Positions 1 to 64,000 of a stretch of DNA of 64,000 nt are shown in pieces. This DNA comes from Thiobacillus sp. (GTDB lineage Bacteria > Pseudomonadota > Gammaproteobacteria > Burkholderiales > Thiobacillaceae): NCBI RefSeq assembly GCF_018780105.1, contig NZ_JADMKC010000002.1, forward strand, positions 248,001-312,000, read 5' to 3'. The notes below the pieces were generated by a model. That model made no database searches, had not been told where the DNA came from, and was given only the letters and a program-made list of their open reading frames with translations. Every line of letters starts with the position of its first letter. Within the stretch, counting starts at the first letter, position 1. The position numbers and the translations under genes are program-made.

Positions 1-451
1 GACTTAGTGTTTCGAGAAGCACAATCTTCTGCTCGAGGCCGAGTGCCGCTTCCCTGCTCAACACCGATAGCACGTGAGCAGCCTCGTTCTTCTTCTTTGG
101 CTTCGTTGGGAACTCGAAAGCCGATTGTCTCTTTAATGCCAGCACGACCCACTCGACAGTTGTAATCAGCGCGATAAGCCCAGCATACCGAACGCGCTGC
201 GTAAGGCTGACGTCAAATCGATATTCCACACCTTCAAGTATCTGGTCTCGGTACTGTGCTTCCAGTCTGGGGTCATCAAATTCGGTGTCGTTGCATTTTT
301 GCTCCGCACGCCGAAGCTCTCGATGCTTCTGCCATCCAATGTTGCTTTCTGAAAACTCGATGAAGTCATCCACGTCTCCAAGCATCGTCAAGGTATCGAT
401 ACCAAAGAAAGTTTGGTCGAGAAACGTATTGAGGTCGAGTTTGGCGCTCAT
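1..451 (-). CDS. Unidentified protein, 3' end beyond window
   Basis: An open frame on the minus strand begins with ATG at 451 (MSAKLDLNTFLDQTFFG) and stays open for 150 codons to the left edge, so the C-terminus is missing. The product is acidic and rich in Glu, Asp and Arg, with one moderately hydrophobic stretch near residues 97-110 (YAGLIALITTVEWVVLAL) that is too weak to call a membrane segment. I recognise no family. Base composition is visibly more AT-rich than most of the window, which together with the edge position suggests accessory DNA. The frame is supported by its length and absence of stops. Function unknown. Confidence 0.55.
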   Translation of the reverse strand, partial: MSAKLDLNTFLDQTFFGIDTLTMLGDVDDFIEFSESNIGWQKHRELRRAEQKCNDTEFDDPRLEAQYRDQILEGVEYRFDVSLTQRVRYAGLIALITTVEWVVLALKRQSAFEFPTKPKKKNEAAHVLSVLSREAALGLEQKIVLLETLS

Positions 452-569
452 GGGCGGCGGCACGTCAAAATACAGGGCATCAGCATACACCGAGGTCGCC
501 TGAACGGCAGCTCTATGGCGCTGTCGCCAAGGGCCGCTTCTGACCGAACCCAGAGAAAATATTTTCCCT

Positions 570-597
570 AAGCGGACATTTGGGTGAATGCCCGCTT
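570..597. other. Hairpin in the 452-837 gap
   Basis: The 386 bases between the left-edge gene and the next gene hold no convincing coding frame. The only structure I see is an imperfect hairpin: AAGCGG-A-CATT, a 6-base loop, then AATG-C-CCGCTT. That is eleven paired positions with one A/C mismatch. It lacks a T-run, so it is not a standard terminator. It lies upstream of both divergent genes and could be a regulatory or remnant repeat. Confidence 0.3.
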
Positions 598-837
598 TCA
601 GCCATTTTGCTTATCCGACCCCGATCCCGATCCGGTAGCCGATCAGGCTGACCGCTCCATATGCCCGGCTGAATCCACAGGCCAAAGCTACCGTTCTGCA
701 GAAATCCGTGGTCTGATCCCCATTGTTCCGGGCGCGCGCTATGGTTGATCGTTGCATGTCACCGTACTTGCACTTATGTTTGTATATGTGAGGCTGCAGA
801 ACGACCCGATCACGCCGCTTATCATGGAGGGCAGGAG

Positions 838-2961
838 ATGCCAGCCAACGACGCTGTAAAAAGTACGTCTGGAGTGGCGCTCCTGCCCCACGAGGTGGGG
901 ACGATTGTTGAGCACATGTTCAATGGCATGGCTTACGGCAAGATGCTGTTCGAGAATGGGCAGCCCAGCGATTTCATCTATCTCTATACCAATCCGGCCT
1001 TTGAAACGCTGACCGGCCTCTCGGGCGTGGTCGGCCGGCGCGTCAGCGACGTCATCCCGGGTATCCGCGAATCCGACCCTTTGTTGTTCGATATTTTTGG
1101 CCGTGTCGCCAGGGGCGGCAAACCGGAGAAATTCGAAATCCATGTCGAAGCACTCGGCGCATGGTTTTCGATCACGGTTTACAACCCCAAACTCGACCAC
1201 TTCGTTGCCGTATTCGAGGCGATTACCGAGCGCAAGCTGGCGGAGCGGAATTTGCTGCGGGCCAACGAACGGCTGTCGCTGGCGCAACGTACGGCAGGTG
1301 CAGGGGTGTGGGACTGGGACATTCCGAATGGGACGCTCACCTGGTCGGATGAGCTCTTTCATCTGTTCGGACTGGATCCCGCCACCGCGATCGCCTCTTT
1401 CGATACGTGGCGAAGCGTGGTGCATCCGGAGGATAGGCAAAGAGCCGAAGACGTGATCTTGGCCTGCATCCGCGATCACGTGCCCCTCTTCAACGAATAC
1501 CGAATCGTTTTGCCGACCGGGGAGGTGCGTTGGGTCGATGCGTTCGGCGACACCGCCTACGATACGGGCGGCAACGCACAGCGCATGACCGGCATCTGCA
1601 TCGATACGACCGCGCGCAAGCAGGCCGAAGCGCAGATCGAATTTCTGGCCCATCACGACCATCTGACCCGGCTGCCGAACCGTTTCGTGGCGAAGGAACG
1701 GCTGAAAATGGCCATGGCCTATGCAGACCGCGCCAATGAATACGTCGCGCTGCTGTTTCTCGACCTCGACAGCTTCAAGGCGATCAACGACTCTCTCGGC
1801 CACAACATGGGCGACTTGCTGCTGGTCGAGGTGTCGCGACGCCTGCAAGCCTGTCTGCGGGAAACCGACACCGTCAGCCGGCAGGGCGGTGACGAGTTTT
1901 TGATCATCCTCACGCACATCCAGGATATCGACGCCGTGACGGGCAGCGCCGCCAAGATTGTCGACGCGCTGGCGGCTCCGTGCGAGATCGAGGGCCATGC
2001 CCTGGAGGTGACGGTATCGGTCGGGATCGCGATCTATCCCAGCGATGCGCAGGATACGGAAACGCTGATGCAGCAGGCCGACACCGCCATGTACCACGCC
2101 AAAGGCAGGGGTGGAAACGATTACACCTTCTTCAGCGAGCAGATGAACGTGGCCCGGGTCGCGGCCTTGGCCATCCGGGCTGAGTTGCGGCAGGCACTGG
2201 CTGGCGGGGAGTTCGCCTTGCACTACCAGCCGCAAATCGATCTTGTCAGCGGGCGTGTCCTCGGCGCCGAGGCATTGCTGCGCTGGCATTCGCCCAAGCG
2301 CGGTCTGGTGCTGCCGGACGAGTTCGTTTTTATCGCCGAAGACTGTGGGCTCATTGTGCCGATTGGCGACTGGGTCCTGCAGGAAGCCTGCCGCCAGGCG
2401 GCCCTCTGGCAGCAGGCCGGATTGCCCGAACTGACCATCGCCGTGAACCTGTCGGCAATGCAGTTCCGGCGCGGAAACCTGCAGCAGTCTGTCGTGCAGG
2501 CCCTGAGCGCCTCCGGGCTTGCACCCGCCCTGCTTGAACTGGAACTGACCGAGTCCATCCTGATCACGGAAGCCGAGGCTGCCCTGGAAACGGTCCGCAA
2601 TCTCAGGAGCCTGGGTATCCGCTTTGCAATCGACGATTTCGGAACGGGCTATTCCAGCCTGGCCTATCTGAAGCGCTTTCCCATCGACAAGCTGAAAATT
2701 GCGCAAACCTTCGTCCAGGACATGGACACGAATCCGGAAGATGCCGCCATCGTCCATGCCATCATCCAGATGGCGCGTGCACTCGGCCTCAGAACAGTAG
2801 CCGAAGGCATTGAAACAGCGGACACGGTCGAGCATCTTCTGCTTCATCATTGCGATGAAGCGCAGGGGCGTTTCTTATCCAGTCCGCTTCCTGCAGATGC
2901 GTTCCGGCACTATGTGCTGGCCGCAATGCAACCGTCCGTTCCAAACAAGGTGCTGACCTGA
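838..2961 (+). CDS. PAS-PAS-GGDEF-EAL cyclic-di-GMP turnover protein
   Basis: This 707-residue cytoplasmic protein should make and/or break cyclic-di-GMP under control of two sensory PAS domains. PAS segments lie at about residues 20-135 and 150-265. The diguanylate cyclase motif GGDEF is at 350-354, preceded five residues upstream by an RETD inhibitory I-site, so product feedback is likely. The phosphodiesterase half starts near 460, with EAL at 478-480 followed by DDFGTGYSS. Both catalytic motifs are intact, so bifunctionality is possible. There is no signal peptide or membrane segment. The start at 838 is chosen because GGAGG at 826-830 sits seven bases upstream; an in-frame ATG at 745 gives an implausible Cys-rich extension. 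Transcribed alone, convergent with YceH. Confidence 0.92.
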   Translation: MPANDAVKSTSGVALLPHEVGTIVEHMFNGMAYGKMLFENGQPSDFIYLYTNPAFETLTGLSGVVGRRVSDVIPGIRESDPLLFDIFGRVARGGKPEKFEIHVEALGAWFSITVYNPKLDHFVAVFEAITERKLAERNLLRANERLSLAQRTAGAGVWDWDIPNGTLTWSDELFHLFGLDPATAIASFDTWRSVVHPEDRQRAEDVILACIRDHVPLFNEYRIVLPTGEVRWVDAFGDTAYDTGGNAQRMTGICIDTTARKQAEAQIEFLAHHDHLTRLPNRFVAKERLKMAMAYADRANEYVALLFLDLDSFKAINDSLGHNMGDLLLVEVSRRLQACLRETDTVSRQGGDEFLIILTHIQDIDAVTGSAAKIVDALAAPCEIEGHALEVTVSVGIAIYPSDAQDTETLMQQADTAMYHAKGRGGNDYTFFSEQMNVARVAALAIRAELRQALAGGEFALHYQPQIDLVSGRVLGAEALLRWHSPKRGLVLPDEFVFIAEDCGLIVPIGDWVLQEACRQAALWQQAGLPELTIAVNLSAMQFRRGNLQQSVVQALSASGLAPALLELELTESILITEAEAALETVRNLRSLGIRFAIDDFGTGYSSLAYLKRFPIDKLKIAQTFVQDMDTNPEDAAIVHAIIQMARALGLRTVAEGIETADTVEHLLLHHCDEAQGRFLSSPLPADAFRHYVLAAMQPSVPNKVLT

Positions 2962-2963
2962 TA

Positions 2964-3004
2964 TGGCCGGCCTTGCCTGCTGTGGTCCTGTAGCAAGCCG
3001 GCCA
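2964..3004. terminator. Hairpin between convergent genes
   Basis: TGGCCGGC with TTGC pairs with GCAAGCCGGCCA across a 16-base loop, with one bulged C. It starts two bases after the EAL-protein stop and lies between two convergent genes, where a shared terminator is expected. No T-run follows on either side, so factor-independent termination is uncertain. Confidence 0.4.
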
Positions 3005-3031
3005 CAGGGGCGCATCTTCGGGCTCAACGCG

Positions 3032-3706
3032 TCAACTCGATACCCCGAGTTCTGCGCACAGTTTTCCCACCACGGCTTTCAACGCCTCGACTTCAGCCTC
3101 CAGCCGCGCCACGTTGGCCTTGAGCGCGGCGAGTTCGCCGACGCTGACGTCGGCTGTAAATTCGCTTGATGGGCTGGCGAGGGCCGGTGCCTCGATGAGC
3201 GGCGCGCCGCTCAGCAGGTGCGCCCAGCGGTTTTCGCGTGCGCCGGGCTGGCGCGGCAGTTCGACCACCAGCGTGCCGTCCGGGCGATCGGCCAGTTCCT
3301 GCAGAAAGCCTTCGACCGCCGAGATGTCGGCGAAGCGGTGCAGGCGTTCACAATTGATGCGCAGCTCGCCGGCGGTCTGCGGGCCGCGCAGCATCAGCAC
3401 GGTGAGCAGGGCAATGGATTGCGTAGGCAGTTGCAGGACTTTGCCCATGTTGTGGGCGTAGCGGGTGACGCGGCCGCCGCTGGATTCCATCACCAGCGCC
3501 GGGCCCTTGAGGCTGTCGATGGCGGCCTGCACTTCGGCTTCGCTGGCGTCGATCAGAGGCTGGCGGCTGGTCTTCTGGTTGCAGCCGGCGACCAAGGCAT
3601 TGAGCGACAGCGGATAGGTGTCGGGCACGGTGTGCTGTTTTTCGCAGAGCACGCCGAGGACGCGGGTTTCGAGCAGGGACAGGACAGGCAGGCGGAGGGT
3701 GGTCAT
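3032..3706 (-). CDS. YceH family protein (DUF480/UPF0502)
   Basis: A 224-residue protein of the YceH family, a duplicated winged-helix fold of unknown cellular role. The characteristic N-terminus LLETRVLGVLCEKQ, then the YPLSLNALVAGCNQKTSRQP block, is present from about residue 9. The C-terminal 40 residues (LAALKANVARLEAEVEALKAV region) form a short coiled coil, as in other members. The start is placed at MTTLRLPVL (3706), which fits family length; the frame is open a further 34 codons upstream but that part looks non-coding. It stands alone, convergent with the GGDEF-EAL gene. Family assignment is firm, function is not. Confidence 0.88.
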   Translation of the reverse strand: MTTLRLPVLSLLETRVLGVLCEKQHTVPDTYPLSLNALVAGCNQKTSRQPLIDASEAEVQAAIDSLKGPALVMESSGGRVTRYAHNMGKVLQLPTQSIALLTVLMLRGPQTAGELRINCERLHRFADISAVEGFLQELADRPDGTLVVELPRQPGARENRWAHLLSGAPLIEAPALASPSSEFTADVSVGELAALKANVARLEAEVEALKAVVGKLCAELGVSS

Positions 3707-3950
3707 GACGGGGCTGCGTGATGTCGATGCGGGGATTATGCTCCTGCCATGGGGGGATGTTGAGCCGCCCGCCGGCCAGGCTTGAAACGGTGATTGAGGT
3801 GCCCCCATAAACAGGCTGTATGCAGAATGGCGGTCATTCTGATTCTGCTTGATGCACCGTGGATAAAGGCGCTCCGAGGTTTCACAAGGGCAGACCTGGT
3901 CTGCTACTTGCTAGTTTTCAGGCATTTCAACTTGATGCAAAACTGACCCG

Positions 3951-6521
3951 ATGAGCAATGCCTCCACCCAGAAGAACGACATATTCCTGCCTTACATGCG
4001 CGATGTTGTCCGCAGCGAACAATCCCTGCGTGAACTGAACCTGATGTGGCGCATGATCGAGTCCTCGGCCAAGATGAATTATTTGGCCGAGACCAAATCA
4101 ATCCTGCAAACCATGACGGCAACGCGGGCCGGATTCGACCAGCTGGAACACGAACTGGTTTCGAGCCTGGTGCACGAAAAATGTGCGAACGTACTGATGG
4201 AAATCGGCACCAAGGCGCACTACGTAATCGATATCGTGGTGCGCAATCTGTATGAGCGCACTGCTGATGTCGGCTTTCTCGCCACCGACCGTGATCTGTG
4301 TGAATTCGTCGCCGGTATACAGAACAATGCGGACGCCATTCATGCACGCCTGCTGGCCTATCGCAGCAAGTACACCGTTTACGACGAAATCATGCTGCTG
4401 GATCGAGACGGCAACGTATTGGTACAGATCGACGAGCATTCTGAAGTTGAGGGCAGCATTGACCCGCTGATCGGACAAACGCTGGCTTCGGGCAGCTATG
4501 TCGAAAGCTTCCGCGCGACTGACCTGCGCCCGGGCAAGGATAAGGCTCTGATCTATTCGCAGCGGATGCTGCATCCGCAAACCGGCAAGGTGGCCGGCAT
4601 CCTTTGTCTCTGCTTCGATTTCGAGCAGGAAATGCAGGGCATTTTCAAATCACATCGCGATCCGGACGAGCGCTCGAACATGCTGCTGCTCGACAGCGAT
4701 AACCGTGTCATTGCCAGTGCGGATGAGCTGTGGGTACCCGTTGGTTCGGTCGTTCCGGTGAACCGGAGCGGCAGCCCCCGCCTGATGATGTTCGGTGGCC
4801 GCAAATATCTGGTGCAGACTTTTGGCGCTGACGGCTATCAGGGTTACATGGGGCCTCCGGGTTGGCAGGGGCAGGTCATGGTTCCGGTCGAGGTTGCGTT
4901 TCTGGAAGGCGGCGACCGCTCCCTGCTGTCGCTCGATCCCGCAATCGTCGATGGTCTGTTGTCGCACGCGCAGACCTTTTCGCCGCCGCTCTACAAGATC
5001 ATGCAGGCGGCCGAAACCATACAGCGCGTCGTGTGGAACGGACAGGTCATGACCGCCGGCAACATCGATAATCAGGTTCAGCTTAAATCGGTGCTGGAGC
5101 AGATCAGTGAAACAGGCAACCGCAGCAACGAACTGTTTTCGCAATCCATCAGCAACCTGTACGAAACGGTACTGAGTTCCAGTTTGCGCGGGGCGGAATT
5201 CATGACGCACCTGCTGGTCGACCTGCTCGACCGCAATTTGTACGAGCGCGCCAACGATTGCCGCTGGTGGGCGTTGACGCCGGCATTGCGCAACGCGCTG
5301 GCTGCGCCTGTGCGGACCGAGGCCATGCTCAAGAACATCACCGGCATCCTGGCCTACATCAACAGTCTGTATACCGTCTACACCCGGATTTTCGTGTATG
5401 ACAAAAGCGGGCGGATCATCGCCAGCACCTGTCTGGCACAGAAGGGTGAGGACCGGGCCATTGTCGGCGCCACGGTCGAGCATGACACGCTGGCATCGGT
5501 GTTGTCGCTGGCGACCGAGCAGGATTACCACGTCAGTCCATTTGCTGCGACACCGCTGTACGACGGATTGCCGACCTATGTCTACCACGCCGCGATTCGC
5601 CATCCGGACAAGCCGAAAATGATCGTCGGCGGGATCGGCATCGTGTTCGACGCCGCGCCGGAATTTTCAGCCATGCTGAACGGCGGCTTGAATGGGAAAT
5701 CTGGCACCACGGCATTCTTCATCGACCGCAGTGGCCGCATTATTGCCAGCACCGATCAGGCTCGTCCGGTGGGTGACCTGCTCGATATCGATCCGGAAAT
5801 CCTGCACCAGAAAAACGGCTGCAGCACATCGACCATCACGGTCCACGACGGTCGCTATGCCAGCATGGGCTGCACCGTTTCCAACGGCTATCGTGAGTTC
5901 AAGGTCAGCGACGGCTATCAGGAAGACGTCATTGCCGTCGTGTTCGAATCCTTTGGCGAGGTGCGCGAACGCCGCGCATTGGGCAACCGGGCATCCACCG
6001 TCATCGAGCACAATTCACTGGAAAGCGGTGGCAGGCAATTCGCAACCTGCTTCATCGACGGCGATTTATATGCCATGCCGGCTGAGCGAGTTGTTGAAGC
6101 CCTGCCGGGCTCGGGTTTGCTGCCGGTTTCCATGGGGGGGGTTACCGGTCGAATTGGCATGCTTGCGCTCGTACACGAAGGCGAGGAGAAGACATTCATC
6201 TGGGTATTCGACCTGGGCTACATGGTGCGGGGACGACTGTCCGACATCACGCACACCAGCCAGGTTGTGGTGGTCAGGAACGGGCAGCAAAGCATCGGTT
6301 TGCTGGTCGATGAGCTGCATGGCGTCCCGGAATTCCGGGACGAGCAGATTAGGCCCAGCCCTTTCGCCCTGGAGACCGGAGACACGCTGGTGCCGTCGAT
6401 CATCAAGGGCAATCGGGATGGGCTGCTGATACAGGTGCTCGATATCGACTACATCTATCGTGCGCTGGAAGGCGGTGAAATGCCGTGCATGCCGGAGGAC
6501 GTGATGCAGGCGGCAGCGTAG
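3951..6521 (+). CDS. Soluble dual-Cache protein with C-terminal CheW-like domain
   Basis: This 856-residue protein has two related sensory halves and an adaptor end. The motif RNLYER followed by a Cache-like segment (YTVYDEIMLLDRDGNVL) begins at residue 98; a second copy, RNLYER with YTVYTRIFVYDKSGRII, begins at residue 428, so the halves look like an internal duplication about 330 residues apart. From about residue 690 to 840 the sequence resembles CheW (FATCFIDGDLYAMPAERV, later GLLVDELHGVPEF), suggesting it docks to a chemoreceptor-kinase array. I see no signal peptide, no membrane helix and no methyl-accepting domain, although Cache domains are usually extracytoplasmic. Single gene; ATG at 3951 lacks a clear ribosome site. 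Confidence 0.8.
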   Translation: MSNASTQKNDIFLPYMRDVVRSEQSLRELNLMWRMIESSAKMNYLAETKSILQTMTATRAGFDQLEHELVSSLVHEKCANVLMEIGTKAHYVIDIVVRNLYERTADVGFLATDRDLCEFVAGIQNNADAIHARLLAYRSKYTVYDEIMLLDRDGNVLVQIDEHSEVEGSIDPLIGQTLASGSYVESFRATDLRPGKDKALIYSQRMLHPQTGKVAGILCLCFDFEQEMQGIFKSHRDPDERSNMLLLDSDNRVIASADELWVPVGSVVPVNRSGSPRLMMFGGRKYLVQTFGADGYQGYMGPPGWQGQVMVPVEVAFLEGGDRSLLSLDPAIVDGLLSHAQTFSPPLYKIMQAAETIQRVVWNGQVMTAGNIDNQVQLKSVLEQISETGNRSNELFSQSISNLYETVLSSSLRGAEFMTHLLVDLLDRNLYERANDCRWWALTPALRNALAAPVRTEAMLKNITGILAYINSLYTVYTRIFVYDKSGRIIASTCLAQKGEDRAIVGATVEHDTLASVLSLATEQDYHVSPFAATPLYDGLPTYVYHAAIRHPDKPKMIVGGIGIVFDAAPEFSAMLNGGLNGKSGTTAFFIDRSGRIIASTDQARPVGDLLDIDPEILHQKNGCSTSTITVHDGRYASMGCTVSNGYREFKVSDGYQEDVIAVVFESFGEVRERRALGNRASTVIEHNSLESGGRQFATCFIDGDLYAMPAERVVEALPGSGLLPVSMGGVTGRIGMLALVHEGEEKTFIWVFDLGYMVRGRLSDITHTSQVVVVRNGQQSIGLLVDELHGVPEFRDEQIRPSPFALETGDTLVPSIIKGNRDGLLIQVLDIDYIYRALEGGEMPCMPEDVMQAAA

Positions 6522-6623
6522 GAGGGCTGCAGGACGATTAAGCGCACCGCGGGTACAGGGTTATCCGGACATGCACGTGCCGCGTCCGTCAGGGGCAGGC
6601 GCTCGGGGCGGACGGCCGATCGC

Positions 6624-7463
6624 TCAGAGCATCGCGCCGAAGTTCCAATCCATAATCATCCAGCGCCGTTCGTTGTTGCCTTCGACGATAAGCCGATGGC
6701 CGCGACGCTGGAGCGCGCCGGGGTGGGTGACGAACTGTCCCTCCCGGAACGGCAGCGTGGAACGCTCGATGCGCCAGGGTGCGGGGCCGTTGCGATGGCC
6801 GAAACTGATCTCGACATTCAGCCAGTCGAGCAATTGCGCGCGGGAGGGCCGGGATCGAGCGATGAGGCTGGCCAGGTCGGAAACATTTTTCTGATTGGCG
6901 ATATGCGGCAGGGGATGGGCGCGGCCCCGCACATGGATGAAACAGTCGCCCGCGACGAGGAGCCAGGCGGGGCGCGCGGGCAGCTCGCCGGCGTCCACCA
7001 GCAGTTCGAGCGCGGCGGTGCCGCCCAGGCTGTGCTGCAATCGTTCCCAGATTTCCCGATAGTCTGCGTCGACACCGGTCTCGATCACACGCTCGCCGTC
7101 AAACACCATGCGGCCGATGTCGCGTCTGCCATTGGCAGGCTGGAAATCCAGCTGGCGATGCCAGGTGCAGTCATCACCATCCACCTGGGTGACGCCGCAG
7201 AAACCCTGCTGGGTGGCGAGCCAGGCCAGCTGGGCGTCGTCGCATTCGGCGAGGCAGGTGACGCCGGAAAAATCCGGCCGCCCGGCGGGGATGCGCAGGT
7301 CGGCGTGCCAGCGCGGTGTTTGCAGCCATAACACCTGGCTGCGTTCATCGCGCACGCCAGCGGTTTCGAGCAGCGTGCGCTTCCAGACGCCGAGATAGGC
7401 GTTCGGAACCGGTGCAGGTTGTTCCGTCCAGTCACCTAAGTGGCATGGATTGGATACTGTCAC
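6624..7463 (-). CDS. Conserved-looking protein of unknown function
   Basis: This 279-residue soluble protein was not recognised. It is Trp-rich with alternating polar and hydrophobic residues ([42 protein letters not shown]), which suggests a beta-rich, lipocalin-like fold; that is inference only. The start is a GTG at 7463 that overlaps the TGA of the upstream GGDEF-EAL gene (GTGA), giving translational coupling to it. No ATG in the same frame precedes the conserved-looking region. The coupling hints at a role in the same signalling unit, or a ligand-binding partner for the PAS domains. The frame continues open far upstream, but there it is the shadow of the neighbour. Confidence 0.7.
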
Positions 7464-9640
7464 TTGATGCGTGGCGATGTGCACTGGCTCGGGCCCGTCG
7501 CCGTGCCGCTGAGCAACACTTCCATTTCCGCTGCGGGTACCGGCCGGCTGAAAAAATAACCCTGCAGTTCGTCGCAGCCGTGCTGGCGCAGAAAATCCAG
7601 GTGCGCACGGGTTTCCACGCCTTCGGCCACGACTTTGAGCCCCAGGGCGTGGCCCATGGTGATGATGGCGCGCACGATGGCGGCGTCGTCGGGGTCGCTG
7701 TCGATGTCGCGCACGAAGCTCTTGTCGACCTTGAGGCGGTCGACCGGGAAGCGCTTGAGATAGCTGAGGCTCGAATAGCCGGTGCCGAAGTCGTCCACCG
7801 CGATGTCGACGCCCAGCGCCTTGAGCGATTGCATGGCGACATTGATGCGTTCGGCATCGTGCATGACGAAAGATTCGGTCAGTTCCAGTTCCAGCCACGA
7901 TGGATGCAGCTCGGCTTGTTGCAGGGCGTCGGCGACCGACTGCACCAGTCCGGTATGGCGGAACTGGATCGGCGAGAGGTTGACCGAGACGCTGATGGAG
8001 GGCAATCCGGCGCGCTGCCAGGCGCGGTTCTGGCGGCAGGCTTCCTGCAGGATCCATTGCCCGATGGGGATGATCAGCCCGGTTTCCTCGGCGATCGAAA
8101 TGAAGCTGTCGGGCGGGATCAGTCCCTTGACGGGGCAGTCCCAGCGGATCAGCGCTTCGGCGCCGATGATGCGGCCGCTGGCGACGTCGACACGCGGCTG
8201 GTAGTAGACGCGGAACTCGTTGCGCTCGAGCGCGTGGCGCAGGTTGTTTTGCAGTTCCAGGCGTTCGCTGATCGCCTGATTGAGTTCGGGCGTGTAGGCG
8301 TGATAGGTGCTGCGGCCGGAAGATTTGGCCTTGTACATGGCGATGTCGGCGCAGCGCAACAGGGCGTCAGGGGTGTCGCCGTCGCGCGGATAGCAGCTGA
8401 TGCCGATGCTGCAACCGAGGCCGTATTCCTGCCCGTCGTGCAGCCAGGGTTTGGAGATGACTTCCAGCAGGCGGTTGACGATGGCCAGGGTTTCGTCCGC
8501 ATCGTGCTGCTCGGTGAGCACCAGAACGAACTCGTCGCCGCCCTGGCGCGCCACGGTGTCGTGGCTGCGAACGCAGGTCATGAGCCGGTCTGCCACTTCC
8601 AGCAGCAGGCGGTCGCCGATGTGGTGGCCGAGGCTGTCGTTGATCAGCTTGAAATGGTCGAGATCGACGAATACCACGGCCACCCGCATGTTTTCGCGGT
8701 GCGCCTTGGCGATGGCCTGTTCGATGCGGTCGCCCAGCAGCAAGCGGTTGGGCAGACCGGTCAGGCTGTCGTGGTTGGCCTGATATTCGAGTTCGGCTTC
8801 ATGCTGTTTGCGTTCGGTGATGTCGACTACGGTGCCTTCGAAAAACTGCACGCTGCCATCCGCATTCATGACGGCGCGCGCGTTCTCGGAAATCCAGATC
8901 ACGCTGCCGTCCATCCGGTGGACCTGCGATTCGAAATTACGCACCGCGCCGTGTTCCTGCATCAGATTTACGAATGCCGCACGCCGCTCCGGCAGCACGT
9001 ACAGCTGGCGCGAAATGTCCTGCAGATGCTCGATCAGCGCGTCCGCCGAGGCGTGGCCATATATGTGCGCCAGCGCAGGATTGGCGTTGAGGTAGCGGCC
9101 TTCCGGCGTGGTCTGGAAGATGCCTTCGGTGGCGTGCTCGAAAATGCTGCTGTAGCGCCGTACGGCCTCGCGCAGCATTTCGTTGGCCGCCATGCGGTCG
9201 GAAATGTCCTGGATATAGCCTTCGATCCAGGCCAGCCGGCTGTTCTCGTTGCGTATCCCGACCCCGCGTTCGAGCACCCAGCACACCCGGCCATCGGCGC
9301 GCTGGATGCGGTATTCGACCTCGAAGGAGGTGTTGCTTTCCAGGGCGGCGTGAATGGTGCGGCTGACCTGCGCGCGGTCTTCGGGCAGCGTGATCTGGTC
9401 GTACGACACCCGGGTGTTGAATACCAGCTCGTCGGGCCGATAGCCGGTGAGCTTGTGGCAACCGTCGCTGACGTACTCCATGGTCCAGATGGCATCCACC
9501 CGGCAGCGGTAGATCATGCCGACCAGATTGTCCGTAATCGTGGTGAGCAGGCGCGTGACGTCGAGCGGTGCGTCGGCATCCGTCCCGTCCGCTGCGACCT
9601 TTCGCGCGGACCCAAGCTTCAAGACCGTATTCAGAACCAT
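7460..9640 (-). CDS. PAS-PAS-GGDEF-EAL cyclic-di-GMP turnover protein
   Basis: A 726-residue cytoplasmic signalling protein with two PAS/PAC units (about residues 35-155 and 165-285), a GGDEF domain with GGDEF at 367-371 and RSHD I-site five residues before it, and an EAL domain with EAL at 495-497 and DDFGTGYSS further on. Both enzymatic motifs look intact. The domain plan matches the protein at 838-2961, but the PAS sequences differ, so different signals are expected. ATG at 9640 is preferred because AGGAAAC lies about seven bases upstream; a TTG at 9661 is possible. It is the first gene of a two-gene unit with the overlapping unknown gene at 6624-7463. Confidence 0.92.
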
Positions 9641-9801
9641 GCTGCGTTTCCTGGAGATCAAGGGTTACGCGTTCTCCAGGCTGGATATCCTCGTGGCGCG
9701 TGCGGTGGCGGAGCTGGCTGTAGCCGTTCCCGCATCGCGTGCTGCAGATGAATAATTGATGCGGACGACAGTGCGTCACGCACCCCGACAGACAGGGTCT
9801 A

Positions 9802-9823
9802 GCAAATCCTGTTCCAGATTTGC
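9802..9823. other. Inverted repeat in divergent 9641-10028 gap
   Basis: The 388 bases between the divergent GGDEF-EAL and P-loop genes carry no convincing gene, although a spurious open frame enters from 9756. GCAAATC and GATTTGC form a perfect 7-bp inverted repeat around eight bases, a possible operator or short hairpin. I could not place promoter hexamers with confidence. Confidence 0.3.
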
Positions 9824-10028
9824 GCCGCCGGTGCGATACCCGGCAGGCCGCGTCTTTGCTCGGCTTGGAGGGGGGCTGCGGTTGAGGGCGGAGCGGGGTC
9901 GGGCTGTCGTGACCCATATCGGTGCGGCCTGCCGCCTGTCATGCACCAAACTGGCGTGCCGCAATGCGCCCTTTTGTATTGAGTGGCTTTTCGGTAGGCT
10001 TCGCGCTACTTTCAGGAAAACCGATCCC

Positions 10029-10928
10029 ATGCACTTCACCCCCGAATCCTTTCGCGCCTGGCCGACCAAGCGCGTCACCCTGCTCGGCATGTCGGGCGTC
10101 GGCAAGACGCATATTTCGTCGATGCTGCGCGGCCACGACTGGTTTCATTTTTCCGGCGACTACCGCATCGGCACGCGCTACCTCGACGAACCCATCCTCG
10201 ACCTGATCAAGCAGCAGGCGATGCAGGTGCCGTTTTTGCGCGATCTGCTGCGCAACGACTGGATCGACATCAAGAACAACATCAAGATCCACGACCTGGG
10301 GCCGGTGCTGACCTTCGTCGGCAAGCTGGGCGGGCCGGAGTGGGGCGGCTTGTCGCTCGACGAATTCTCGCGCCGGCAGGCGGCGTACCGCGAGGCGGAG
10401 ATTGCAGCGATGCGCGATGTGCCGGCCTTCATCCGCAAGGGCCAGGAGATCTATGGTTATCCGCACTTCGTCAACGACGTCGGCGGCAGCCTGTGCGAGC
10501 TGGACGAGCCCGGCGTGGTCGAGCTGCTGGCCGAGCACACGCTGATTCTCTACATCCAGACCACCACGCGCGAAGAAGAAGACACGCTGATCAAGCGCGC
10601 GCAGTCCGACCCCAAGCCGCTGTATTTCCGCCCGGCTTTTCTCGCCGAGCAGCTGCCGGTCTACCTGAAGGAAAAAGGCATCGAATTTGTCGCGCAAATC
10701 GAGCCGAACGATTTTGCACGCTGGGTGTTCCCGCGCCTGTTCCATTCGCGGCTGCCGCGTTACGAGGCGATTGCGCAGCCGCACGGCTACACCGTGACCT
10801 CGCAGGAGGTGGCGCAGGTGCGGGATGAACAGGATTTCACGTCCCTGCTGGAAACCGCGATTGCAAGAAAGGGGTCAGGGGTCAGGGGTCAGGATTCAGG
10901 GGGAACGCATGCCGCTGGTCGCGCATAA
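10029..10928 (+). CDS. P-loop ATPase-like protein upstream of metA
   Basis: A 299-residue soluble protein whose N-terminus carries a Walker A motif, GMSGVGKTH, at about residues 21-29, then a kinase-like body (DWFHFSGDYRIGTRYLDEP). I recognise it as the uncharacterised nucleotide-binding protein that in betaproteobacteria often neighbours homoserine acyltransferase; substrate unknown. ATG at 10029 is chosen because AGGAAAA precedes it and the motif follows closely; the longer open frame from 9756 looks non-coding. Its last codons run through a 7-bp tandem repeat, and it overlaps the metA start by 20 bases, so the C-terminal tail (after about residue 280) may vary in length and is probably not functional. 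Confidence 0.8.
   Translation: MHFTPESFRAWPTKRVTLLGMSGVGKTHISSMLRGHDWFHFSGDYRIGTRYLDEPILDLIKQQAMQVPFLRDLLRNDWIDIKNNIKIHDLGPVLTFVGKLGGPEWGGLSLDEFSRRQAAYREAEIAAMRDVPAFIRKGQEIYGYPHFVNDVGGSLCELDEPGVVELLAEHTLILYIQTTTREEEDTLIKRAQSDPKPLYFRPAFLAEQLPVYLKEKGIEFVAQIEPNDFARWVFPRLFHSRLPRYEAIAQPHGYTVTSQEVAQVRDEQDFTSLLETAIARKGSGVRGQDSGGTHAAGRA
10871..10898. repeat. Tandem 7-bp repeat at gene junction
   Basis: Three perfect copies of GGGGTCA (10871-10891) are followed by one degenerate copy, GGATTCA. They sit inside the 3' end of the P-loop gene and just upstream of the metA start. Seven is not a multiple of three, so copy-number change would alter the C-terminal reading frame of the first gene and the spacing before metA. 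Confidence 0.8.
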
Positions 10929-11961
10929 CGCGCTGCCCACCTTCGAGCGCCTGCGCCGCGACGGCATCACGGTGCTGTCGCCTGAGCGCGCCGCCAACCA
11001 GGAAATCCGCGAGCTGCACGTCGGCCTGCTGAACATGATGCCGGACGCGGCGCTGGAAGCGACCGAGCGGCAGTTCTACCGGCTGGTCGGCGAGTCCAAT
11101 CCGATCGCGCAGTTCTACATGCACCCGTTCACCCTGCCCGCGCTGCCGCGCAGCGAATCGGCGCAGGCGCACATCGCGCAGTATTACGAAACCTTCGACA
11201 CCATCCGTGCCGCCGGACTCGACGCCCTCATCATTACCGGCGCCAACGTCAGCCATCCTAATCTGGCCGACGAAGCGTTCTGGCAGCCGCTGATTGAGGT
11301 GATCGACTGGGCCTGGGACAACGTCACCTCGACCCTGTGTTCCTGCCTCGCCACCCACGCGGTGATGCAGTTCCGCCACGGCCAGACGCGGGTCAAGCAG
11401 CCGCACAAGATCTGGGGCGTGTTCGAGCATCGCGTCACCGACGCGCGCCATCCGCTGGTGGCCGACATCAACACCCGCTTCGACGTGCCGCATTCGCGCT
11501 GGAACGATGTTTCGCGCGCGCAGTTCGAGGCGGCCGGCGTCAAGGTGCTGGCCGAAAGCGCGGGCGCCGGCGTGCATATGGCGGTTTCCGGCGACGGTCT
11601 GCGCACGGTGTTCTTCCAGGGCCATCCCGAATACGACACTGTGTCGCTGCTGAAGGAATACAAGCGCGACCTGCTGCTGGCGGCGGCGGGCACGCTGCCG
11701 GCCATGCCGCCTTTCCCGGCGCGCTATTTCAACCGGCAGGCGCAGGCGCTGCTGCTGGAATACCGGGCGCGCACGCAGGCGGGCGAGTCGCTCGGTTTTC
11801 CCGAGTCGCTGCTGCTGCCGCAGCTCGACAACACCTGGCACGACACCGCCGAGGGCGTGATCGGCAACTGGATCGGCTGCGTCTACCAAGTGACCCACCG
11901 CGAGCGCGGCCTGCCCTTCATGCCGGGCATCGATCCGGCCAACCCGCTGGGACTGGTATGA
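10909..11961 (+). CDS. metA: Homoserine O-succinyltransferase
   Basis: A 350-residue enzyme of the MetA family that acylates homoserine, the committing step from homoserine to methionine. The catalytic cysteine is expected at residue 146 in LCSCLATHAV, and the His-Glu pair at 239 and 241 in GHPEYD. The opening MPLVAHNALPTFERLR is typical of the family. The acyl donor cannot be read with certainty because MetA members may use succinyl- or acetyl-CoA; succinyl is the usual annotation. ATG at 10909 starts at the conserved N-terminus; a frame from 10825 would add a repeat-encoded leader. It overlaps the genes on both sides (20 bases upstream, ATGA downstream). Confidence 0.9.
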   Translation: MPLVAHNALPTFERLRRDGITVLSPERAANQEIRELHVGLLNMMPDAALEATERQFYRLVGESNPIAQFYMHPFTLPALPRSESAQAHIAQYYETFDTIRAAGLDALIITGANVSHPNLADEAFWQPLIEVIDWAWDNVTSTLCSCLATHAVMQFRHGQTRVKQPHKIWGVFEHRVTDARHPLVADINTRFDVPHSRWNDVSRAQFEAAGVKVLAESAGAGVHMAVSGDGLRTVFFQGHPEYDTVSLLKEYKRDLLLAAAGTLPAMPPFPARYFNRQAQALLLEYRARTQAGESLGFPESLLLPQLDNTWHDTAEGVIGNWIGCVYQVTHRERGLPFMPGIDPANPLGLV

Positions 11962-13052
11962 CAACTGCGGCGGCGCATTTTGACGCAGCCCAGGACGCGC
12001 TGATTGCCAGCGGTGCCTGGCACGTCGATGCGGCCGCCGCCCTGCCGCGCCTCAGCGGCCACAGCGTGCGCGTGCTCGATGGCGCGGCCATCACCCAGCT
12101 CGATACCAACGGCGCGTGGCTGTTGCTCAATGCCGTGCGGCCGCGCGCCAGCGACCCGCTGCCGGAGCTGCGGGGCTTCCAGCCGCAGCATCTGTCCCTG
12201 CTGAATCTGGTGGCGCAGCACGCTGCCGTCACCGCTGCGGCGGTCGAGGCGCAGCAGCCCGGCGTGCTCGAGGCCACCGGGCTGGGCGCGATGGCCTTGT
12301 GGCGGAACTTCAGCGGCCTGGTCAATTTCATCGGCCAGCTGAGCATCGAACTGGCGCTGCTGATCGGCCGCCCCGACAACTGGCGCTGGCGCGAGCTGGG
12401 GGCGCAGGTGAATGCGGTGTTCGTCGGCGCGATTCCCATCGTGATCGGCATGATGTTCCTGCTCGGCGTGGTATTCGCCTACCTGCTGGGCGACCAGGCG
12501 CAGCAGTACGGTGCCAGCATCTTCGTCGTCGACGGTCTGCTGATGGCGATCCTGCGCGAGATATCGCCGGTGATCGTGGCCGTGCTGATTGCCGGACGCA
12601 GCGGCGCGGCCATCACCGCGCAGATCGGCACCATGAAGGTCAACGAGGAAATAGACGCCATCACCACGCTCGGCCTGTCGCCACTGGCGGTGCTGGTGAT
12701 TCCGCGCATGATCGCCCTGCTGATCGGGTTGCCGCTGCTGGTGTTCATCGGCGACATTGCCGGCATCCTCGGCGGCATGCTGGTCGCACACCTGCAGCTG
12801 GATATTTCGCCGCACCTTTTTCTGGAACGGACCAGCAGCGTGCTGGAGCTGAAAACCCTGCTGGTCGGCATTCTGAAGGGCCCGGTGTTTGCGGTATTCA
12901 TCGCGCTGATCGCCTGCCGCATGGGCCTGTCGGTCAGCCGCGACGCCCGCAGCGTCGGCGCCAACACCACTTCCACCGTGGTGCAGAGCCTGGTGGCCAT
13001 CATCGTGCTCAACGCCATTTTTGCCGTGATGTTCGTGCAGCTGGATATATGA
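11958..13052 (+). CDS. MlaE-family ABC transporter permease with STAS-like N-terminus
   Basis: A 364-residue inner-membrane permease of the MlaE family, for phospholipid or hydrophobic-solute traffic between membranes. Residues 1-100 are soluble and STAS-like; the permease body from about 125 has five or so hydrophobic segments and the family signature FVGAIPIVIGMMFLLG, then REISPVIVAVLIAGRSGAA. The start ATG overlaps the metA stop (ATGA), and the end overlaps the ATPase start the same way. With the next three genes it forms a complete importer- or exporter-like complex. The organisation (STAS-permease fused, no MlaC) resembles the PqiC/Lbc-type variant rather than the classical mla operon. 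Direction of transport cannot be inferred. Confidence 0.88.
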   Translation: MTTAAAHFDAAQDALIASGAWHVDAAAALPRLSGHSVRVLDGAAITQLDTNGAWLLLNAVRPRASDPLPELRGFQPQHLSLLNLVAQHAAVTAAAVEAQQPGVLEATGLGAMALWRNFSGLVNFIGQLSIELALLIGRPDNWRWRELGAQVNAVFVGAIPIVIGMMFLLGVVFAYLLGDQAQQYGASIFVVDGLLMAILREISPVIVAVLIAGRSGAAITAQIGTMKVNEEIDAITTLGLSPLAVLVIPRMIALLIGLPLLVFIGDIAGILGGMLVAHLQLDISPHLFLERTSSVLELKTLLVGILKGPVFAVFIALIACRMGLSVSRDARSVGANTTSTVVQSLVAIIVLNAIFAVMFVQLDI

Positions 13053-13819
13053 GCAGCCACAACGTGATCGAGGTGCAGGGCGTCAGCACCACCCTGGGCG
13101 GCAAATCCATTCATCGCGACCTCGACTTGTCCGTCGCGCGCGGCGAAGTCATTGCGCTGATCGGCGGCAGCGGCACCGGCAAGTCCGTTCTGCTGCGTGA
13201 AATCATCGGCCTGCTCAGGCCGCAGGCGGGGCACATCCGGCTGTTCGGCCACTCGGTGTGGGACAGCACGCCCGAGCAGATGAACCTGCTGCGGCGACGC
13301 TTCGGCGTGCTGTTTCAGGATGGCGCGCTGTTTTCCTCGCTGTCGGTGGAAGACAACGTCGCCACCCCGCTGTTCGAACACACCGAACTGCCGCATCCGC
13401 TGTGCCGCCAGCTGGCGCGCCTGAAACTGGCGCTGGCCGGGCTGCCTGCAGACGTGTCCGCCAAGCGGCCGAGCGAACTGTCCGGCGGCATGCGCAAGCG
13501 CGTGGCGCTGGCGCGCGCGCTGGTGCTCGATCCCGAGTTGCTGTTTCTCGACGAGCCGACCTCCGGCCTTGACCCGATATCGGCGCGCGCCTTCGACAAG
13601 CTGATCCGCCTGCTGGCCGACAGCCTGGGGCTCACTGTATTTCTCGTCACGCACGACTTGGATACACTCTTTTCAATTATCGACCGCGTCATCGTGCTGT
13701 CGAATGGCCGCGTGCTGGGCAGCGGCAGCGTGGCTGAACTCAAGCAGATCGACGACCCGTGGCTGAACGATTATTTCGCTGCGCGCGCGCCGAATGGAGA
13801 AACCGTACATGGAAACTGA
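13049..13819 (+). CDS. MlaF-family ABC transporter ATP-binding protein
   Basis: A 256-residue ATPase that energises the adjacent MlaE-type permease. Walker A is GGSGTGKSV (about residues 38-46), the ABC signature is ELSGGMRKR, Walker B is LLFLDEPTSGLDP, and the switch histidine is in VTHD. The length fits MlaF. It is translationally coupled at both ends: ATG overlaps the permease stop, and its own stop lies within the first codons of the MCE gene. The family is firm; the lipid substrate is inferred from the neighbouring MCE-domain gene. Confidence 0.92.
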   Translation: MSSHNVIEVQGVSTTLGGKSIHRDLDLSVARGEVIALIGGSGTGKSVLLREIIGLLRPQAGHIRLFGHSVWDSTPEQMNLLRRRFGVLFQDGALFSSLSVEDNVATPLFEHTELPHPLCRQLARLKLALAGLPADVSAKRPSELSGGMRKRVALARALVLDPELLFLDEPTSGLDPISARAFDKLIRLLADSLGLTVFLVTHDLDTLFSIIDRVIVLSNGRVLGSGSVAELKQIDDPWLNDYFAARAPNGETVHGN

Positions 13820-14753
13820 AGGTCGCTACACCCTGGTCGGTGCGCTGGTGCTGGCAGTGATCGCGCTGATGGCGCTGGCCATCGTGTGGCTGGCGGGCGC
13901 CGCCGACAACATCGCCTACCGCAACTACGTCGTTTATTTCGAGGACCAGTCGCTTGACGGGTTGGCGGTCGGCAGCCCGGTCAAGATGCGTGGCATCAAG
14001 ATCGGTACGGTCGATGGCTACGACTTTGCCAATACCCGGGATGAGGCCGTCTCCGTGATCGCGCGGGTCGACGCCGACCTCGCTATGCATCGCGGCGCCG
14101 TGGCCTATATCAAGCGCAATCTGGTGACCGGCATTGCTGCAATCGAAATCGTCAACGGTCCGAATACCGAACCCGTGCTCACGGCCGTTGGCGACGAAGA
14201 GTATCCGGTCATCGCCGAGGGCCGTTCCGATATCGACAAGGTCGCCGTCACGTTCACCAAACTGGCGGACAACGGCGGCGAGATTCTGGACAAGCTGAAC
14301 AAGGTGATGTCGGAAGAAAATCAGCGCGCGCTCAGCCAGTCGCTGGCCAACCTGAAAACGCTGTCGGCCCAGCTCGCGGACAACAAAGAGGGCTTGAAAC
14401 CCACGCTGGCCGACGTGCGCGCCTCGGCGGACGAGTTCCGCATCGCCAGCACCAGCATCCGGCAGGCCACCGGCCGGGTCGAGGGCAGTCTGGTCGGGCT
14501 TGCCAGCAATGCGGATGTCGCTCTCAAGGAAGCGGTCGTCGCAATGGACAAACTACAGCAGGACGCCAGCGTGATTTCCGCCAGCATCCAGCAGCTGAGC
14601 GATACCGGCACGCTGGAAATGGCCCGTCTCAGCAGCGAGGTGCGCAACAGCACCGAAGCGCTCACCACCACCGGACAGCGCCTGTCCGACCCGCGCGCGA
14701 TCCTGTTCGGGCCGGCGCAACCGCAGCTCGGCCCCGGAGAAAAACTGCCATGA
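13809..14753 (+). CDS. MCE (MlaD-family) substrate-binding protein
   Basis: A 314-residue membrane-anchored protein with one N-terminal helix (residues 8-28, LVGALVLAVIALMALAIVWL) and one MCE domain at about 38-120 (VYFEDQSLDGLAVGSPVKMRG). After it comes a long helical, coiled-coil-like region to the end. MCE proteins form hexamers that bind lipids in the periplasm and hand them to MlaE. Start ATG 13809 is preferred because GGAGA lies eight bases upstream; ATG 13794 is an alternative adding five residues. It overlaps the ATPase stop by 11 bases and the next lipoprotein start by four. Confidence 0.9.
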   Translation: METEGRYTLVGALVLAVIALMALAIVWLAGAADNIAYRNYVVYFEDQSLDGLAVGSPVKMRGIKIGTVDGYDFANTRDEAVSVIARVDADLAMHRGAVAYIKRNLVTGIAAIEIVNGPNTEPVLTAVGDEEYPVIAEGRSDIDKVAVTFTKLADNGGEILDKLNKVMSEENQRALSQSLANLKTLSAQLADNKEGLKPTLADVRASADEFRIASTSIRQATGRVEGSLVGLASNADVALKEAVVAMDKLQQDASVISASIQQLSDTGTLEMARLSSEVRNSTEALTTTGQRLSDPRAILFGPAQPQLGPGEKLP

Positions 14754-15361
14754 AAACCGCCTGTTTCCGTCTGGTGTTGCTGTCGGCCAGCGTCCTGCTC
14801 GGCGGCTGCGTCAGCCTCGGCAATTCGTCCGACACCCCGGCTGCGGTGTATTACGTGCTGAACGACGCCGCGCCGGTCACCGCGCCGCTGCCGCCGGCTG
14901 CCGGCGCGGCACCCAGCCTGCGCGTGATCGACACCACCACCGGCAGTTTCTACGACACCGACCAGCTGGTTTTCAGCCGCAGCGCCGATACCCGCGGCCT
15001 CTACCAGTTCGCGCGCTGGACCGAGCGTCCGGGCAAGCGCTTCACCGAACTGATGCGCACCCGCCTCGAACGCCAGGGCGGCTGGAATGTCGCCTCGGGC
15101 AGCTATGTGCGCGCCGACTGGCTGCTGGACACCGAGCTGGTCGAGTTCTACCACGACGCCGCCAGCGAGCCGGGCCAGGTGAGACTGGTGCTGCGCGCCA
15201 GCCTGCTCGATATCAAACAGCGCAAGCTGCTGGGCCAGCGCGTATTCGAACAGCAGGTGCCGCTGGCGAACTACGACGCAGCCGCCGCCGCGCAGGCCTC
15301 CAGTCAGGCGGTTGGCCGTGTGCTCGACGATTTGACCGTCTGGCTCGCCAGTCTCAAATAA
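14750..15361 (+). CDS. ABC-type transport auxiliary lipoprotein (PqiC/DUF330-like)
   Basis: A 203-residue lipoprotein. The signal peptide ends in the lipobox LLGGC, giving Cys20 as the lipidated residue. The body (FYDTDQLVFSRSADTRGLYQFARWTERP) matches the auxiliary lipoprotein family found with MCE transporters, probably the outer-membrane partner. ATG overlaps the MCE gene stop (ATGA). It completes the four-gene transporter and takes the place where mlaC would be in classical operons. Confidence 0.88.
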   Translation: MKTACFRLVLLSASVLLGGCVSLGNSSDTPAAVYYVLNDAAPVTAPLPPAAGAAPSLRVIDTTTGSFYDTDQLVFSRSADTRGLYQFARWTERPGKRFTELMRTRLERQGGWNVASGSYVRADWLLDTELVEFYHDAASEPGQVRLVLRASLLDIKQRKLLGQRVFEQQVPLANYDAAAAAQASSQAVGRVLDDLTVWLASLK

Positions 15362-15421
15362 GTGCCTACAATTCAGGCAGCATCCTTGCTGCCCGCGCCT
15401 CACAAAAAAAGGAGAGAGACC

Positions 15422-15850
15422 ATGAAACGCCTGCTTGCCGCCCTGTGCCTGTGTTCCGTCGCTGCCGTCGCCCACGCCGAAATATCGCAAAAATTCGGCA
15501 ACCTCGAAATCCACTACAACGCCCTGCCGACCGACGAACTGCAACCCGAGGTCGCCCGCGCCTACAAGATCGAGCGCAGCAAGACGCGCGGCATGGTCAC
15601 CCTGTCGGTGCTGAAGAAAAACAAGGTCGGTGTGCCCACGCCGGTGCCCGCCAAGCTCACGATCTATGCCACCAACCTCACCCAGCAGTTGTCCAACATC
15701 AGCATGCGTGAAATCAAGGAAGGCTCGGCGATTTACTATATCGGCGAATTCCGCGTCGCCCCGCCGGACACGCTGAAGTTCAATGCCACCGTCGAAGTGG
15801 CCGGCGAACCCAAATACGAAATGAGCTTCGACCAGAAATTCTTCAAGTAA
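15422..15850 (+). CDS. DUF4426 periplasmic protein
   Basis: A 142-residue exported protein: a Sec signal peptide with probable cleavage after AVAHA, then a beta-rich body (FGNLEIHYNALPTDELQPEV) that I assign to DUF4426, of unknown function. ATG 15422 has AGGAGAGAG about five bases upstream. It follows the lipoprotein gene by 60 bases and is probably in the same transcript. Confidence 0.82.
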   Translation: MKRLLAALCLCSVAAVAHAEISQKFGNLEIHYNALPTDELQPEVARAYKIERSKTRGMVTLSVLKKNKVGVPTPVPAKLTIYATNLTQQLSNISMREIKEGSAIYYIGEFRVAPPDTLKFNATVEVAGEPKYEMSFDQKFFK

Positions 15851-15926
15851 ACGCGAACGGCGGCAAGCGCGCTTGCCGCCGTCACGTCACCCGGACGCAC
15901 CCGTCCGACCCTTCCCGGAGCGATTG

Positions 15927-16391
15927 ATGCAGTCACACGACATGGAATATGCGGGTTTCTGGGTGCGCGTGGGCGCCGCATTGATCGACACGCTGCTGAT
16001 CATGGCGATCACCTTTCCCCTGCTGGTTGCGCTCTACGGCTGGGAATATTTCGGTGCCGAGCAAACAGCGCTGATCGCGGGACCGGCCGATTTCCTGATC
16101 AGCTGGGTGCTGCCGGCGCTTGCCGTGATTGCGTTCTGGATGACCCGGCAGGCCACGCCCGGAAAAATGGCCCTGTCGCTGCGGGTCGTGGATGCCGCCA
16201 CCGGCAACACCCTGACGGCCGGCCAGAGTATCGGGCGCTACCTTGCTTATTACGTTTCGATGCTGCCCCTGTTTCTCGGGATCATCTGGGTGGCGTTCGA
16301 CAAGAAGAAGCAGGGCTGGCACGACAAACTGGCCGGCACCGTGGTCGTGAGATCAAAGCGCCGTGGCACGGAGCCGGTTCGTTTTGGCTAG
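15927..16391 (+). CDS. RDD family membrane protein
   Basis: A 154-residue inner-membrane protein of the RDD family, named for Arg-Asp-Asp residues in its helices. Three hydrophobic segments are visible at about residues 13-33, 52-72 and 108-128, opening with YAGFWVRVGAALIDTLL, typical of the family. Members have been linked to transport or membrane housekeeping; the role here is unknown. ATG 15927 follows CGGAG by six bases. It ends just before a strong terminator and is the last gene of the plus-strand run from 10 kb. Confidence 0.85.
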   Translation: MQSHDMEYAGFWVRVGAALIDTLLIMAITFPLLVALYGWEYFGAEQTALIAGPADFLISWVLPALAVIAFWMTRQATPGKMALSLRVVDAATGNTLTAGQSIGRYLAYYVSMLPLFLGIIWVAFDKKKQGWHDKLAGTVVVRSKRRGTEPVRFG

Positions 16392-16420
16392 TGCGCTGCG
16401 CAGCTGGCTTTGGCGGTACA

Positions 16421-16444
16421 AAAAGCCCCGGTCCCGGGGCTTTT
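16421..16444. terminator. Bidirectional rho-independent terminator
   Basis: AAAAGCCCCG-GTCC-CGGGGCTTTT is a perfect 10-bp stem with a 4-base loop. The A and T runs serve both strands, as expected between the convergent RDD and SafE-like genes. Confidence 0.92.
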
Positions 16445-16475
16445 CCATGCGGGCGGTGCAGAGCCCGCCTGACTT

Positions 16476-17156
16476 TCAGGTGTTCGAAAACGCCGAATAA
16501 GCCAGATTCAGCAAGCCCCATACGCCAAAGCCGGCCACCGTCAGCCCCGCCACACGGCGCACCCACAGCTGCTGCATGAACGGCTGGATCTGCCGAGCGA
16601 ACAGGCCCATCCCCAGCAGGTTCGGCAGCGTGCCCAGCCCGAATGCCAGCATCAGCGCTGCGCCCGAGGTGGCGCTGCCCGCCGCCAGCGCCGACACCAG
16701 CACCGAATACACCAGCCCGCATGGCAACCAGCCCCAGGCCATGCCGGCGAGCAGCGCCTGCGGCATGGTCTTCACCGGCAGCAATTTCTGGAACAGCGGT
16801 TTCACCGCGCGCCACAACACGCCGCCGGCGCGCTCGAACACCAGAACCCACTGGCTGAAGCCAGCCAGATACAGGCCAAGCAGAATCATCACGAGCTGCG
16901 CCAGCACGAACAGCAGCGTCTGCACCGGCATGAATTCCGCCAGCTTCAACGATGCACCGAGCGTCCCGGCCAGCGCGCCGAACATCACGTATGAACTTAC
17001 CCGTCCCAGGTTGTAGGCCAGATGCAGGCGAAACGGCGGCGTGCTGCCATCGGCGCGGAACGAGAACGCAGCGACGATGCCGCCGCACATGCCGACGCAA
17101 TGCACGCCGCCGAGCAGGCCGGCGAGCAGCGCGGTGAGGAGGGAGAGTTCGATCAT
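16476..17156 (-). CDS. Sulfite exporter TauE/SafE-like (UreH-type) membrane protein
   Basis: A 226-residue polytopic inner-membrane protein with about six hydrophobic segments. Its N-terminal motif GGVHCVGMCGG (residues 16-26) and WGWLPCGLVYSVL near residue 140 are signatures of the SafE/UreH-type family, which often sits with cbb3 oxidase or cytochrome biogenesis genes and may move metals or sulfur compounds. None of those neighbours is here. Its start overlaps the ampG stop (ATGA), so the two genes are co-translated, and transcription ends at 16421-16444. Confidence 0.85.
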   Translation of the reverse strand: MIELSLLTALLAGLLGGVHCVGMCGGIVAAFSFRADGSTPPFRLHLAYNLGRVSSYVMFGALAGTLGASLKLAEFMPVQTLLFVLAQLVMILLGLYLAGFSQWVLVFERAGGVLWRAVKPLFQKLLPVKTMPQALLAGMAWGWLPCGLVYSVLVSALAAGSATSGAALMLAFGLGTLPNLLGMGLFARQIQPFMQQLWVRRVAGLTVAGFGVWGLLNLAYSAFSNT

Positions 17157-18508
17157 GCTTGCTTATGATTTCGGGATACCAGCCACACCAGCAGCAGCAC
17201 CGGCAATCCGATTGCCGCGGTTCCGGTGAAGAAATTCGCCCAGCCGTACGCATCGACGAACTCGCCGGAAAAGCCCGCGATGAACTTGGGCAACAGCAGC
17301 ATCACCGAGGTGAACAGCGCGTACTGCGTGGCCGAATAGGCCTGGTTGACCAGGCTGGACAGGTAGGCAACGAAGGCGCTCGAAGCGATACCCGCCGACA
17401 GGTTGTCGGCCGACACCGTGAACACCAGCGCGGAGACATCGTGGCCGCGCCCGGCCAGCCAGACGAACAGCAGGTTGGTCGCGGCCGACAGCACGGCGCC
17501 GAGAAACAGCGTGCGCATCACGCCGAGGCGCAGGGTCAGCAGGCCGCCGAGCGCCGCGCCGACGATGGTCATGATCACGCCGTAGACCTTCGACACGGTG
17601 GCCACCTCGTCCTTGGTGAAGCCCAGCTCCTGATAGAAGGGGTTGCTCATCACGCCCATCACCACGTCCGAGATGCGGTAGGTTGCGATCAGTCCCAGCA
17701 TCAGCAGCGCCTGCCACTTGTAGCGCTGGATGAAGTCGATAAAAGGCGACAGCACTGCGCTGTAAAACCACGCCGTTGCAGTCAGCAGCCAGCCGGACAG
17801 CCCCGCGGCGGCGAAGCGTTCGCGCGTGTGCGCCTCGCGCTCGACGGTCGAAACGGAAATCTTCTTTTCCGGTTCGCGGATGATCAGCGTGGTGAGGATG
17901 CCGACCACCATCAGTGCCGCCATCACCGTGTACGCCACCTGCCAGGGGCGGAAATCGTAGGTCGCCTCGCTCGGGTCGAACGCCGCCGCGATCCACAGCG
18001 CGCCCGCGCCGGCAGTAATCATCGCGATGCGGTAGCCGGCCTGGTAGGTTGCCGCCATCGCGCCCTGCTTCTCGGCTTCCACTGCCTCGATGCGGTAAGC
18101 GTCGAGCGCGATGTCCTGCGTCGCCGAGGCGAACGCCACCGCCAGCGCAAAGAACACCATGTGCGTCAGGTCCAGCACAGGATCGGTGTTCGCCATTCCC
18201 AGCAGCGCGGCGGCAATGCAGACCTGCGACAGCAGCAGCCACGCCCGCCGCTTGCCCAGCCGCGCAGTGAGGAAGGGCAGCGGTAGTCGGTCCACCAGCG
18301 GCGACCACAAAAACTTGAAGCCATACGCCAGCCCCACCCAGGAGAGATGTCCGATCGTCGCGCGCGCAATGCCCGCTTCCGACAGCCAGAACGACAGCGT
18401 GCCGAGCACCAGCAGCAGCGGCAGCCCGGCCGAAAAACCGAGGAACAGCATGCCGACGACGCGTGGGTGGGTGTAGACCTTGAGGGCGTTGAGCCAGGGG
18501 TGGGACAT
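17153..18508 (-). CDS. ampG: AmpG muropeptide permease (MFS)
   Basis: A 451-residue major-facilitator protein with about twelve hydrophobic segments. The N-terminus (GMLFLGFSAGLPLLLVLGTL) and loop (FKFLWSPLVDRLPLPF) match AmpG, which imports anhydro-muropeptides from the periplasm for cell-wall recycling; in some bacteria it links to beta-lactamase induction. No ampC-type gene is in the window, but peptidoglycan synthesis genes lie 14 kb downstream. The length fits the shorter, non-enterobacterial AmpG. It is coupled to the SafE-like gene by ATGA. Confidence 0.9.
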   Translation of the reverse strand: MSHPWLNALKVYTHPRVVGMLFLGFSAGLPLLLVLGTLSFWLSEAGIARATIGHLSWVGLAYGFKFLWSPLVDRLPLPFLTARLGKRRAWLLLSQVCIAAALLGMANTDPVLDLTHMVFFALAVAFASATQDIALDAYRIEAVEAEKQGAMAATYQAGYRIAMITAGAGALWIAAAFDPSEATYDFRPWQVAYTVMAALMVVGILTTLIIREPEKKISVSTVEREAHTRERFAAAGLSGWLLTATAWFYSAVLSPFIDFIQRYKWQALLMLGLIATYRISDVVMGVMSNPFYQELGFTKDEVATVSKVYGVIMTIVGAALGGLLTLRLGVMRTLFLGAVLSAATNLLFVWLAGRGHDVSALVFTVSADNLSAGIASSAFVAYLSSLVNQAYSATQYALFTSVMLLLPKFIAGFSGEFVDAYGWANFFTGTAAIGLPVLLLVWLVSRNHKQA

Positions 18509-18524
18509 GGTGAAGGGTAAGCGG

Positions 18525-18917
18525 TTAAGTGCGGGGTGCGATGCGTTCGCGCAGCCAGGCGGCGAGCATCGCTTCGTCCCATTCGCTGGCAGCGACTGCC
18601 AACACGGCCAGCGTCGCTTCCGCCTGGGTAGCCGTCAGCCGTTGTCCATTCGAGTAGAGGAACAAGCCTGTTGCAAGGAAGGCGGCGCGCTTATTGCCAT
18701 CGACAAAGGGATGATTCTTGGCAAGGCCGACGCAGTATGACGCCGCCAGTTCGCACACATCCGGGTCGCCATACGCCGCCAGATTGAGCGGGCGCGCCAA
18801 AGCGGAATCGAGCAGGCCTTCGTCACGCAAGCCCGGCAAGCCGCCGTGTTCGGCCAGGCTCTCGTCGTGCAGCAGCAGCAGGGCGCGCTTGTCGAACCAC
18901 TTCCAGGCGTGCGCCAC
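18525..18917 (-). CDS. doc: Doc-type (Fic fold) toxin
   Basis: A 130-residue death-on-curing family protein. The Fic core motif reads HPFVDGNKR (residues about 68-76), with the catalytic His and phosphate-binding loop intact; classical Doc has Ala where this has Gly. The family transfers phosphate to EF-Tu and stops translation. It starts with GTG directly behind the TAA of the AbrB-like antitoxin gene (TAAGTG), so the pair is an operon. The usual partner of Doc is Phd; an AbrB/MazE-fold partner is the less common arrangement. Confidence 0.88.
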   Translation of the reverse strand: MAHAWKWFDKRALLLLHDESLAEHGGLPGLRDEGLLDSALARPLNLAAYGDPDVCELAASYCVGLAKNHPFVDGNKRAAFLATGLFLYSNGQRLTATQAEATLAVLAVAASEWDEAMLAAWLRERIAPRT

Positions 18918-19142
18918 TTACTTCGCCAGTTCGTGGAAGGTGTCGCGGAAGTCGCGCATGAATGCGCGGCCTGCTTCGATCTGTTCTTCCAGGCTGGGGT
19001 CGTAGGGCGTCACCGCCACGCCCTCTGGCGTTTCGGTCACAAACACCGTATCGCCTTTTTCCAGCTTCAGGCGTGCCAGTATTTCCTTGGGCAGGATCAG
19101 GCCGACTGAATTGCCGATTTGGGTGAGTTTCAGGGCGTGCAT
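18918..19142 (-). CDS. AbrB/MazE-type antitoxin
   Basis: A 74-residue protein with a SpoVT/AbrB swapped-hairpin N-terminus (KLTQIGNSVGLILPKEIL) that binds DNA, and an acidic C-terminal tail that should wrap the Doc toxin. It is the first gene of the toxin-antitoxin operon; an operator-like palindrome lies upstream at 19160-19175, consistent with autoregulation. Confidence 0.9.
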   Translation of the reverse strand: MHALKLTQIGNSVGLILPKEILARLKLEKGDTVFVTETPEGVAVTPYDPSLEEQIEAGRAFMRDFRDTFHELAK

Positions 19143-19159
19143 CGCAGACTCCTGTTAGT

Positions 19160-19175
19160 TATAACGGTTGTTATA
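19160..19175. promoter_or_regulatory. Palindromic operator of the toxin-antitoxin operon
   Basis: TATAAC-GGTT-GTTATA is a perfect 6-bp inverted repeat 17 bases upstream of the antitoxin start. It overlaps a possible -10 element (TATAAC on the minus strand), so binding by the AbrB-like antitoxin would block the promoter. Confidence 0.65.
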
Positions 19176-19402
19176 TTAGGCGGTGTTGCGGCATAAGCCA
19201 AGGAGCAGACCGGGGAGGCGGCTTGGCGCAAAGTCTGGATTTGTCGTGCAAGACGCCTCGCAAGCCGAACGCACTGGCGGGAGATTTCAGGCAAACCGCC
19301 GAACCCTGTCCGCGCATCCCTTCATCGGCCGACGCGGCGACCTTGAAGACACCCGCGAACAGATCTGCACTGCAACTCTCTTGGGTGCGGCGCTCGATGT
19401 AA

Positions 19403-19642
19403 TCGGCGCGCATTACATTGCGCACCATCAGCATTCGCGCCCGCCCCGCCGAACTCGAAGCCTTTCAGTCGCATCAAGTCACCGTTTTTGTTCTGGCAGC
19501 GGGCAATGCTTCGGCGGCCGAAACGGCCGAGCTCATCACCCGTCTCTACGACAAAATCCAGCGCCTGGCCGCTCAGGCCAAACCGCCGGTCATGGTCAGC
19601 GTGACCCGGTCGGGAATCAGCAAACCCATCAAGTTCAAGTAG
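19403..19642 (+). pseudogene. Possible remnant of a PIN-like protein
   Basis: A frame without an ATG runs 79 codons to TAG, closing within the 3' end of the MmeI-like gene. Its second half (VTVFVLAAGNASAAETAELI, then PPVMVSVTRSGI) recalls the C-terminus of DUF5615/PIN-like toxin proteins, but the N-terminal part is missing: a stop precedes it at 19400-19402. TTG 19418 could start a 74-residue product. Most of the rest of the 19176-19402 gap looks non-coding. I treat it as a decayed gene with low certainty; it may be a chance open frame. Confidence 0.3.
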
Positions 19643-22400
19643 CGGTGGTTTTTTTCCGGCTGCGCTTGACCGTGGCCGCTGGCAACAGCGACGTCAGCGC
19701 CTGATAGCGCGCGAACAGGAACGCCACCCGCTCAGCGTCGGATTTGAAGCCGGTTTTTCCGTAGGCCTTGTCCACCGCCGCGTCGAGCTTCTGGTGCGCT
19801 TTCAGCAGCGCGGGCGGCATGGAGAGCGGGTCGTAGAGGTCGGCCAGCGTCGATCCGGGGAATTGCGTGCGGGCGTCGAGCACGGCCTGGGCGGCGGTTT
19901 CGATGGTCTGCCGGGTCTTGTCGTCCGGGGCGTCGGGCCAGGGGAAGTTGTTGTAGACCGACGGCTCATAACGAAAACGACTTTCCAGACGACCGCAGGT
20001 GTAACGCACCCAGGCGTTGTGCATGGTGCTGTTCATGATGCCGAAGTGGTACAGGGTTGCGCCAACGGCGATCCGAAGTTGATTGCTGGCAATAACATCA
20101 CTGGAGAGAAAACCTATGGGAATAAACCGGCGGTTCTCAGATGACACTTCCGGTAGTGCCAAATAGTCGCCATCCGGTTGCCTGTCCTGCGTGAACAGGG
20201 TGGGTTGGTTGGCGAATTCCCGCACGCTTTTGGTTGGACTCCGTTTGCGTGTCTCGGCCACGGCGGCCACCCGCTTCATGACGTGCGGCATGGATTTCAA
20301 TTCGCCCGGGCCGATGCCTTTCAGCCATAGACACCAACGGGGATTGCCGTTGATGAGTTCCTCGCCGCCGATATAGACCCGCAACCACTTTTCAGCGGCA
20401 GGTTCTATTGCCAGCAGCTCGGCCTTTTCCGATTCGGTAAGAATCAGATGGCCGCCATCCGTTGGCTGGCTGCCTTTGATGAGCTGCGGCAAGCCTTGCG
20501 GCGTGGTGGTTCTAGACGGCAGGATGACATCCGGCGCATCGACGAGATAGGGGTTGATGTTGGCCGCCTGGATGGCATGTGGCTCTCCCTTGATGTCCTC
20601 GTATTCAAAGATGGTTTTCTCTGCCGTATCGCGCAGCCCGAAGCCGACGATCACACAATGCACTGCGGCCTTGCCACGCGCTTCATTGCTCCATGAGAAG
20701 GTGCGATGGGCGAAGTGGATATGGACACTATGTTCCAGCAGATAGCCCCACAAGGTGCCGACCTGTTCGCCTTGGCAGATGCTGTTGGTGGATACCAATG
20801 CGCAGGTGATAGCCGGGTTGGTTTTCATGTAATCCGCAGCCTTGCGGTGCCAGCAGGTTACATAGTCCAGGCGTCCGAAACGGCCATCCGTGCCCCAAAT
20901 CCGCTCCATGTCCGCCATCTGCTCCGCATTGCGCCACTGGTGTCCGATGAACGGCGGGTTGCCCATGACGTAGCTCGCCCGCTCCGCCGGCAGCACGTCG
21001 TTCCAGTCGAGCGTGAGCGCGTTGCCATTCACGATGTGCGGGCTGGTCTTGAGCGGAATGCGGGCGAAATACATGCCGAATTCCTCGCTCACCTTGAGAT
21101 TCATCTGGTGGTCCGCCAGCCACAGCGCAACCTGGGCGATCTGGGCAGGGAATTCCTCGATTTCGATGCCGTGGAACTGGTCGACGTCGATGGAGAGCAG
21201 CTGGAAGATGTCGATCAGCGATTGCTTGAATTCGCGTTCCAGCGCGAGCGAGGCGCGCAGGATTTCAAGTTCCAGCAGGCGCAGCTCGCGGTAGGCGATG
21301 ACGAGGAAGTTGCCGCAGCCGCAGGCGGGGTCGAAGAAGGTGAGTCCGCGCAGTTTTTTATGGAATTCGAACAACTTGTTGCGGTTCTTTTTGACTTTGT
21401 CGAACTCGGCCCACAGCGCGTCGAGGAACAGCGGCTTGATGAGCTTGAGGATGTTTTCCTCGCTGGTGTAGTGCGCGCCGAGGTTGCGCCGCGCCGTCTT
21501 GTCCATGATCGACTGGAACAGCGCGCCGAAGATGGCCGGCGAGATCGCGCTCCAGTCGAGCGCGCAGGCATCGAGCAGGGCTTCGCGCATGGCCGAATCG
21601 AAATCGGCAATCGGGATAGGCTCTTCGAACAGCCTGCCGTTGATGTAGGGGAAAGCGGCGAGCTGGTCGTCCAGCGCCTTGCCGCGTTTGGCTTCCGGGG
21701 TGTTCAGTACCTGGAACAGCTGGGCGAGCAGAGGGCCGAGGTCGGAACCATCCTCGCGGGTGCGTTCCTCGATATAGGTGCGCAGCGCCTGCGCGGGCTG
21801 GAAGATGCCGGTGTCGTCGGCGAACAGACAGAACAGCAGGCGCACCAGCAGTACTTCGAGCGCGTGGCCCTCGAATCCGGCGGCTTTGAGCGCGTCGTGC
21901 AGCCGGCCCATGCGTTCGGCGGCCTGGATGTTGACCGGGTTCTGCGGCTTGATTTCCTGGGTTTCGTAGCCGGCGATGAAACCAAAGTGGCGGATGTGCT
22001 TGTGCAGATCCTTCAGCGTAAATTCGCGGGTGTCGCCGGTTTCCAGATCGTGCAGGCGAAAGCGTGCGAAGTCGCACACGACAATGTGGCGCGGTAGATC
22101 GCGTTCCTTGATGCCGGGGAAGTAATCCAGCGCCTGATCAAAGGCGCGGTCGAGGTTCTTGCCGCGCGATTTCTGCTCGACCAGCAATACGCCGGGCCAG
22201 AACAGGTCGACGTATCCCTGATCGCCGCCGTATTTCTTGACCGCGTGCTCGAAGGTGGCGACGCGCTTGTTGGTAATGCCAAAGATTTCGAAGAAGGCGA
22301 TCCAGAACGGCTTGGCCTCGCTGTCTTCGTTGGCGGCGTCGGCCCATTCGCGCGAGAACGATAACGCGCGGGATTTGATCTCGTTCCAGGAAAGCGGCAT
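19635..22400 (-). CDS. MmeI-family Type IIL restriction-modification enzyme
   Basis: A 921-residue single-chain enzyme that should methylate adenine in an asymmetric site and cut about 20 bases away. An N-terminal PD-ExK nuclease is visible as D65-x9-E75-Q-K77, the spacing of MmeI. The methyltransferase follows: motif I FFDPACGCGNF and motif IV NPPF. The C-terminal recognition region ends in GRLESRFRYE, with E806, R808 and R810 on the numbers known from MmeI (919 residues as I recall). The start at 22400 gives the matching N-terminus (MPLSWNEIKSRAL); the longer frame into xthA is spurious. No separate methylase or nuclease is needed or present. It starts two bases after the xthA stop. Confidence 0.9.
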   Translation of the reverse strand: MPLSWNEIKSRALSFSREWADAANEDSEAKPFWIAFFEIFGITNKRVATFEHAVKKYGGDQGYVDLFWPGVLLVEQKSRGKNLDRAFDQALDYFPGIKERDLPRHIVVCDFARFRLHDLETGDTREFTLKDLHKHIRHFGFIAGYETQEIKPQNPVNIQAAERMGRLHDALKAAGFEGHALEVLLVRLLFCLFADDTGIFQPAQALRTYIEERTREDGSDLGPLLAQLFQVLNTPEAKRGKALDDQLAAFPYINGRLFEEPIPIADFDSAMREALLDACALDWSAISPAIFGALFQSIMDKTARRNLGAHYTSEENILKLIKPLFLDALWAEFDKVKKNRNKLFEFHKKLRGLTFFDPACGCGNFLVIAYRELRLLELEILRASLALEREFKQSLIDIFQLLSIDVDQFHGIEIEEFPAQIAQVALWLADHQMNLKVSEEFGMYFARIPLKTSPHIVNGNALTLDWNDVLPAERASYVMGNPPFIGHQWRNAEQMADMERIWGTDGRFGRLDYVTCWHRKAADYMKTNPAITCALVSTNSICQGEQVGTLWGYLLEHSVHIHFAHRTFSWSNEARGKAAVHCVIVGFGLRDTAEKTIFEYEDIKGEPHAIQAANINPYLVDAPDVILPSRTTTPQGLPQLIKGSQPTDGGHLILTESEKAELLAIEPAAEKWLRVYIGGEELINGNPRWCLWLKGIGPGELKSMPHVMKRVAAVAETRKRSPTKSVREFANQPTLFTQDRQPDGDYLALPEVSSENRRFIPIGFLSSDVIASNQLRIAVGATLYHFGIMNSTMHNAWVRYTCGRLESRFRYEPSVYNNFPWPDAPDDKTRQTIETAAQAVLDARTQFPGSTLADLYDPLSMPPALLKAHQKLDAAVDKAYGKTGFKSDAERVAFLFARYQALTSLLPAATVKRSRKKTTAT

Positions 22401-22402
22401 GG

Positions 22403-23182
22403 CTACGGAGTGTAGTTGTAATCGACGATCAGCGGCGCGTGGTCGGAAAAGCGCTGGTCTTTGTAGACGCTGGCAGCTTTTGCCTTGGCGGCGATGCCGG
22501 GGGTGGCGATCTGGTAGTCGATGCGCCAGCCGACGTTCTTGGCATACGCCTGGCCGCGGTTGCTCCACCAGGTGTAGGCCTCGCCGGTGTGCTCGGGATA
22601 GAGGCTGCGGTAGACGTCGACCCAGCCGAGTTCGTCGAACAGGCGCGTCATCCAGGCGCGCTCTTCGGGCAGGAAGCCGGAGTTCTTCTGGTTGGATTTC
22701 CAGTTTTTCAGGTCGACCTCTTTATGCGCGATGTTCCAGTCGCCGCAGATGACGATTTCGCGGCCGGACTTGATCAGGACTTCGAGATGCGGGAAGAACG
22801 CGTCCATGAAGCGGAACTTGGCCTGCTGGCGCTCGTCGCCGCTGGAGCCGGAGGGCTGATAAAGCGAGATGATGGCCAGATTGCCGTAATCGGCCTCGAT
22901 ATAGCGGCCCTCCAGATCGAATTCGGGCACGTTCAGGCCTTCGACGATGCGTTGCGGTGCCTGGCGGGTGTAGACGCCGACGCCGCTGTAGCCTTTTTTC
23001 TCGGCGTAGTGGAAAGCGCCGGTCAGACCGTCGCACTGGATGAATTCGGGTTTGAGGTCGGCTGCCTGAGCCTTCAACTCCTGCACGCAGACGACGTCGG
23101 CGTGTTGCGTGGGCAGCCAGTCGAAGAAGCCCTTGGTGGCGGCGGAACGGATGCCGTTGAGGTTGGCCGATATAATTCGCAT
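22403..23182 (-). CDS. xthA: Exodeoxyribonuclease III
   Basis: A 259-residue metal-dependent AP endonuclease/3'-5' exonuclease for base-excision repair. The ordered motifs are LNGIRSA, VQELK, GYSGVGVYTR, GDWNIAHKE, and RFSDHAPLI at the end, all of the exonuclease III fold with catalytic Glu, Asp and His present. It is divergent from pyrE with only 27 bases between the start codons. The MmeI-like gene follows after two bases and probably shares its transcript. Confidence 0.95.
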   Translation of the reverse strand: MRIISANLNGIRSAATKGFFDWLPTQHADVVCVQELKAQAADLKPEFIQCDGLTGAFHYAEKKGYSGVGVYTRQAPQRIVEGLNVPEFDLEGRYIEADYGNLAIISLYQPSGSSGDERQQAKFRFMDAFFPHLEVLIKSGREIVICGDWNIAHKEVDLKNWKSNQKNSGFLPEERAWMTRLFDELGWVDVYRSLYPEHTGEAYTWWSNRGQAYAKNVGWRIDYQIATPGIAAKAKAASVYKDQRFSDHAPLIVDYNYTP

Positions 23183-23209
23183 CTAGATTGATTCAAGAAG
23201 TTAAGGGAT

Positions 23210-23848
23210 ATGTCCGATTACAAAGCCGAGTTTGTGGAATTCGCCATCGCATCGAACGTGCTGTGTTTTGGCGAGTTCAAGACCAAAGCGGGGCGGATGA
23301 GCCCCTATTTTTTCAATGCGGGGCTGTTCAACGATGGCGACAAGCTGAAACGGCTCGGCGAATTTTACGCCAAGGCGATTGTCGATTCAGGAATCGTCTT
23401 CGACGTGCTGTTCGGCCCGGCATACAAGGGCATTCCGCTGGCGGCGAGCATCGTGATTGCATTGGCGGGCATGGGCAGGAATGTGCCGTTCGCGTTCAAC
23501 CGCAAGGAAGCCAAGGATCACGGCGAAGGCGGCACGGTAGTGGGCGCAGAGCTGAAGGGCCGGGTGTTGATCGTCGACGATGTGATTTCGGCGGGCACCT
23601 CGGTGCGCGAATCGGTGAACCTGATTCGCCAGTGCGGGGCCGAGCCGGCCGGCGTGGTGATTGCGCTGGACCGGATGGAACGCGGTGCGGGCGAACAGTC
23701 CGCCGTGCAGGAAGTGCGCGAGCAATATGGCATGCCGGTGGTGGCGGTGATCACCCTGGATAATCTGGTGGAGTTTTTGGAACGAGATGCGAACAGACAA
23801 CAGGTTTTGCAAGCCGTGGCCGGATACCGCTCAACGTATGGCGTGTAG
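23210..23848 (+). CDS. pyrE: Orotate phosphoribosyltransferase
   Basis: A 212-residue enzyme making OMP from orotate and PRPP in pyrimidine synthesis. The PRPP-binding signature [13 protein letters not shown] lies at about residues 119-131, and [14 protein letters not shown] at 24-37 is typical. ATG 23210 follows AAGGG. A TATAAT sequence at 23171-23176 lies in the divergent region but without a clear -35. Its stop overlaps the next gene by 11 bases. Confidence 0.96.
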
Positions 23849-24431
23849 GGTACTGCTGGCGGCCTTGCTGCTGACAGCAGGCGCCGCGCAGGCGGCGATG
23901 TACCGCTGGGTGGACAGCAACGGCCGCGTGCAGTACGGCGATACCTTGCCGCCGACTTATCAGCAAAGCGGCGCGGCCGAGATGAACAAGCAGGGACAGA
24001 TCATCAAACGCACGCAATCCGAAGCCGAGCGCAAGGCCGAAGCCGTACGCAAGGCCGAAGAGGCAAGAGTTCAGCAGGAACAGCAAAAGCAGGCGCAGTC
24101 CGATCGCGCGCTGACTTCCACTTACACCACCGAAGCCGAAATCGACCTGGCGCGCGACCGGGCGCTGGAACACCACAAACTGGCGATCAATGGCGCGAAA
24201 ATCCGCAGCGTGGCGGTGGATGCCAATCTGGCCGAACTGAATGAGCGGATTGCCATGATCGAGAAAGCCGGGCGCAAGGTGGGGTCAGGCTTGCAGGGCC
24301 AGCTCGATCAGGCGACCCGGGAAAGCCTTGAGTTGAAGCGCACCATCCTCGCCAACGAAGAGGCGATGCAGAAAGTGCGCGAGAAATATGCCGCGGACAA
24401 GGCGCGTTTCCGCGAATTGACGGGCAAATGA
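23838..24431 (+). CDS. DUF4124 exported protein
   Basis: A 197-residue exported protein. The signal peptide ([14 protein letters not shown]) is followed at once by the DUF4124 core [20 protein letters not shown], then by a long Arg/Lys/Glu/Ala-rich helical segment (about residues 60-197) likely to be coiled coil. Function unknown; such proteins are common in betaproteobacteria. ATG 23838 lies inside the pyrE end; an in-frame ATG at 23787 would add 17 residues before the signal peptide and is less likely. A strong terminator follows at 24479-24511. Confidence 0.8.
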
Positions 24432-24478
24432 TTTGGGGTACCTCCGTCGCCTGACTGAGGGCGTGGATGTGAATTCAG

Positions 24479-24511
24479 AAAACTGGCCGGCGTGATCCGG
24501 CCAGTTTTTTT
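24479..24511 (+). terminator. Rho-independent terminator after pyrE unit
   Basis: AAAACTGGCCGG, six-base loop CGTGAT, CCGGCCAGTTTT followed by further Ts. A 12-bp perfect stem with a T-run, 47 bases after the DUF4124 stop. Confidence 0.93.
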
Positions 24512-24524
24512 ATCCCTGCAACTT

Positions 24525-24571
24525 CTGCTTGGCCAGCTTGCCGGACAGGGTGCCGTCGTGGATGCGGGCGA
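24525..24571 (-). repeat. Displaced 47-bp copy of a gatB segment
   Basis: These 47 bases match 29747-29793 inside gatB at 46 positions and in the same orientation. On the minus strand they encode [14 protein letters not shown], then KLQG and a stop. The frame is open upstream for about 20 codons with no start. It is a gene fragment or recombination scar, not a gene. Confidence 0.75.
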
Positions 24572-24627
24572 CCCGCGTATCACCACGTAAATCGGCAGGC
24601 TGGCCGTCATACCGTCAACACATTGCA

Positions 24628-25185
24628 TTATCCACTGATAAAAACTGCAATCGCGCCTTCCACGGTACACGTCCAGGAAAACTCAGTCTCGGCGGCAGGT
24701 GTGCCGTCGTGCCGCCAGGACATCACCTCAACCGATACGTCCGTCAGAAAACTATCGTTACTGAGTCGGTTGTTCGCCCGATCCTGAAGTAGGGTGGCGG
24801 CACCTGGCTGCAGGCGCTGCGCGCGCGTGGTTACGGTCATAAACGACTGGGTCGAGCCGTGCGCGGTGGCCACAACAACGGGCTCCCGCACGATGACCAG
24901 CTGGCTTCCCAGTCCCTCGCTTGCCGCTCCGCACAGCAGCGATTGCAGCGGCAGGGTCGTCTTGCCCTGACGGTCCGTCCTGTCCCGTCCGGACAGGAAC
25001 AGAAGCCAGGTCTGGGAGCAGGCATTCCCGAATCCGAAGATGTTGCGTTTGGCATGGTAAGCGTCAAGACGTGCCGAAAAGCTATGACGCTGGAATCGCT
25101 CGATGAATTCGAGCCGAACGTCCTGGGGCAGTCCGACGAATTCGTCATGCAGCTTCGCGAGGGATTTTTCGTATTTGTCGTGCAT
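24628..25185 (-). CDS. Unidentified 185-residue protein
   Basis: I do not recognise this protein. It opens with a charged helical part (MHDKYEKSLAKLHDEFV), has no signal peptide or membrane segment, and its second half looks beta-rich (QLVIVREPVVVATAHG). ATG 25185 follows AAAGGTG, a fair ribosome site. It lies 82 bases downstream of the PEP-CTERM gene in the same direction and may belong to that unit. Coding potential is supported by the ribosome site and length; no function is proposed. Confidence 0.6.
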   Translation of the reverse strand: MHDKYEKSLAKLHDEFVGLPQDVRLEFIERFQRHSFSARLDAYHAKRNIFGFGNACSQTWLLFLSGRDRTDRQGKTTLPLQSLLCGAASEGLGSQLVIVREPVVVATAHGSTQSFMTVTTRAQRLQPGAATLLQDRANNRLSNDSFLTDVSVEVMSWRHDGTPAAETEFSWTCTVEGAIAVFISG

Positions 25186-25267
25186 GGCGTGTCACCTTTG
25201 TTACAAGGGCTTTTATTGGAATGCCGGAAATGAATCGACCCGACTCTCCCTCTGCCGCCAAGCGGCG

Positions 25268-25843
25268 TTATACAGCGCTGACTTCGCTGCGACGGCGCGC
25301 TGCGAAGCCGACCGGCCCCAGCCCGCCCAGCAGCAGGGCCCCCGTTCCGGGTTCCGGAACGGCAGCGGCATCAAAGCTTACGCTCGCAAGGATCCCCGCG
25401 CTGCTGATGTGGACGCCTGTTGCCAGTGGCGCGCCGAAAATCCCATTATCCGTGTCGTTGATAATCAGGCTTAGCGTATTCAGCCCCGTCAGGAATCCGC
25501 TTGTGACCACGACATTCTGGATCCCGTTTCCGAATGTGAAAGTAAACGGATCGTTCGATCCTCCCGGAATGAGCGTCATGAAGCCCGAGCCTGGTCCGAA
25601 AATGCCGGCGTTGCTGATCATCGTGCCGTTGAGCAGCAGGACGCCGCGATCGTCCGCGGCCATGCTCTCAATGGTCAACGAGGTGTTGCTGAATCCGATC
25701 GGCAGCACGAAATCATGGGTGACGGTGTAGACGCTGGGGCTTCCAGCCGTGGCAGTCGAGCTGAAGCTTGCGTCGATCACGGTCGCGAACGAAGGTGCCG
25801 CAAAAAGCGGCGCGATGGCAATGAATGCGGTGCGAAATTTCAT
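25268..25843 (-). CDS. PEP-CTERM sorting-domain protein
   Basis: A 191-residue exported protein with the two ends required for exosortase handling: a Sec signal peptide (cleavage probably after PSFA) and a C-terminal PEP-CTERM tail, V162-PEP, then a hydrophobic stretch (ALLLGGLGPVGF) and AARRR. The middle is Gly/Ser/Thr/Asn-rich and probably beta-sandwich-like. XrtA encoded at 59119-60660 is its predicted processing enzyme. AAAGGGAGG lies a few bases upstream of ATG 25843. The Pro inside the hydrophobic stretch is slightly unusual. It follows the 85-residue secreted protein gene by 50 bases. Confidence 0.92.
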   Translation of the reverse strand: MKFRTAFIAIAPLFAAPSFATVIDASFSSTATAGSPSVYTVTHDFVLPIGFSNTSLTIESMAADDRGVLLLNGTMISNAGIFGPGSGFMTLIPGGSNDPFTFTFGNGIQNVVVTSGFLTGLNTLSLIINDTDNGIFGAPLATGVHISSAGILASVSFDAAAVPEPGTGALLLGGLGPVGFAARRRSEVSAV

Positions 25844-25893
25844 GGATACCTCCCTTTGAATGGTTATGCCCGTTTGTCATGGTGGTTTTGGGA

Positions 25894-26151
25894 TTAATTG
25901 CAGTCGCCCGCGACGATTGCTTGCTTGCCTGGGTATGCGTTTGCGGGGGTGTTGTGATGGTTCGCATACGAGGACGGTGTTTCCGCGTCGGTGCCCTTCT
26001 CATCGTCAGGCCGGGCGGGATTCCCGGCTTCAGGCGCACCTTCGAAATATCCGCCATTGAGGTATTCGTGCTTGTACGGTGTGTCTTCCGCGCCTGCCGG
26101 GCCCGCGAGGCCAAGCAGGGCGAAGCAAAAAACAATTCGTGCGGTATGCAT
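25894..26151 (-). CDS. Small secreted protein of unknown function
   Basis: An 85-residue exported protein. The signal peptide is MHTARIVFCFALLGLAGPAG with probable cleavage after AGA. The mature part is about 64 residues, hydrophilic, rich in Pro, Asn, Tyr and Glu (YKHEYLNGGYFEGAPEAG) and ends in CN. ATG 26151 has GGAGG seven bases upstream, which decides the start over an upstream in-frame ATG at 26181. No family recognised. A promoter-like region with repeats lies immediately upstream, and the PEP-CTERM gene follows in the same direction. Confidence 0.7.
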   Translation of the reverse strand: MHTARIVFCFALLGLAGPAGAEDTPYKHEYLNGGYFEGAPEAGNPARPDDEKGTDAETPSSYANHHNTPANAYPGKQAIVAGDCN

Positions 26152-26166
26152 GGTGTGCCTCCTTAA

Positions 26167-26234
26167 AGTTCGACTGGTCAAGACCGGTGATCGAACTATA
26201 GGGAGGCACCTCTCACGGATGGCTCACGGATGGC
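26167..26234 (-). promoter_or_regulatory. Promoter with 11-bp tandem repeats and inverted repeat
   Basis: On the minus strand GCCATCCGTGA occurs twice in tandem (26234-26213). Twelve bases later comes TATAGT (26200-26195), a good -10, with transcription then leading into the small secreted protein gene. An imperfect inverted repeat with perfect AGTTCGA/TCGAACT arms spans 26167-26197 just downstream. Known SARP regulators bind heptamer direct repeats with an 11-bp period just upstream of -10, and a SARP-type regulator is encoded immediately upstream. Confidence 0.6.
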
Positions 26235-26253
26235 GAAATGCCCTGCTGCGGGA

Positions 26254-29200
26254 TCAGCCTTTGGCCTGCTCCGCCAGGGACTGGGTGCGGGCGCTCGGAT
26301 TGACGCCCAGGACGATGGACAGCATCTCGCGGCAGCGCCGGAACGCTTCCAGAGCCTGGGATTGCTCGCCATGCGCCAGGAGGGTCGTCATGAGGCGCTG
26401 GGTGATGACCTCGGCCAGGGGCTCGATTTCCAGCGCGCGCCGGAAAACGGATACGGCCGACTGCCAGTCTGCCGCCTGCTCCAGGCTGTCACCGTAAGCC
26501 AGCGCCAAGCGGATATAACGGCTGCGCAGGCGTTCGCGGCGCGGGAGCAGCCAGACGGCCGCGTCCTCGCTGCCGAGAAACGGCCCGGCGTAATGCGCCA
26601 TGGCCCGTTCGCACACCGCCGGGGCGCCGTCGCCGCGGATCCGCTCGGCATTCCCGGACAGGCGCTCGAATGCCCAGATGTCGAGCCAGCAGTGTTTGTC
26701 GTTGAGGCTGAGTTTGCCGTCGTGAGTCAGGATGGCCGCCTCGTTGCCGAGCAGTTTGCGCAGGCGGGAGAGCGTCATGTCCAGGGCGTGCCGGCTATCC
26801 TCCGCATCGTCCGCCCACAGCGATTGCGCCAGGGTCGTCGCGGACACCCCGCGTCCGCCGTGGGCGGTCAAGGCCTTGAGCAGTTGCAGTGGGCGTTTCT
26901 GGGCCTTGCCGGCACAGACGACGGGCTGGTCGTCGAGCAGCACGGCAAAGCGGCCCAGGGTAAAGACGCGTACCGGCCAGGGCCAGGCGTCGCTGGCGGG
27001 CGATTCCGGCAGCAGCCCGCGGCGGCGGATCAGGCGGCGCACGTAGTCGACCTCGATGCCGGCCTCCAGTGCGCGGGCGCAGAGCGGGGCGACAAGCTGG
27101 GGCAGCCAGAAGGGAAACAGCGCCATGGAATCGATCCGGCGGCCTGCCGCAAGGGCGCGTTGCAAGGCGGCGAGACCCTGCGCGTCGGCGCCCTGTTGCA
27201 GCGCGATATAGGCTTCAAGCAGCCCGGCCTGGAATGCGATCTGCGGGCTGGGGAAACGCTGCGCGAATTCAAGCGGCCTGGACAGGTACGCGTGTGCAGC
27301 TTCCGTCTGGCCACTCAGCGCCAGCGCCTGACCCCGCAGTAGGTCGGTGACCATCAGGGGGAAATAGGCGCCGGTCGTCTGGACGCGTTCGCTCAGGCCA
27401 TCCGTTGATTTCAGCGCGGCGGCGGTATCCCCCCGCATGAGTTGGATGCCGGCGCGCAGGTAGTTGAAATGATGCACATCCAGCGCCCAGAGTGGGTTGA
27501 GCAGGGGTTCCATCGCGTCCAGTGCCTGCTGGGCGCGCAACGGGTCGCCGCAGACCGTGGCCGCATAGACATTCTGTGCCAGCAGCAGGTTGTCCAAGAG
27601 GTGGGCACCGGTCGTTCTCGCCGTTTCCAGCCCTTCGGCCACCCAGTTGCGGCAATCTTCCGCATTCAGGTCGGCCCAGGCCAGGTATGCGCGGCAGATG
27701 CAAAACAGGATGTAGCCAAGCGGGTGATTTTCCTGAAGCCGCGGCGGGAGCGACAGGCCGGCAAACCAGGTGCGGGTGTGCGTCACGCTGTCTCCCCGCC
27801 AAAGGGCGTGCAGCGTGATGAAGTAGGCGAGGGGGCCAAAGTGGCGTGGCGAGGGCAGGGCGAGAATCAGGGCTTCGGCTTTAGGCTGCCAGGTGTGGAT
27901 GAGGGGATGAAAAGGCGCGCTGATCAGAAGGGCGCTGCCGGTGCCGAGGAGTTGCGCCTCGGCTTCCGTATTGGCGGGCTCGGGGTGCAACTTCTGCAGG
28001 TGGTCCAGTTCCTCCAGCCAGGCGGGAAGCTGATGGTATTCGCTCCAGGGGACAGCGTAGGATTCGACAATGGCAGCCCAGGCGAGGAAGGCGCCATCGA
28101 TCATTCCCCTAGCCTTGAACAGGCGCCAGGCCGGTTCCAGTTGCGCGCGCGCCTGTTTGGGGTCGTGCAGCCGGAGGATCGAGCCGTGCCAGAAAAGCAG
28201 CCAGGGATCGCCCTGCCGTACTGCATCGGGGAGACATTCGAGCCACTGCCGCAGGGTCGCCATGCGACCTTCGGCCATCCAGGCTGGCGCCTGGATGCGC
28301 AGCAGCGCGGCCAGCGCTTTCCAGTCCTCGGCATCCGCCAGCAATCCCGCCGCGGATTCACTTTCGCCGTCCTGTTCGAGCTGCAGGGCGGCCTGCCGCC
28401 GCAATGCCTGCACTTCGCCGGCCGGAAAGTCGCGCGTCAGGCGATCGAGAAGGAACGCCCGCAGCAGCGGGTGAAATTGATACCGGGCTGTTCCGCCCCG
28501 GCCGTGCCGGGTGGTCAGAAAGGATTGCCGGGCAAGGCGGGACAGGATCGCCTGCGTATCGGAACGCCCGGAAAGCTGCGCGGCCAGTGCAGGCGTGACG
28601 AAGGGGGGCAGGGCGACCTTGGCGAGAAAGCCGCGCAGGTCCGGATCCAGCTTTTCGTAAATCTCGCCACTCAGGTAATCGAACAGGAGCGCGTCGCCGG
28701 CAGGCAGATCGGGCCGGTGCTGATCGGGCGGCAGGCGCATCAGCAGCACCTGGAGTGCGGCCCATCCATGGCTGGTCGCATGCAGCACGGCGGCCCGCTC
28801 GGGGGGCATGCCCCAGCGTTCGGCCAGTTGGGCGCTCTCCGCCGCGGACAGGCGCAAGTCGTCCCCGCCGATCAAGACACTGTAGGCATAGGCGAAATGC
28901 CGCCGTAGCGAAGCGGGCGCTTCGTGGCGGCTGGCAACAACGATGAGGCTGCCGCCTGGCAGCAGGTCGAGGGCAATGTCGAGCAGACGATGCAGAGGGG
29001 CCGTGTCGGAAATTTCCTGGTAATTGTCCAGCACCCAGACGCATGGCTGCTTCCAGCCCTGGAACAGGCGGGTGAAATAGCGCCGGGCGAATGCCTCCGG
29101 CGCCATCAGGTTTTCCGGGGTGGCAGCAGGCAGACGGCTGCGCGAAACCTGCCTGGCGGCAAGGCTCAGGTAGTGAAAAAACGTGCCGAAGTCATGGTCG

Positions 29201-29409
29201 CCGGCGTCAACCTGATACCAGATGGCAGGTCGCTGACGTGCCCTGATCCAGCCGGCCAGCAGCGAGGTCTTGCCGGCGCCGGCCGGGGCGACGATCCAGG
29301 CCAGCTTTCCCGTGAGTGCGGCATCGAGCCGCTGGTAGAGACGTTCCCGTGCCAGCAATCCCGAAGCATCGGGCACTGCCAGCTTGCCGAGCGGCTGAAT
29401 CCGGACCAT
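26254..29409 (-). CDS. STAND ATPase / SARP-type (BTAD) transcriptional regulator
   Basis: A 1051-residue cytoplasmic regulator. Walker A APAGAGKTSL lies at residues 41-50, in a MalT-like ATPase module (about 20-340), then a long helical-repeat region (350-790), then an OmpR-like winged helix near 815-905 (VFTLGRFAVLL) and a bacterial transcriptional activation domain (905-1045). This plan resembles AfsR/SARP activators that switch on upon ligand and nucleotide binding. GGGGAGGG precedes ATG 29409. It is upstream of, and in the same direction as, the repeats, the small secreted gene and the PEP-CTERM gene, which are candidate targets. Its ligand is unknown. Confidence 0.85.
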   Translation of the reverse strand: MVRIQPLGKLAVPDASGLLARERLYQRLDAALTGKLAWIVAPAGAGKTSLLAGWIRARQRPAIWYQVDAGDHDFGTFFHYLSLAARQVSRSRLPAATPENLMAPEAFARRYFTRLFQGWKQPCVWVLDNYQEISDTAPLHRLLDIALDLLPGGSLIVVASRHEAPASLRRHFAYAYSVLIGGDDLRLSAAESAQLAERWGMPPERAAVLHATSHGWAALQVLLMRLPPDQHRPDLPAGDALLFDYLSGEIYEKLDPDLRGFLAKVALPPFVTPALAAQLSGRSDTQAILSRLARQSFLTTRHGRGGTARYQFHPLLRAFLLDRLTRDFPAGEVQALRRQAALQLEQDGESESAAGLLADAEDWKALAALLRIQAPAWMAEGRMATLRQWLECLPDAVRQGDPWLLFWHGSILRLHDPKQARAQLEPAWRLFKARGMIDGAFLAWAAIVESYAVPWSEYHQLPAWLEELDHLQKLHPEPANTEAEAQLLGTGSALLISAPFHPLIHTWQPKAEALILALPSPRHFGPLAYFITLHALWRGDSVTHTRTWFAGLSLPPRLQENHPLGYILFCICRAYLAWADLNAEDCRNWVAEGLETARTTGAHLLDNLLLAQNVYAATVCGDPLRAQQALDAMEPLLNPLWALDVHHFNYLRAGIQLMRGDTAAALKSTDGLSERVQTTGAYFPLMVTDLLRGQALALSGQTEAAHAYLSRPLEFAQRFPSPQIAFQAGLLEAYIALQQGADAQGLAALQRALAAGRRIDSMALFPFWLPQLVAPLCARALEAGIEVDYVRRLIRRRGLLPESPASDAWPWPVRVFTLGRFAVLLDDQPVVCAGKAQKRPLQLLKALTAHGGRGVSATTLAQSLWADDAEDSRHALDMTLSRLRKLLGNEAAILTHDGKLSLNDKHCWLDIWAFERLSGNAERIRGDGAPAVCERAMAHYAGPFLGSEDAAVWLLPRRERLRSRYIRLALAYGDSLEQAADWQSAVSVFRRALEIEPLAEVITQRLMTTLLAHGEQSQALEAFRRCREMLSIVLGVNPSARTQSLAEQAKG

Positions 29410-29485
29410 TTCACCCTCCCCAGGGGTTATTTTTGGGGAGTGTATAGCGCCAGCCAGCCCGGCTCAACGCGGGCGGTTTCGTGCC

Positions 29486-30916
29486 TCAACCCGTCAGTTT
29501 TTTGCGGAGCGACTCGTTGACCTGCGCCGGGTTGGCCTTGCCCTTGCTGGCCTTCATGACCTGGCCGACCAGCGCGTTGAAGGCCTTTTCCTTGCCGGAA
29601 CGGAATTCCTCCACCGACTTGGCATTGGCGGCCATGACTTCGTCGATGATTTTTTCCAGTTCGCCGGAATCGGACATTTGCTTGAGGCCGCGCGCCTCGA
29701 TGATGGCGTCGACTTCGCCTGCGCCTTCCCACAAGCCTTCGAACACCTGCTTGGCCAGCTTGCCGGACAGCGTGCCGTCGTGGATGCGGGCGATCAGCGC
29801 GCCGAGATGGGCGGCGGAGACCGGGCTCTGTTCGATGCCCAGATCGGCCTTGTTGAGCGCGGCGGAGAGTTCGCCCATCACCCAGTTGGCGGCGAGCTTG
29901 CCCTGGCCGCAGGCTTTGGCGGCCGCTTCGAAGTAGTCGGCGAGTGCGCGCGAACCGGTCAGCACGGCGGCGTCGTAAGGCGAGACGCCGTATTCGGACT
30001 GGAAGCGCGCCTGCATCGCGGCCGGCAGTTCGGGCAGCGTGGCGCGCACCTGCTCGATCCAGTCTTCGTCGAGCTTGACCGGCAGCAGGTCGGGATCGGG
30101 GAAGTAGCGGTAGTCGTGCGCGTCTTCCTTGCTGCGCATCATGCGCGTCTCGCCGCTGTCGGGGTCGAACAGCACGGTGGCCTGCTCGATGCGGCCGCCG
30201 TCTTCCAGCGTTTCGATCTGCCAGCGCACTTCGTAGTCGATCGCCTGCTGCAGGAACTTGAACGAGTTGAGGTTCTTGATTTCGCGGCGGGTGCCGAACT
30301 CGGCCTGGCCGACCGGGCGCACCGAGACGTTGGCGTCGACGCGGAAGCTGCCTTCCTGCATGTTGCCGTCGCAGATGCCGATCCAGGTCACCAGCGTGTG
30401 CAGCGCGCGCGCGTAGGCGACCGCCTCGGCGCTGGAGCGCATCTCCGGTTCGGAGACGATTTCCAGCAGCGGCGTGCCGGCGCGGTTGAGGTCGATGCCG
30501 CTCATGCCGTGGAAATCTTCGTGCAGCGATTTGCCGGCGTCCTCTTCCATGTGAGCGCGGGTGAGATTGATGGTGCGCTCGCTGTCGCCGACCTGAATGG
30601 TGAGTGCGCCGCCTTCGACGATGGGCTTGGCCAGCTGGCTGATCTGGTAGCCCTTGGGCAGGTCGGGGTAGAAGTAGTTCTTGCGGTCGAACACGTTGAT
30701 GCGATTGAGCGTGGCGCCGATCGCCAGGCCGAATTTGATCGCGCATTCCACCGCGCTCTTGTTCAGCACTGGCAGCACGCCGGGCAGCGCGATGTCGACC
30801 GCGCTCGCCTGAGTGTTGGGCGCGGCGCCGAAGGCGGTGCTGCTGCCGGAGAATATTTTGGAACGGGTGGCGAGCTGGGTGTGGACTTCCAGGCCGATAA
30901 CGGTCTCCCACTTCAT
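29486..30916 (-). CDS. gatB: Asp/Glu-tRNA(Asn/Gln) amidotransferase subunit B
   Basis: A 476-residue subunit of the GatCAB amidotransferase, which amidates misacylated Glu-tRNA(Gln) and Asp-tRNA(Asn). [13 protein letters not shown] at the N-terminus, the kinase-like body ([14 protein letters not shown]) and a C-terminal YqeY-like domain (from about residue 350) are present. ATG 30916 overlaps the gatA stop (ATGA). It is the last gene of gatCAB. A 47-bp piece of its 3' third is repeated at 24525-24571. Confidence 0.96.
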
Positions 30917-32370
30917 TTCAAACCCTCCGGTTGGCGAGTGTGCCAGTCGGTGACGCGCTGGTATTGATGGGCGACGTTGAGCATTTTCGCCTCGCTGAAG
31001 TAATCGCCGACCAGTTGCAGGCCGATCGGCAGGCCCTTGCCGTCGAAGCCGCAGGGCAAGCTCATGCCGGGCAGACCGGCGAGGTTGGCGGGAATGGTGT
31101 AGAGGTCGTTCAGATACATTTCCACCGGGTCGTCGGATTTCTCTCCCAGCTTGAACGCGGTGCCGGGCGCGGTGGGGCCGAGGATGACATCGCAGGTCTT
31201 GAACGCCGCGTTGAAATCCTCGGCGATCAGGCGGCGGATTTTTTGCGCCTGCAGGTAATAGGCGTCGTAGTAGCCATGCGACAGCACATAGGCGCCGATC
31301 AGGATGCGGCGTTTGACCTCTGCGCCGAAGCCCTGCGCGCGGGTCTTGCAATACATGTCGTCGAGGTTGCCGTATTCGGGCGCGCGGTAGCCGTAGCGCA
31401 CGCCGTCGAAGCGCGACAGGTTGGACGAGGCTTCGGCCGGGGCGAGCACGTAATACACCGGGATCGCGAGTTTGGAGTTGGCAAGCGAAATCTCGACCGT
31501 GGTGGCGCCGAGCTTTTTCAATTCGCTGACGGCCGCTTCGACGGCGGCGGCGACTTCGTTGTTGAGCCCTTCGGCGAAAAACTCCTTCGGCAGACCTACA
31601 CGCAGACCGCTCAAGGGTTTGTCCAGATCGCGTGTGTAATCCTCTTTGTCGCGCTCGAGGCAGGTCGAGTCCTTGGGATCGAAACCGGTCATCACGTTCA
31701 ACAGCAGCGCACAGTCTTCGGCTGACGGCGCCATCGGTCCGGCCTGGTCGAGGCTGGAGGCGAACGCGATCATGCCGTAGCGCGACACCAGGCCGTAAGT
31801 CGGCTTGAGGCCGGTGATGCCGCACAAGGCGGCCGGCTGGCGGATCGAGCCGCCGGTGTCGGTGCCGGTGGCGGCGGGCGCCATCCGCGCGGCCACACAC
31901 GCCGCGGCACCGCCGGAGGAGCCACCGGGTACGTAAGCGGTATTCCAGGGGTTTTTCACCGCGCCGAAATAAGACGTTTCGTTGCTTGACCCCATGGCGA
32001 ACTCGTCCATGTTGGTCTTGCCCAGGCTCGGCATGCCGGCGGCCTTGAACTGCTGGATCACGTGCGCGTCGTAAGGCGCGACGAAGTTGTGCAGCATTTT
32101 CGAACCGCAGGTGGTGAGCCAGCCGTCGGTGCAGAAAATATCCTTGTGCGCGATCGGCACACCGATCAGCGGACCGGCCTGGCCGGCGGCGATCAGCGCG
32201 TCGGCGGCGGCGGCTTCCAGCAGGGTTTTTTCGGTGTCCAGCGTGATGAAGGCATTGATCGACGGATTCAGCGCGGCAATGCGGTCGAGATACTGCTGGG
32301 CAAGCTCGCGGCTGGAAACCTGCTTGGCCTTGAGTTGCGCGGCCAGGGCGGTGAGTGAGGTGGCGGACAT
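30913..32370 (-). CDS. gatA: Asp/Glu-tRNA amidotransferase subunit A
   Basis: A 485-residue amidase-signature protein that releases ammonia from glutamine and supplies it to GatB. The signature with [19 protein letters not shown] and later [13 protein letters not shown] contains the Ser-cisSer-Lys catalytic residues. Stop overlaps gatB; gatC precedes by three bases. Full-length and typical. Confidence 0.96.
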
Positions 32371-32373
32371 GGT

Positions 32374-32661
32374 TTAGTCGATGACCTTGGGCACGAGGTA
32401 GAGGCCGTTTTCGACGGCGGGCGCGATGGCCTGAAAGGCGGCGCGGCGGTCGGTTTCGGTGGCGACGTCTGGGCGCAGGCGCTGGTAGACCTCCTGGGCA
32501 TGCGCCATCGGACTGACGCCGGACGTATCCACAGCCTGCATGGTGGCGATCAGGTCAAAAATGCTGTTGAGCTGGGTTTGCGTGGCCTGCGCTTCGGCAT
32601 CGCTGGTTTCGATGCGGGCAAGGCGGGCGATGCGTTTGACGTCGTCCGTTGTAAGGGACAT
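32374..32661 (-). CDS. gatC: Asp/Glu-tRNA amidotransferase subunit C
   Basis: A 95-residue small subunit that ties GatA to Gat[18 protein letters not shown] at the N-terminus and the [11 protein letters not shown] region are typical. First gene of gatCAB, divergent from mreB with about 100 bases between the start codons. Confidence 0.95.
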
Positions 32662-32677
32662 GAAAACACCTGGTGGC

Positions 32678-33803
<1,126 letters not shown>

Positions 33804-33840
33804 GCGTCGCAACGTGCAGTCAGGCTGACGGAGGTCGTTG

Positions 33841-34719
33841 ATGGCGGCGTCGGATCAGCTCATGTTCGCGCGCCAGCTTGGCGCGACCGCCCGCCTGCTG
33901 ATCTGGCTGCTGGTGGGGGTGGCCTGTGTGGTCGCCGATTCGCGTTATCACGCGCTCGACAGCCTGCGCAGCGGTTTGTCGCTGATGTTGCAGCCGGTGC
34001 GCGAAGTCTTGCGCGTGCCCGCCGATGCCGCCGCCGAGCTGGGCGGTTTTTTTACCCGTCACCGTCAGCTGCAAACCGAGCGCGACGCTTTGCGCGCGGA
34101 ACGCGCGCGGTTGTGGGTGAGCGTCAACGCCGCCCGCGAGATCAGCCGCGAAAACGCCGAGCTGCGTGCTTTGCTGCAGTTGCAGCAGCGTCCGGGCCAG
34201 CGGGTGGTACACGCCGCCCTGTTGTATCGCGGCCATGACTGGTTCGTCCAGCAGATGATGCTGGATCAGGGCGCGGCGGCGAAACTGCGCAGCGGCCTGC
34301 CGGTGGTCGATGCGCGCGGTCTGGTGGGGCAGCTGAGCCAGGTCTACCCGGGCAGCAGCGAAGTCACCCTGGTGAGCAATCCCGAGCAATTGACCCCGGT
34401 GGTTATCGAGCGGACCGGCCAGCGCGGCCTGGCGGCGGGCAATGGGCGTGGCCAGATGGAATTGCGCTACATGCCGGGCCATACCGACGTGCGGATCAAT
34501 GACCGCCTGCTGACCTCCGGCATCGACCGGGTCTATCCGGCGGGGATTCCGGTCGCACGCGTCACGCGCGTATCGCATTTGCAATCCGGGCCGTATCTGC
34601 GGGTGGCCGCCGTGCCGCTGGCGGGGCTCGACCGCGCGCGTGCCGTGCTGGTGCTGCTGGCCGAGCCGCCGCCGGTGCAGGCGCCGCTGCCACCGCCTTC
34701 CGGAGCCGGGAAACCATGA
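33841..34719 (+). CDS. mreC: Rod shape-determining protein MreC
   Basis: A 292-residue single-pass periplasmic protein: one N-terminal membrane helix (about residues 15-32), a coiled coil (residues 75-115, from QTERDALRAERARLW) and a beta-rich domain that contacts PBP2. GGAGG at 33830-33834 supports ATG 33841; the TTG at 33838 is unlikely. It ends with a Pro-rich tail. Overlaps mreD by four bases (ATGA). Confidence 0.95.
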   Translation: MAASDQLMFARQLGATARLLIWLLVGVACVVADSRYHALDSLRSGLSLMLQPVREVLRVPADAAAELGGFFTRHRQLQTERDALRAERARLWVSVNAAREISRENAELRALLQLQQRPGQRVVHAALLYRGHDWFVQQMMLDQGAAAKLRSGLPVVDARGLVGQLSQVYPGSSEVTLVSNPEQLTPVVIERTGQRGLAAGNGRGQMELRYMPGHTDVRINDRLLTSGIDRVYPAGIPVARVTRVSHLQSGPYLRVAAVPLAGLDRARAVLVLLAEPPPVQAPLPPPSGAGKP

Positions 34720-35213
34720 GCCCCACACATTCGAGCGGCAGCTGGCGCCGCATTCTGGGCAGTCTGGCGCTGGCGCTGGTGCTGGAACAATTGCCGTGGT
34801 CGGGCTGGACGTTGGCGCTGCGGCCGGATTTTCTGCTGATTGGCGTGTTGTTCTGGGTGTTGCATCAGCCCGCGCGGATCGGTTTCGGCGCTGCTTTTCT
34901 GGCCGGCTTGATGGCGGACTTCCAGAATGGCGGGGTGTTCGGCCAGCATGCGATGGCCTATGTGGCCGGCGTGTATCTGGTGCTGTTCCTGCGCCTGCGG
35001 CTGTTGCAGTTCGACCCGCTGCGTCAGGCAGCCCAGCTGTTCCCCATTTTCCTGCTGGTGCAGTTGCTGTTGCTGCTGGTGGGCTGGCTGGCCGGGCATC
35101 CGCCGATTGAACTGGCCGTCCTGTTGCCGGTGGCAAGCAATACCGTGATGTGGTTCGTACTGGCGGGCGTGCTGCGGCTATGGCATGGCAAGGGGATGCA
35201 GGATCGGGCATGA
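34716..35213 (+). CDS. mreD: Rod shape-determining protein MreD
   Basis: A 165-residue membrane protein with about five hydrophobic helices, coupled to mreC and to mrdA by ATGA overlaps at each end. Sequence is divergent, as usual in MreD, but context is decisive. Confidence 0.94.
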   Translation: MSPTHSSGSWRRILGSLALALVLEQLPWSGWTLALRPDFLLIGVLFWVLHQPARIGFGAAFLAGLMADFQNGGVFGQHAMAYVAGVYLVLFLRLRLLQFDPLRQAAQLFPIFLLVQLLLLLVGWLAGHPPIELAVLLPVASNTVMWFVLAGVLRLWHGKGMQDRA

Positions 35214-37102
35214 GACGGCCTGCCCCACTGAAGAATCTGGATCGCGAGCTGGCGCGCTTTCACGGGCGCCTGAAGGCAGGCGCAGGCTTTGTGGCCCTGC
35301 TGGCGACGGTGTTGCTGGCGCGCGAGTTTTACCTGCAGATCACGCAGCATGCGTTCTACACCGGCCGCGCCGAAAGCAACCGCATTTCGCTGGTGCCGAT
35401 CGCGCCCAATCGCGGGCTGATTCTCGACAGCAAGGGCCGCGTGCTGGCGGAAAACTATTCCGCCTACACGCTGGAAGTCACCCGCGCCCATATCCACAAT
35501 CTGGAAGCCACCCTGACCGAAGTGGGCAAGCTGATCGAGATTACGCCGGGTCAGCTGCGGCGCTTCCGCCGCCTGCTCGCCGAATCGCACGAGTTCGAGA
35601 CGGTGCCGCTGAAAAGCAAGCTGACCGACGAGGAAGTGGCGATTCTGGCGGCCAACCGCTACCGCCTGCCCGGAATCGAGGTCAAGGCGCGGCTGTTCCG
35701 CAACTACCAGGCGGGGCCGGGAATGGCGCATGTGGTGGGCTTCATCGGCCGCATCAACGACCGCGACCTCAAACAGTTGCGCGAATCCGGGCGCGAAAAG
35801 AACTACCAGGGCGGTGCGCACATCGGCAAGACCGGGCTGGAGCAGAGCTACGAAACCCTGCTGCACGGCCGCACCGGTTTCGACCAGATGGAAACCGATT
35901 CCGGCGGCCGTGCGGTGCGGGTGTTGTCGCGCATTGCGCCCGTGCCGGGCAAGGATCTGCGGCTCTACCTCGACCGCGAACTGCAGGAAGTGGCCGAACA
36001 CGCGTTCGGCGACTATCTGGGCGGCCTGGTGGCGCTCGATCCCAATACGGGCGGGGTGCTGGCGCTGGTGAGCAAGCCCGGGTTCGATCCCAACCTGTTT
36101 GTCGACGGTATCGACCCGGTGACCTGGAAATCGCTCAACGAATCGCCTGATCGGCCGATGGTCAACCGCGTGCTGCGCGGGATTTATCCGCCAGGCTCGA
36201 CGATCAAGCCTTTTATGGCGATGGCCGGACTGGAGCTGGGGCTGCGCAAACCCGAGGATGCGATTGTCGACCCCGGTTATTTCAGCCTGCCGCGCAGCCG
36301 CCACCAGTACCGCGACTGGAAAAAGGGCGGCCACGGCGTGGTGAACCTGAGCAAGTCGATCGCGCAGTCGTGCGACGTTTACTATTACCGGCTGGCGGTC
36401 GACATGGGAATCGACCGCATGCACGACTATCTGGCGCAGTTCGGCCTGGGTGAAAAATCCGGCATTGATCTGGACGGCGAATCGGCCGGCCTGCTGCCGT
36501 CGCGCGAGTGGAAGCAGCGTCGCTTCAAGCAGGTCTGGTATCCCGGCGAAACTGTGATTGCCGGTATCGGTCAGGGGTATCACCTGACCACGCCGCTGCA
36601 GCTGGCTGTGGCCACCGCCATGATCGCCAACGGCGGCCAGCGCATCGAGCCGCGTCTGGCGCAGGCGGCGCGCGACCCGCTGACACGCACCTGGCAAACG
36701 CTGCCGGCGCCGGCGCGTACCCGACTTGCGATCGATCCGCAGAATCTGGCAGCGGTGCGCGAAGGCATGGTCGCAGTGACGCACCCGGGCGGTACCGCTT
36801 CCCGCGCCGCTGCCGGTGCGGTCTACACCATCGCCGGCAAGACTGGCACCGCGCAGGTGGTGGGCATCAAGCAGGGCGCGCGCTACGATGCAGCGAGCCT
36901 GGCGCGCAAGCATCGCGACCATGCGCTGTTCATCGCCTATGCACCGGCCGAAAATCCGACCATCGCCATTGCCGTGATGGTTGAAAACGGCGAGCACGGC
37001 GCGACCACGGCCGCACCGATTGCGCGCGCAGTGATGGACTTTTATCTGACCGGGAAACGTCCCGGCGCCATGACTCTGGGAGGGAACGATGCCACCGACT
37101 AG
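35210..37102 (+). CDS. mrdA: Penicillin-binding protein 2
   Basis: A 630-residue transpeptidase that cross-links peptidoglycan during elongation with RodA. One membrane helix (about residues 25-42), a non-catalytic dimerisation domain, then the transpeptidase: PGSTIKP with nucleophile S330 and K333, SCD in the second motif, and KTGT in AGKTGTAQ. All motifs are intact. ATG 35210 overlaps the mreD stop. Its end overlaps rodA by 14 bases. Confidence 0.96.
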   Translation: MRRPAPLKNLDRELARFHGRLKAGAGFVALLATVLLAREFYLQITQHAFYTGRAESNRISLVPIAPNRGLILDSKGRVLAENYSAYTLEVTRAHIHNLEATLTEVGKLIEITPGQLRRFRRLLAESHEFETVPLKSKLTDEEVAILAANRYRLPGIEVKARLFRNYQAGPGMAHVVGFIGRINDRDLKQLRESGREKNYQGGAHIGKTGLEQSYETLLHGRTGFDQMETDSGGRAVRVLSRIAPVPGKDLRLYLDRELQEVAEHAFGDYLGGLVALDPNTGGVLALVSKPGFDPNLFVDGIDPVTWKSLNESPDRPMVNRVLRGIYPPGSTIKPFMAMAGLELGLRKPEDAIVDPGYFSLPRSRHQYRDWKKGGHGVVNLSKSIAQSCDVYYYRLAVDMGIDRMHDYLAQFGLGEKSGIDLDGESAGLLPSREWKQRRFKQVWYPGETVIAGIGQGYHLTTPLQLAVATAMIANGGQRIEPRLAQAARDPLTRTWQTLPAPARTRLAIDPQNLAAVREGMVAVTHPGGTASRAAAGAVYTIAGKTGTAQVVGIKQGARYDAASLARKHRDHALFIAYAPAENPTIAIAVMVENGEHGATTAAPIARAVMDFYLTGKRPGAMTLGGNDATD

Positions 37103-38189
37103 CCGTCACTGGATCGTGCGGCGCCTGCAACACCTCGACGGCATTCTGCTGACCCTGGTGCTGTTGCTGCTGGGCGTCAGCCTGGCCGTGGTGGCGAGCG
37201 CATCGGGGCAGAGCCCGGCGCGCATCAGCGGCCACCTCATCAACATCGGCCTGGCACTGTCGGTGATGGTGGTGATGGCCAATGTGCCGCCGCATATCCT
37301 GTCCAAGGTCGGGCCGCCGCTGTATGTGGCGGGCGTTGTGCTGCTGGTGGGGGTGGCGCTGTTCGGGGAAATCCGCAACGGCGCGCGGCGCTGGCTCAAT
37401 CTGGGCTTCGCGTTTCAGCCCTCCGAACTGCTGAAACTGGCGCTGCCGCTGATGCTGGCCTGGTACTTTCAGCGCAACGAAGCGGTGCTGCGCAGCAAGC
37501 ATTTTCTGGTGGGCGGGGCGCTGCTGCTGGTGCCCTTCCTGCTGATTTTGCGCCAGCCCGATCTCGGCACCGCCCTGATGCTTGGCGCCTCGGGGTTTTA
37601 TCTGCTGTTCTTTGCCGGCTTGCCGTGGAAGGTGATTGCCGGCGGCGGGCTGCTGGGCGCGGCGAGCCTGCCGGTGGTGTGGGGTTTCATGCACGACTAC
37701 CAGCAGCGCCGCGTGCTGACCCTGCTCGACCCGACCTCCGATCCGCTGGGCGACGGCTACCACATCATTCAATCCACCATCGCGATCGGCTCGGGCGGGC
37801 TGTTTGGCAAGGGCTGGGCGCAGGGCACGCAAAACCAGCTCGATTTCATTCCCGAGCGCACCACCGACTTCATCTATGCCGTGTTCGGCGAGGAGTTCGG
37901 CTATGTCGGCACGATTCTGCTGGTGGGGCTGTATCTGGCCATCGTCGCGCGCGGCCTGATCATCGCGGCGCGCGCGCCCACCTTGTTTGGACGCTTGATG
38001 GCGGCGACGCTCAGCTTGAACCTTTTCACCTATGCCTTCGTCAATATGGGCATGGTGTCGGGCATTTTGCCGGTGGTCGGCGTGCCCTTACCGTTGATGA
38101 GCTACGGCGGCACTGCGCTCATCACCCTGCTGCTGGGCCTGGGCATTGTGATGAGCGTGGCGACGCATCGCCAGCTCAATAAAACCTGA
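37089..38189 (+). CDS. rodA: Rod shape-determining protein RodA
   Basis: A 366-residue SEDS-family glycosyltransferase that polymerises glycan strands with PBP2. About ten hydrophobic segments, the GARRWLNLG loop and the PLPLMSYGGT motif near the end identify it. Starts inside mrdA. Confidence 0.96.
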   Translation: MPPTSRHWIVRRLQHLDGILLTLVLLLLGVSLAVVASASGQSPARISGHLINIGLALSVMVVMANVPPHILSKVGPPLYVAGVVLLVGVALFGEIRNGARRWLNLGFAFQPSELLKLALPLMLAWYFQRNEAVLRSKHFLVGGALLLVPFLLILRQPDLGTALMLGASGFYLLFFAGLPWKVIAGGGLLGAASLPVVWGFMHDYQQRRVLTLLDPTSDPLGDGYHIIQSTIAIGSGGLFGKGWAQGTQNQLDFIPERTTDFIYAVFGEEFGYVGTILLVGLYLAIVARGLIIAARAPTLFGRLMAATLSLNLFTYAFVNMGMVSGILPVVGVPLPLMSYGGTALITLLLGLGIVMSVATHRQLNKT

Positions 38190-38206
38190 CACGGTAAAAT
38201 GCACGG

Positions 38207-39037
38207 ATGAAAACAATCCTGACTTCGGGCGTGGTTGCAGTAGCGCTGTCTCTGGCCGGCTGCAGCAGTAGCCCCAGCGTGACGGGCAAGCCTGCGACGC
38301 CGGCCAAAAGCGCGAAAGGCGGCGGCTACTATCTCGACGACGGCCCCGAGTCCTCGCCGCCGCCCAACCTCGCCGCCATCCCGGACGCGGTGCCGCGCGA
38401 TGAGCCGCTGCACCGCTTTGCCAATCGCCCCTACGAAGTGCTGGGCAGCCGCTATGTGCCGCAGACCGAGCGCCGCAGCTTTAGCCAGGAAGGCGTGGCG
38501 TCGTGGTACGGCAAGCGCTTTCACGGCAAGAAAACCGCCTCGGGCGAGCCCTACGACATGTATGCCATGACGGCTGCGCATCCGACCCTGCCGATCCCGA
38601 GCTATGTGCGGGTGACTTCGCTGGCCAACGGCCAATCCGTGGTGGTGCGGATCAACGACCGCGGGCCGTTTCACAGTCAACGCATCATCGACCTGTCGTA
38701 CACCGCTGCGACCAAGCTGGGCTATATCAGCCAGGGCAGCACCCGGGTGCGGGTAGAGGGCCTTGATCCCGCCGCTTACGACACGACCGGCGAGGCGATC
38801 GGGCAGGGCGTCTATCTGCAGGTGGGCGCGTTTTCGAGCCCCGGCAATGCACAGCAACTGCTGGATCGACTGATGCGCGAACTCGAACTCGACAGCGGGC
38901 AGACACGCGTCGTGCTGACGGGCAAGCTGCATCGGGTGCAGCTGGGCCCGTATGCCAGCGACGATGTCGCGCAGGCCGAGCGCGCCCGGGTGCAGGAGCG
39001 TCTCGCGCTCAACGCCATTCTGGTCCGACGGGATTGA
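38207..39037 (+). CDS. rlpA: Septal-ring lytic transglycosylase RlpA-like lipoprotein
   Basis: A 276-residue lipoprotein. A signal peptide ends in LSLAGC. The double-psi beta-barrel (GVASWYGKRFHGKKTASGE with NDRGPF later, Asp conserved) is followed at about residues 200-275 by a SPOR domain (YLQVGAFSSPGNAQQL) that binds denuded glycan strands at the septum. Seventeen bases after rodA, same operon. Confidence 0.95.
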   Translation: MKTILTSGVVAVALSLAGCSSSPSVTGKPATPAKSAKGGGYYLDDGPESSPPPNLAAIPDAVPRDEPLHRFANRPYEVLGSRYVPQTERRSFSQEGVASWYGKRFHGKKTASGEPYDMYAMTAAHPTLPIPSYVRVTSLANGQSVVVRINDRGPFHSQRIIDLSYTAATKLGYISQGSTRVRVEGLDPAAYDTTGEAIGQGVYLQVGAFSSPGNAQQLLDRLMRELELDSGQTRVVLTGKLHRVQLGPYASDDVAQAERARVQERLALNAILVRRD

Positions 39038-39044
39038 GCGGGCC

Positions 39045-40166
39045 ATGGGCATGAAGCGATTTGGTCTCGGCGTGATCGGCCTATTTTTCGCGTTCGCGGT
39101 ATCGGCCGCGCCGGTGGGGATGGGCGCGCGGGCGTGGGTGTCGATCGATCAGGCCAGCGGGCGTGAGCTGGCGGCGCATCAGGCCGATCTGCCGCTGGCG
39201 CCAGCCTCGCTGACCCAGTTGATGACGGCCTATGTGCTGCTCGGCGATATCAAGAAAAACAAGCTGAGTCTGGGCGAATTGCTCACCGTGCCGCCTGCCG
39301 CCGAACAGGTCGACGGCGCGCGCGTGTTCCTCAAGGCGGGCGAGCAGATCAGTGTCGACACCCTGCTGCAGGCCATGCTGGTGCAGTCGGCCAGCGATGC
39401 CGTACTCACGCTGGTGACAGCGGCCGACGGCAGCGAAGCAGCCTTTGTCGCGCGCATGAACCGTGAAGCCAAACGTCTCGGCTTGAGCAAAACCCGTTTC
39501 ATGAATGCCACCGGCCTGACCGAGCCGGGACACGAGTCGAGCGCGCGCGACCTGGCCCTGCTCGGGCGCGCGCTGGTGCGGGACTTCCCCAATCGCCTGG
39601 CGTTCTTTGCGCAGCAGGAACTGGTCTTCAAGGGCATCACCTATTACAACGCCAATCGCCTGCTGTGGCGTGATCCCACGGTGAACGGGCTGAAAGTCGG
39701 CCGCACCACGCAGGCCGGCTACTGCGCGGTCATCTCGGCCACGCGTGGCGACCAGCAGCGCATCGCAGTGGTGTTGGGGGCGCGTACCGATGCCCAGCGC
39801 ACGCAGGATGCGCTCAAGCTGCAGAACGATGCATTCGAGAATTACGACAGCGTGCGCCTGTACCGCGCCGGTCAGAGCGTCAAGGTGATCAAGCTCTACC
39901 GCGGTTTGAGCGACAGCGTGGCGCTCGGTTTTGCGCAGGATTTCCATCTGCTGATTCCGCACGGCAGCGCCGCCCGTCTCAAGGCTGAAGTCATCACTCA
40001 GCAACCGGCGCTGGCGCCGGTCAACAAAGGGCAGCGCATGGGCAGCCTGCGGCTGACATTGGACGGCAAGCCGCTGGGCGATTTCGCTCTGGTCGCGCTG
40101 CAGGACGTGGGCGTGTCCGGCATTTTTGGCCGCGCCTGGGACTCCCTGCGGCTGATGGTGGAGTGA
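39045..40166 (+). CDS. D-alanyl-D-alanine carboxypeptidase homologue, active site degraded
   Basis: A 373-residue exported protein that aligns along its length with DacC-type S11 carboxypeptidases, which trim the last D-Ala of stem peptides. A signal peptide (GLFFAFAVSA) and the C-terminal domain are present. All three motifs are altered: SxxK reads S55-L-T-Q58, SGN reads S115-A-S117, and KTG reads K217-V-G219. Without the general-base lysine, acylation chemistry should fail, so I predict a non-enzymatic role such as substrate binding. Starts at 39045 or 39051 are both possible. It follows rlpA closely in the elongasome cluster. The open frame is intact, so it is not a pseudogene by truncation. 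Confidence 0.88.
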   Translation: MGMKRFGLGVIGLFFAFAVSAAPVGMGARAWVSIDQASGRELAAHQADLPLAPASLTQLMTAYVLLGDIKKNKLSLGELLTVPPAAEQVDGARVFLKAGEQISVDTLLQAMLVQSASDAVLTLVTAADGSEAAFVARMNREAKRLGLSKTRFMNATGLTEPGHESSARDLALLGRALVRDFPNRLAFFAQQELVFKGITYYNANRLLWRDPTVNGLKVGRTTQAGYCAVISATRGDQQRIAVVLGARTDAQRTQDALKLQNDAFENYDSVRLYRAGQSVKVIKLYRGLSDSVALGFAQDFHLLIPHGSAARLKAEVITQQPALAPVNKGQRMGSLRLTLDGKPLGDFALVALQDVGVSGIFGRAWDSLRLMVE

Positions 40167-40404
40167 TCCTAAAAACCGCAGTTGACCGCTCATCGCTTTC
40201 GTAAATACCGTATGAATACAGAATTGATCGCCTTCGATACCATTCATCTTATTGGGCGAGTCCGCTACGCACCCGATGTCACGCCTGCTCGTGCGTCTGC
40301 CTTTGTCGCACCTCCTTGCGGGCCCCGGCCCGCGGCGTCGTTGCTTCGCGGCAGACACCCGACCAGACGCACCCTCGGGCGCGTCCAACTGCGGTTTCTA
40401 GGAT
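40166..40404. mobile_element. MITE-like element with 19-bp terminal inverted repeats
   Basis: ATCCTAAAAACCGCAGTTG at the left (40166-40184) and its inverted copy at the right (40386-40404) match at 18 of 19 positions and enclose about 200 bases with no transposase. Internal GC-rich palindromes (GCGGGCC near 40317) are visible. Both flanks carry TGA, a possible 3-bp target duplication. The left TGA is the stop codon of the carboxypeptidase homologue and the right end contains the first aminotransferase ATG. An open frame inside (40182-40406) is not convincing. Confidence 0.6.
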
Positions 40405-41254
40405 GATGGCGGTGTATCTGGATGGCCGCTTCATGCCGCTGGCCGATGCCAGGGTGTCGGTGCTGGACCGTGGCTTCGTTTTCGGCGATGGCGTGTACGA
40501 ACTGGTGCCGGTGTATTCGCGCAAGCCCTTCCGGCTGGAAGAACACCTGCGTCGCCTGCAGCACAGTCTCGACGGCATCCGCCTGGCCAATCCGCACGGC
40601 GTCGCCGTATGGCGCGAGTTGATCGAACAATTGATCGCGCAGCAGGATTTCGACGACCAGTCGGTTTACCTGCAAATCACGCGCGGGGTGGCGCCGCGTG
40701 ACCACGCGTTTCCAGCGGGCGTGGCGCCGACCGTGTTCATGTTTGCGCAGCCGCTGGTGAGTGCAACGGCTGAACAAAAATCGGCCGGTGTGTGCGCCAT
40801 TACCGCGCCCGATATCCGCTGGGGGCGCTGCGATATCAAGGCCATTTCGCTGCTCGCCAACGTGCTGGCGCGGCAGCAGGCGGTGGAAGCCGGCTGTGCC
40901 GAAACCGTTATGCTGCGCGACGGGTTTTTCAGCGAAGGGGCGGCGAGCAACATTTTTGTGGTGAAAGACGGCGTGCTGCGGGCACCGCCGCCGTCCCGTC
41001 TGATTCTCACCGGCATCACTTATGACGTGGTGCTGGAACTCGCGGCCGCGCATGGCATTCCGGCCGAGCTGCGGGCGATCAGCGAAGCCGAATTGCGTGA
41101 TGCTGACGAGTTGTGGATGACCTCGTCGACCAAGGAAATCATGCCGATCGTAAGCCTCGATGGCGCGCCGATCGGCGATGGCAAGCAAGGACCGATGGCG
41201 CGGCAGATGGATGCGCTGTACCAGCAATTCAAACAACAGGTGATGCGCGCATGA
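40403..41254 (+). CDS. D-amino acid aminotransferase (class IV PLP)
   Basis: A 283-residue fold-type IV PLP enzyme, most like D-alanine aminotransferase, moving amino groups between D-amino acids and 2-oxo acids. The expected Schiff-base lysine is K146 in CDIKAISLLANVL. VSVLDRGFVFGDGVYE and SEGAASNIFVV are family blocks. Branched-chain aminotransferase or aminodeoxychorismate lyase are less likely. The first ATG (40403) lies inside the right repeat of the MITE-like element and ATG 40406 is just outside, so the native start may have been replaced. The end overlaps ybeD (ATGA). A role in supplying D-amino acids for the wall fits the position. Confidence 0.9.
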   Translation: MMAVYLDGRFMPLADARVSVLDRGFVFGDGVYELVPVYSRKPFRLEEHLRRLQHSLDGIRLANPHGVAVWRELIEQLIAQQDFDDQSVYLQITRGVAPRDHAFPAGVAPTVFMFAQPLVSATAEQKSAGVCAITAPDIRWGRCDIKAISLLANVLARQQAVEAGCAETVMLRDGFFSEGAASNIFVVKDGVLRAPPPSRLILTGITYDVVLELAAAHGIPAELRAISEAELRDADELWMTSSTKEIMPIVSLDGAPIGDGKQGPMARQMDALYQQFKQQVMRA

Positions 41255-41514
41255 GCGAGGAAACCCTGCTCGATTTTCCGACCGATTTTCCGATCAAGAT
41301 CATGGGTGAACGACGCGACGATTTTGCGCAGGCGATGGTCGAACTGGTGCTGCGCCACGCGCCCGATTTCAGGCCCGAAACGGTCGAGATGCGGGCGTCG
41401 AGCAAGGGTAATTTCCTCTCCGTGACCTGTACCGTGCGCGCTACCTCCAAGGCGCAGCTGGATGCGTTGTATCGGGAGATCACCGCGCACCCATGGGTGA
41501 AGATGGCGCTTTGA
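41251..41514 (+). CDS. YbeD family protein (DUF493)
   Basis: An 87-residue ferredoxin-like-fold protein of the YbeD/DUF493 family, nearly always located beside lipB, thought to be a regulator. [15 protein letters not shown] is typical. It overlaps the aminotransferase by four bases and lipB by one (TGATG). Confidence 0.92.
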
Positions 41515-42152
41515 TGGTGAGCGGAGAGCGGCAAGCGGTGAGCGGCGAGGCGATCGTTCGGCGCTTGGGACGGGTCGAGTACGAGCCGACCTGGCGGGCC
41601 ATGCAGGATTTCACCGCGCAGCGCACGCCCGACACGTCGGACGAACTCTGGCTGCTGGAACACCCGCCGGTGTATACCTTGGGCCAGGCGGGCAAGCCCG
41701 AGCATCTGATTGCAGCCACCGACATTCCCGTGGTGCCGATCGATCGCGGCGGCCAGATCACCTATCACGGGCCGGGGCAGGTCGTCGCCTACGTGCTGGT
41801 CGACCTGCGGCGGCGCGGTTACGGTATCCGCGAGCTGGTGACGCGCATGGAGCAGGCGGTGATTGACGCGCTGGCCGCGGTGGGCGTAAGCACCGAGCGG
41901 CAAACCGGCGCGCCGGGCGTGTATGTGGCGGGCGCAAAAATCGCCGCACTGGGGCTGCGGGTCAAGCACGGCTGCACCTACCATGGTCTGGCGCTGAATG
42001 TGGACATGGACCTGCGCCCGTTCGCGGCGATCAATCCCTGCGGCTATGCCGGGATGCGGGTGACGCAATGCCGCGACCTCGGCGTCGATTCAAATGTGAC
42101 AGCATGGGCGCAGCGGCTGGAACAGGCGTTGCGCCGCACGATCTATTCTTGA
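41514..42152 (+). CDS. lipB: Octanoyltransferase
   Basis: A 212-residue enzyme moving octanoyl from acyl carrier protein to the lipoyl domains. [12 protein letters not shown], the lysine in [10 protein letters not shown] and the cysteine in AINPCGY are the expected active-site features. ATG 41514 overlaps the ybeD stop; ATG 41493 is possible but enters ybeD further. Partner gene lipA lies at 44838. Confidence 0.95.
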
Positions 42153-42201
42153 CCGGTTTAGTCGGTTATTAGTATTCTTGCAGCTTCTATTGGAGTTATT
42201 T

Positions 42202-43317
42202 ATGACCACCGACACCCTGCCGTCCGACCCCAAGCTGCTGATGCGCTCGATTATTCAGCGTATTGCCACCGGCCCTGATCTGTCGAAAGACATCAGCCGC
42301 ACCGAGGCGCATCTGGGCACCAAGGCCATCATCGACAACGTCATCGATCCGGTGCAAGTGGGTATTTACTTCATTGCGTTGCGGATGAAGCGCGAGACCA
42401 TGGACGAGAACCGCGGCGTGCTCGATGCGGTGCTGGAAACCACGCGCCGCGTGACGGCCGAGGTGGACGAAGTGGTCGATATCGGCGACCCCTACGATGG
42501 CTATACCCGCTGTCTGCCCGCCGCGCCCTTCCTGGGCCCGCTGCTGGCCGAATTTGACGTGCATGTGGTGTCGCATGGCCTGGACAAGGTCGGCCCCAAA
42601 TACGGCGTAACGGCGCGCCACGTGCTGGAAGCGGCTGGGGTGCCGGTCAACCTGTCGCCCGCCGAAGCGGCCGCGCGCCTCTCCGATCCTGCGCTGGGCT
42701 GGACCTACGTCGACCAGGCACATTCCAACCCCGGCATGCACAACCTGATTCCGTTGCGCACCCAGATGATCAAGCGCCAGGTGCTGACCACGGTGGAGGT
42801 GCTGTCGAAGCCCATCGCCGGCAAAAAATTGACGCATTTCGTGACCGGCTACGTGCACAAGCCCTATCCGCCGGTGTACGCCGACCTCGCGCGGGTGGCT
42901 GGATTCGACACTGCCTGCATCGTACGCGGCGTCGAGGGCGGGGTGATTCCGTCGCTGCGCCAGACCGGCAAATATTTCCACTACCACGATCGCGCCGAGG
43001 AAATCGAAGCCAGCATCGATCCGGTGGCGCTCGGCATCGACCAGCCGATACGCGCCGTGCCGCTACCCGGCAGCGTGGCGGGTGAGGCGGGCGAGGACGA
43101 AATCGTCGCCGCCATCGATATCAAGGCCACCGCGCATGCCGCCGCCGAGGCCGGCATTCTGGCGCTCAAGGGCGACAAGGGCGCAACCTACGATTCGCTG
43201 GTGCTGGCCGGTTCGATCATCCTGCACCACGTCGGCAAGGCAGCCAGCGTGGCCGATGCGGCGGCGCAGATCCGTGCGGTGCTGGATTCCGGCCGTGCCG
43301 TGGCGCGGGTGAAGTGA
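42202..43317 (+). CDS. TrpD-like glycosyltransferase-3 family protein
   Basis: A 371-residue protein of the anthranilate phosphoribosyltransferase fold, most like the YbiB/TrpD2 branch. The N-terminal helices and FLGPLLAEFDVHVVSHG are recognisable, but the PRPP-binding GTGGDG of true TrpD is replaced by GDPYDGYTR (residues 95-103), and KVGPKYG stands where the KSGS-type loop is expected. So tryptophan synthesis is doubtful and a nucleotide- or nucleic-acid-binding role is possible. GGAG lies upstream of ATG 42202. It overlaps the Rieske gene by a TGATG junction. Confidence 0.8.
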   Translation: MTTDTLPSDPKLLMRSIIQRIATGPDLSKDISRTEAHLGTKAIIDNVIDPVQVGIYFIALRMKRETMDENRGVLDAVLETTRRVTAEVDEVVDIGDPYDGYTRCLPAAPFLGPLLAEFDVHVVSHGLDKVGPKYGVTARHVLEAAGVPVNLSPAEAAARLSDPALGWTYVDQAHSNPGMHNLIPLRTQMIKRQVLTTVEVLSKPIAGKKLTHFVTGYVHKPYPPVYADLARVAGFDTACIVRGVEGGVIPSLRQTGKYFHYHDRAEEIEASIDPVALGIDQPIRAVPLPGSVAGEAGEDEIVAAIDIKATAHAAAEAGILALKGDKGATYDSLVLAGSIILHHVGKAASVADAAAQIRAVLDSGRAVARVK

Positions 43318-43625
43318 TGGCCGAATATGTCGCCATCGCCGCTGCCGACGAACTCAAGCCGGCGCAGATGAAACGCGTCGTCGTCGACGGCAGGAAGCTG
43401 CTGCTGTGCAACGCCAACGGCACGCATTACGTTGTCGACGAAATGTGCAGCCACGAGGATTATTCCCTCTACCTCGGCTGCATCAAGGACGGCAAGATCA
43501 AGTGCTCGCTGCATGGCAGCTACTTCGATCTGACCACTGGCCAGCCCACCTGCGATCCGGCCGACGAGCCGATCAGGACCTACCCGGTGAAAATCGAGGC
43601 CGGACAGGTCTGGGTCAAGGCTTGA
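43317..43625 (+). CDS. Rieske 2Fe-2S ferredoxin
   Basis: A 102-residue soluble Rieske protein. The cluster ligands lie in CSHEDY and CSLHGSYF, two Cys and two His, and PTCDPADEPIRTYPVK closes the fold. It resembles the ferredoxin components of dioxygenases and the NirD-like group. It overlaps the TrpD-like gene, so the two are co-expressed; an electron-transfer link is inference. Confidence 0.9.
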   Translation: MAEYVAIAAADELKPAQMKRVVVDGRKLLLCNANGTHYVVDEMCSHEDYSLYLGCIKDGKIKCSLHGSYFDLTTGQPTCDPADEPIRTYPVKIEAGQVWVKA

Positions 43626-44222
43626 TTATTTGGGCGTTGATTGTTTGAGTAGATCGCGGATCGTCTGCTCGATCTCCGGGTGGTCGAACTCGCGTCCGCC
43701 CATCGCCCGGTAAACTACGCGCCCCTGCGGGTCCACGATGTAGCTTGCGGGTAGGCCCAGCACGTTCCAGGCGTGGGAAACCGTGCTGTTGTGGTCGAAC
43801 AGGATGGGGAAGGTGGGCGCTGGATCCAGTTGTCCGGTAAATGCGAATACCTGATCGGGTTCTTCTTGCTGGTTGACGGCCAGAATGACAAAAGGCTGGT
43901 CTTTGAGTCGCTGCGCCAGTCGCTCCATGGAAGGCATCTCTCGGCGGCAGGGCGGGCACCAGGTTGCCCAGAAATTGACCAGCACCACTTTGCCGTGATG
44001 ATCCGACAGCTTGACCGGCTTGCCGTCCAGATCGGGCAGGGTGAAATCGCTGGCGGGCCTGGCTGGTTTAAGTGAAGTGAAACTGTGGCTCATTTCCGGC
44101 AGCGGCAGCGCTGCCTGGGCGCTGCCCGCAAGGCACAGTGCGATCCCGAAGCTAAGGAGCAAGCGGCGGCTTGTCGGGTGCGCAGACCAGGTTTTCCATT
44201 TTGCCGCGGTAGTGTTTGCCAT
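43626..44222 (-). CDS. TlpA-family thioredoxin-like protein
   Basis: A 198-residue membrane-anchored or exported thiol-disulfide protein. An N-terminal hydrophobic segment (residues 20-38) precedes a thioredoxin fold with active site WCPPC in NFWATWCPPCRREMPS. Likely to act in cytochrome c or disulfide housekeeping. It is convergent with the Rieske gene with no gap and overlaps the next upstream gene by 71 bases. Confidence 0.9.
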   Translation of the reverse strand: MANTTAAKWKTWSAHPTSRRLLLSFGIALCLAGSAQAALPLPEMSHSFTSLKPARPASDFTLPDLDGKPVKLSDHHGKVVLVNFWATWCPPCRREMPSMERLAQRLKDQPFVILAVNQQEEPDQVFAFTGQLDPAPTFPILFDHNSTVSHAWNVLGLPASYIVDPQGRVVYRAMGGREFDHPEIEQTIRDLLKQSTPK

Positions 44223-44730
44223 GATGTTTCCATGAGTAAAGCAGATCGAAATGCGAACCGGGCGGCAGTTGTATCGTGGTGAAACCCTGCGCCCAGTCGC
44301 TCGCGTCAAAACTTGCGGCGGCGGGCAGGATCGACCAGCCGAAATCCGAGCCGAACGCTTTCCATTCGGCGATCCACTCGGGTTTGGTCTTGGGCCGGTG
44401 CTGCGTGCCGTCCGGCGTGACGGCGCGCCAGTCCGCCACCTGGTAATCCAGCGTGCTGCCGGACCTGTTCTGCGCCACGCTGCCAAACACACAATAGCCG
44501 CGCATGCTGTCCACCACGGCGGGCGGCAGGTTGCGCGAGGAATAGAGTGCTGCGACATATTCCGGCAATAACTGGATGAGTTCGAGGCTGAACCCCCGAT
44601 CTACCTTTTTCCACGCCAGCAAGCCGCTTTCCGGGTCGCGATTCTGTGTCAGCTCTGCGGCATGAACGGCAGGAACCAGCAGTAGTGCGAGTGAAAAAGT
44701 GAAGCAAGAGAGGGCGGGTGCGCATTGCAT
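44152..44730 (-). CDS. Exported protein of unknown function
   Basis: A 192-residue exported protein. ATG 44730 gives a clear signal peptide (FTFSLALLLVPAVHA); an upstream ATG at 44802 adds an improbable leader. The mature part has paired aromatic and charged segments (ADWRAVTPDGTQHRPK, DLLYSWKHHGKHYRGKMENL) and one or two Cys (GYCVFG, LVCAP). I recognise no family. It lies upstream of, and overlaps by 71 bases, the TlpA-like gene, suggesting a periplasmic redox partner. Confidence 0.7.
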   Translation of the reverse strand: MQCAPALSCFTFSLALLLVPAVHAAELTQNRDPESGLLAWKKVDRGFSLELIQLLPEYVAALYSSRNLPPAVVDSMRGYCVFGSVAQNRSGSTLDYQVADWRAVTPDGTQHRPKTKPEWIAEWKAFGSDFGWSILPAAASFDASDWAQGFTTIQLPPGSHFDLLYSWKHHGKHYRGKMENLVCAPDKPPLAP

Positions 44731-44837
44731 GCGTGAATAGTAATCGCTTGCCTGACCGTGTCCAGATTCCCCTGTCGGGCGCGGGGCGGGACGCCCAGTC
44801 AACTCGGTTAAAATGGCATCTTTAGTGAGGACGCTAT

Positions 44838-45764
44838 ATGGCCGATCCCATCCAGCATAAAGGCGCAGCCAAAACCGCGCGCATCCCGATCAAGATCGTG
44901 CCGCAGGAACGCATGCGGCTGCCGCCGTGGATTCGCGCCAAGGCGCCGAGTCTGCCGAATGTCGGGCGGCTGAAAGGCATCCTGCGCGAGGCCAAATTGC
45001 ACACCGTGTGCGAAGAAGCCTCGTGTCCGAATCTGGGCGAATGCTTCGGCCACGGCACCGCGACCTTCATGATCCTCGGCGACCTGTGCACGCGGCGTTG
45101 CCCCTTCTGCGACGTCGGTCACGGCACGCCGCTGCCGCCCGATGTCGACGAGCCGCGCCATCTGGGCGAAACCATTGCGACGATGGCGCTGAAATATGTC
45201 GTCATCACCAGCGTCGATCGCGACGATTTGCGCGACGGCGGCGCGCAGCATTTCATCGACTGCATTCGCGCCGTGCGCGAGCTGTCGCCGGCGACGCGGA
45301 TCGAAATCCTGACCCCCGATTTTCGCGGCCGCCACGAGCGCGCACTCGACATTTTCGATGCCGCGCCGCCTGACGTGATGAACCACAACCTGGAAACCGT
45401 GCCGCGTTTGTACAAGGCAGCGCGCCCGGGCGCCGACTACGCACATTCGCTCAAATTGCTGAAGGATTTCAAGATGCGCCATCCCGACGTGCCGACCAAG
45501 TCCGGGCTGATGCTGGGGCTGGGCGAGGAAGACGATGAGATCCTGCAGGTGATGCGCGACCTGCGCGCGCACGATGTCGACATGCTGACGCTCGGGCAAT
45601 ACCTGCAGCCGTCGCAACACCACTTGCCGGTGCTGCGCTTCGTGACGCCGGAGCGTTTTGCCCAGTTCGAGCAGGAAGCACTGGCGATGGGTTTCAAGCA
45701 CGCGGCGTGCGGGCCGATGGTGCGTTCGAGCTACCACGCCGACCAGCAGGCAGCGGGCGTCTGA
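44838..45764 (+). CDS. lipA: Lipoyl synthase
   Basis: A 308-residue radical-SAM enzyme inserting two sulfurs into octanoylated lipoyl domains. The auxiliary cluster motif [12 protein letters not shown] and the radical-SAM motif CTRRCPFC are intact, and RSSY near the end is the usual ligand motif. Convergent with the ABC permease gene. It completes the pathway begun by lipB at 41514. Confidence 0.96.
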
Positions 45765-45767
45765 GGC

Positions 45768-46553
45768 CTATTTCAACAGCCGCTTGCGCGTCAGCGCCAG
45801 CGCGATGACGTAACCCAGACTGCCGTAGATCAACAGGGCCGCCACGTGCAGCGCAACGCTATTGGGCACGCGGCCGATCACCAGCGGCCGCGCCAGATCG
45901 ATGGCGTGGGTGAGCGGCAGCCAGGCCGACACGCTTTGCAGCAGTGGCGGCAGTTGCGTCACCGGGAAGAACACGCCGCACAGCAGCACCATCGGCGTGA
46001 TCACCAGTGTGAAGTAATACAGAAAGAAATCGTAGCTCGGCGACACCGCGTTCATCACCAGGCCCATGCCGCCGAAGCAGAAGCCGACCAGTGCTACCAC
46101 CGGGATGATCCACAGCGTCATCCAGAAATTGCCGAACAGCCCCAGCCCCCAGATCACCGCCAGTATCGCCACGCCGGAGAGCAGGCTTTTCGACGTCGCC
46201 CAGGTCAGTTCGCCGAGCATGATGTCGTCGAGCGTCATCGGTGCGTTGAGAATCGCATCCCAGGTGCGCTGTACGTGCATGCGCGAGAAACTCGAATACA
46301 GCACTTCGAAAGTGGCGGCGTTCATCGTGCTGTAAGCCACCGTGCCTGCGGCGAGAAAGCTCAGATACGACATGCCGTTGATGTCCGGCAGCAGGCTGCC
46401 GAGGCCGAAGCCGAGGCCCAGCATGTACAGCATCGGATCGGCCAGGTTGCCGAGGATGGACGGGATGGCGAGCTTTTTCCACACCAGGTAGTTGCGCTGC
46501 CATACCGGTATAAAGCGCCACGACAGCCGGGGCAAGCGCAGATGCTTAATCAC
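45768..46553 (-). CDS. NodJ-like ABC-2 permease
   Basis: A 261-residue ABC-2 type permease with about six hydrophobic segments. [20 protein letters not shown] at the N-terminus is characteristic of NodJ-type proteins. Overlaps the ATPase gene by 8 bases. Outside rhizobia such pairs export unknown lipids or polysaccharides. Confidence 0.9.
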
Positions 46554-47451
46554 GCAGGTCTCTCCCGGTGAGTTTGAGAAAGACGTCTTCGAGGTTGGAC
46601 GGCCGGTGGACGTAGCGCAATGCAGGCACTTCCTTCAGCGCATCGATCACGCTGTCGGGGGTGGCGGTGTAGCAGAACAGGGTTTCGCCGACCGATTCAT
46701 GGCGCAGGCACAGCGTGGCCGCGTGTGCGCGGGTCCAGTCGGCCAGGCCTTCGCCGAACACTTCGACCACGGCCGGCTCGATATGCGCTTCGATCAGCGC
46801 GCGCGGCGCACCTTCGACGACCCTGCGGCCGTGATCGAGGATGGCAAGGCGATCGGCCAGCCGCTCGGCCTCGTCCATGAAGTGAGTGGTCAGCACGATG
46901 GTTTTGCCTTCGGCGAGCAGGCGGCGCAGGCCCTGCCAGATCAGATGGCGCGCCTGCGGATCGAGGCCGGTGGTGGGTTCGTCGAGAAACAGGATATCGG
47001 GGTCGTGCACCAGCGCGCGCGCCAGCGTGAGCCGCCGTTTCATGCCGCCCGACAGCTGCGCAATCTGCGCGTCGGCCTTGTTTGCCAGCCCGGCGAACTC
47101 CAGCAGCATGGGCACGCGCGCGGTGACTGCAGCTTTACTCATGCCGAAATAGCGGCCATAGGCGAGCAGGTTTTCGCGTACCGAAAAATCCGGGTCGAGG
47201 TTGTCCAATTGCGGCACCACGCCGACCTTCATGCGCGCTTCGCGCGCCCTTTGCGGCACGGCGATGCCGGCCAGCTCGATGCTGCCGCTGTCGGGGTCGG
47301 TGAGGCCGAGCAGCAGGCGCAGGGTGGTGGTTTTGCCGGCGCCGTTCGGGCCCAGCAGGCCGAAACATTCGCCGCGCCGGACATCCAGGTCGAGGCCGCG
47401 CACCACTTCGGTGTCGCCGTAGGTTTTGGTAAGGCCGCGCACTTTCAGCAT
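46546..47451 (-). CDS. NodI-like ABC transporter ATP-binding protein
   Basis: A 301-residue ATPase. Walker A is [10 protein letters not shown], signature QLSGGMKRR, Walker [14 protein letters not shown]. It overlaps the permease by 8 bases and the hydrolase stop by 7, so it is translationally linked to both. Confidence 0.92.
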
Positions 47452-48047
47452 GGGCAGGCTTCCAGAAACGCCTGCTTCAGTTCACCCAGTTTGCCGTGAA
47501 AAAAATGTCCGGCATCGGGGATGACCTTGGTCGCAAGCTGCTGTTGCTCCGCCCAGCGCTGCATCGCTTCGGGGGCAATCAGCTCGTCGGCATCGCCATA
47601 GATCAGCACGCTGTCAGGTGGCACCGGGTCGAATTCATACATCGTGACGGCGGGGGCGACCAGGATCAGGCGGCGCGCGTCGAGTTGCTGGCGCAGGCGG
47701 TGCTGCACGAAGGCGCCGAAAGAGAACCCGGCCAGCACCCAAGGCAGGCCGGGATAGGTCGCTTCAACGAAACGGGCGGCGGCGAGCAGATCCTCGGTTT
47801 CCCCCCTGCCGGCGTCGAACAGGCCATCGCTCATGCCGACCCCGCGAAAGTTCGGCCGTACGCTGACCCAGCCCGCCTCGTTGGCAGCTTTGGCCAGCGT
47901 GGTGACGACCTTGTTTTCGAGACTGCCGCCATGCAGGGGATGCGGATGCGCCACCAGCAACAGGCCGCGGCGCTGGCCTTCGGGATCGTCGACCACGGTT
48001 TCCAGCTTGCCGACGGCGGTGGGGATGCGGAGTTTGTAGCGTTTCAC
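47445..48047 (-). CDS. Alpha/beta hydrolase
   Basis: A 200-residue alpha/beta-fold hydrolase of the COG2945 group. [15 protein letters not shown] and the nucleophile elbow GFSFGAF (Ser in GxSxG) are visible, with Asp (YGDADELI) and His (GHFFHG) later. The best start is GTG 48047; no ATG is in frame near it, and no ribosome site is obvious. Substrate unknown. Overlaps the ATPase gene. Confidence 0.88.
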
Positions 48048-48055
48048 GGGAGGGA

Positions 48056-48373
48056 TTATTTCAACTGCAGACGCTCGACGATATGGCCGTGCTTGAGATG
48101 CTGTTCGAAGATTTCGTCGATGTCGGTTTCGTCGACGTAGGTGTACCAGACGCCTTCCGGGTAAACCACCAGCACCGGGCCTTCGTCGCAGCGGTCCATG
48201 CAGCCCGCACTGTTGATGCGGCATTTGCCGGCGCCGGTGAGGTGCGCCTGCTTGGCTTTTTTCTTCATGTAATCGCGCATCTGCTGGCCACCGGAGGCAC
48301 CGCAGCAGGGGGCGCCGTCGTCGCGTTGGTTGGTGCAGAAAAACACGTGGTGGGTGAAATACGGCTTAGTCAT
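48056..48373 (-). CDS. Thioredoxin-like 2Fe-2S ferredoxin
   Basis: A 105-residue protein of the shethna-like/thioredoxin-like 2Fe-2S family. Cysteines at VFFCTNQ, APCCG, GKCRINSAGCMDRC match the expected ligands. ATG 48373 lies inside the upstream MazG-like gene end. Electron partner unknown. Confidence 0.9.
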   Translation of the reverse strand: MTKPYFTHHVFFCTNQRDDGAPCCGASGGQQMRDYMKKKAKQAHLTGAGKCRINSAGCMDRCDEGPVLVVYPEGVWYTYVDETDIDEIFEQHLKHGHIVERLQLK

Positions 48374-48746
48374 CAGATCGTTCCGAATATTTGGTGGCAT
48401 TCCCGTGCGCCAGATCGGCCGGGTATTTGCGGGCGTTGATATCGAGCTTGTCGGCGGCGGCTTCGAGCAGGTCGATGCCGAGCACGTCGGCCAGCCGCGT
48501 CAGGTAGATCAACACGTCGGCGATCTCCTGACGCACCGCCTCGTGTTGCGTTGGGCTCAAGTCTTGGCTTTGTTCGGCCGTCAGCCATTGGAAGGGTTCC
48601 AGCAGTTCCGCCGCTTCCACGCTCAGTGCCATGGCCAGATTTTTGGGCGTGTGGAAGCGTTCCCATGCGCGCGCCTGGGCAAACGCACGGATATGCTGGC
48701 GCAGGGTGTCGAGGCTGTCGATTACGGGGGCATTCATGGGCGGCAT
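48366..48746 (-). CDS. MazG-like nucleotide pyrophosphohydrolase
   Basis: A 126-residue all-alpha hydrolase that removes pyrophosphate from non-canonical nucleoside triphosphates; similar to dCTPase-type proteins. The metal-binding motif is EAAELLEPFQW and EIADVLIYLTRLAD. First gene of the minus-strand unit to 45768, divergent from the XrtA locus. Starts 48746 or 48737 are equivalent. Confidence 0.9.
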   Translation of the reverse strand: MPPMNAPVIDSLDTLRQHIRAFAQARAWERFHTPKNLAMALSVEAAELLEPFQWLTAEQSQDLSPTQHEAVRQEIADVLIYLTRLADVLGIDLLEAAADKLDINARKYPADLAHGNATKYSERSDD

Positions 48747-48855
48747 GATACCCCGCAGGCGATGAGCTTATGACACCCCTGACGAATGATCGACAAATGC
48801 CAGGGCGTACAGCGGACGGATGATCGATGTGCGGCCCGGGTGGTGGTGCCATGGC

Positions 48856-48872
48856 CTGGCGTGGTGTTTGCT
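48856..48872 (+). promoter_or_regulatory. Sigma-54-type promoter for the XrtA locus
   Basis: CTGGC-GTGGTGT-TTGCT matches the consensus with GG and GC exactly ten bases apart. The remaining mismatches are two bases of the -24 tail. It would start transcription near 48883, about 88 bases upstream of the first locus gene. XrtA loci are often governed by a PrsK-PrsR system and sigma-54, whose genes would lie outside this window. Confidence 0.6.
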
Positions 48873-48970
48873 TGGGCTTGTGCCGATGGCTTCACACGTT
48901 GAAGTCGAATTTTCATTTCGCTCAGGCATAATCGCGGCGGATAGCTTGCTTAATTTGAGGGAGGGTGGAC

Positions 48971-49624
48971 ATGTTCACAATTAATACACTCATCGCACGC
49001 GTCAGCGTGGTGTTCGCAGTCGCTGCGATAACGGGCTGCTCCAGTACGCCGACCTACCCGCCTGCGCCGATACAAGCGCCCCCCCCCGTGTCCGTGGATC
49101 CGCGGGTAAGCGGCTGGAATTACCTGCTTGGACCGGGTGACTCGGTCCAGGTTTTTGTCTGGCGCAACCCGGAAGTGTCCGGCAGTTTCCCGATCCGCCC
49201 TGACGGCAAAATGACCATGAACCTGATCGAGGACATGCAGGCTTCAGGTAAGACCCCGACCCAGCTGGCGCGCGATATTGAAAAGGCGCTCTCCAAATAC
49301 ATTCAGGAACCCATCGCCACCGTCATCGTTTCGGGAGGTATCGGGCCCTATAACCAGCAAATCCGGGTGTTGGGCGAGGCCACCGATCCGCAGGCGTTGG
49401 GTTATCGCGAAGGTATGAGCGTGGTCGATGTGATGATTGCAGCGGGCGGGCTGACCGATTTCGCCGATGGCAACAAGGCTTACATCTCGCGAATCGTCAA
49501 GGAAAATGGCGAGCGGGTCCAGCTGGGGGTGCGGCTCGAGGATTTGTTGCGGGACGGTGATAGCACGGCCGCCGTGGAAATGCGTCCGGGCGATGTGCTG
49601 GTCATTCCTGAGAGCCTGTTCTAA
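48971..49624 (+). CDS. Polysaccharide export lipoprotein (Wza-like, XrtA type)
   Basis: A 217-residue outer-membrane lipoprotein with lipobox AAITGC. The polysaccharide export domain (YLLGPGDSVQVFVWRNPEVS) and a SLBB-like segment (QIRVLGEATDPQAL) follow. ATG 48971 has GGAGGG six bases upstream; GTG 48965 is a weak alternative. First gene of the XrtA exopolysaccharide locus. Confidence 0.93.
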   Translation: MFTINTLIARVSVVFAVAAITGCSSTPTYPPAPIQAPPPVSVDPRVSGWNYLLGPGDSVQVFVWRNPEVSGSFPIRPDGKMTMNLIEDMQASGKTPTQLARDIEKALSKYIQEPIATVIVSGGIGPYNQQIRVLGEATDPQALGYREGMSVVDVMIAAGGLTDFADGNKAYISRIVKENGERVQLGVRLEDLLRDGDSTAAVEMRPGDVLVIPESLF

Positions 49625-49682
49625 TCGCACGCACACCGTCCTGACAGACGGTGTGCGTGTTTTGCCGGGGTAGAGAGTCCGC

Positions 49683-51215
49683 ATGGATCAAGTGTTGCAA
49701 CAAATTTTGGGGTATGCCAAAGCCGCGTGGCAGCGGCGCTGGTGGGGCGTCGCAGTCGCCTGGTTGGCGTGCATCGTCGGCTGGACCTGGGTCATGATGC
49801 TGCCGGACCGCTATGAAGCGTCGGCGCGTGTCTATGTGGACACCCAGACCCTGCTCAAGCCCTTGTTGCAGGGTCTGACAGCCGAACCCAATGTGGAGCA
49901 GCAGATCAAGCTGATGACGCGTCAGCTGGTGAGCCGGCCGACCCTGGAAAAAGTCGCCCGCATGACCGATCTGGATGTTAAGGCCAAAACCCCTGAGCAG
50001 ACCGAGGCCATGCTGGACAATCTGGCCGGGAAAATTGCGATCGGCAACGCCGGACAGGAAAACCTGTACACCATCAGCTATCAGGATCCGAGCGGCGATC
50101 TGGCCAAGAAAGTGGTGCAGTCATTGCTGACCATTTTTGTGGAAACCAGTCTGGGCAAAACGCGCCAGGACATTTCCAGTTCGCAGCGCTTCATCGAGGA
50201 GCAGTTGCAGCAATATCAACAGAAGCTGACCGATGCTGAAAACGCGCTGAAGGAATTCAAGCAGAAGCATATCGGCATGATGCCAGGCCAGGGCGGGGAT
50301 TATTATGCCAAGCTGGCCGAGGTTTCGACCCAGTTGCGGCAGGCGCAGCTGGATCAGCAGGAAGCAATCAATCGCCGCAACCAGCTCAAGCAGCAACTGG
50401 TTGATGAAGAGCCGGAATTGGTGGCGGCGGCCGCTTCAATGACCGATGGCGAGATCGACAGCCGTATCCAGGCTTTGCAGAAGCAGATGGATCAGCTGCG
50501 TCTGCAGTACACCGATCTGCATCCCGACATTCAGGCGAACAAGCGTCTGGTCGAAAAACTGGAAGCGCAGAAAAAAGCCGATATGGCAGCTCGCAAGGCG
50601 GATCCGGCCGGCACCAAAATCCAGAACCCGGTATACCAGCAGCTCACCATTGCCATCGCCGAGGCCGATGCGACCGTGGCGTCCCTGCAGGCGCGTGTCG
50701 GGGAATACCAGCGGCGCTACAGCGAGTTGCGGAGTGCCTCCAACATGGTTCCGCAGGTCGAACAGGAATATACCCAGTTGATGCGCGACTACGATGTGTA
50801 TCGCCAGAATTACGATGCGCTGTTGAAGCGTCGCGAGTCTGTCAGCATGTCGGGCGAGGTCGAGAGCAAGACCGACACCGTCGATTTCCGGGTCATCGAC
50901 CCTCCCTTTGTGCCGAGCCAGCCGGCTTGGCCCAATCGTCCCCTGTTGCTGTCGCTGGTGACGCTGGGCGCACTGGGTGCGGGCGTAGCCGTCGCCTTCC
51001 TGCTCAGCCAGCTGCGCCGCACCGTGACCGACCGCCGCGTGCTGCGCGAGTTGACCGGCTTGCCCTTGCTGGGCGCGGTTTCGCGGGTGGAAACAGATGA
51101 GACCCGGCGCCGCAAGCGCAAGGGCCTGCTGACTTACCTGGCCGCGCTGGGCAGCCTGATCGCCGCATATGGCGGGGTGATGATCCTGCAACTGGTCATA
51201 TCGCGAGCCGGCTAG
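49683..51215 (+). CDS. Chain-length determinant protein (Wzz/GumC-like, XrtA type)
   Basis: A 510-residue inner-membrane protein setting polymer length and linking synthesis to export. The first membrane helix is at about residues 22-42; two hydrophobic stretches are at about 418-440 and 485-505, around long coiled-coil segments (residues 160-370). A Wzz-type N-terminus (YEASARVYVDTQTLL) is present. The kinase is a separate next gene. Confidence 0.93.
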   Translation: MDQVLQQILGYAKAAWQRRWWGVAVAWLACIVGWTWVMMLPDRYEASARVYVDTQTLLKPLLQGLTAEPNVEQQIKLMTRQLVSRPTLEKVARMTDLDVKAKTPEQTEAMLDNLAGKIAIGNAGQENLYTISYQDPSGDLAKKVVQSLLTIFVETSLGKTRQDISSSQRFIEEQLQQYQQKLTDAENALKEFKQKHIGMMPGQGGDYYAKLAEVSTQLRQAQLDQQEAINRRNQLKQQLVDEEPELVAAAASMTDGEIDSRIQALQKQMDQLRLQYTDLHPDIQANKRLVEKLEAQKKADMAARKADPAGTKIQNPVYQQLTIAIAEADATVASLQARVGEYQRRYSELRSASNMVPQVEQEYTQLMRDYDVYRQNYDALLKRRESVSMSGEVESKTDTVDFRVIDPPFVPSQPAWPNRPLLLSLVTLGALGAGVAVAFLLSQLRRTVTDRRVLRELTGLPLLGAVSRVETDETRRRKRKGLLTYLAALGSLIAAYGGVMILQLVISRAG

Positions 51216-51224
51216 GAGAAACCC

Positions 51225-52169
51225 ATGAGCATTATCGAAAAAGCCGCAGGAAAAATTGGCACAGGCGCGCCCAAGCCCACTCCTGAGAGCAGCCAGGGCG
51301 AAGCTGCGCGCGATGTCAGTCTGATCGAAGGTGCGGTCAACAAGCAGCAGGCCCGCGCGCCGGCAACGTCGTTTGTCGCCACGCCGGTGGAGCCGATGTT
51401 TAGCGACCCGGATGCCGGCGTGCTCGAAGGCAACAGCCAGGTGCAGTCGATCAATCTGACGCGTCTGCACCGCATGGGCGTGGTATCGCCGGACGCCGAG
51501 AAGAGCAAGATCGCCGAAGAGTTCCGCATCATCAAGCGTCCGCTGATTGCCAATGCCTTCGGGCAGGGTGCGGCGCGGGTGAAAAACGGCAATCTCATCA
51601 TGGTGACCAGCTCGTTGCCGGGCGAAGGCAAAAGCTTTTGCGCCATCAATCTGGCGATCTCGATGGCGATGGAGATGGATCGCACCGTACTGCTGATCGA
51701 CGCCGACGTCGCCAAGCCGCGTGTTCCGGAATATCTCGGCATTCATGCCGACAAGGGCCTGCTGGACGTATTGCAGGACAAGAATCTCAAGCTGTCCGAC
51801 GTGATGATCAGGACCGACATCGCCAAGCTGACGGTCCTGCCGGCAGGCCGCACCTACAAGCGCGCGACCGAGTTGCTGGCGAGCGCGGCCATGACGCGGC
51901 TGGTCGAAGATATCGGCAACCGCTATCCGGACCGGATCATTCTGTTCGACTCGCCGCCGCTACTGGCGACCAGCGAAGCCAGCGCGCTGGCGACCCACAT
52001 GGGTCAGATCGTCATGGTGGTGGAAGCCGAGAAAACATCGCAGGATGCCGTACGCGAGGCGCTGAGCCATATCCAGTCATGCGAAGTCGTGGGCATGTTG
52101 CTGAACAAAACCACGCCTACCCCCGGTGCGGATTATTACTATGGTCACTATGGCAGTTACGGTAAATAA
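51225..52169 (+). CDS. XrtA-associated tyrosine autokinase
   Basis: A 314-residue BY-kinase. Walker A LPGEGKSF, Walker A' LLIDADV and Walker B-like ILFDSPPLL are present, and the C-terminus is a Tyr cluster (YYYGHYGSYG) for autophosphorylation. It should work with the GumC-like protein. AGGAG precedes ATG 51225. Confidence 0.93.
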   Translation: MSIIEKAAGKIGTGAPKPTPESSQGEAARDVSLIEGAVNKQQARAPATSFVATPVEPMFSDPDAGVLEGNSQVQSINLTRLHRMGVVSPDAEKSKIAEEFRIIKRPLIANAFGQGAARVKNGNLIMVTSSLPGEGKSFCAINLAISMAMEMDRTVLLIDADVAKPRVPEYLGIHADKGLLDVLQDKNLKLSDVMIRTDIAKLTVLPAGRTYKRATELLASAAMTRLVEDIGNRYPDRIILFDSPPLLATSEASALATHMGQIVMVVEAEKTSQDAVREALSHIQSCEVVGMLLNKTTPTPGADYYYGHYGSYGK

Positions 52170-52188
52170 GGTTCGCTCGTGCAGCTTT

Positions 52189-53739
52189 ATGCCGGCGTTG
52201 CAGCGGCGTATGTTGTTGGCGGCAGCATTGTTGGTCGTGATTACGCTACCTGCTAGTCCGGTGGTTGCGATGGACTGGCAGTTTGAGCCCTCTGTAGGAG
52301 GCACGGCGACCTACACTGACAATGCTAATCAGAGCGGCGTCAATCCCGAAGATGCGCTGATCTTTACTGTGAGACCCAGCTTCAGCTTGCGTTCGGAAGG
52401 ATCGCGCCGTATTCAGGCTAGCTTGGGCTATAGCCTTTCCGGCGTGGCGCGTTACGGAGAAGACCAAAGCACCGATCTCAATCACAACCTGGGAGCGCTC
52501 GGCAAAGCCGAGCTGGTCGAGGATTTCCTTTTTATTGACGGTACCGCAAGTATTTCGCAGGAACTGATTTCGCTGACAGGCTCGCCGGCCGACGCCAACA
52601 TTAACGACAGCAACCGCGCCGCCGTCGGCACCTATTCAATCAGTCCCTACATTAAGAAACGTCTGGGTACGTTCGCCGATGCGCAGGTACGCTATACCAC
52701 TGGTGGCGCGATTTTCGAGAATGATGTGGCCTCGAACTCCAATATAAATGCACTGACAGCAGAGTTGACCAATGGTACTCACTTCAACAATTTAAGCTGG
52801 GAGATCAATTACTCTCTGCGCAAGGCGAACAACAGCACCACCGCCGATACCACCTTCGAACGTGTCAGCGCGTCTGCGGGCTATGCGTTTACCCGCAAGT
52901 TCCGGGTGTTTGGTACCGTGGGCCAGGACTGGAATGACTACCTCAGCACCAGTGGAACCAGTGGCTCGTCGTGGAGCACAGGGGTTGGCTGGTCGCCTAC
53001 CAGCCGCACCAGTGTTGAGGCCTCGTTCGGCGAACGCTATTTCGGCAACACTTACAGTTTATCCGCGAGCCATCGTACGCGGATATCACGATGGACGGCT
53101 AGCTACTCAGAGAATGTCAGCGATATCACGCAACAGTTTCTGGAAGAGAGTGGTCGCGTTTTCTGGGTATGTAATCGAATATTGCGGGAAACCCCCGACA
53201 TCAATCCGCCGCAGGATCCCTGTCCAACAGGATGGGTGGGGCCTATTTCGGCTGGCCGGCTTGCTTTCGAGCTCAATAATCTCGGCATCTCGATTGACGA
53301 TCTGGTGGCGGCAAACCTGCTGAACATTTCGATTGCCAATGGTGTTTACGTCATTAAGAGTTTTGCTGCCGGGGTGTCATGGGATGTCGGCCGCTTGGGG
53401 TTTGGATTATCTGCACGCGATATCAAGCGTCTCTATCAGGCGCTTAGTGATGCGCAGGATCATGTTCAAGGCCTGACTGGCTCTGTCAACTATCGAATGT
53501 CGCCCCGAACCAACGCCTACAGCAGCTTGTCGTTGACGTGGAACAATGTCGATGCCCTGCTGGCAGGTGGCACGGCGCGGGAGGATGAATTACTCAGCTT
53601 CAATCTGGGCTTCAATCATCGTTTTGCCGAGAGGCTCAATGGCGCGTTGACATTACGCCATACTCAACGGGATTCGAACGACGCGAACGCAGACTACGAT
53701 GAAAATAGCATCACTGCCTCGGTCAATTTGAGTTTCTGA
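52189..53739 (+). CDS. XrtA-associated outer-membrane beta-barrel-like protein (TIGR03016 type)
   Basis: A 516-residue outer-membrane protein. A signal peptide (LLAAALLVVITLPASPVVA) leads into repeated amphipathic strands (GYSLSGVARYGED, SFGERYF) ending in VNLSF, typical of a beta-barrel with terminal Phe. The length and position match the TIGR03016 family. A non-barrel segment near residues 325-365 contains two Cys. The start is uncertain: ATG 52189 follows the kinase stop, but ATGs at 52126, 52141 and 52150 lie in the same frame. The gene is visibly more AT-rich than its neighbours. Confidence 0.85.
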   Translation: MPALQRRMLLAAALLVVITLPASPVVAMDWQFEPSVGGTATYTDNANQSGVNPEDALIFTVRPSFSLRSEGSRRIQASLGYSLSGVARYGEDQSTDLNHNLGALGKAELVEDFLFIDGTASISQELISLTGSPADANINDSNRAAVGTYSISPYIKKRLGTFADAQVRYTTGGAIFENDVASNSNINALTAELTNGTHFNNLSWEINYSLRKANNSTTADTTFERVSASAGYAFTRKFRVFGTVGQDWNDYLSTSGTSGSSWSTGVGWSPTSRTSVEASFGERYFGNTYSLSASHRTRISRWTASYSENVSDITQQFLEESGRVFWVCNRILRETPDINPPQDPCPTGWVGPISAGRLAFELNNLGISIDDLVAANLLNISIANGVYVIKSFAAGVSWDVGRLGFGLSARDIKRLYQALSDAQDHVQGLTGSVNYRMSPRTNAYSSLSLTWNNVDALLAGGTAREDELLSFNLGFNHRFAERLNGALTLRHTQRDSNDANADYDENSITASVNLSF

Positions 53740-53819
53740 CCGCTTTGCCGCGTGGCACGGCCCTTGCGTTGTAGAGGCAGGGCACGCCGAACCGGCCGCC
53801 AAAGTTCAACGGATCGTTC

Positions 53820-54854
53820 ATGTACGAAGACTATTACCGCTTTAGTGCCAAACCGTTCCAGCTCAACCCGGACCCGCGTTTCTTTTACGGTTCCAAGGGG
53901 CACAAGCGGGCGATGGCGTATCTTGACTATGGCTTGTCGCTGGGCGAAGGCTTCATCGTCATCACCGGTGAAGTCGGCGCGGGCAAGACCACGCTGGTGC
54001 GCAACCTGTTCCGCCAGCTCGAGTCCTCCAATCTGCTGGCCGCACAGCTGGTCTCCACCCAGCTCGACGCCGAGGATACGCTGCGCAGCGTGGCCGCTTC
54101 GTTCGGCCTGGAACATGAAGGTCTGACCAAGTCCGCGCTGCTGAAAAACATCGAGGATTTTTTCATCGCCGCCACCCGCCAGGGCAAGCGCGTGCTGCTG
54201 GTGGTGGACGAGGCGCAGAACCTGACGCCGCGCGCGGTGGAAGAACTGCGTATGCTGTCCAATTTCCAGAACGACGAACGCTCGCTGATCCAGACCTTCC
54301 TGCTGGGCCAGCCGGAGTTTCGCGGCATTCTGCAAAGCCCCACCATGCAGCAACTGCGCCAGCGGGTGGTCGCCTCCTACCATCTGGGGCCGCTCGATGC
54401 GGACGAGACGCGCGGTTATATCGAGCACCGTTTGCGTACCGTCGGCTGGCAGGGGACGCCGGGGTTTGGCGACGATGCGTTTGCCGAGCTGCACCGCTTT
54501 ACCGGCGGCATTCCGCGCCGACTCAATACCACGTGCGACCGCTTGTTGCTGTTCGGCTTTCTGGAGGAGAAAAACCACTTTGGCGAAGCTGAGGTCAACG
54601 AAGTGATTGCCGACCTCAGGAACGAAATCGCGCACCAGGATTTCAGTGGCCCGAGCGGTCTGAACGGCCAGCCTGCGGCTGAGAGCACGGTGACGAACGA
54701 AGACACCGCGCGCCTGTTGCAGCGCGTCGAGCAGATGGAGCGTTCGGTGAACCGCATCCTGCCCATCGTGCGGAAAATCCTCTACACCGTGAGCGAGCGC
54801 CAGGCTGCGGCCGAAGACGGCAGCTTGCCCGACAACCCTGAAATCACCCACTAG
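53820..54854 (+). CDS. XrtA-associated ATPase (ExeA-like, TIGR03015)
   Basis: A 344-residue AAA ATPase. Walker A GEVGAGKTTL, Walker B LLVVDEAQNL, and the N-terminal FSAKPFQLNPDP segment match the ExeA-like family of XrtA loci. A short C-terminal coiled coil ends it. Role in assembly is inferred from context. Confidence 0.93.
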   Translation: MYEDYYRFSAKPFQLNPDPRFFYGSKGHKRAMAYLDYGLSLGEGFIVITGEVGAGKTTLVRNLFRQLESSNLLAAQLVSTQLDAEDTLRSVAASFGLEHEGLTKSALLKNIEDFFIAATRQGKRVLLVVDEAQNLTPRAVEELRMLSNFQNDERSLIQTFLLGQPEFRGILQSPTMQQLRQRVVASYHLGPLDADETRGYIEHRLRTVGWQGTPGFGDDAFAELHRFTGGIPRRLNTTCDRLLLFGFLEEKNHFGEAEVNEVIADLRNEIAHQDFSGPSGLNGQPAAESTVTNEDTARLLQRVEQMERSVNRILPIVRKILYTVSERQAAAEDGSLPDNPEITH

Positions 54855-54870
54855 TTCACACGGAATCAAC

Positions 54871-55974
54871 ATGACCCAGGTTTTGTGTGTCGCGGGTGCG
54901 CGCCCGAATTTCATGAAAATCGCTCCGGTCATGGCCGCGCTGGCCGAGACCGGCATCGCCGCACAGCTGCTGCATACCGGCCAGCATTACGATGCGGCGA
55001 TGAGCGATGGCTTCTTTGCCGACCTGGGCATTCCGCATCCGGACCATCATCTGGAAGTCGGCTCCGGCAGCCACGCGGTGCAGACGGCCGAGGTGATGAA
55101 GCGTTTCGAACCGGTGCTGGACAGCGTGAAGCCGCAGGCCGTGCTGGTGGTGGGCGATGTCAATTCCACCATTGCCTGCGCCCTGGTGGCGGCCAAGCGC
55201 GGGGTGCGGGTGATCCATGTCGAAGCCGGATTGCGCAGCTACGACCGCGCCATGCCGGAAGAAATCAATCGTGTGCTCACCGACCAGATTTCCGACTTGC
55301 TGTTCATCACCGAAAAAAGTGCGCTGGCCAATTTGCAGCGCGAAGGCATCGATCCAGCGCGCGTCGAGTTCGTCGGCAACGTGATGATCGACACCTTGTA
55401 CCGCAATCTCGAACGCGCCGTGCCGAGCAGCCAGACGCTGGGGACGGCGCTGCCGGCGTATGCCGTGCTGACGCTGCACCGGCCGTCGAACGTCGACGAT
55501 CCGGCTACGCTGGCTGCGCTGCTCGATGTGATCGGCGAAATCAACGCCGTGTTGCCGGTGGTGCTGCCCTTGCATCCACGCACGCGCGGCAATATCGAAA
55601 AGTTCGGCCTGAGCGCCAAGATCAATGCGCTGCGCATCCTGCCGCCGCTGGGCTATCTCGACATGCTGGGGCTGATGCGCGATGCCAAGCTGGTGCTGAC
55701 CGATTCGGGCGGCATCCAGGAAGAAACCACTGCGCTCGGCGTGCCCTGTCTCACGCTGCGCGACAACACCGAACGTCCGATCACCCTGACCGAAGGCACC
55801 AACACGCTGGTCGGCGCCGATCCGGCAGCGATCCGCGCGGCGTTCGATCAGGTGATGACGAATGGCGGCCGCGCCGGCTGCATTCCTGAGTATTGGGATG
55901 GCCGTGCGGCGATGCGCATCGCGCACACGCTGAAGGGCTGGCTGCCCCAGGCGGCCGGCGTGCGGAGTGCGTAA
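54871..55974 (+). CDS. wecB: UDP-N-acetylglucosamine 2-epimerase
   Basis: A 367-residue non-hydrolysing epimerase interconverting UDP-GlcNAc and UDP-ManNAc, supplying a sugar precursor. VAGARPNFMK, TGQHYD, HVEAGLRS and DSGGIQEE motifs are all intact. Followed without gap by the deacetylase gene. Confidence 0.95.
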   Translation: MTQVLCVAGARPNFMKIAPVMAALAETGIAAQLLHTGQHYDAAMSDGFFADLGIPHPDHHLEVGSGSHAVQTAEVMKRFEPVLDSVKPQAVLVVGDVNSTIACALVAAKRGVRVIHVEAGLRSYDRAMPEEINRVLTDQISDLLFITEKSALANLQREGIDPARVEFVGNVMIDTLYRNLERAVPSSQTLGTALPAYAVLTLHRPSNVDDPATLAALLDVIGEINAVLPVVLPLHPRTRGNIEKFGLSAKINALRILPPLGYLDMLGLMRDAKLVLTDSGGIQEETTALGVPCLTLRDNTERPITLTEGTNTLVGADPAAIRAAFDQVMTNGGRAGCIPEYWDGRAAMRIAHTLKGWLPQAAGVRSA

Positions 55975-56817
55975 ATGGCGGCCATGAAAAACGCGATGTC
56001 GATCGATGTCGAAGATTATTTTCAGGTGTCGGCGTTTGCCTCGACCATTCGCCGCGAGGACTGGGACAGCCTGCCGTGCCGGGTGGAACGCAATATCGAT
56101 GTGATTCTGCAACTGCTCGAAGAGGCGGATGCCAACGCGACCTTCTTCACCCTCGGCTGGATTGCCGAGCGCTATCCACAGGTGGTGCGCCGCATCGTCG
56201 ACGCGGGTCACGAGCTCGCCAGCCATGGCTATGGTCACGAACGCGTGTCGGATCTCACACCTGAACAGTTCCGCAGCGACATCACCCGCGCCAAGCACAT
56301 CCTCGAAGATCTCGGCGGGGTATCGGTTCGCGGCTACCGCGCGCCCAGCTTTTCCATCAACCAGAACAACTGGTGGGCCGTCGAAGAACTCGAAAACGCA
56401 GGCTACGTGTACAGCTCGAGCATCTATCCGGTCAAGCACGATCACTACGGCATGCCCGATGCGCCGCGCTTCCCGAATCGGCCCAATGGCGCCGACGGCA
56501 TCCTCGAACTGCCGCCCACCACGCTGGCGCTGCTGGGGCGCAACCTGCCTGCGGCGGGCGGTGGCTGGTTCCGTCTGCTGCCCTATGCCCTGTCGCGCTG
56601 GATGCTGCAACGGGTGAACACACAGGATCAGGCGCCGTGCATGTTCTATTTCCATCCCTGGGAAATGGACGCCGGGCAACCGCGCCAGTCGGGTCTGTCG
56701 ACCAGGACGCGTTTCCGCCATTACGTCAATCTGCAACGTATGCCGGGCAGAATGAAAAAATTGTTGAACGACTTCGAATGGGATCGTGTGGACCGCGTAT
56801 TCCTGCCTTCGCTGTGA
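55975..56817 (+). CDS. XrtA-associated polysaccharide deacetylase (NodB-like, DUF3473)
   Basis: A 280-residue NodB-like deacetylase with a C-terminal DUF3473 segment. The metal and catalytic motifs are SIDVEDYF (Asp), SHGYGHE (two His), RAPSFS, and FYFHPWEMD. It should remove acetyl groups from the exopolysaccharide. ATG follows directly on the wecB stop. Confidence 0.94.
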   Translation: MAAMKNAMSIDVEDYFQVSAFASTIRREDWDSLPCRVERNIDVILQLLEEADANATFFTLGWIAERYPQVVRRIVDAGHELASHGYGHERVSDLTPEQFRSDITRAKHILEDLGGVSVRGYRAPSFSINQNNWWAVEELENAGYVYSSSIYPVKHDHYGMPDAPRFPNRPNGADGILELPPTTLALLGRNLPAAGGGWFRLLPYALSRWMLQRVNTQDQAPCMFYFHPWEMDAGQPRQSGLSTRTRFRHYVNLQRMPGRMKKLLNDFEWDRVDRVFLPSL

Positions 56818-56819
56818 AC

Positions 56820-57899
56820 ATGCCGACCGAACTGCCCCAAGGGCACGCGTCCGTGCCCGCATCCGCTGCAGGTGAGGTGCGCATTCGTGCAGCATCGTCG
56901 AACGATGCCGCACGCTGGGATGCCTTTGTGCTGACGCATCCGGAGGCCACGTTTTTCCATCGCATCGGCTGGAAGCGGGTGATCGAGCAGGCCTTCGGCC
57001 ATCGCAGTCATTATTTGCTGGCCGAACGCGCTGGCGCGATCGTCGGCGTGCTGCCGCTGGTGGAAATCAAAAGCCGCCTGTTTGGCCACAGCCTCGGCTC
57101 GCTGCCGTTCTGCGCGTATGGCGGTATCGTTGCCGCTGACGCGGACGCCCGTCGGGGCCTCGATCAGGCCGCGCAGGCGCTGGCCCGCACGCTCAAGGTG
57201 GGGGCGCTCGAGTACCGCAATCAGGTCGCGCAGCATGCCGACTGGCCGGCCAAGGACCTGTACGTCACCTTCAAGAAAGCCATCGAGCCCGAAGCCGAGG
57301 CCAACATGAACGCCATTCCGCGCAAGCAGCGCGCGATGGTTAGAAAAGGCATCAAGGCCGGGCTCACCGGTGAAATCGATCACGACACCACGCGCTTTTT
57401 TCAGGCCTATTCGGCCAGCGTGCACCGGCTCGGCACGCCGGTTTTTTCGCGCAAGTTTTTCCAGTTGCTCAAGGACGAGTTTGGCGATCATTGCGAGGTG
57501 CTGACCATCGTGCTCGGCGAACAGGTGATTGCCAGCGTAATGTCCTTTTATTTCCGCGACGAAGTGCTGCCATACTACGGCGGTGGCGTCGATGCGGCGC
57601 GCGCCGTGGCGGGCAACGATTTCATGTACTGGGAACTGATGCGGCGCGCCTGCGAGCGCGGCCTGAAAGTATTCGATTTCGGCCGCAGCAAGCGCGGTAC
57701 CGGTTCGTTCGATTTCAAGAAGAACTGGGGCTTCGAGCCGACGCCGCTGCACTACGAATATTTTCTGGTGAGCGACAGCGAAGTGCCGGAAATCAATCCG
57801 CTCAACCCGAAATACCGCCTGTTCATCCAGGCCTGGAAGAAGATGCCGCTGGCTGTCGCCAATGTGATCGGGCCGCATATCGTCAAGAATCTGGGCTGA
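56820..57899 (+). CDS. XrtA-associated FemAB-like acyltransferase
   Basis: A 359-residue protein with the double GNAT fold of the FemAB family (TIGR03019), related to peptidyl or acyl transfer from tRNA. Motifs near the end (FDFGRSKRGTGSFDFKKNWG) are typical. Start ATG 56820 or GTG 56814, which overlaps the deacetylase stop. Substrate unknown. Confidence 0.92.
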   Translation: MPTELPQGHASVPASAAGEVRIRAASSNDAARWDAFVLTHPEATFFHRIGWKRVIEQAFGHRSHYLLAERAGAIVGVLPLVEIKSRLFGHSLGSLPFCAYGGIVAADADARRGLDQAAQALARTLKVGALEYRNQVAQHADWPAKDLYVTFKKAIEPEAEANMNAIPRKQRAMVRKGIKAGLTGEIDHDTTRFFQAYSASVHRLGTPVFSRKFFQLLKDEFGDHCEVLTIVLGEQVIASVMSFYFRDEVLPYYGGGVDAARAVAGNDFMYWELMRRACERGLKVFDFGRSKRGTGSFDFKKNWGFEPTPLHYEYFLVSDSEVPEINPLNPKYRLFIQAWKKMPLAVANVIGPHIVKNLG

Positions 57900-57902
57900 G
57901 CC

Positions 57903-59135
57903 ATGGACGGACTGCTGTTCCTCGCGCATCGCATTCCGTTCCCGCCCAACAAGGGCGACAAGATCCGCTCGTTCCACTTGTTGCGGCATTTGAGCACGCG
58001 CTATGCCGTCCATCTCGGCGCCTTCGTCGACGATGCGGACGACTGGCAGTTTCAGGATGCGCTCAAACCCTATTGCGCCTCGATCAAGCTGTTGCCGCTG
58101 AACCCGCGGCGCGCCAAGCTGGCGAGCCTCGTCGGCCTGCTGAGTGGCGAAGCGCTGACGCTGCCGTATTACCGCAACCGCGAACTCATGCAATGGGCGG
58201 CCGGACTGGCTGCGAGCGGCACGGTCACGCGCGGGTTGGCGTATTCGTCGGCGATGGCGATGTTCATGCCGCCCTCGCTGGCCCGGCGGGTGATCGACAT
58301 GGTCGACGTGGACTCCGACAAATGGACGCAATACGCGACGACCCAGCGCTGGCCGATGTCGTGGGTGTACGCCCGCGAAGGCCGCAAGCTGGCCGCATGG
58401 GAAGCGCGGGTGGCGCAGGATTTCGACGCCACCCTGCTGGTGTCGCAGGACGAGGCGGCCTTGCTGCAGCAGCGCGTGCCGCAGGCGCGGGACACCATCG
58501 GCGCGTTCGAAAACGGCGTCGATGCGGATTATTTTTCGCCGGCGCGCGACTACCCCAACCCCTATTCGCCCGACGTGAAGGGCATCGTCTTCACCGGTGC
58601 GATGGATTACTGGCCGAATGTCGATGCCGTGGTGTGGTTCGCCGAGCGGATATTCCCGGCCATACGCGATGCCTGCCCGGCGGCCCAGTTCACGATCGTC
58701 GGCAGCCGTCCCAGCGCGGCGGTACTGGCACTGGCGCGTCAGCCGGGTGTAGTCGTCACCGGGGGCGTGCCGGATGTGCGCCCCTGGCTGGCGCATGCAA
58801 GCTGCGCGGTGGCGCCGCTGCGCATTGCGCGCGGCGTGCAGAACAAGGTGCTCGAAGCGATGGCAATGGCGCGTCCGGTGGTGGTCAGCCCGCAAGCGGC
58901 CGAAGGCATCCGTGCCGAAGCCGGGCGCGATTTCACCCTGGCGCGTGGCGAGAGCGAATTCGCCGCAGCGGTGGTGACGCAATTGCAGCGCGCGCCGTCG
59001 GCCGCGCCCGCGCGCGATTGCATCCTGGCGCATTACGACTGGGCGGCCAATCTGCGCAGCATCGATCCCCTGTTCGAGCCGCTTGCGGCACCTTCCCCTG
59101 TTTCCGAGACCGAATTGCATGCCTCGCTTGCCTGA
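57903..59135 (+). CDS. XrtA-associated glycosyltransferase (TIGR03087)
   Basis: A 410-residue GT4-like enzyme of the TIGR03087 group. HRIPFPPNKGDKIRSFHLL at the N-terminus and GAMDYWPNVDAV with VAPLRIARGVQNKVLEAMA at the C-terminus identify it. It overlaps the xrtA gene by 17 bases. Confidence 0.93.
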   Translation: MDGLLFLAHRIPFPPNKGDKIRSFHLLRHLSTRYAVHLGAFVDDADDWQFQDALKPYCASIKLLPLNPRRAKLASLVGLLSGEALTLPYYRNRELMQWAAGLAASGTVTRGLAYSSAMAMFMPPSLARRVIDMVDVDSDKWTQYATTQRWPMSWVYAREGRKLAAWEARVAQDFDATLLVSQDEAALLQQRVPQARDTIGAFENGVDADYFSPARDYPNPYSPDVKGIVFTGAMDYWPNVDAVVWFAERIFPAIRDACPAAQFTIVGSRPSAAVLALARQPGVVVTGGVPDVRPWLAHASCAVAPLRIARGVQNKVLEAMAMARPVVVSPQAAEGIRAEAGRDFTLARGESEFAAAVVTQLQRAPSAAPARDCILAHYDWAANLRSIDPLFEPLAAPSPVSETELHASLA

Positions 59136-60660
59136 CGCCCTGACTGTCCCCGCGCGCGGAGGGTGGCTGCCCGCCGGGCTGGCCATCGCCCTGGTTCTGC
59201 TGTTGATCGCGGTGTTCTGGCCGACGTTTTATTCGATGGCCGAAGTGTGGGAGCGTTCGGAAACCTTCGCCCATGGCTATCTGATCTTTCCGATCAGCGC
59301 CTGGCTGATATGGCGCATGCGCGACGAACTGACCGGGTTGCAGCCGCAGCCCGATCTGCGCGGTCTGCTCGTGCTGGCGGCCGCCGGCCTGGGCTGGCTG
59401 CTGGCGGACGCGGGCAGCGTGAACGTGGCGGCGCAGGCTGCTTTCATCGCCATGCTGGTTGCCGCGGTGTGGACGTTGCTCGGCTGGCAGGTGTTCCGGG
59501 CGCTGCTGTTTCCCCTGATGTTCCTGTTTTTCGCGGTGCCGGTGGGCGAGTTCCTGATCCAGCCGCTGATGGGTGTGACCGCGGATTTCACCGTGGCGAT
59601 GCTGCGCGCCACCGGCATACCGGTCTATCGTGAAGGCACTTTTTTCAGTATTCCAAGCGGAGACTGGTCGGTGGTCGAAGGCTGCTCGGGGCTGCGCTAC
59701 CTGATCGCCTCGATCACGCTGGGCGTGCTGTATGCCTATCTGACCTTCCGTTCGTGGCGACGCCGTCTGCTGTTTGTCGTCGCCGCCGTCATCGTGCCGA
59801 TTTTCGCCAACAGCGGGCGCGCCTACATGATCGTGATGATCGCCCACCTGTCCGACATGAAGCTGGCGCTGGGGGTCGATCACTATATTTATGGCTGGGT
59901 CTTTTTTGGCTTCGTCATGTTGCTGCTGTTCTGGGTCGGCAGTTTCTGGCGCGAGGACGAAAGGCCGCAGTCCGATGCCCCGCCCCGCGGCATGGCCGCC
60001 GGCGACGTACCTGCGCGCGCATTCTGGCGGACCGGCGTGGCGGTGCTGGTCGTGGCCAGCCTGTGGCCGGCGTATGCCTTGTGGCTGAGCGCGCGCGCGC
60101 TGCCGGCCATGGCCCAGCTGCAGGTCGAACCGCACGGCGGCTGGCAGTCCGCCGGAGCATTCACCAAGTGGACGCCGCACTGGGTCGGTGCCGATCGCCA
60201 GCTGCGCCAGTCGTTTGTCCAGGCGGATCACCCGGTGTTGCTGGAGCTGAATTACTACGCGACCCAGCGTCAGGGCGCCGAACTGATCAATTCGCAGAAT
60301 TTCATGATCCGGCAGAAAGACCCGGCCTGGTCGAACATCGGCGAAACGGTTGCCGGCGTGACGATAGGCGGCCAGCCGCGTCAGGTGCGCCAGGCCAAAC
60401 TGCGTGGCAGCAACGGCCAGCGCTTGCTGGTGTGGCAGTGGAACCTGATCGACCAGCGTCATGTCGTGAATGACCAGATCGCCAAGCTGGTTCTGGCGGC
60501 CGACCGGGTGTTGCTGAAGCGCGACGACGGCCTGTCGGTGCTGATCGCCACGCCCTATGAAGATGGCGAAATGGATGCCGCGGTCACCATCCTGGCACGC
60601 TTTGCCGCCGACATGGACGCGCCGATCGGACGCGCGCTCGATCAGGTCGATGGACGGTGA
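59119..60660 (+). CDS. xrtA: Exosortase A fused to EpsI-like domain
   Basis: A 513-residue membrane transpeptidase-like enzyme that sorts PEP-CTERM proteins. About eight hydrophobic helices lie in residues 20-285. The catalytic Cys189 (VVEGCSGLRYL), Arg234 (NSGRAY) and His255 (DHYIYGW) are present. From about residue 300 a periplasmic EpsI-like domain follows, as in other XrtA. ATG 59119 is chosen because the longer frame from 59083 has no conserved leader. A candidate substrate is at 25268-25843. Confidence 0.95.
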   Translation: MPRLPDALTVPARGGWLPAGLAIALVLLLIAVFWPTFYSMAEVWERSETFAHGYLIFPISAWLIWRMRDELTGLQPQPDLRGLLVLAAAGLGWLLADAGSVNVAAQAAFIAMLVAAVWTLLGWQVFRALLFPLMFLFFAVPVGEFLIQPLMGVTADFTVAMLRATGIPVYREGTFFSIPSGDWSVVEGCSGLRYLIASITLGVLYAYLTFRSWRRRLLFVVAAVIVPIFANSGRAYMIVMIAHLSDMKLALGVDHYIYGWVFFGFVMLLLFWVGSFWREDERPQSDAPPRGMAAGDVPARAFWRTGVAVLVVASLWPAYALWLSARALPAMAQLQVEPHGGWQSAGAFTKWTPHWVGADRQLRQSFVQADHPVLLELNYYATQRQGAELINSQNFMIRQKDPAWSNIGETVAGVTIGGQPRQVRQAKLRGSNGQRLLVWQWNLIDQRHVVNDQIAKLVLAADRVLLKRDDGLSVLIATPYEDGEMDAAVTILARFAADMDAPIGRALDQVDGR

Positions 60661-61786
60661 CGTGATTCCGCACATCGTGCATGTCGTTCACCGCTTCGAT
60701 ACCGGTGGCATGGAAAACGGCATGGTGAATCTGTTCAACACCCTGTCGCCGGAGCGCTACCGCCACACCGTGGTGGCGCTGACCGATTTCACCGATTTCC
60801 GGCGCCGCATCACGGCGCAGCCGGTCGGATTTTATGCCCTGCACCGTCCGCCGGGCCGCGGCCTCGGCTGGATGCTGCGTTTGCGCAGGCTGTTGCGCCA
60901 GCTGCAGCCCGACCTGGTGCACACGCGTAATCTCGCCGCACTCGAAGCGCAACTGGTGGCGGCAGCCTCCGGCATCCGCGCCACCGTGCATGGCGAGCAC
61001 GGGCGCGATGTGTTCGACCTGTATGGGCAGAATCGCAAATACAACCTGATCCGCCGTGCCATCCGGCCGTTCGTCTCGAACTACATCGCAGTGAGTCAGG
61101 ACCTTGAGAACTGGCTGCGCGAGACCATCCATGTGCCGGCGCACCGGCTGCACCAGATTTACAACGGCGTCGACAGCGTGAAGTTCCGTCCGCGTATCGG
61201 CGCCCGCCCCGAGTTTGCCCATCCTGACAGCATCGTGTTCGGCTCGGTGGGGCGCATGGTCGAGGTCAAGGACTATCCGACCCTGACGCGTGCCTTCATC
61301 CAGATGGTGCGCCAGCAGCCCGAGCGCGACGAACGGGCGCGGCTGGTGCTGGTGGGCGAAGGGCCGGCGCGCGCCACCTGTCTGGGCCTGCTGCAGCAGG
61401 CCGGGCTGGCGCATCTGGCCTGGCTGCCGGGCGAGCGCCACGATATTGCAGATATCATGCAGGCCTTCGATGTGTTCGTGCTGCCGTCGAAAAACGAAGG
61501 CATCTCCAATACTATTCTCGAAGCCCTGGCGAGCGGGTTGCCGGTGATTGCCACCGCAGTCGGTGGCAATGTCGAGCTGGTGCAGTCGGGGGTCAACGGC
61601 ATGCTGGTGCAGCCTGGCGATGTGTCCGGCATGGCACAGGCCTTGCTGGGGTATCTGGACGCACCGGCGCGGATTGCCGAACATGGTCATGCCGCGCGGC
61701 GGTTGGCCGAGCAGCGTTACAGCATTCCGGCCATGGCCGAGGCGTATGCGGCGGTGTACGACCTGACGCTGCAGCGCAAGCGCTGA
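60650..61786 (+). CDS. XrtA-associated glycosyltransferase (TIGR03088)
   Basis: A 378-residue GT4 enzyme. VVHRFDTGGMENGMVNL at the N-terminus and the C-terminal E-x7-E type motif (LPSKNEGISNTILEALASG) identify the TIGR03088 group. It overlaps xrtA by 11 bases. Confidence 0.94.
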   Translation: MDGDVIPHIVHVVHRFDTGGMENGMVNLFNTLSPERYRHTVVALTDFTDFRRRITAQPVGFYALHRPPGRGLGWMLRLRRLLRQLQPDLVHTRNLAALEAQLVAAASGIRATVHGEHGRDVFDLYGQNRKYNLIRRAIRPFVSNYIAVSQDLENWLRETIHVPAHRLHQIYNGVDSVKFRPRIGARPEFAHPDSIVFGSVGRMVEVKDYPTLTRAFIQMVRQQPERDERARLVLVGEGPARATCLGLLQQAGLAHLAWLPGERHDIADIMQAFDVFVLPSKNEGISNTILEALASGLPVIATAVGGNVELVQSGVNGMLVQPGDVSGMAQALLGYLDAPARIAEHGHAARRLAEQRYSIPAMAEAYAAVYDLTLQRKR

Positions 61787-61838
61787 AACCCCGTCAAACG
61801 GCGCGAATACTTGACACGAACAGAGACCGAATAAGCGT

Positions 61839-63758
61839 ATGTGTGGCATTACCGGCATTTTCGATACCCGTGGCGCAAGCGAGATGTCCCGCGAGCTGCT
61901 GCACCGCATGAACGAAACCCAGTTCCATCGCGGCCCCGACGAAGGCGGCCTGCATCTGGAGCCCGGCGTGGCGCTGGGCCACCGGCGGCTGTCGATCATC
62001 GACCTCTCGTCCGGACAGCAGCCGCTGTTCAACGAAGACGGCTCGGTGGTGGTGGTGTTCAACGGCGAGATATACAACTTCCAGGAACTGGTGCCCGAGC
62101 TCGAAGCGCTGGGCCATGTGTTCCGCACCCATTCCGATACCGAAGTCATCGTCCATGCCTGGGAAGCCTGGGGCGAAGCCTGCGTGGCACGCTTTCGCGG
62201 CATGTTCGCGTTTGCCCTGTGGGACCGCAATCAGGGCACGCTGTTCGTGGTGCGCGACCGCTTCGGCGTCAAGCCGCTGTACTACGCCTTTCTCGACAGC
62301 GGCGAATTCATTTTCGGCTCCGAACTGAAGGCGCTGATGGCACACCCCGGGCTTGGCCGCGCCATCGATCCGTGCGCTGTCGAAGAGTATTTCGCCTACG
62401 GCTACGTACCCGAGCCGCGCACCATTTTTAAAGGCTGCTCCAAGTTGCCGCCCGGGTTCACCCTCACCCTCAAACGCGGCCAGGCGACAGCCCAGCCGAA
62501 GCAGTATTGGGACATGCCGTTCACCCCGGTGCAGGTGACCGACGAGGCCGGCGCGATGGACGAGCTGGTCGAGCGGCTCAAGGATTCGGTGCGTCTGCGC
62601 ATGATCGCCGATGTGCCGCTGGGCGCCTTCCTGTCGGGCGGAGTCGATTCCAGCGCGGTGGTCGCGATGATGGCGACGCAATCCGAAACGCCGGTGAATA
62701 CCTGTTCGATCGGGTTCGACGATCCGGCCTTCAACGAGATTGAATTTGCCCAGCAGGTGGCCGACCGCTATCACACGCAGCATCACGTCGAGACCGTGGC
62801 TGCCGACGACTTCGGCCTGGTCGACAAGCTGGCAAACGTATACGACGAACCCTATGCGGACTCGTCCGCGCTGCCGACCTATCGGGTCTGCGAGCTGGCC
62901 AGGAAGCACGTGAAAGTGGCGCTGTCGGGCGACGGCGGCGACGAGCATTTTGCCGGCTACCGGCGCTATCGCTGGTTCCGCTACGAAGAGCGGATGCGCG
63001 CGGTGATGCCGCTGGCGCTGCGGCGTCCGCTGTTCGGCGTGCTCGGCAAGCTGTATCCGAAGGCCGACTGGGCACCGAAAGTGTTCCGTGCCAAAACCAC
63101 GTTCGAGGCACTGGCGCGTGATACCGTCGAAGGCTATTTCCATGGCGTATCGCTGCTGTCCGACGCGCAGCGCAAACAGCTGTTTGCGCCCGCATTCAAG
63201 CGCGAGCTGCAGGGCTATCAGGCGGTCGAAGTGCTGCGCCGCCATGCCACAGCGTCTCCCACCGACGACCCCTTGTCGCTGGTGCAATACCTCGACATGA
63301 AGACCTATCTGGTCGGCGACATCCTCACCAAGGTGGACCGCGCCAGCATGGCGCACGCACTCGAAGTGCGCGAGCCGCTGCTCGATCACGAACTGATGGG
63401 CTGGGTGTCGGGGCTGCCGACCGATCTCAAGCTGCACGGCACCGAAGGCAAATACCTGCTGAAAAAGGCGATGGAACCCTATCTGCCGAACGACGTGCTG
63501 TACCGTAAGAAAATGGGTTTCTCGGTGCCGCTGGCCGCATGGTTCCGCGGTCCGCTGGCGGCGACCATCCGCAGCGTGGTGTTGGGCGAGCGGCTGGCTT
63601 CGACCGGGCTGTTCAACCAGGGCTTTCTGCGTGAAGTCGTCGAGGCGCATCAGAGCGGACGGCGCGACTATTCGGTGATCCTGTGGACGGTACTGATGTT
63701 CGATGCCTTCCTCGCGCAGGTGCTCGGCATGGACGCAAGCGATCGGGCGGCGGCATGA
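61839..63758 (+). CDS. XrtA-associated amidotransferase (asparagine synthase-like)
   Basis: A 639-residue asparagine-synthase-like enzyme. The N-terminal glutaminase starts at Cys2 (MCGITGIFDTRG) and the ATP-pyrophosphatase SGGVDSSAV is near residue 267. In XrtA loci this family (TIGR03108) is thought to amidate a sugar rather than make asparagine. Overlaps the next gene by ATGA. Confidence 0.95.
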   Translation: MCGITGIFDTRGASEMSRELLHRMNETQFHRGPDEGGLHLEPGVALGHRRLSIIDLSSGQQPLFNEDGSVVVVFNGEIYNFQELVPELEALGHVFRTHSDTEVIVHAWEAWGEACVARFRGMFAFALWDRNQGTLFVVRDRFGVKPLYYAFLDSGEFIFGSELKALMAHPGLGRAIDPCAVEEYFAYGYVPEPRTIFKGCSKLPPGFTLTLKRGQATAQPKQYWDMPFTPVQVTDEAGAMDELVERLKDSVRLRMIADVPLGAFLSGGVDSSAVVAMMATQSETPVNTCSIGFDDPAFNEIEFAQQVADRYHTQHHVETVAADDFGLVDKLANVYDEPYADSSALPTYRVCELARKHVKVALSGDGGDEHFAGYRRYRWFRYEERMRAVMPLALRRPLFGVLGKLYPKADWAPKVFRAKTTFEALARDTVEGYFHGVSLLSDAQRKQLFAPAFKRELQGYQAVEVLRRHATASPTDDPLSLVQYLDMKTYLVGDILTKVDRASMAHALEVREPLLDHELMGWVSGLPTDLKLHGTEGKYLLKKAMEPYLPNDVLYRKKMGFSVPLAAWFRGPLAATIRSVVLGERLASTGLFNQGFLREVVEAHQSGRRDYSVILWTVLMFDAFLAQVLGMDASDRAAA

Positions 63759-64000
63759 AGATCCTGCACGTTTTCGACCACACCCTGCCGCTGCATTCCG
63801 GCTACACCTTTCGCAGCGCAGCGATCCTGCGCGAACAGCGCAAGCTGGGCTGGGACACCCATCACCTGTCGGGCCCCAAGCAGATCAATTGCAGCGTCGC
63901 CGAAGAAGACGCCGACGGCCTGCATTTTTACCGCACGCCGAAGCCGAAGGGCTTGCTGGCAAAACTGCCGGGCGTCGACCCGTTTGCAGTGATGGGCGCG
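63755..64000 (+). CDS. XrtA-associated glycosyltransferase (TIGR04063-like), 3' part beyond window
   Basis: The first 82 codons of a GT4-type enzyme; the rest lies outside. MKILHVFDHTLPLHSGYTF is the typical start of the TIGR04063 group in XrtA loci. ATG overlaps the amidotransferase stop. Further locus genes are expected beyond the edge. Confidence 0.88.
   Translation, partial: MKILHVFDHTLPLHSGYTFRSAAILREQRKLGWDTHHLSGPKQINCSVAEEDADGLHFYRTPKPKGLLAKLPGVDPFAVMGA

Follow-up and report, generated by a model that had tools for sequence, protein, structure and literature searches.

The 64,000-nucleotide stretch of Thiobacillus DNA analyzed here (the window) carries, directly behind rlpA, a gene for a homologue of the D,D-carboxypeptidases PBP5 and PBP6 in which all three catalytic motifs are altered, which raises the question of whether its product (P0001) reflects an error, a gene in decay, or a protein kept for something other than cutting. 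Whether D,D-carboxypeptidases such as PBP5 act only by trimming or also by their presence is the broader question addressed. P0001 is best explained as a pseudoenzyme of the PBP5 (DacA/DacC, S11) family, neither error nor decay, given that the catalytic residues have been lost across the clade and that the whole protein is under purifying selection.

P0001 has the S11 domain, the PBP5_C domain after it, and the C-terminal amphipathic helix of PBP5-type S11 proteins (Table 1). Peptidase_S11 was matched with an E value of 2e-59 (201.4 bits against a curated Pfam cutoff of 27.6) and PBP5_C behind it with an E value of 3e-18 (66.2 bits against 21.2). Sequence searches matched solved PBP5 and PBP6 structures over most of its length, the best match covering residues 19 to 357 and the closest solved relatives being P. 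aeruginosa PBP5 and E. coli PBP6, so that the homology to DacC along the whole length claimed in the original prediction is borne out. The NCBIfam equivalogs for DacA, DacC, and DacD were not reached (243.8, 234.4, and 229.1 bits against cutoffs of 765, 694, and 610), but these cutoffs look tight and the comparison covers P0001 alone. An AlphaFold2 model built from 32 genus sequences (mean pLDDT, 76.3; pTM, 0.68) predicts that the PBP5 fold is kept; its top Foldseek match was P. aeruginosa PBP5 (4k91; E value, 2.6e-35; 39% identity), followed by PBP6 and PBP5 structures. In this model, pLDDT is low at residues 1 to 19, in the putative signal peptide region, and below 50 at most residues of 203 to 224, the KTG region. 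Either ATG 39045 or ATG 39051 could be the start codon. In the C-terminal helix, R363, W365, D366, and L370 are kept among the 53 genus orthologues, and the mean hydrophobic moment is 0.545 in these native proteins, versus 0.518 in 44 intact orthologues from the family and 0.771 in 26 copies of a second gene described below. P0001 shares its two-domain fold, export, and C-terminal helix with E. coli PBP5 (DacA) and PBP6 (DacC) and with P. aeruginosa PBP5 (DacC, 4k91), to which it is 36 to 39% identical by structure alignment, and differs from them in the replacement of the SxxK lysine, the SxN asparagine, the KTG threonine, Arg198, and His216.

Table 1. Features of the inactive PBP5-type gene and its conserved neighbors (window coordinates)
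Feature	Position	Strand	Remarks
rlpA, immediately upstream, conserved neighbor	38207..39037	+	Present in the stretch for 53/53 native genus orthologues
Gene for inactive DacA/PBP5 homologue (P0001)	39045..40166	+	Open frame, 373 aa; Pfam S11 + PBP5_C; 53 distinct genus orthologues
Probable signal peptide, residues 1-22	39045..39110	+	By eye: basic start, hydrophobic core, small residues SAA
Peptidase_S11 domain, residues 23-248, full catalytic set missing	39111..39788	+	Pfam match
SxxK motif = SLTQ (Ser55 kept, Lys58 to Gln)	39207..39218	+	S55-L-T-Q58; orthologues Gln 52, His 1 of 53
SxN motif = SAS (Ser115 kept, Asn117 to Ser)	39387..39395	+	Asn in 0/53 orthologues
Residue 203 (PBP5 Arg198 position) = Ala	39651..39653	+	Orthologues Gly 37, Ala 12, Asp 2, Ser 2 of 53
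KTG and next residue = KVG-R (Lys217 kept, Thr218 to Val, His220 to Arg)	39693..39704	+	KVG itself 39693-39701
PBP5_C domain, residues 267-355, kept	39843..40109	+	Pfam; beta domain in AlphaFold2 model
C-terminal amphipathic helix, residues 359-373, probable membrane anchor, kept	40119..40163	+	Model helix 362-372; pLDDT <50 at 368-373
D-amino-acid transaminase-like gene, just downstream, conserved neighbor	40403..41254	+	Best matches slightly below NCBIfam cutoffs

The SxxK lysine, SxN, and KTG of an active D-Ala-D-Ala carboxypeptidase are all three absent from P0001, and the first residue of each motif (Ser, Ser, and Lys) is retained, so that the motifs are altered rather than lost. The original prediction had read SLTQ at residues 55 to 58, SAS at 115 to 117, and KVG at 217 to 219, and the open frame contains them exactly there. 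It had further held that such changes could be no sequencing slip; the same three positions are changed in all 53 distinct genus orthologues, including those of Thiobacillus denitrificans strain RG (L044) and T. thioparus DSM 505 (L048), and sequencing or assembly error was rejected as their cause because they are common to these sequences. The SxxK lysine, the SxN asparagine, and the KTG threonine occur in 0/53 of them. The Asn117 position is occupied by Ser in 36, Gly in 11, Val in 3, Thr in 2, and Ala in 1 (L031), and the Thr218 position by Val in 45 and Ala in 8, giving KVG or KAG throughout. Of the 56 Thiobacillus genomes, 54 contain a close orthologue (67 to 100% identity), with the copy in G008 lying in two pieces (L065) and dropped from the alignment as too short; the two genomes without one, G025 and G121, have assembly completeness of 81% and 84%. 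Recurrence of the changes in orthologues of related species, left by the original prediction to be checked, holds throughout the genus. By contrast, the motifs are intact in every one of the 44 family orthologues that were read from other genera, with KSG in one of them.

Losses extend beyond the three motif positions of the original prediction to R203, H220, and D214, which it had not listed. R203 is replaced in 53/53 genus orthologues, whereas Arg is present in 86 of 88 intact homologues (44 family and 26 second-copy rows, chosen without regard to motif, and 18 rows from the order that are intact by choice, the visibly degenerate L155, L171, L172, L173, L176, and L178 and shorter matches having been excluded). 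H220 is replaced in 51/53 (Arg 51, His 2), and D214 is changed in 45/53 and kept in 8. From our reading of the alignment, we take residues 203 and 220 to be PBP5 Arg198 and His216. Several residues are newly fixed in the genus (Q58 in 52, A116 in 53, R220 in 51, R239 in 52, and R286 in 53 of 53). A second lysine that might take the catalytic place, which would have spoken against loss of activity, was sought by sequence in the clade; among the lysines, conservation of at least 95% was seen only for K217 (of KTG) and K280 (in the C-terminal domain).

The SxxK lysine is described as the general base of the family in PMC9953012 and is lost here, which makes carboxypeptidase activity of P0001 very unlikely as judged from family chemistry. 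Ser55, Ser115, Asp118, and Lys217 are invariant in 53/53 genus orthologues, and one could suppose a retargeted hydrolase, with Ser55, Ser115, and Lys217 as a new Ser-Ser-Lys triad that attacks a different substrate or is slowly acylated, the more so as the KTG lysine may help to polarize the catalytic serine (PMC9953012). However, with the general base gone, Asn117 and Thr218 gone too, and at least one of the residues equivalent to these three lost in each of the other eleven degenerate genomes of the order (see below), we consider such a hydrolase improbable.

The fetched stretches of 40 of the 44 family orthologues from other genera also contain rlpA (it is absent from those of L101, L112, L114, and L153), and because these orthologues are intact, the location behind rlpA, which had been taken as a hint of a new role, is no evidence for one. 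A neighborhood of rlpA and lipB is also that of the dacA-type gene in E. coli and Pseudomonas. The transaminase-like gene was present in 53/53 native genus stretches and 37/44 family stretches. The nearest relatives, eight rows of genus code g36, read SLTK, S[A/G]N, and K[T/S]G. In a careful tree of 63 chosen rows, which omits long degenerate branches and in which the bootstrap had not fully settled (correlation, 0.981), the native Thiobacillus clade is sister to these intact g36 genes with support of 100/99, and the two are joined to other family rows with support of 98/84; the native stem is long, at 0.83 changes per site versus 0.34 for g36. An earlier quick tree grouped the long degenerate branches, possibly falsely, and their placement in it was not used. 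The native gene has descended vertically.

The window's genome (G000) encodes a second full-length S11 protein on contig C24 (L116) with the motifs SLTK, SGN, and KTG, and differs from P0001 in its intact motifs as well as in its descent, which is that of P. aeruginosa PBP5. A second copy of this kind, which aligns with P0001 over almost its entire length at 35 to 40% identity, is present in at least 54 of the 56 genus genomes and was not seen in G022, by a hand tally among the matches listed in which G116 was left unjudged. The motifs were intact in 26/26 distinct second copies examined. In the 63-row tree, seven second copies form the sister group of P. aeruginosa PBP5 (100/100). The two belong to a larger branch (100/99) that also includes E. 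coli PBP6 and the 22 rows taken from the class beyond the order; a quick tree with 16 second copies agrees on the Pseudomonas-like placement. Based on this placement, Thiobacillus most likely acquired a Pseudomonas-like PBP5 gene. No neighbors of the rlpA cluster were found around the second copy in the 20 stretches examined. That the native copy is a recent duplicate of the second copy was considered and rejected on the basis of synteny and the trees. The genome also encodes an S13 (PBP4-type) protein and a further S11 protein (C14:51454; SITK, SDN, and KTG; 28% identical to P0001), which by its sequence we read as PBP7-like.

The native gene is under purifying selection. Its median dN/dS (Nei-Gojobori, 53 genomes) was 0.204 at dS values of 0.05 to 0.5 (95 pairs) and 0.226 at 0.5 to 1.0 (880 pairs), compared to 0.245 (33 pairs) and 0.299 (218 pairs) for the second copy in 25 genomes, 0.211 and 0.224 for RlpA, and 0.099 and 0.086 for RodA in the same bins, the pairs sharing genomes and thus not being independent. 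Among 253 pairs having both copies, median dN was 0.181 for the native gene, 0.213 for the second copy, and 0.197 for RlpA. Absolute dN/dS varies with base composition (intact f23 genes gave 0.43), and the values are informative only when genes from the same genomes are set against each other; the native value is no higher than that of the second copy, and the inactive gene is therefore constrained at least as tightly as the intact one. No internal stops were reported within the orthologue matches of 54 genus genomes, whereas the 53 aligned sequences were preselected as open frames and carry no evidence on this point. The intact frame and purifying selection put forward in the original prediction hold genus-wide, and a pseudogene was rejected on dN/dS and the absence of stops. 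Slow decay without function, the gene being kept by chance or by its operon position, would accord with the loss of catalytic residues, with intact motifs being held by another gene, and with the long stem branch, but dN/dS of about 0.2 over hundreds of nonindependent pairs, the stop-free matches, and conservation of at least 95% at 155 of the 373 positions render it extremely improbable.

The groove itself gives a mixed picture. In a shell hand-defined around the motifs of domain I, the ratio of shell entropy to that of the rest was 0.63 in the native proteins, 0.28 in the second copies, and 0.47 in the family. The native shell is thus relaxed relative to intact clades, but it continues to vary less than the remainder of the domain, with 1.7% of shifted masks equally low. 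The g36 proteins give 0.65 despite intact motifs (8 rows only), so the ratio alone is no proof of relaxation. The invariance of Ser55, Ser115, and Lys217 and the conserved shell exceed what a pure dead-site scaffold needs. The protein might accordingly have become a sensor or anchor in which the old groove binds another cell wall fragment (a tetra- or tripeptide or a modified stem) uncut, and the continued conservation of the groove in the genus, together with the newly fixed Q58, A116, R220, R239, and R286, would fit. In PBP5, however, Thr, Arg, and His surround the D-Ala carboxylate, and the replacement of T218 and R203 in all 53 orthologues and of H220 in 51 should, given these roles, destroy that canonical site; the binding of stem peptides suggested in the original prediction is for this reason less well supported. 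Further, the inactive S44G form of E. coli PBP5 behaves as if substrate affinity were lost, according to PMC2909392 and PMC5596342. Overall, we regard groove binding as unlikely.

Loss of catalytic residues is not restricted to Thiobacillus. Searching the order with a mixed profile that itself holds degenerate members, and then reading the motifs, we found a full-length PBP5-type protein in 83 of 90 genomes (none in 7). When a protein is called degenerate as soon as one or more of the defining residues are gone (in SxxK, the Ser or Lys; in SxN, the Ser or Asn; in KTG, the Lys, Thr/Ser, or Gly), a degenerate copy is present in 12/83 order genomes and 9/46 families including the window's genome and in 11/82 and 8/45 without it. 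In the rest of the class, 2 of the 74 genomes read were degenerate (83 were searched; six had no match, two had short or partial matches only, and one with a full-length match, G353, was left out). Fisher's test of the order against the rest of the class gave p values of 0.011 by genomes and 0.003 by families, with the window's genome included and relatedness uncorrected. Some of the degenerate PBP5-type proteins of the order are merely 25 to 30% identical to normal DacA.

Some degenerate forms in other families are shared by whole genera. In f18 (L171 and L194-L210), a full-length orthologue was found in 17 of 26 genomes, and the SxN serine and KTG lysine are absent from all 17, with SxxK kept in all 7 of genus g37 and lost in all 10 of g18. 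In f19 (degenerate rows L172 and L224-L229), with a full-length orthologue in 11 of 17 genomes, the same two residues are missing in 6/6 of g19 (L229 of G170 has ALTQ replacing SxxK), and 5/5 of g39/g41 are intact. The in-match stops flagged in five f18/f19 rows are ordinary stop codons right after the C-terminal helix. The degenerate L171 and L172 genes adjoin lipB. In f20, the query found full-length matches in 16 of 51 genomes, of which 12 are altered in all three motifs, two show SAS only, and two are intact, although sequences of 25 to 30% identity align uncertainly around the motifs, and the partial or short rows L298-L311 were excluded; the degenerate rows of f20 are L173 and 12 of L282-L297. 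Degeneracy was seen in a single genome of f23 (1 of 24 read) and in 1/2 of f2. The protein of G277 (f44, L404) has AALTQ and KAG. It thus shares with Thiobacillus the changes of Lys58 to Gln and of Thr218 to Ala and has, in addition, Ala in place of Ser55; it is nevertheless closest (44%, among the rows compared) to intact proteins of other families, which points to an independent event. Four sampled degenerate groups had median dN/dS values of 0.04 to 0.37, with 4 to 12 usable pairs each; f20 g52 had none usable. Similar losses in several related families suggest that the protein does something besides cutting.

The pattern of a degenerate native copy next to an intact second one recurs in G310 (f38), whose native copy (L391) lacks the KTG lysine and whose second copy (L405) is intact; G295 (f15) has two full-length copies (L314 and L406), both intact, and L405 and L406 are 67% identical to each other. 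Of the 12 degenerate order genomes, only G000 and G310 have a second full-length intact copy (for G277, among the matches listed). P0001 could, in principle, be a dominant-negative subunit of the acquired DacC or of the PBP7- or PBP4-type enzymes that damps trimming and spares pentapeptides for cross-linking. PBP5-type enzymes self-associate, according to PMC5596342, and a second copy accompanies the native one almost throughout the genus; on the other hand, ten of the 12 degenerate genomes showed no such copy, and the two Thiobacillus proteins come from distant branches, so that a common dimer interface is not a given. We therefore consider a negative regulator quite unlikely, marginally less so than a retargeted hydrolase.

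Among the four functional readings, whose odds are rough and overlapping (that of a regulator overlaps with the one preferred here), we favor P0001 as a catalysis-free, membrane-attached PBP5 fold kept for a noncatalytic role near the elongation machinery, with a probability of roughly 0.55. The Pseudomonas-like PBP5 gene, whose D,D-carboxypeptidase motifs are intact, would have entered an ancestor of Thiobacillus from outside; the native gene of the pbp2-rodA-rlpA cluster would have lost Lys58, Asn117, Thr218, Arg203, and His220, and its protein would have kept the export signal, both domains, and the C-terminal helix, presumably remaining attached to the membrane. It may then do its job through protein contacts: located on the lateral wall as a PBP5-type partner in a permanent "resting" state, it could dock with the elongation machinery or the active DacC, tuning where trimming and elongation occur. 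Because the export signal, domains, and anchor are kept and the residues lost differ by lineage, the common denominator appears to be the protein body and not the groove, which together with a precedent in E. coli favors a noncatalytic partner of the elongation machinery. The scaffold role of the original prediction would be compatible with this, our best reading. Two points weigh against a single scheme: the other degenerate lineages lose different residues, so that one common role is not required, and with a second intact copy seen in only two of the 12 genomes, partnership with an active DacC cannot account for the losses in general.

The precedent is the inactive S44G PBP5 of E. coli. As described in PMC5596342, this protein dimerizes in a different way and remains at the lateral wall, and its presence changes the cell diameter; a possible cause mentioned by the authors is that it interferes with the elongation machinery. 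Cells with inactive PBP5 thus have a changed shape, whereas the absence of PBP5 causes only minor defects. In the parts available, this report and PMC2909392 concern a Ser-to-Gly mutant and not a Lys-to-Gln change in SxxK. Like S44G, which has a phenotype of its own from its presence, P0001 would be an inactive PBP5; unlike S44G, which is man-made and without Ser44, it is natural and conserved, keeps the Ser, and is without the Lys and other residues. EnvC and NlpD, degenerate LytM factors, are peptidoglycan hydrolase homologues without catalytic residues that are kept as regulators, and P0001 resembles them as a noncatalytic hydrolase homologue but differs in that they have the M23 fold and are division specific. 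Pseudoenzymes in peptidoglycan metabolism are therefore already a known kind, and a naturally conserved inactive PBP5/DacA may be new, no report of one having been found among the listed matches in the open-license literature, which is weak evidence.

In Thiobacillus, nature has fixed an inactive PBP5 in genomes that also encode an intact PBP5 with its own line of descent, making the question of trimming versus presence directly testable. We tentatively suggest, with somewhat less than even confidence, that the PBP5 architecture has an ancient second, catalysis-independent role in the rod-shape machinery and that its active site was discarded several times in the order; if so, Thiobacillus with its acquired intact DacC would represent a natural separation of the two roles of PBP5. 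In addition, the annotation "D-alanyl-D-alanine carboxypeptidase" at this locus in the order needs motif-by-motif checking, which bears on predictions of wall chemistry.

The surroundings of the native gene show two further features. The gap between the carboxypeptidase and transaminase genes (40164-40408) holds a miniature inverted-repeat transposable element (MITE)-like element of about 240 bp, which starts at or next to the carboxypeptidase stop codon, has inverted ends of 16 bases or longer (40169-40184 and 40386-40401), and has a strongly folding strand (z, -4.2); this genome contains nine near-full-length copies including this one, at 77 to 100% identity, and several partial ones. Farther downstream, lipB and lipA, which both lie close behind dacA in the g36 relatives, are about 2.7 kb apart (window positions 42178-44802), with genes named by eye as a phosphoribosyltransferase-like gene, a Rieske-type ferredoxin gene, and minus-strand genes including one for a TlpA-like thioredoxin between them.
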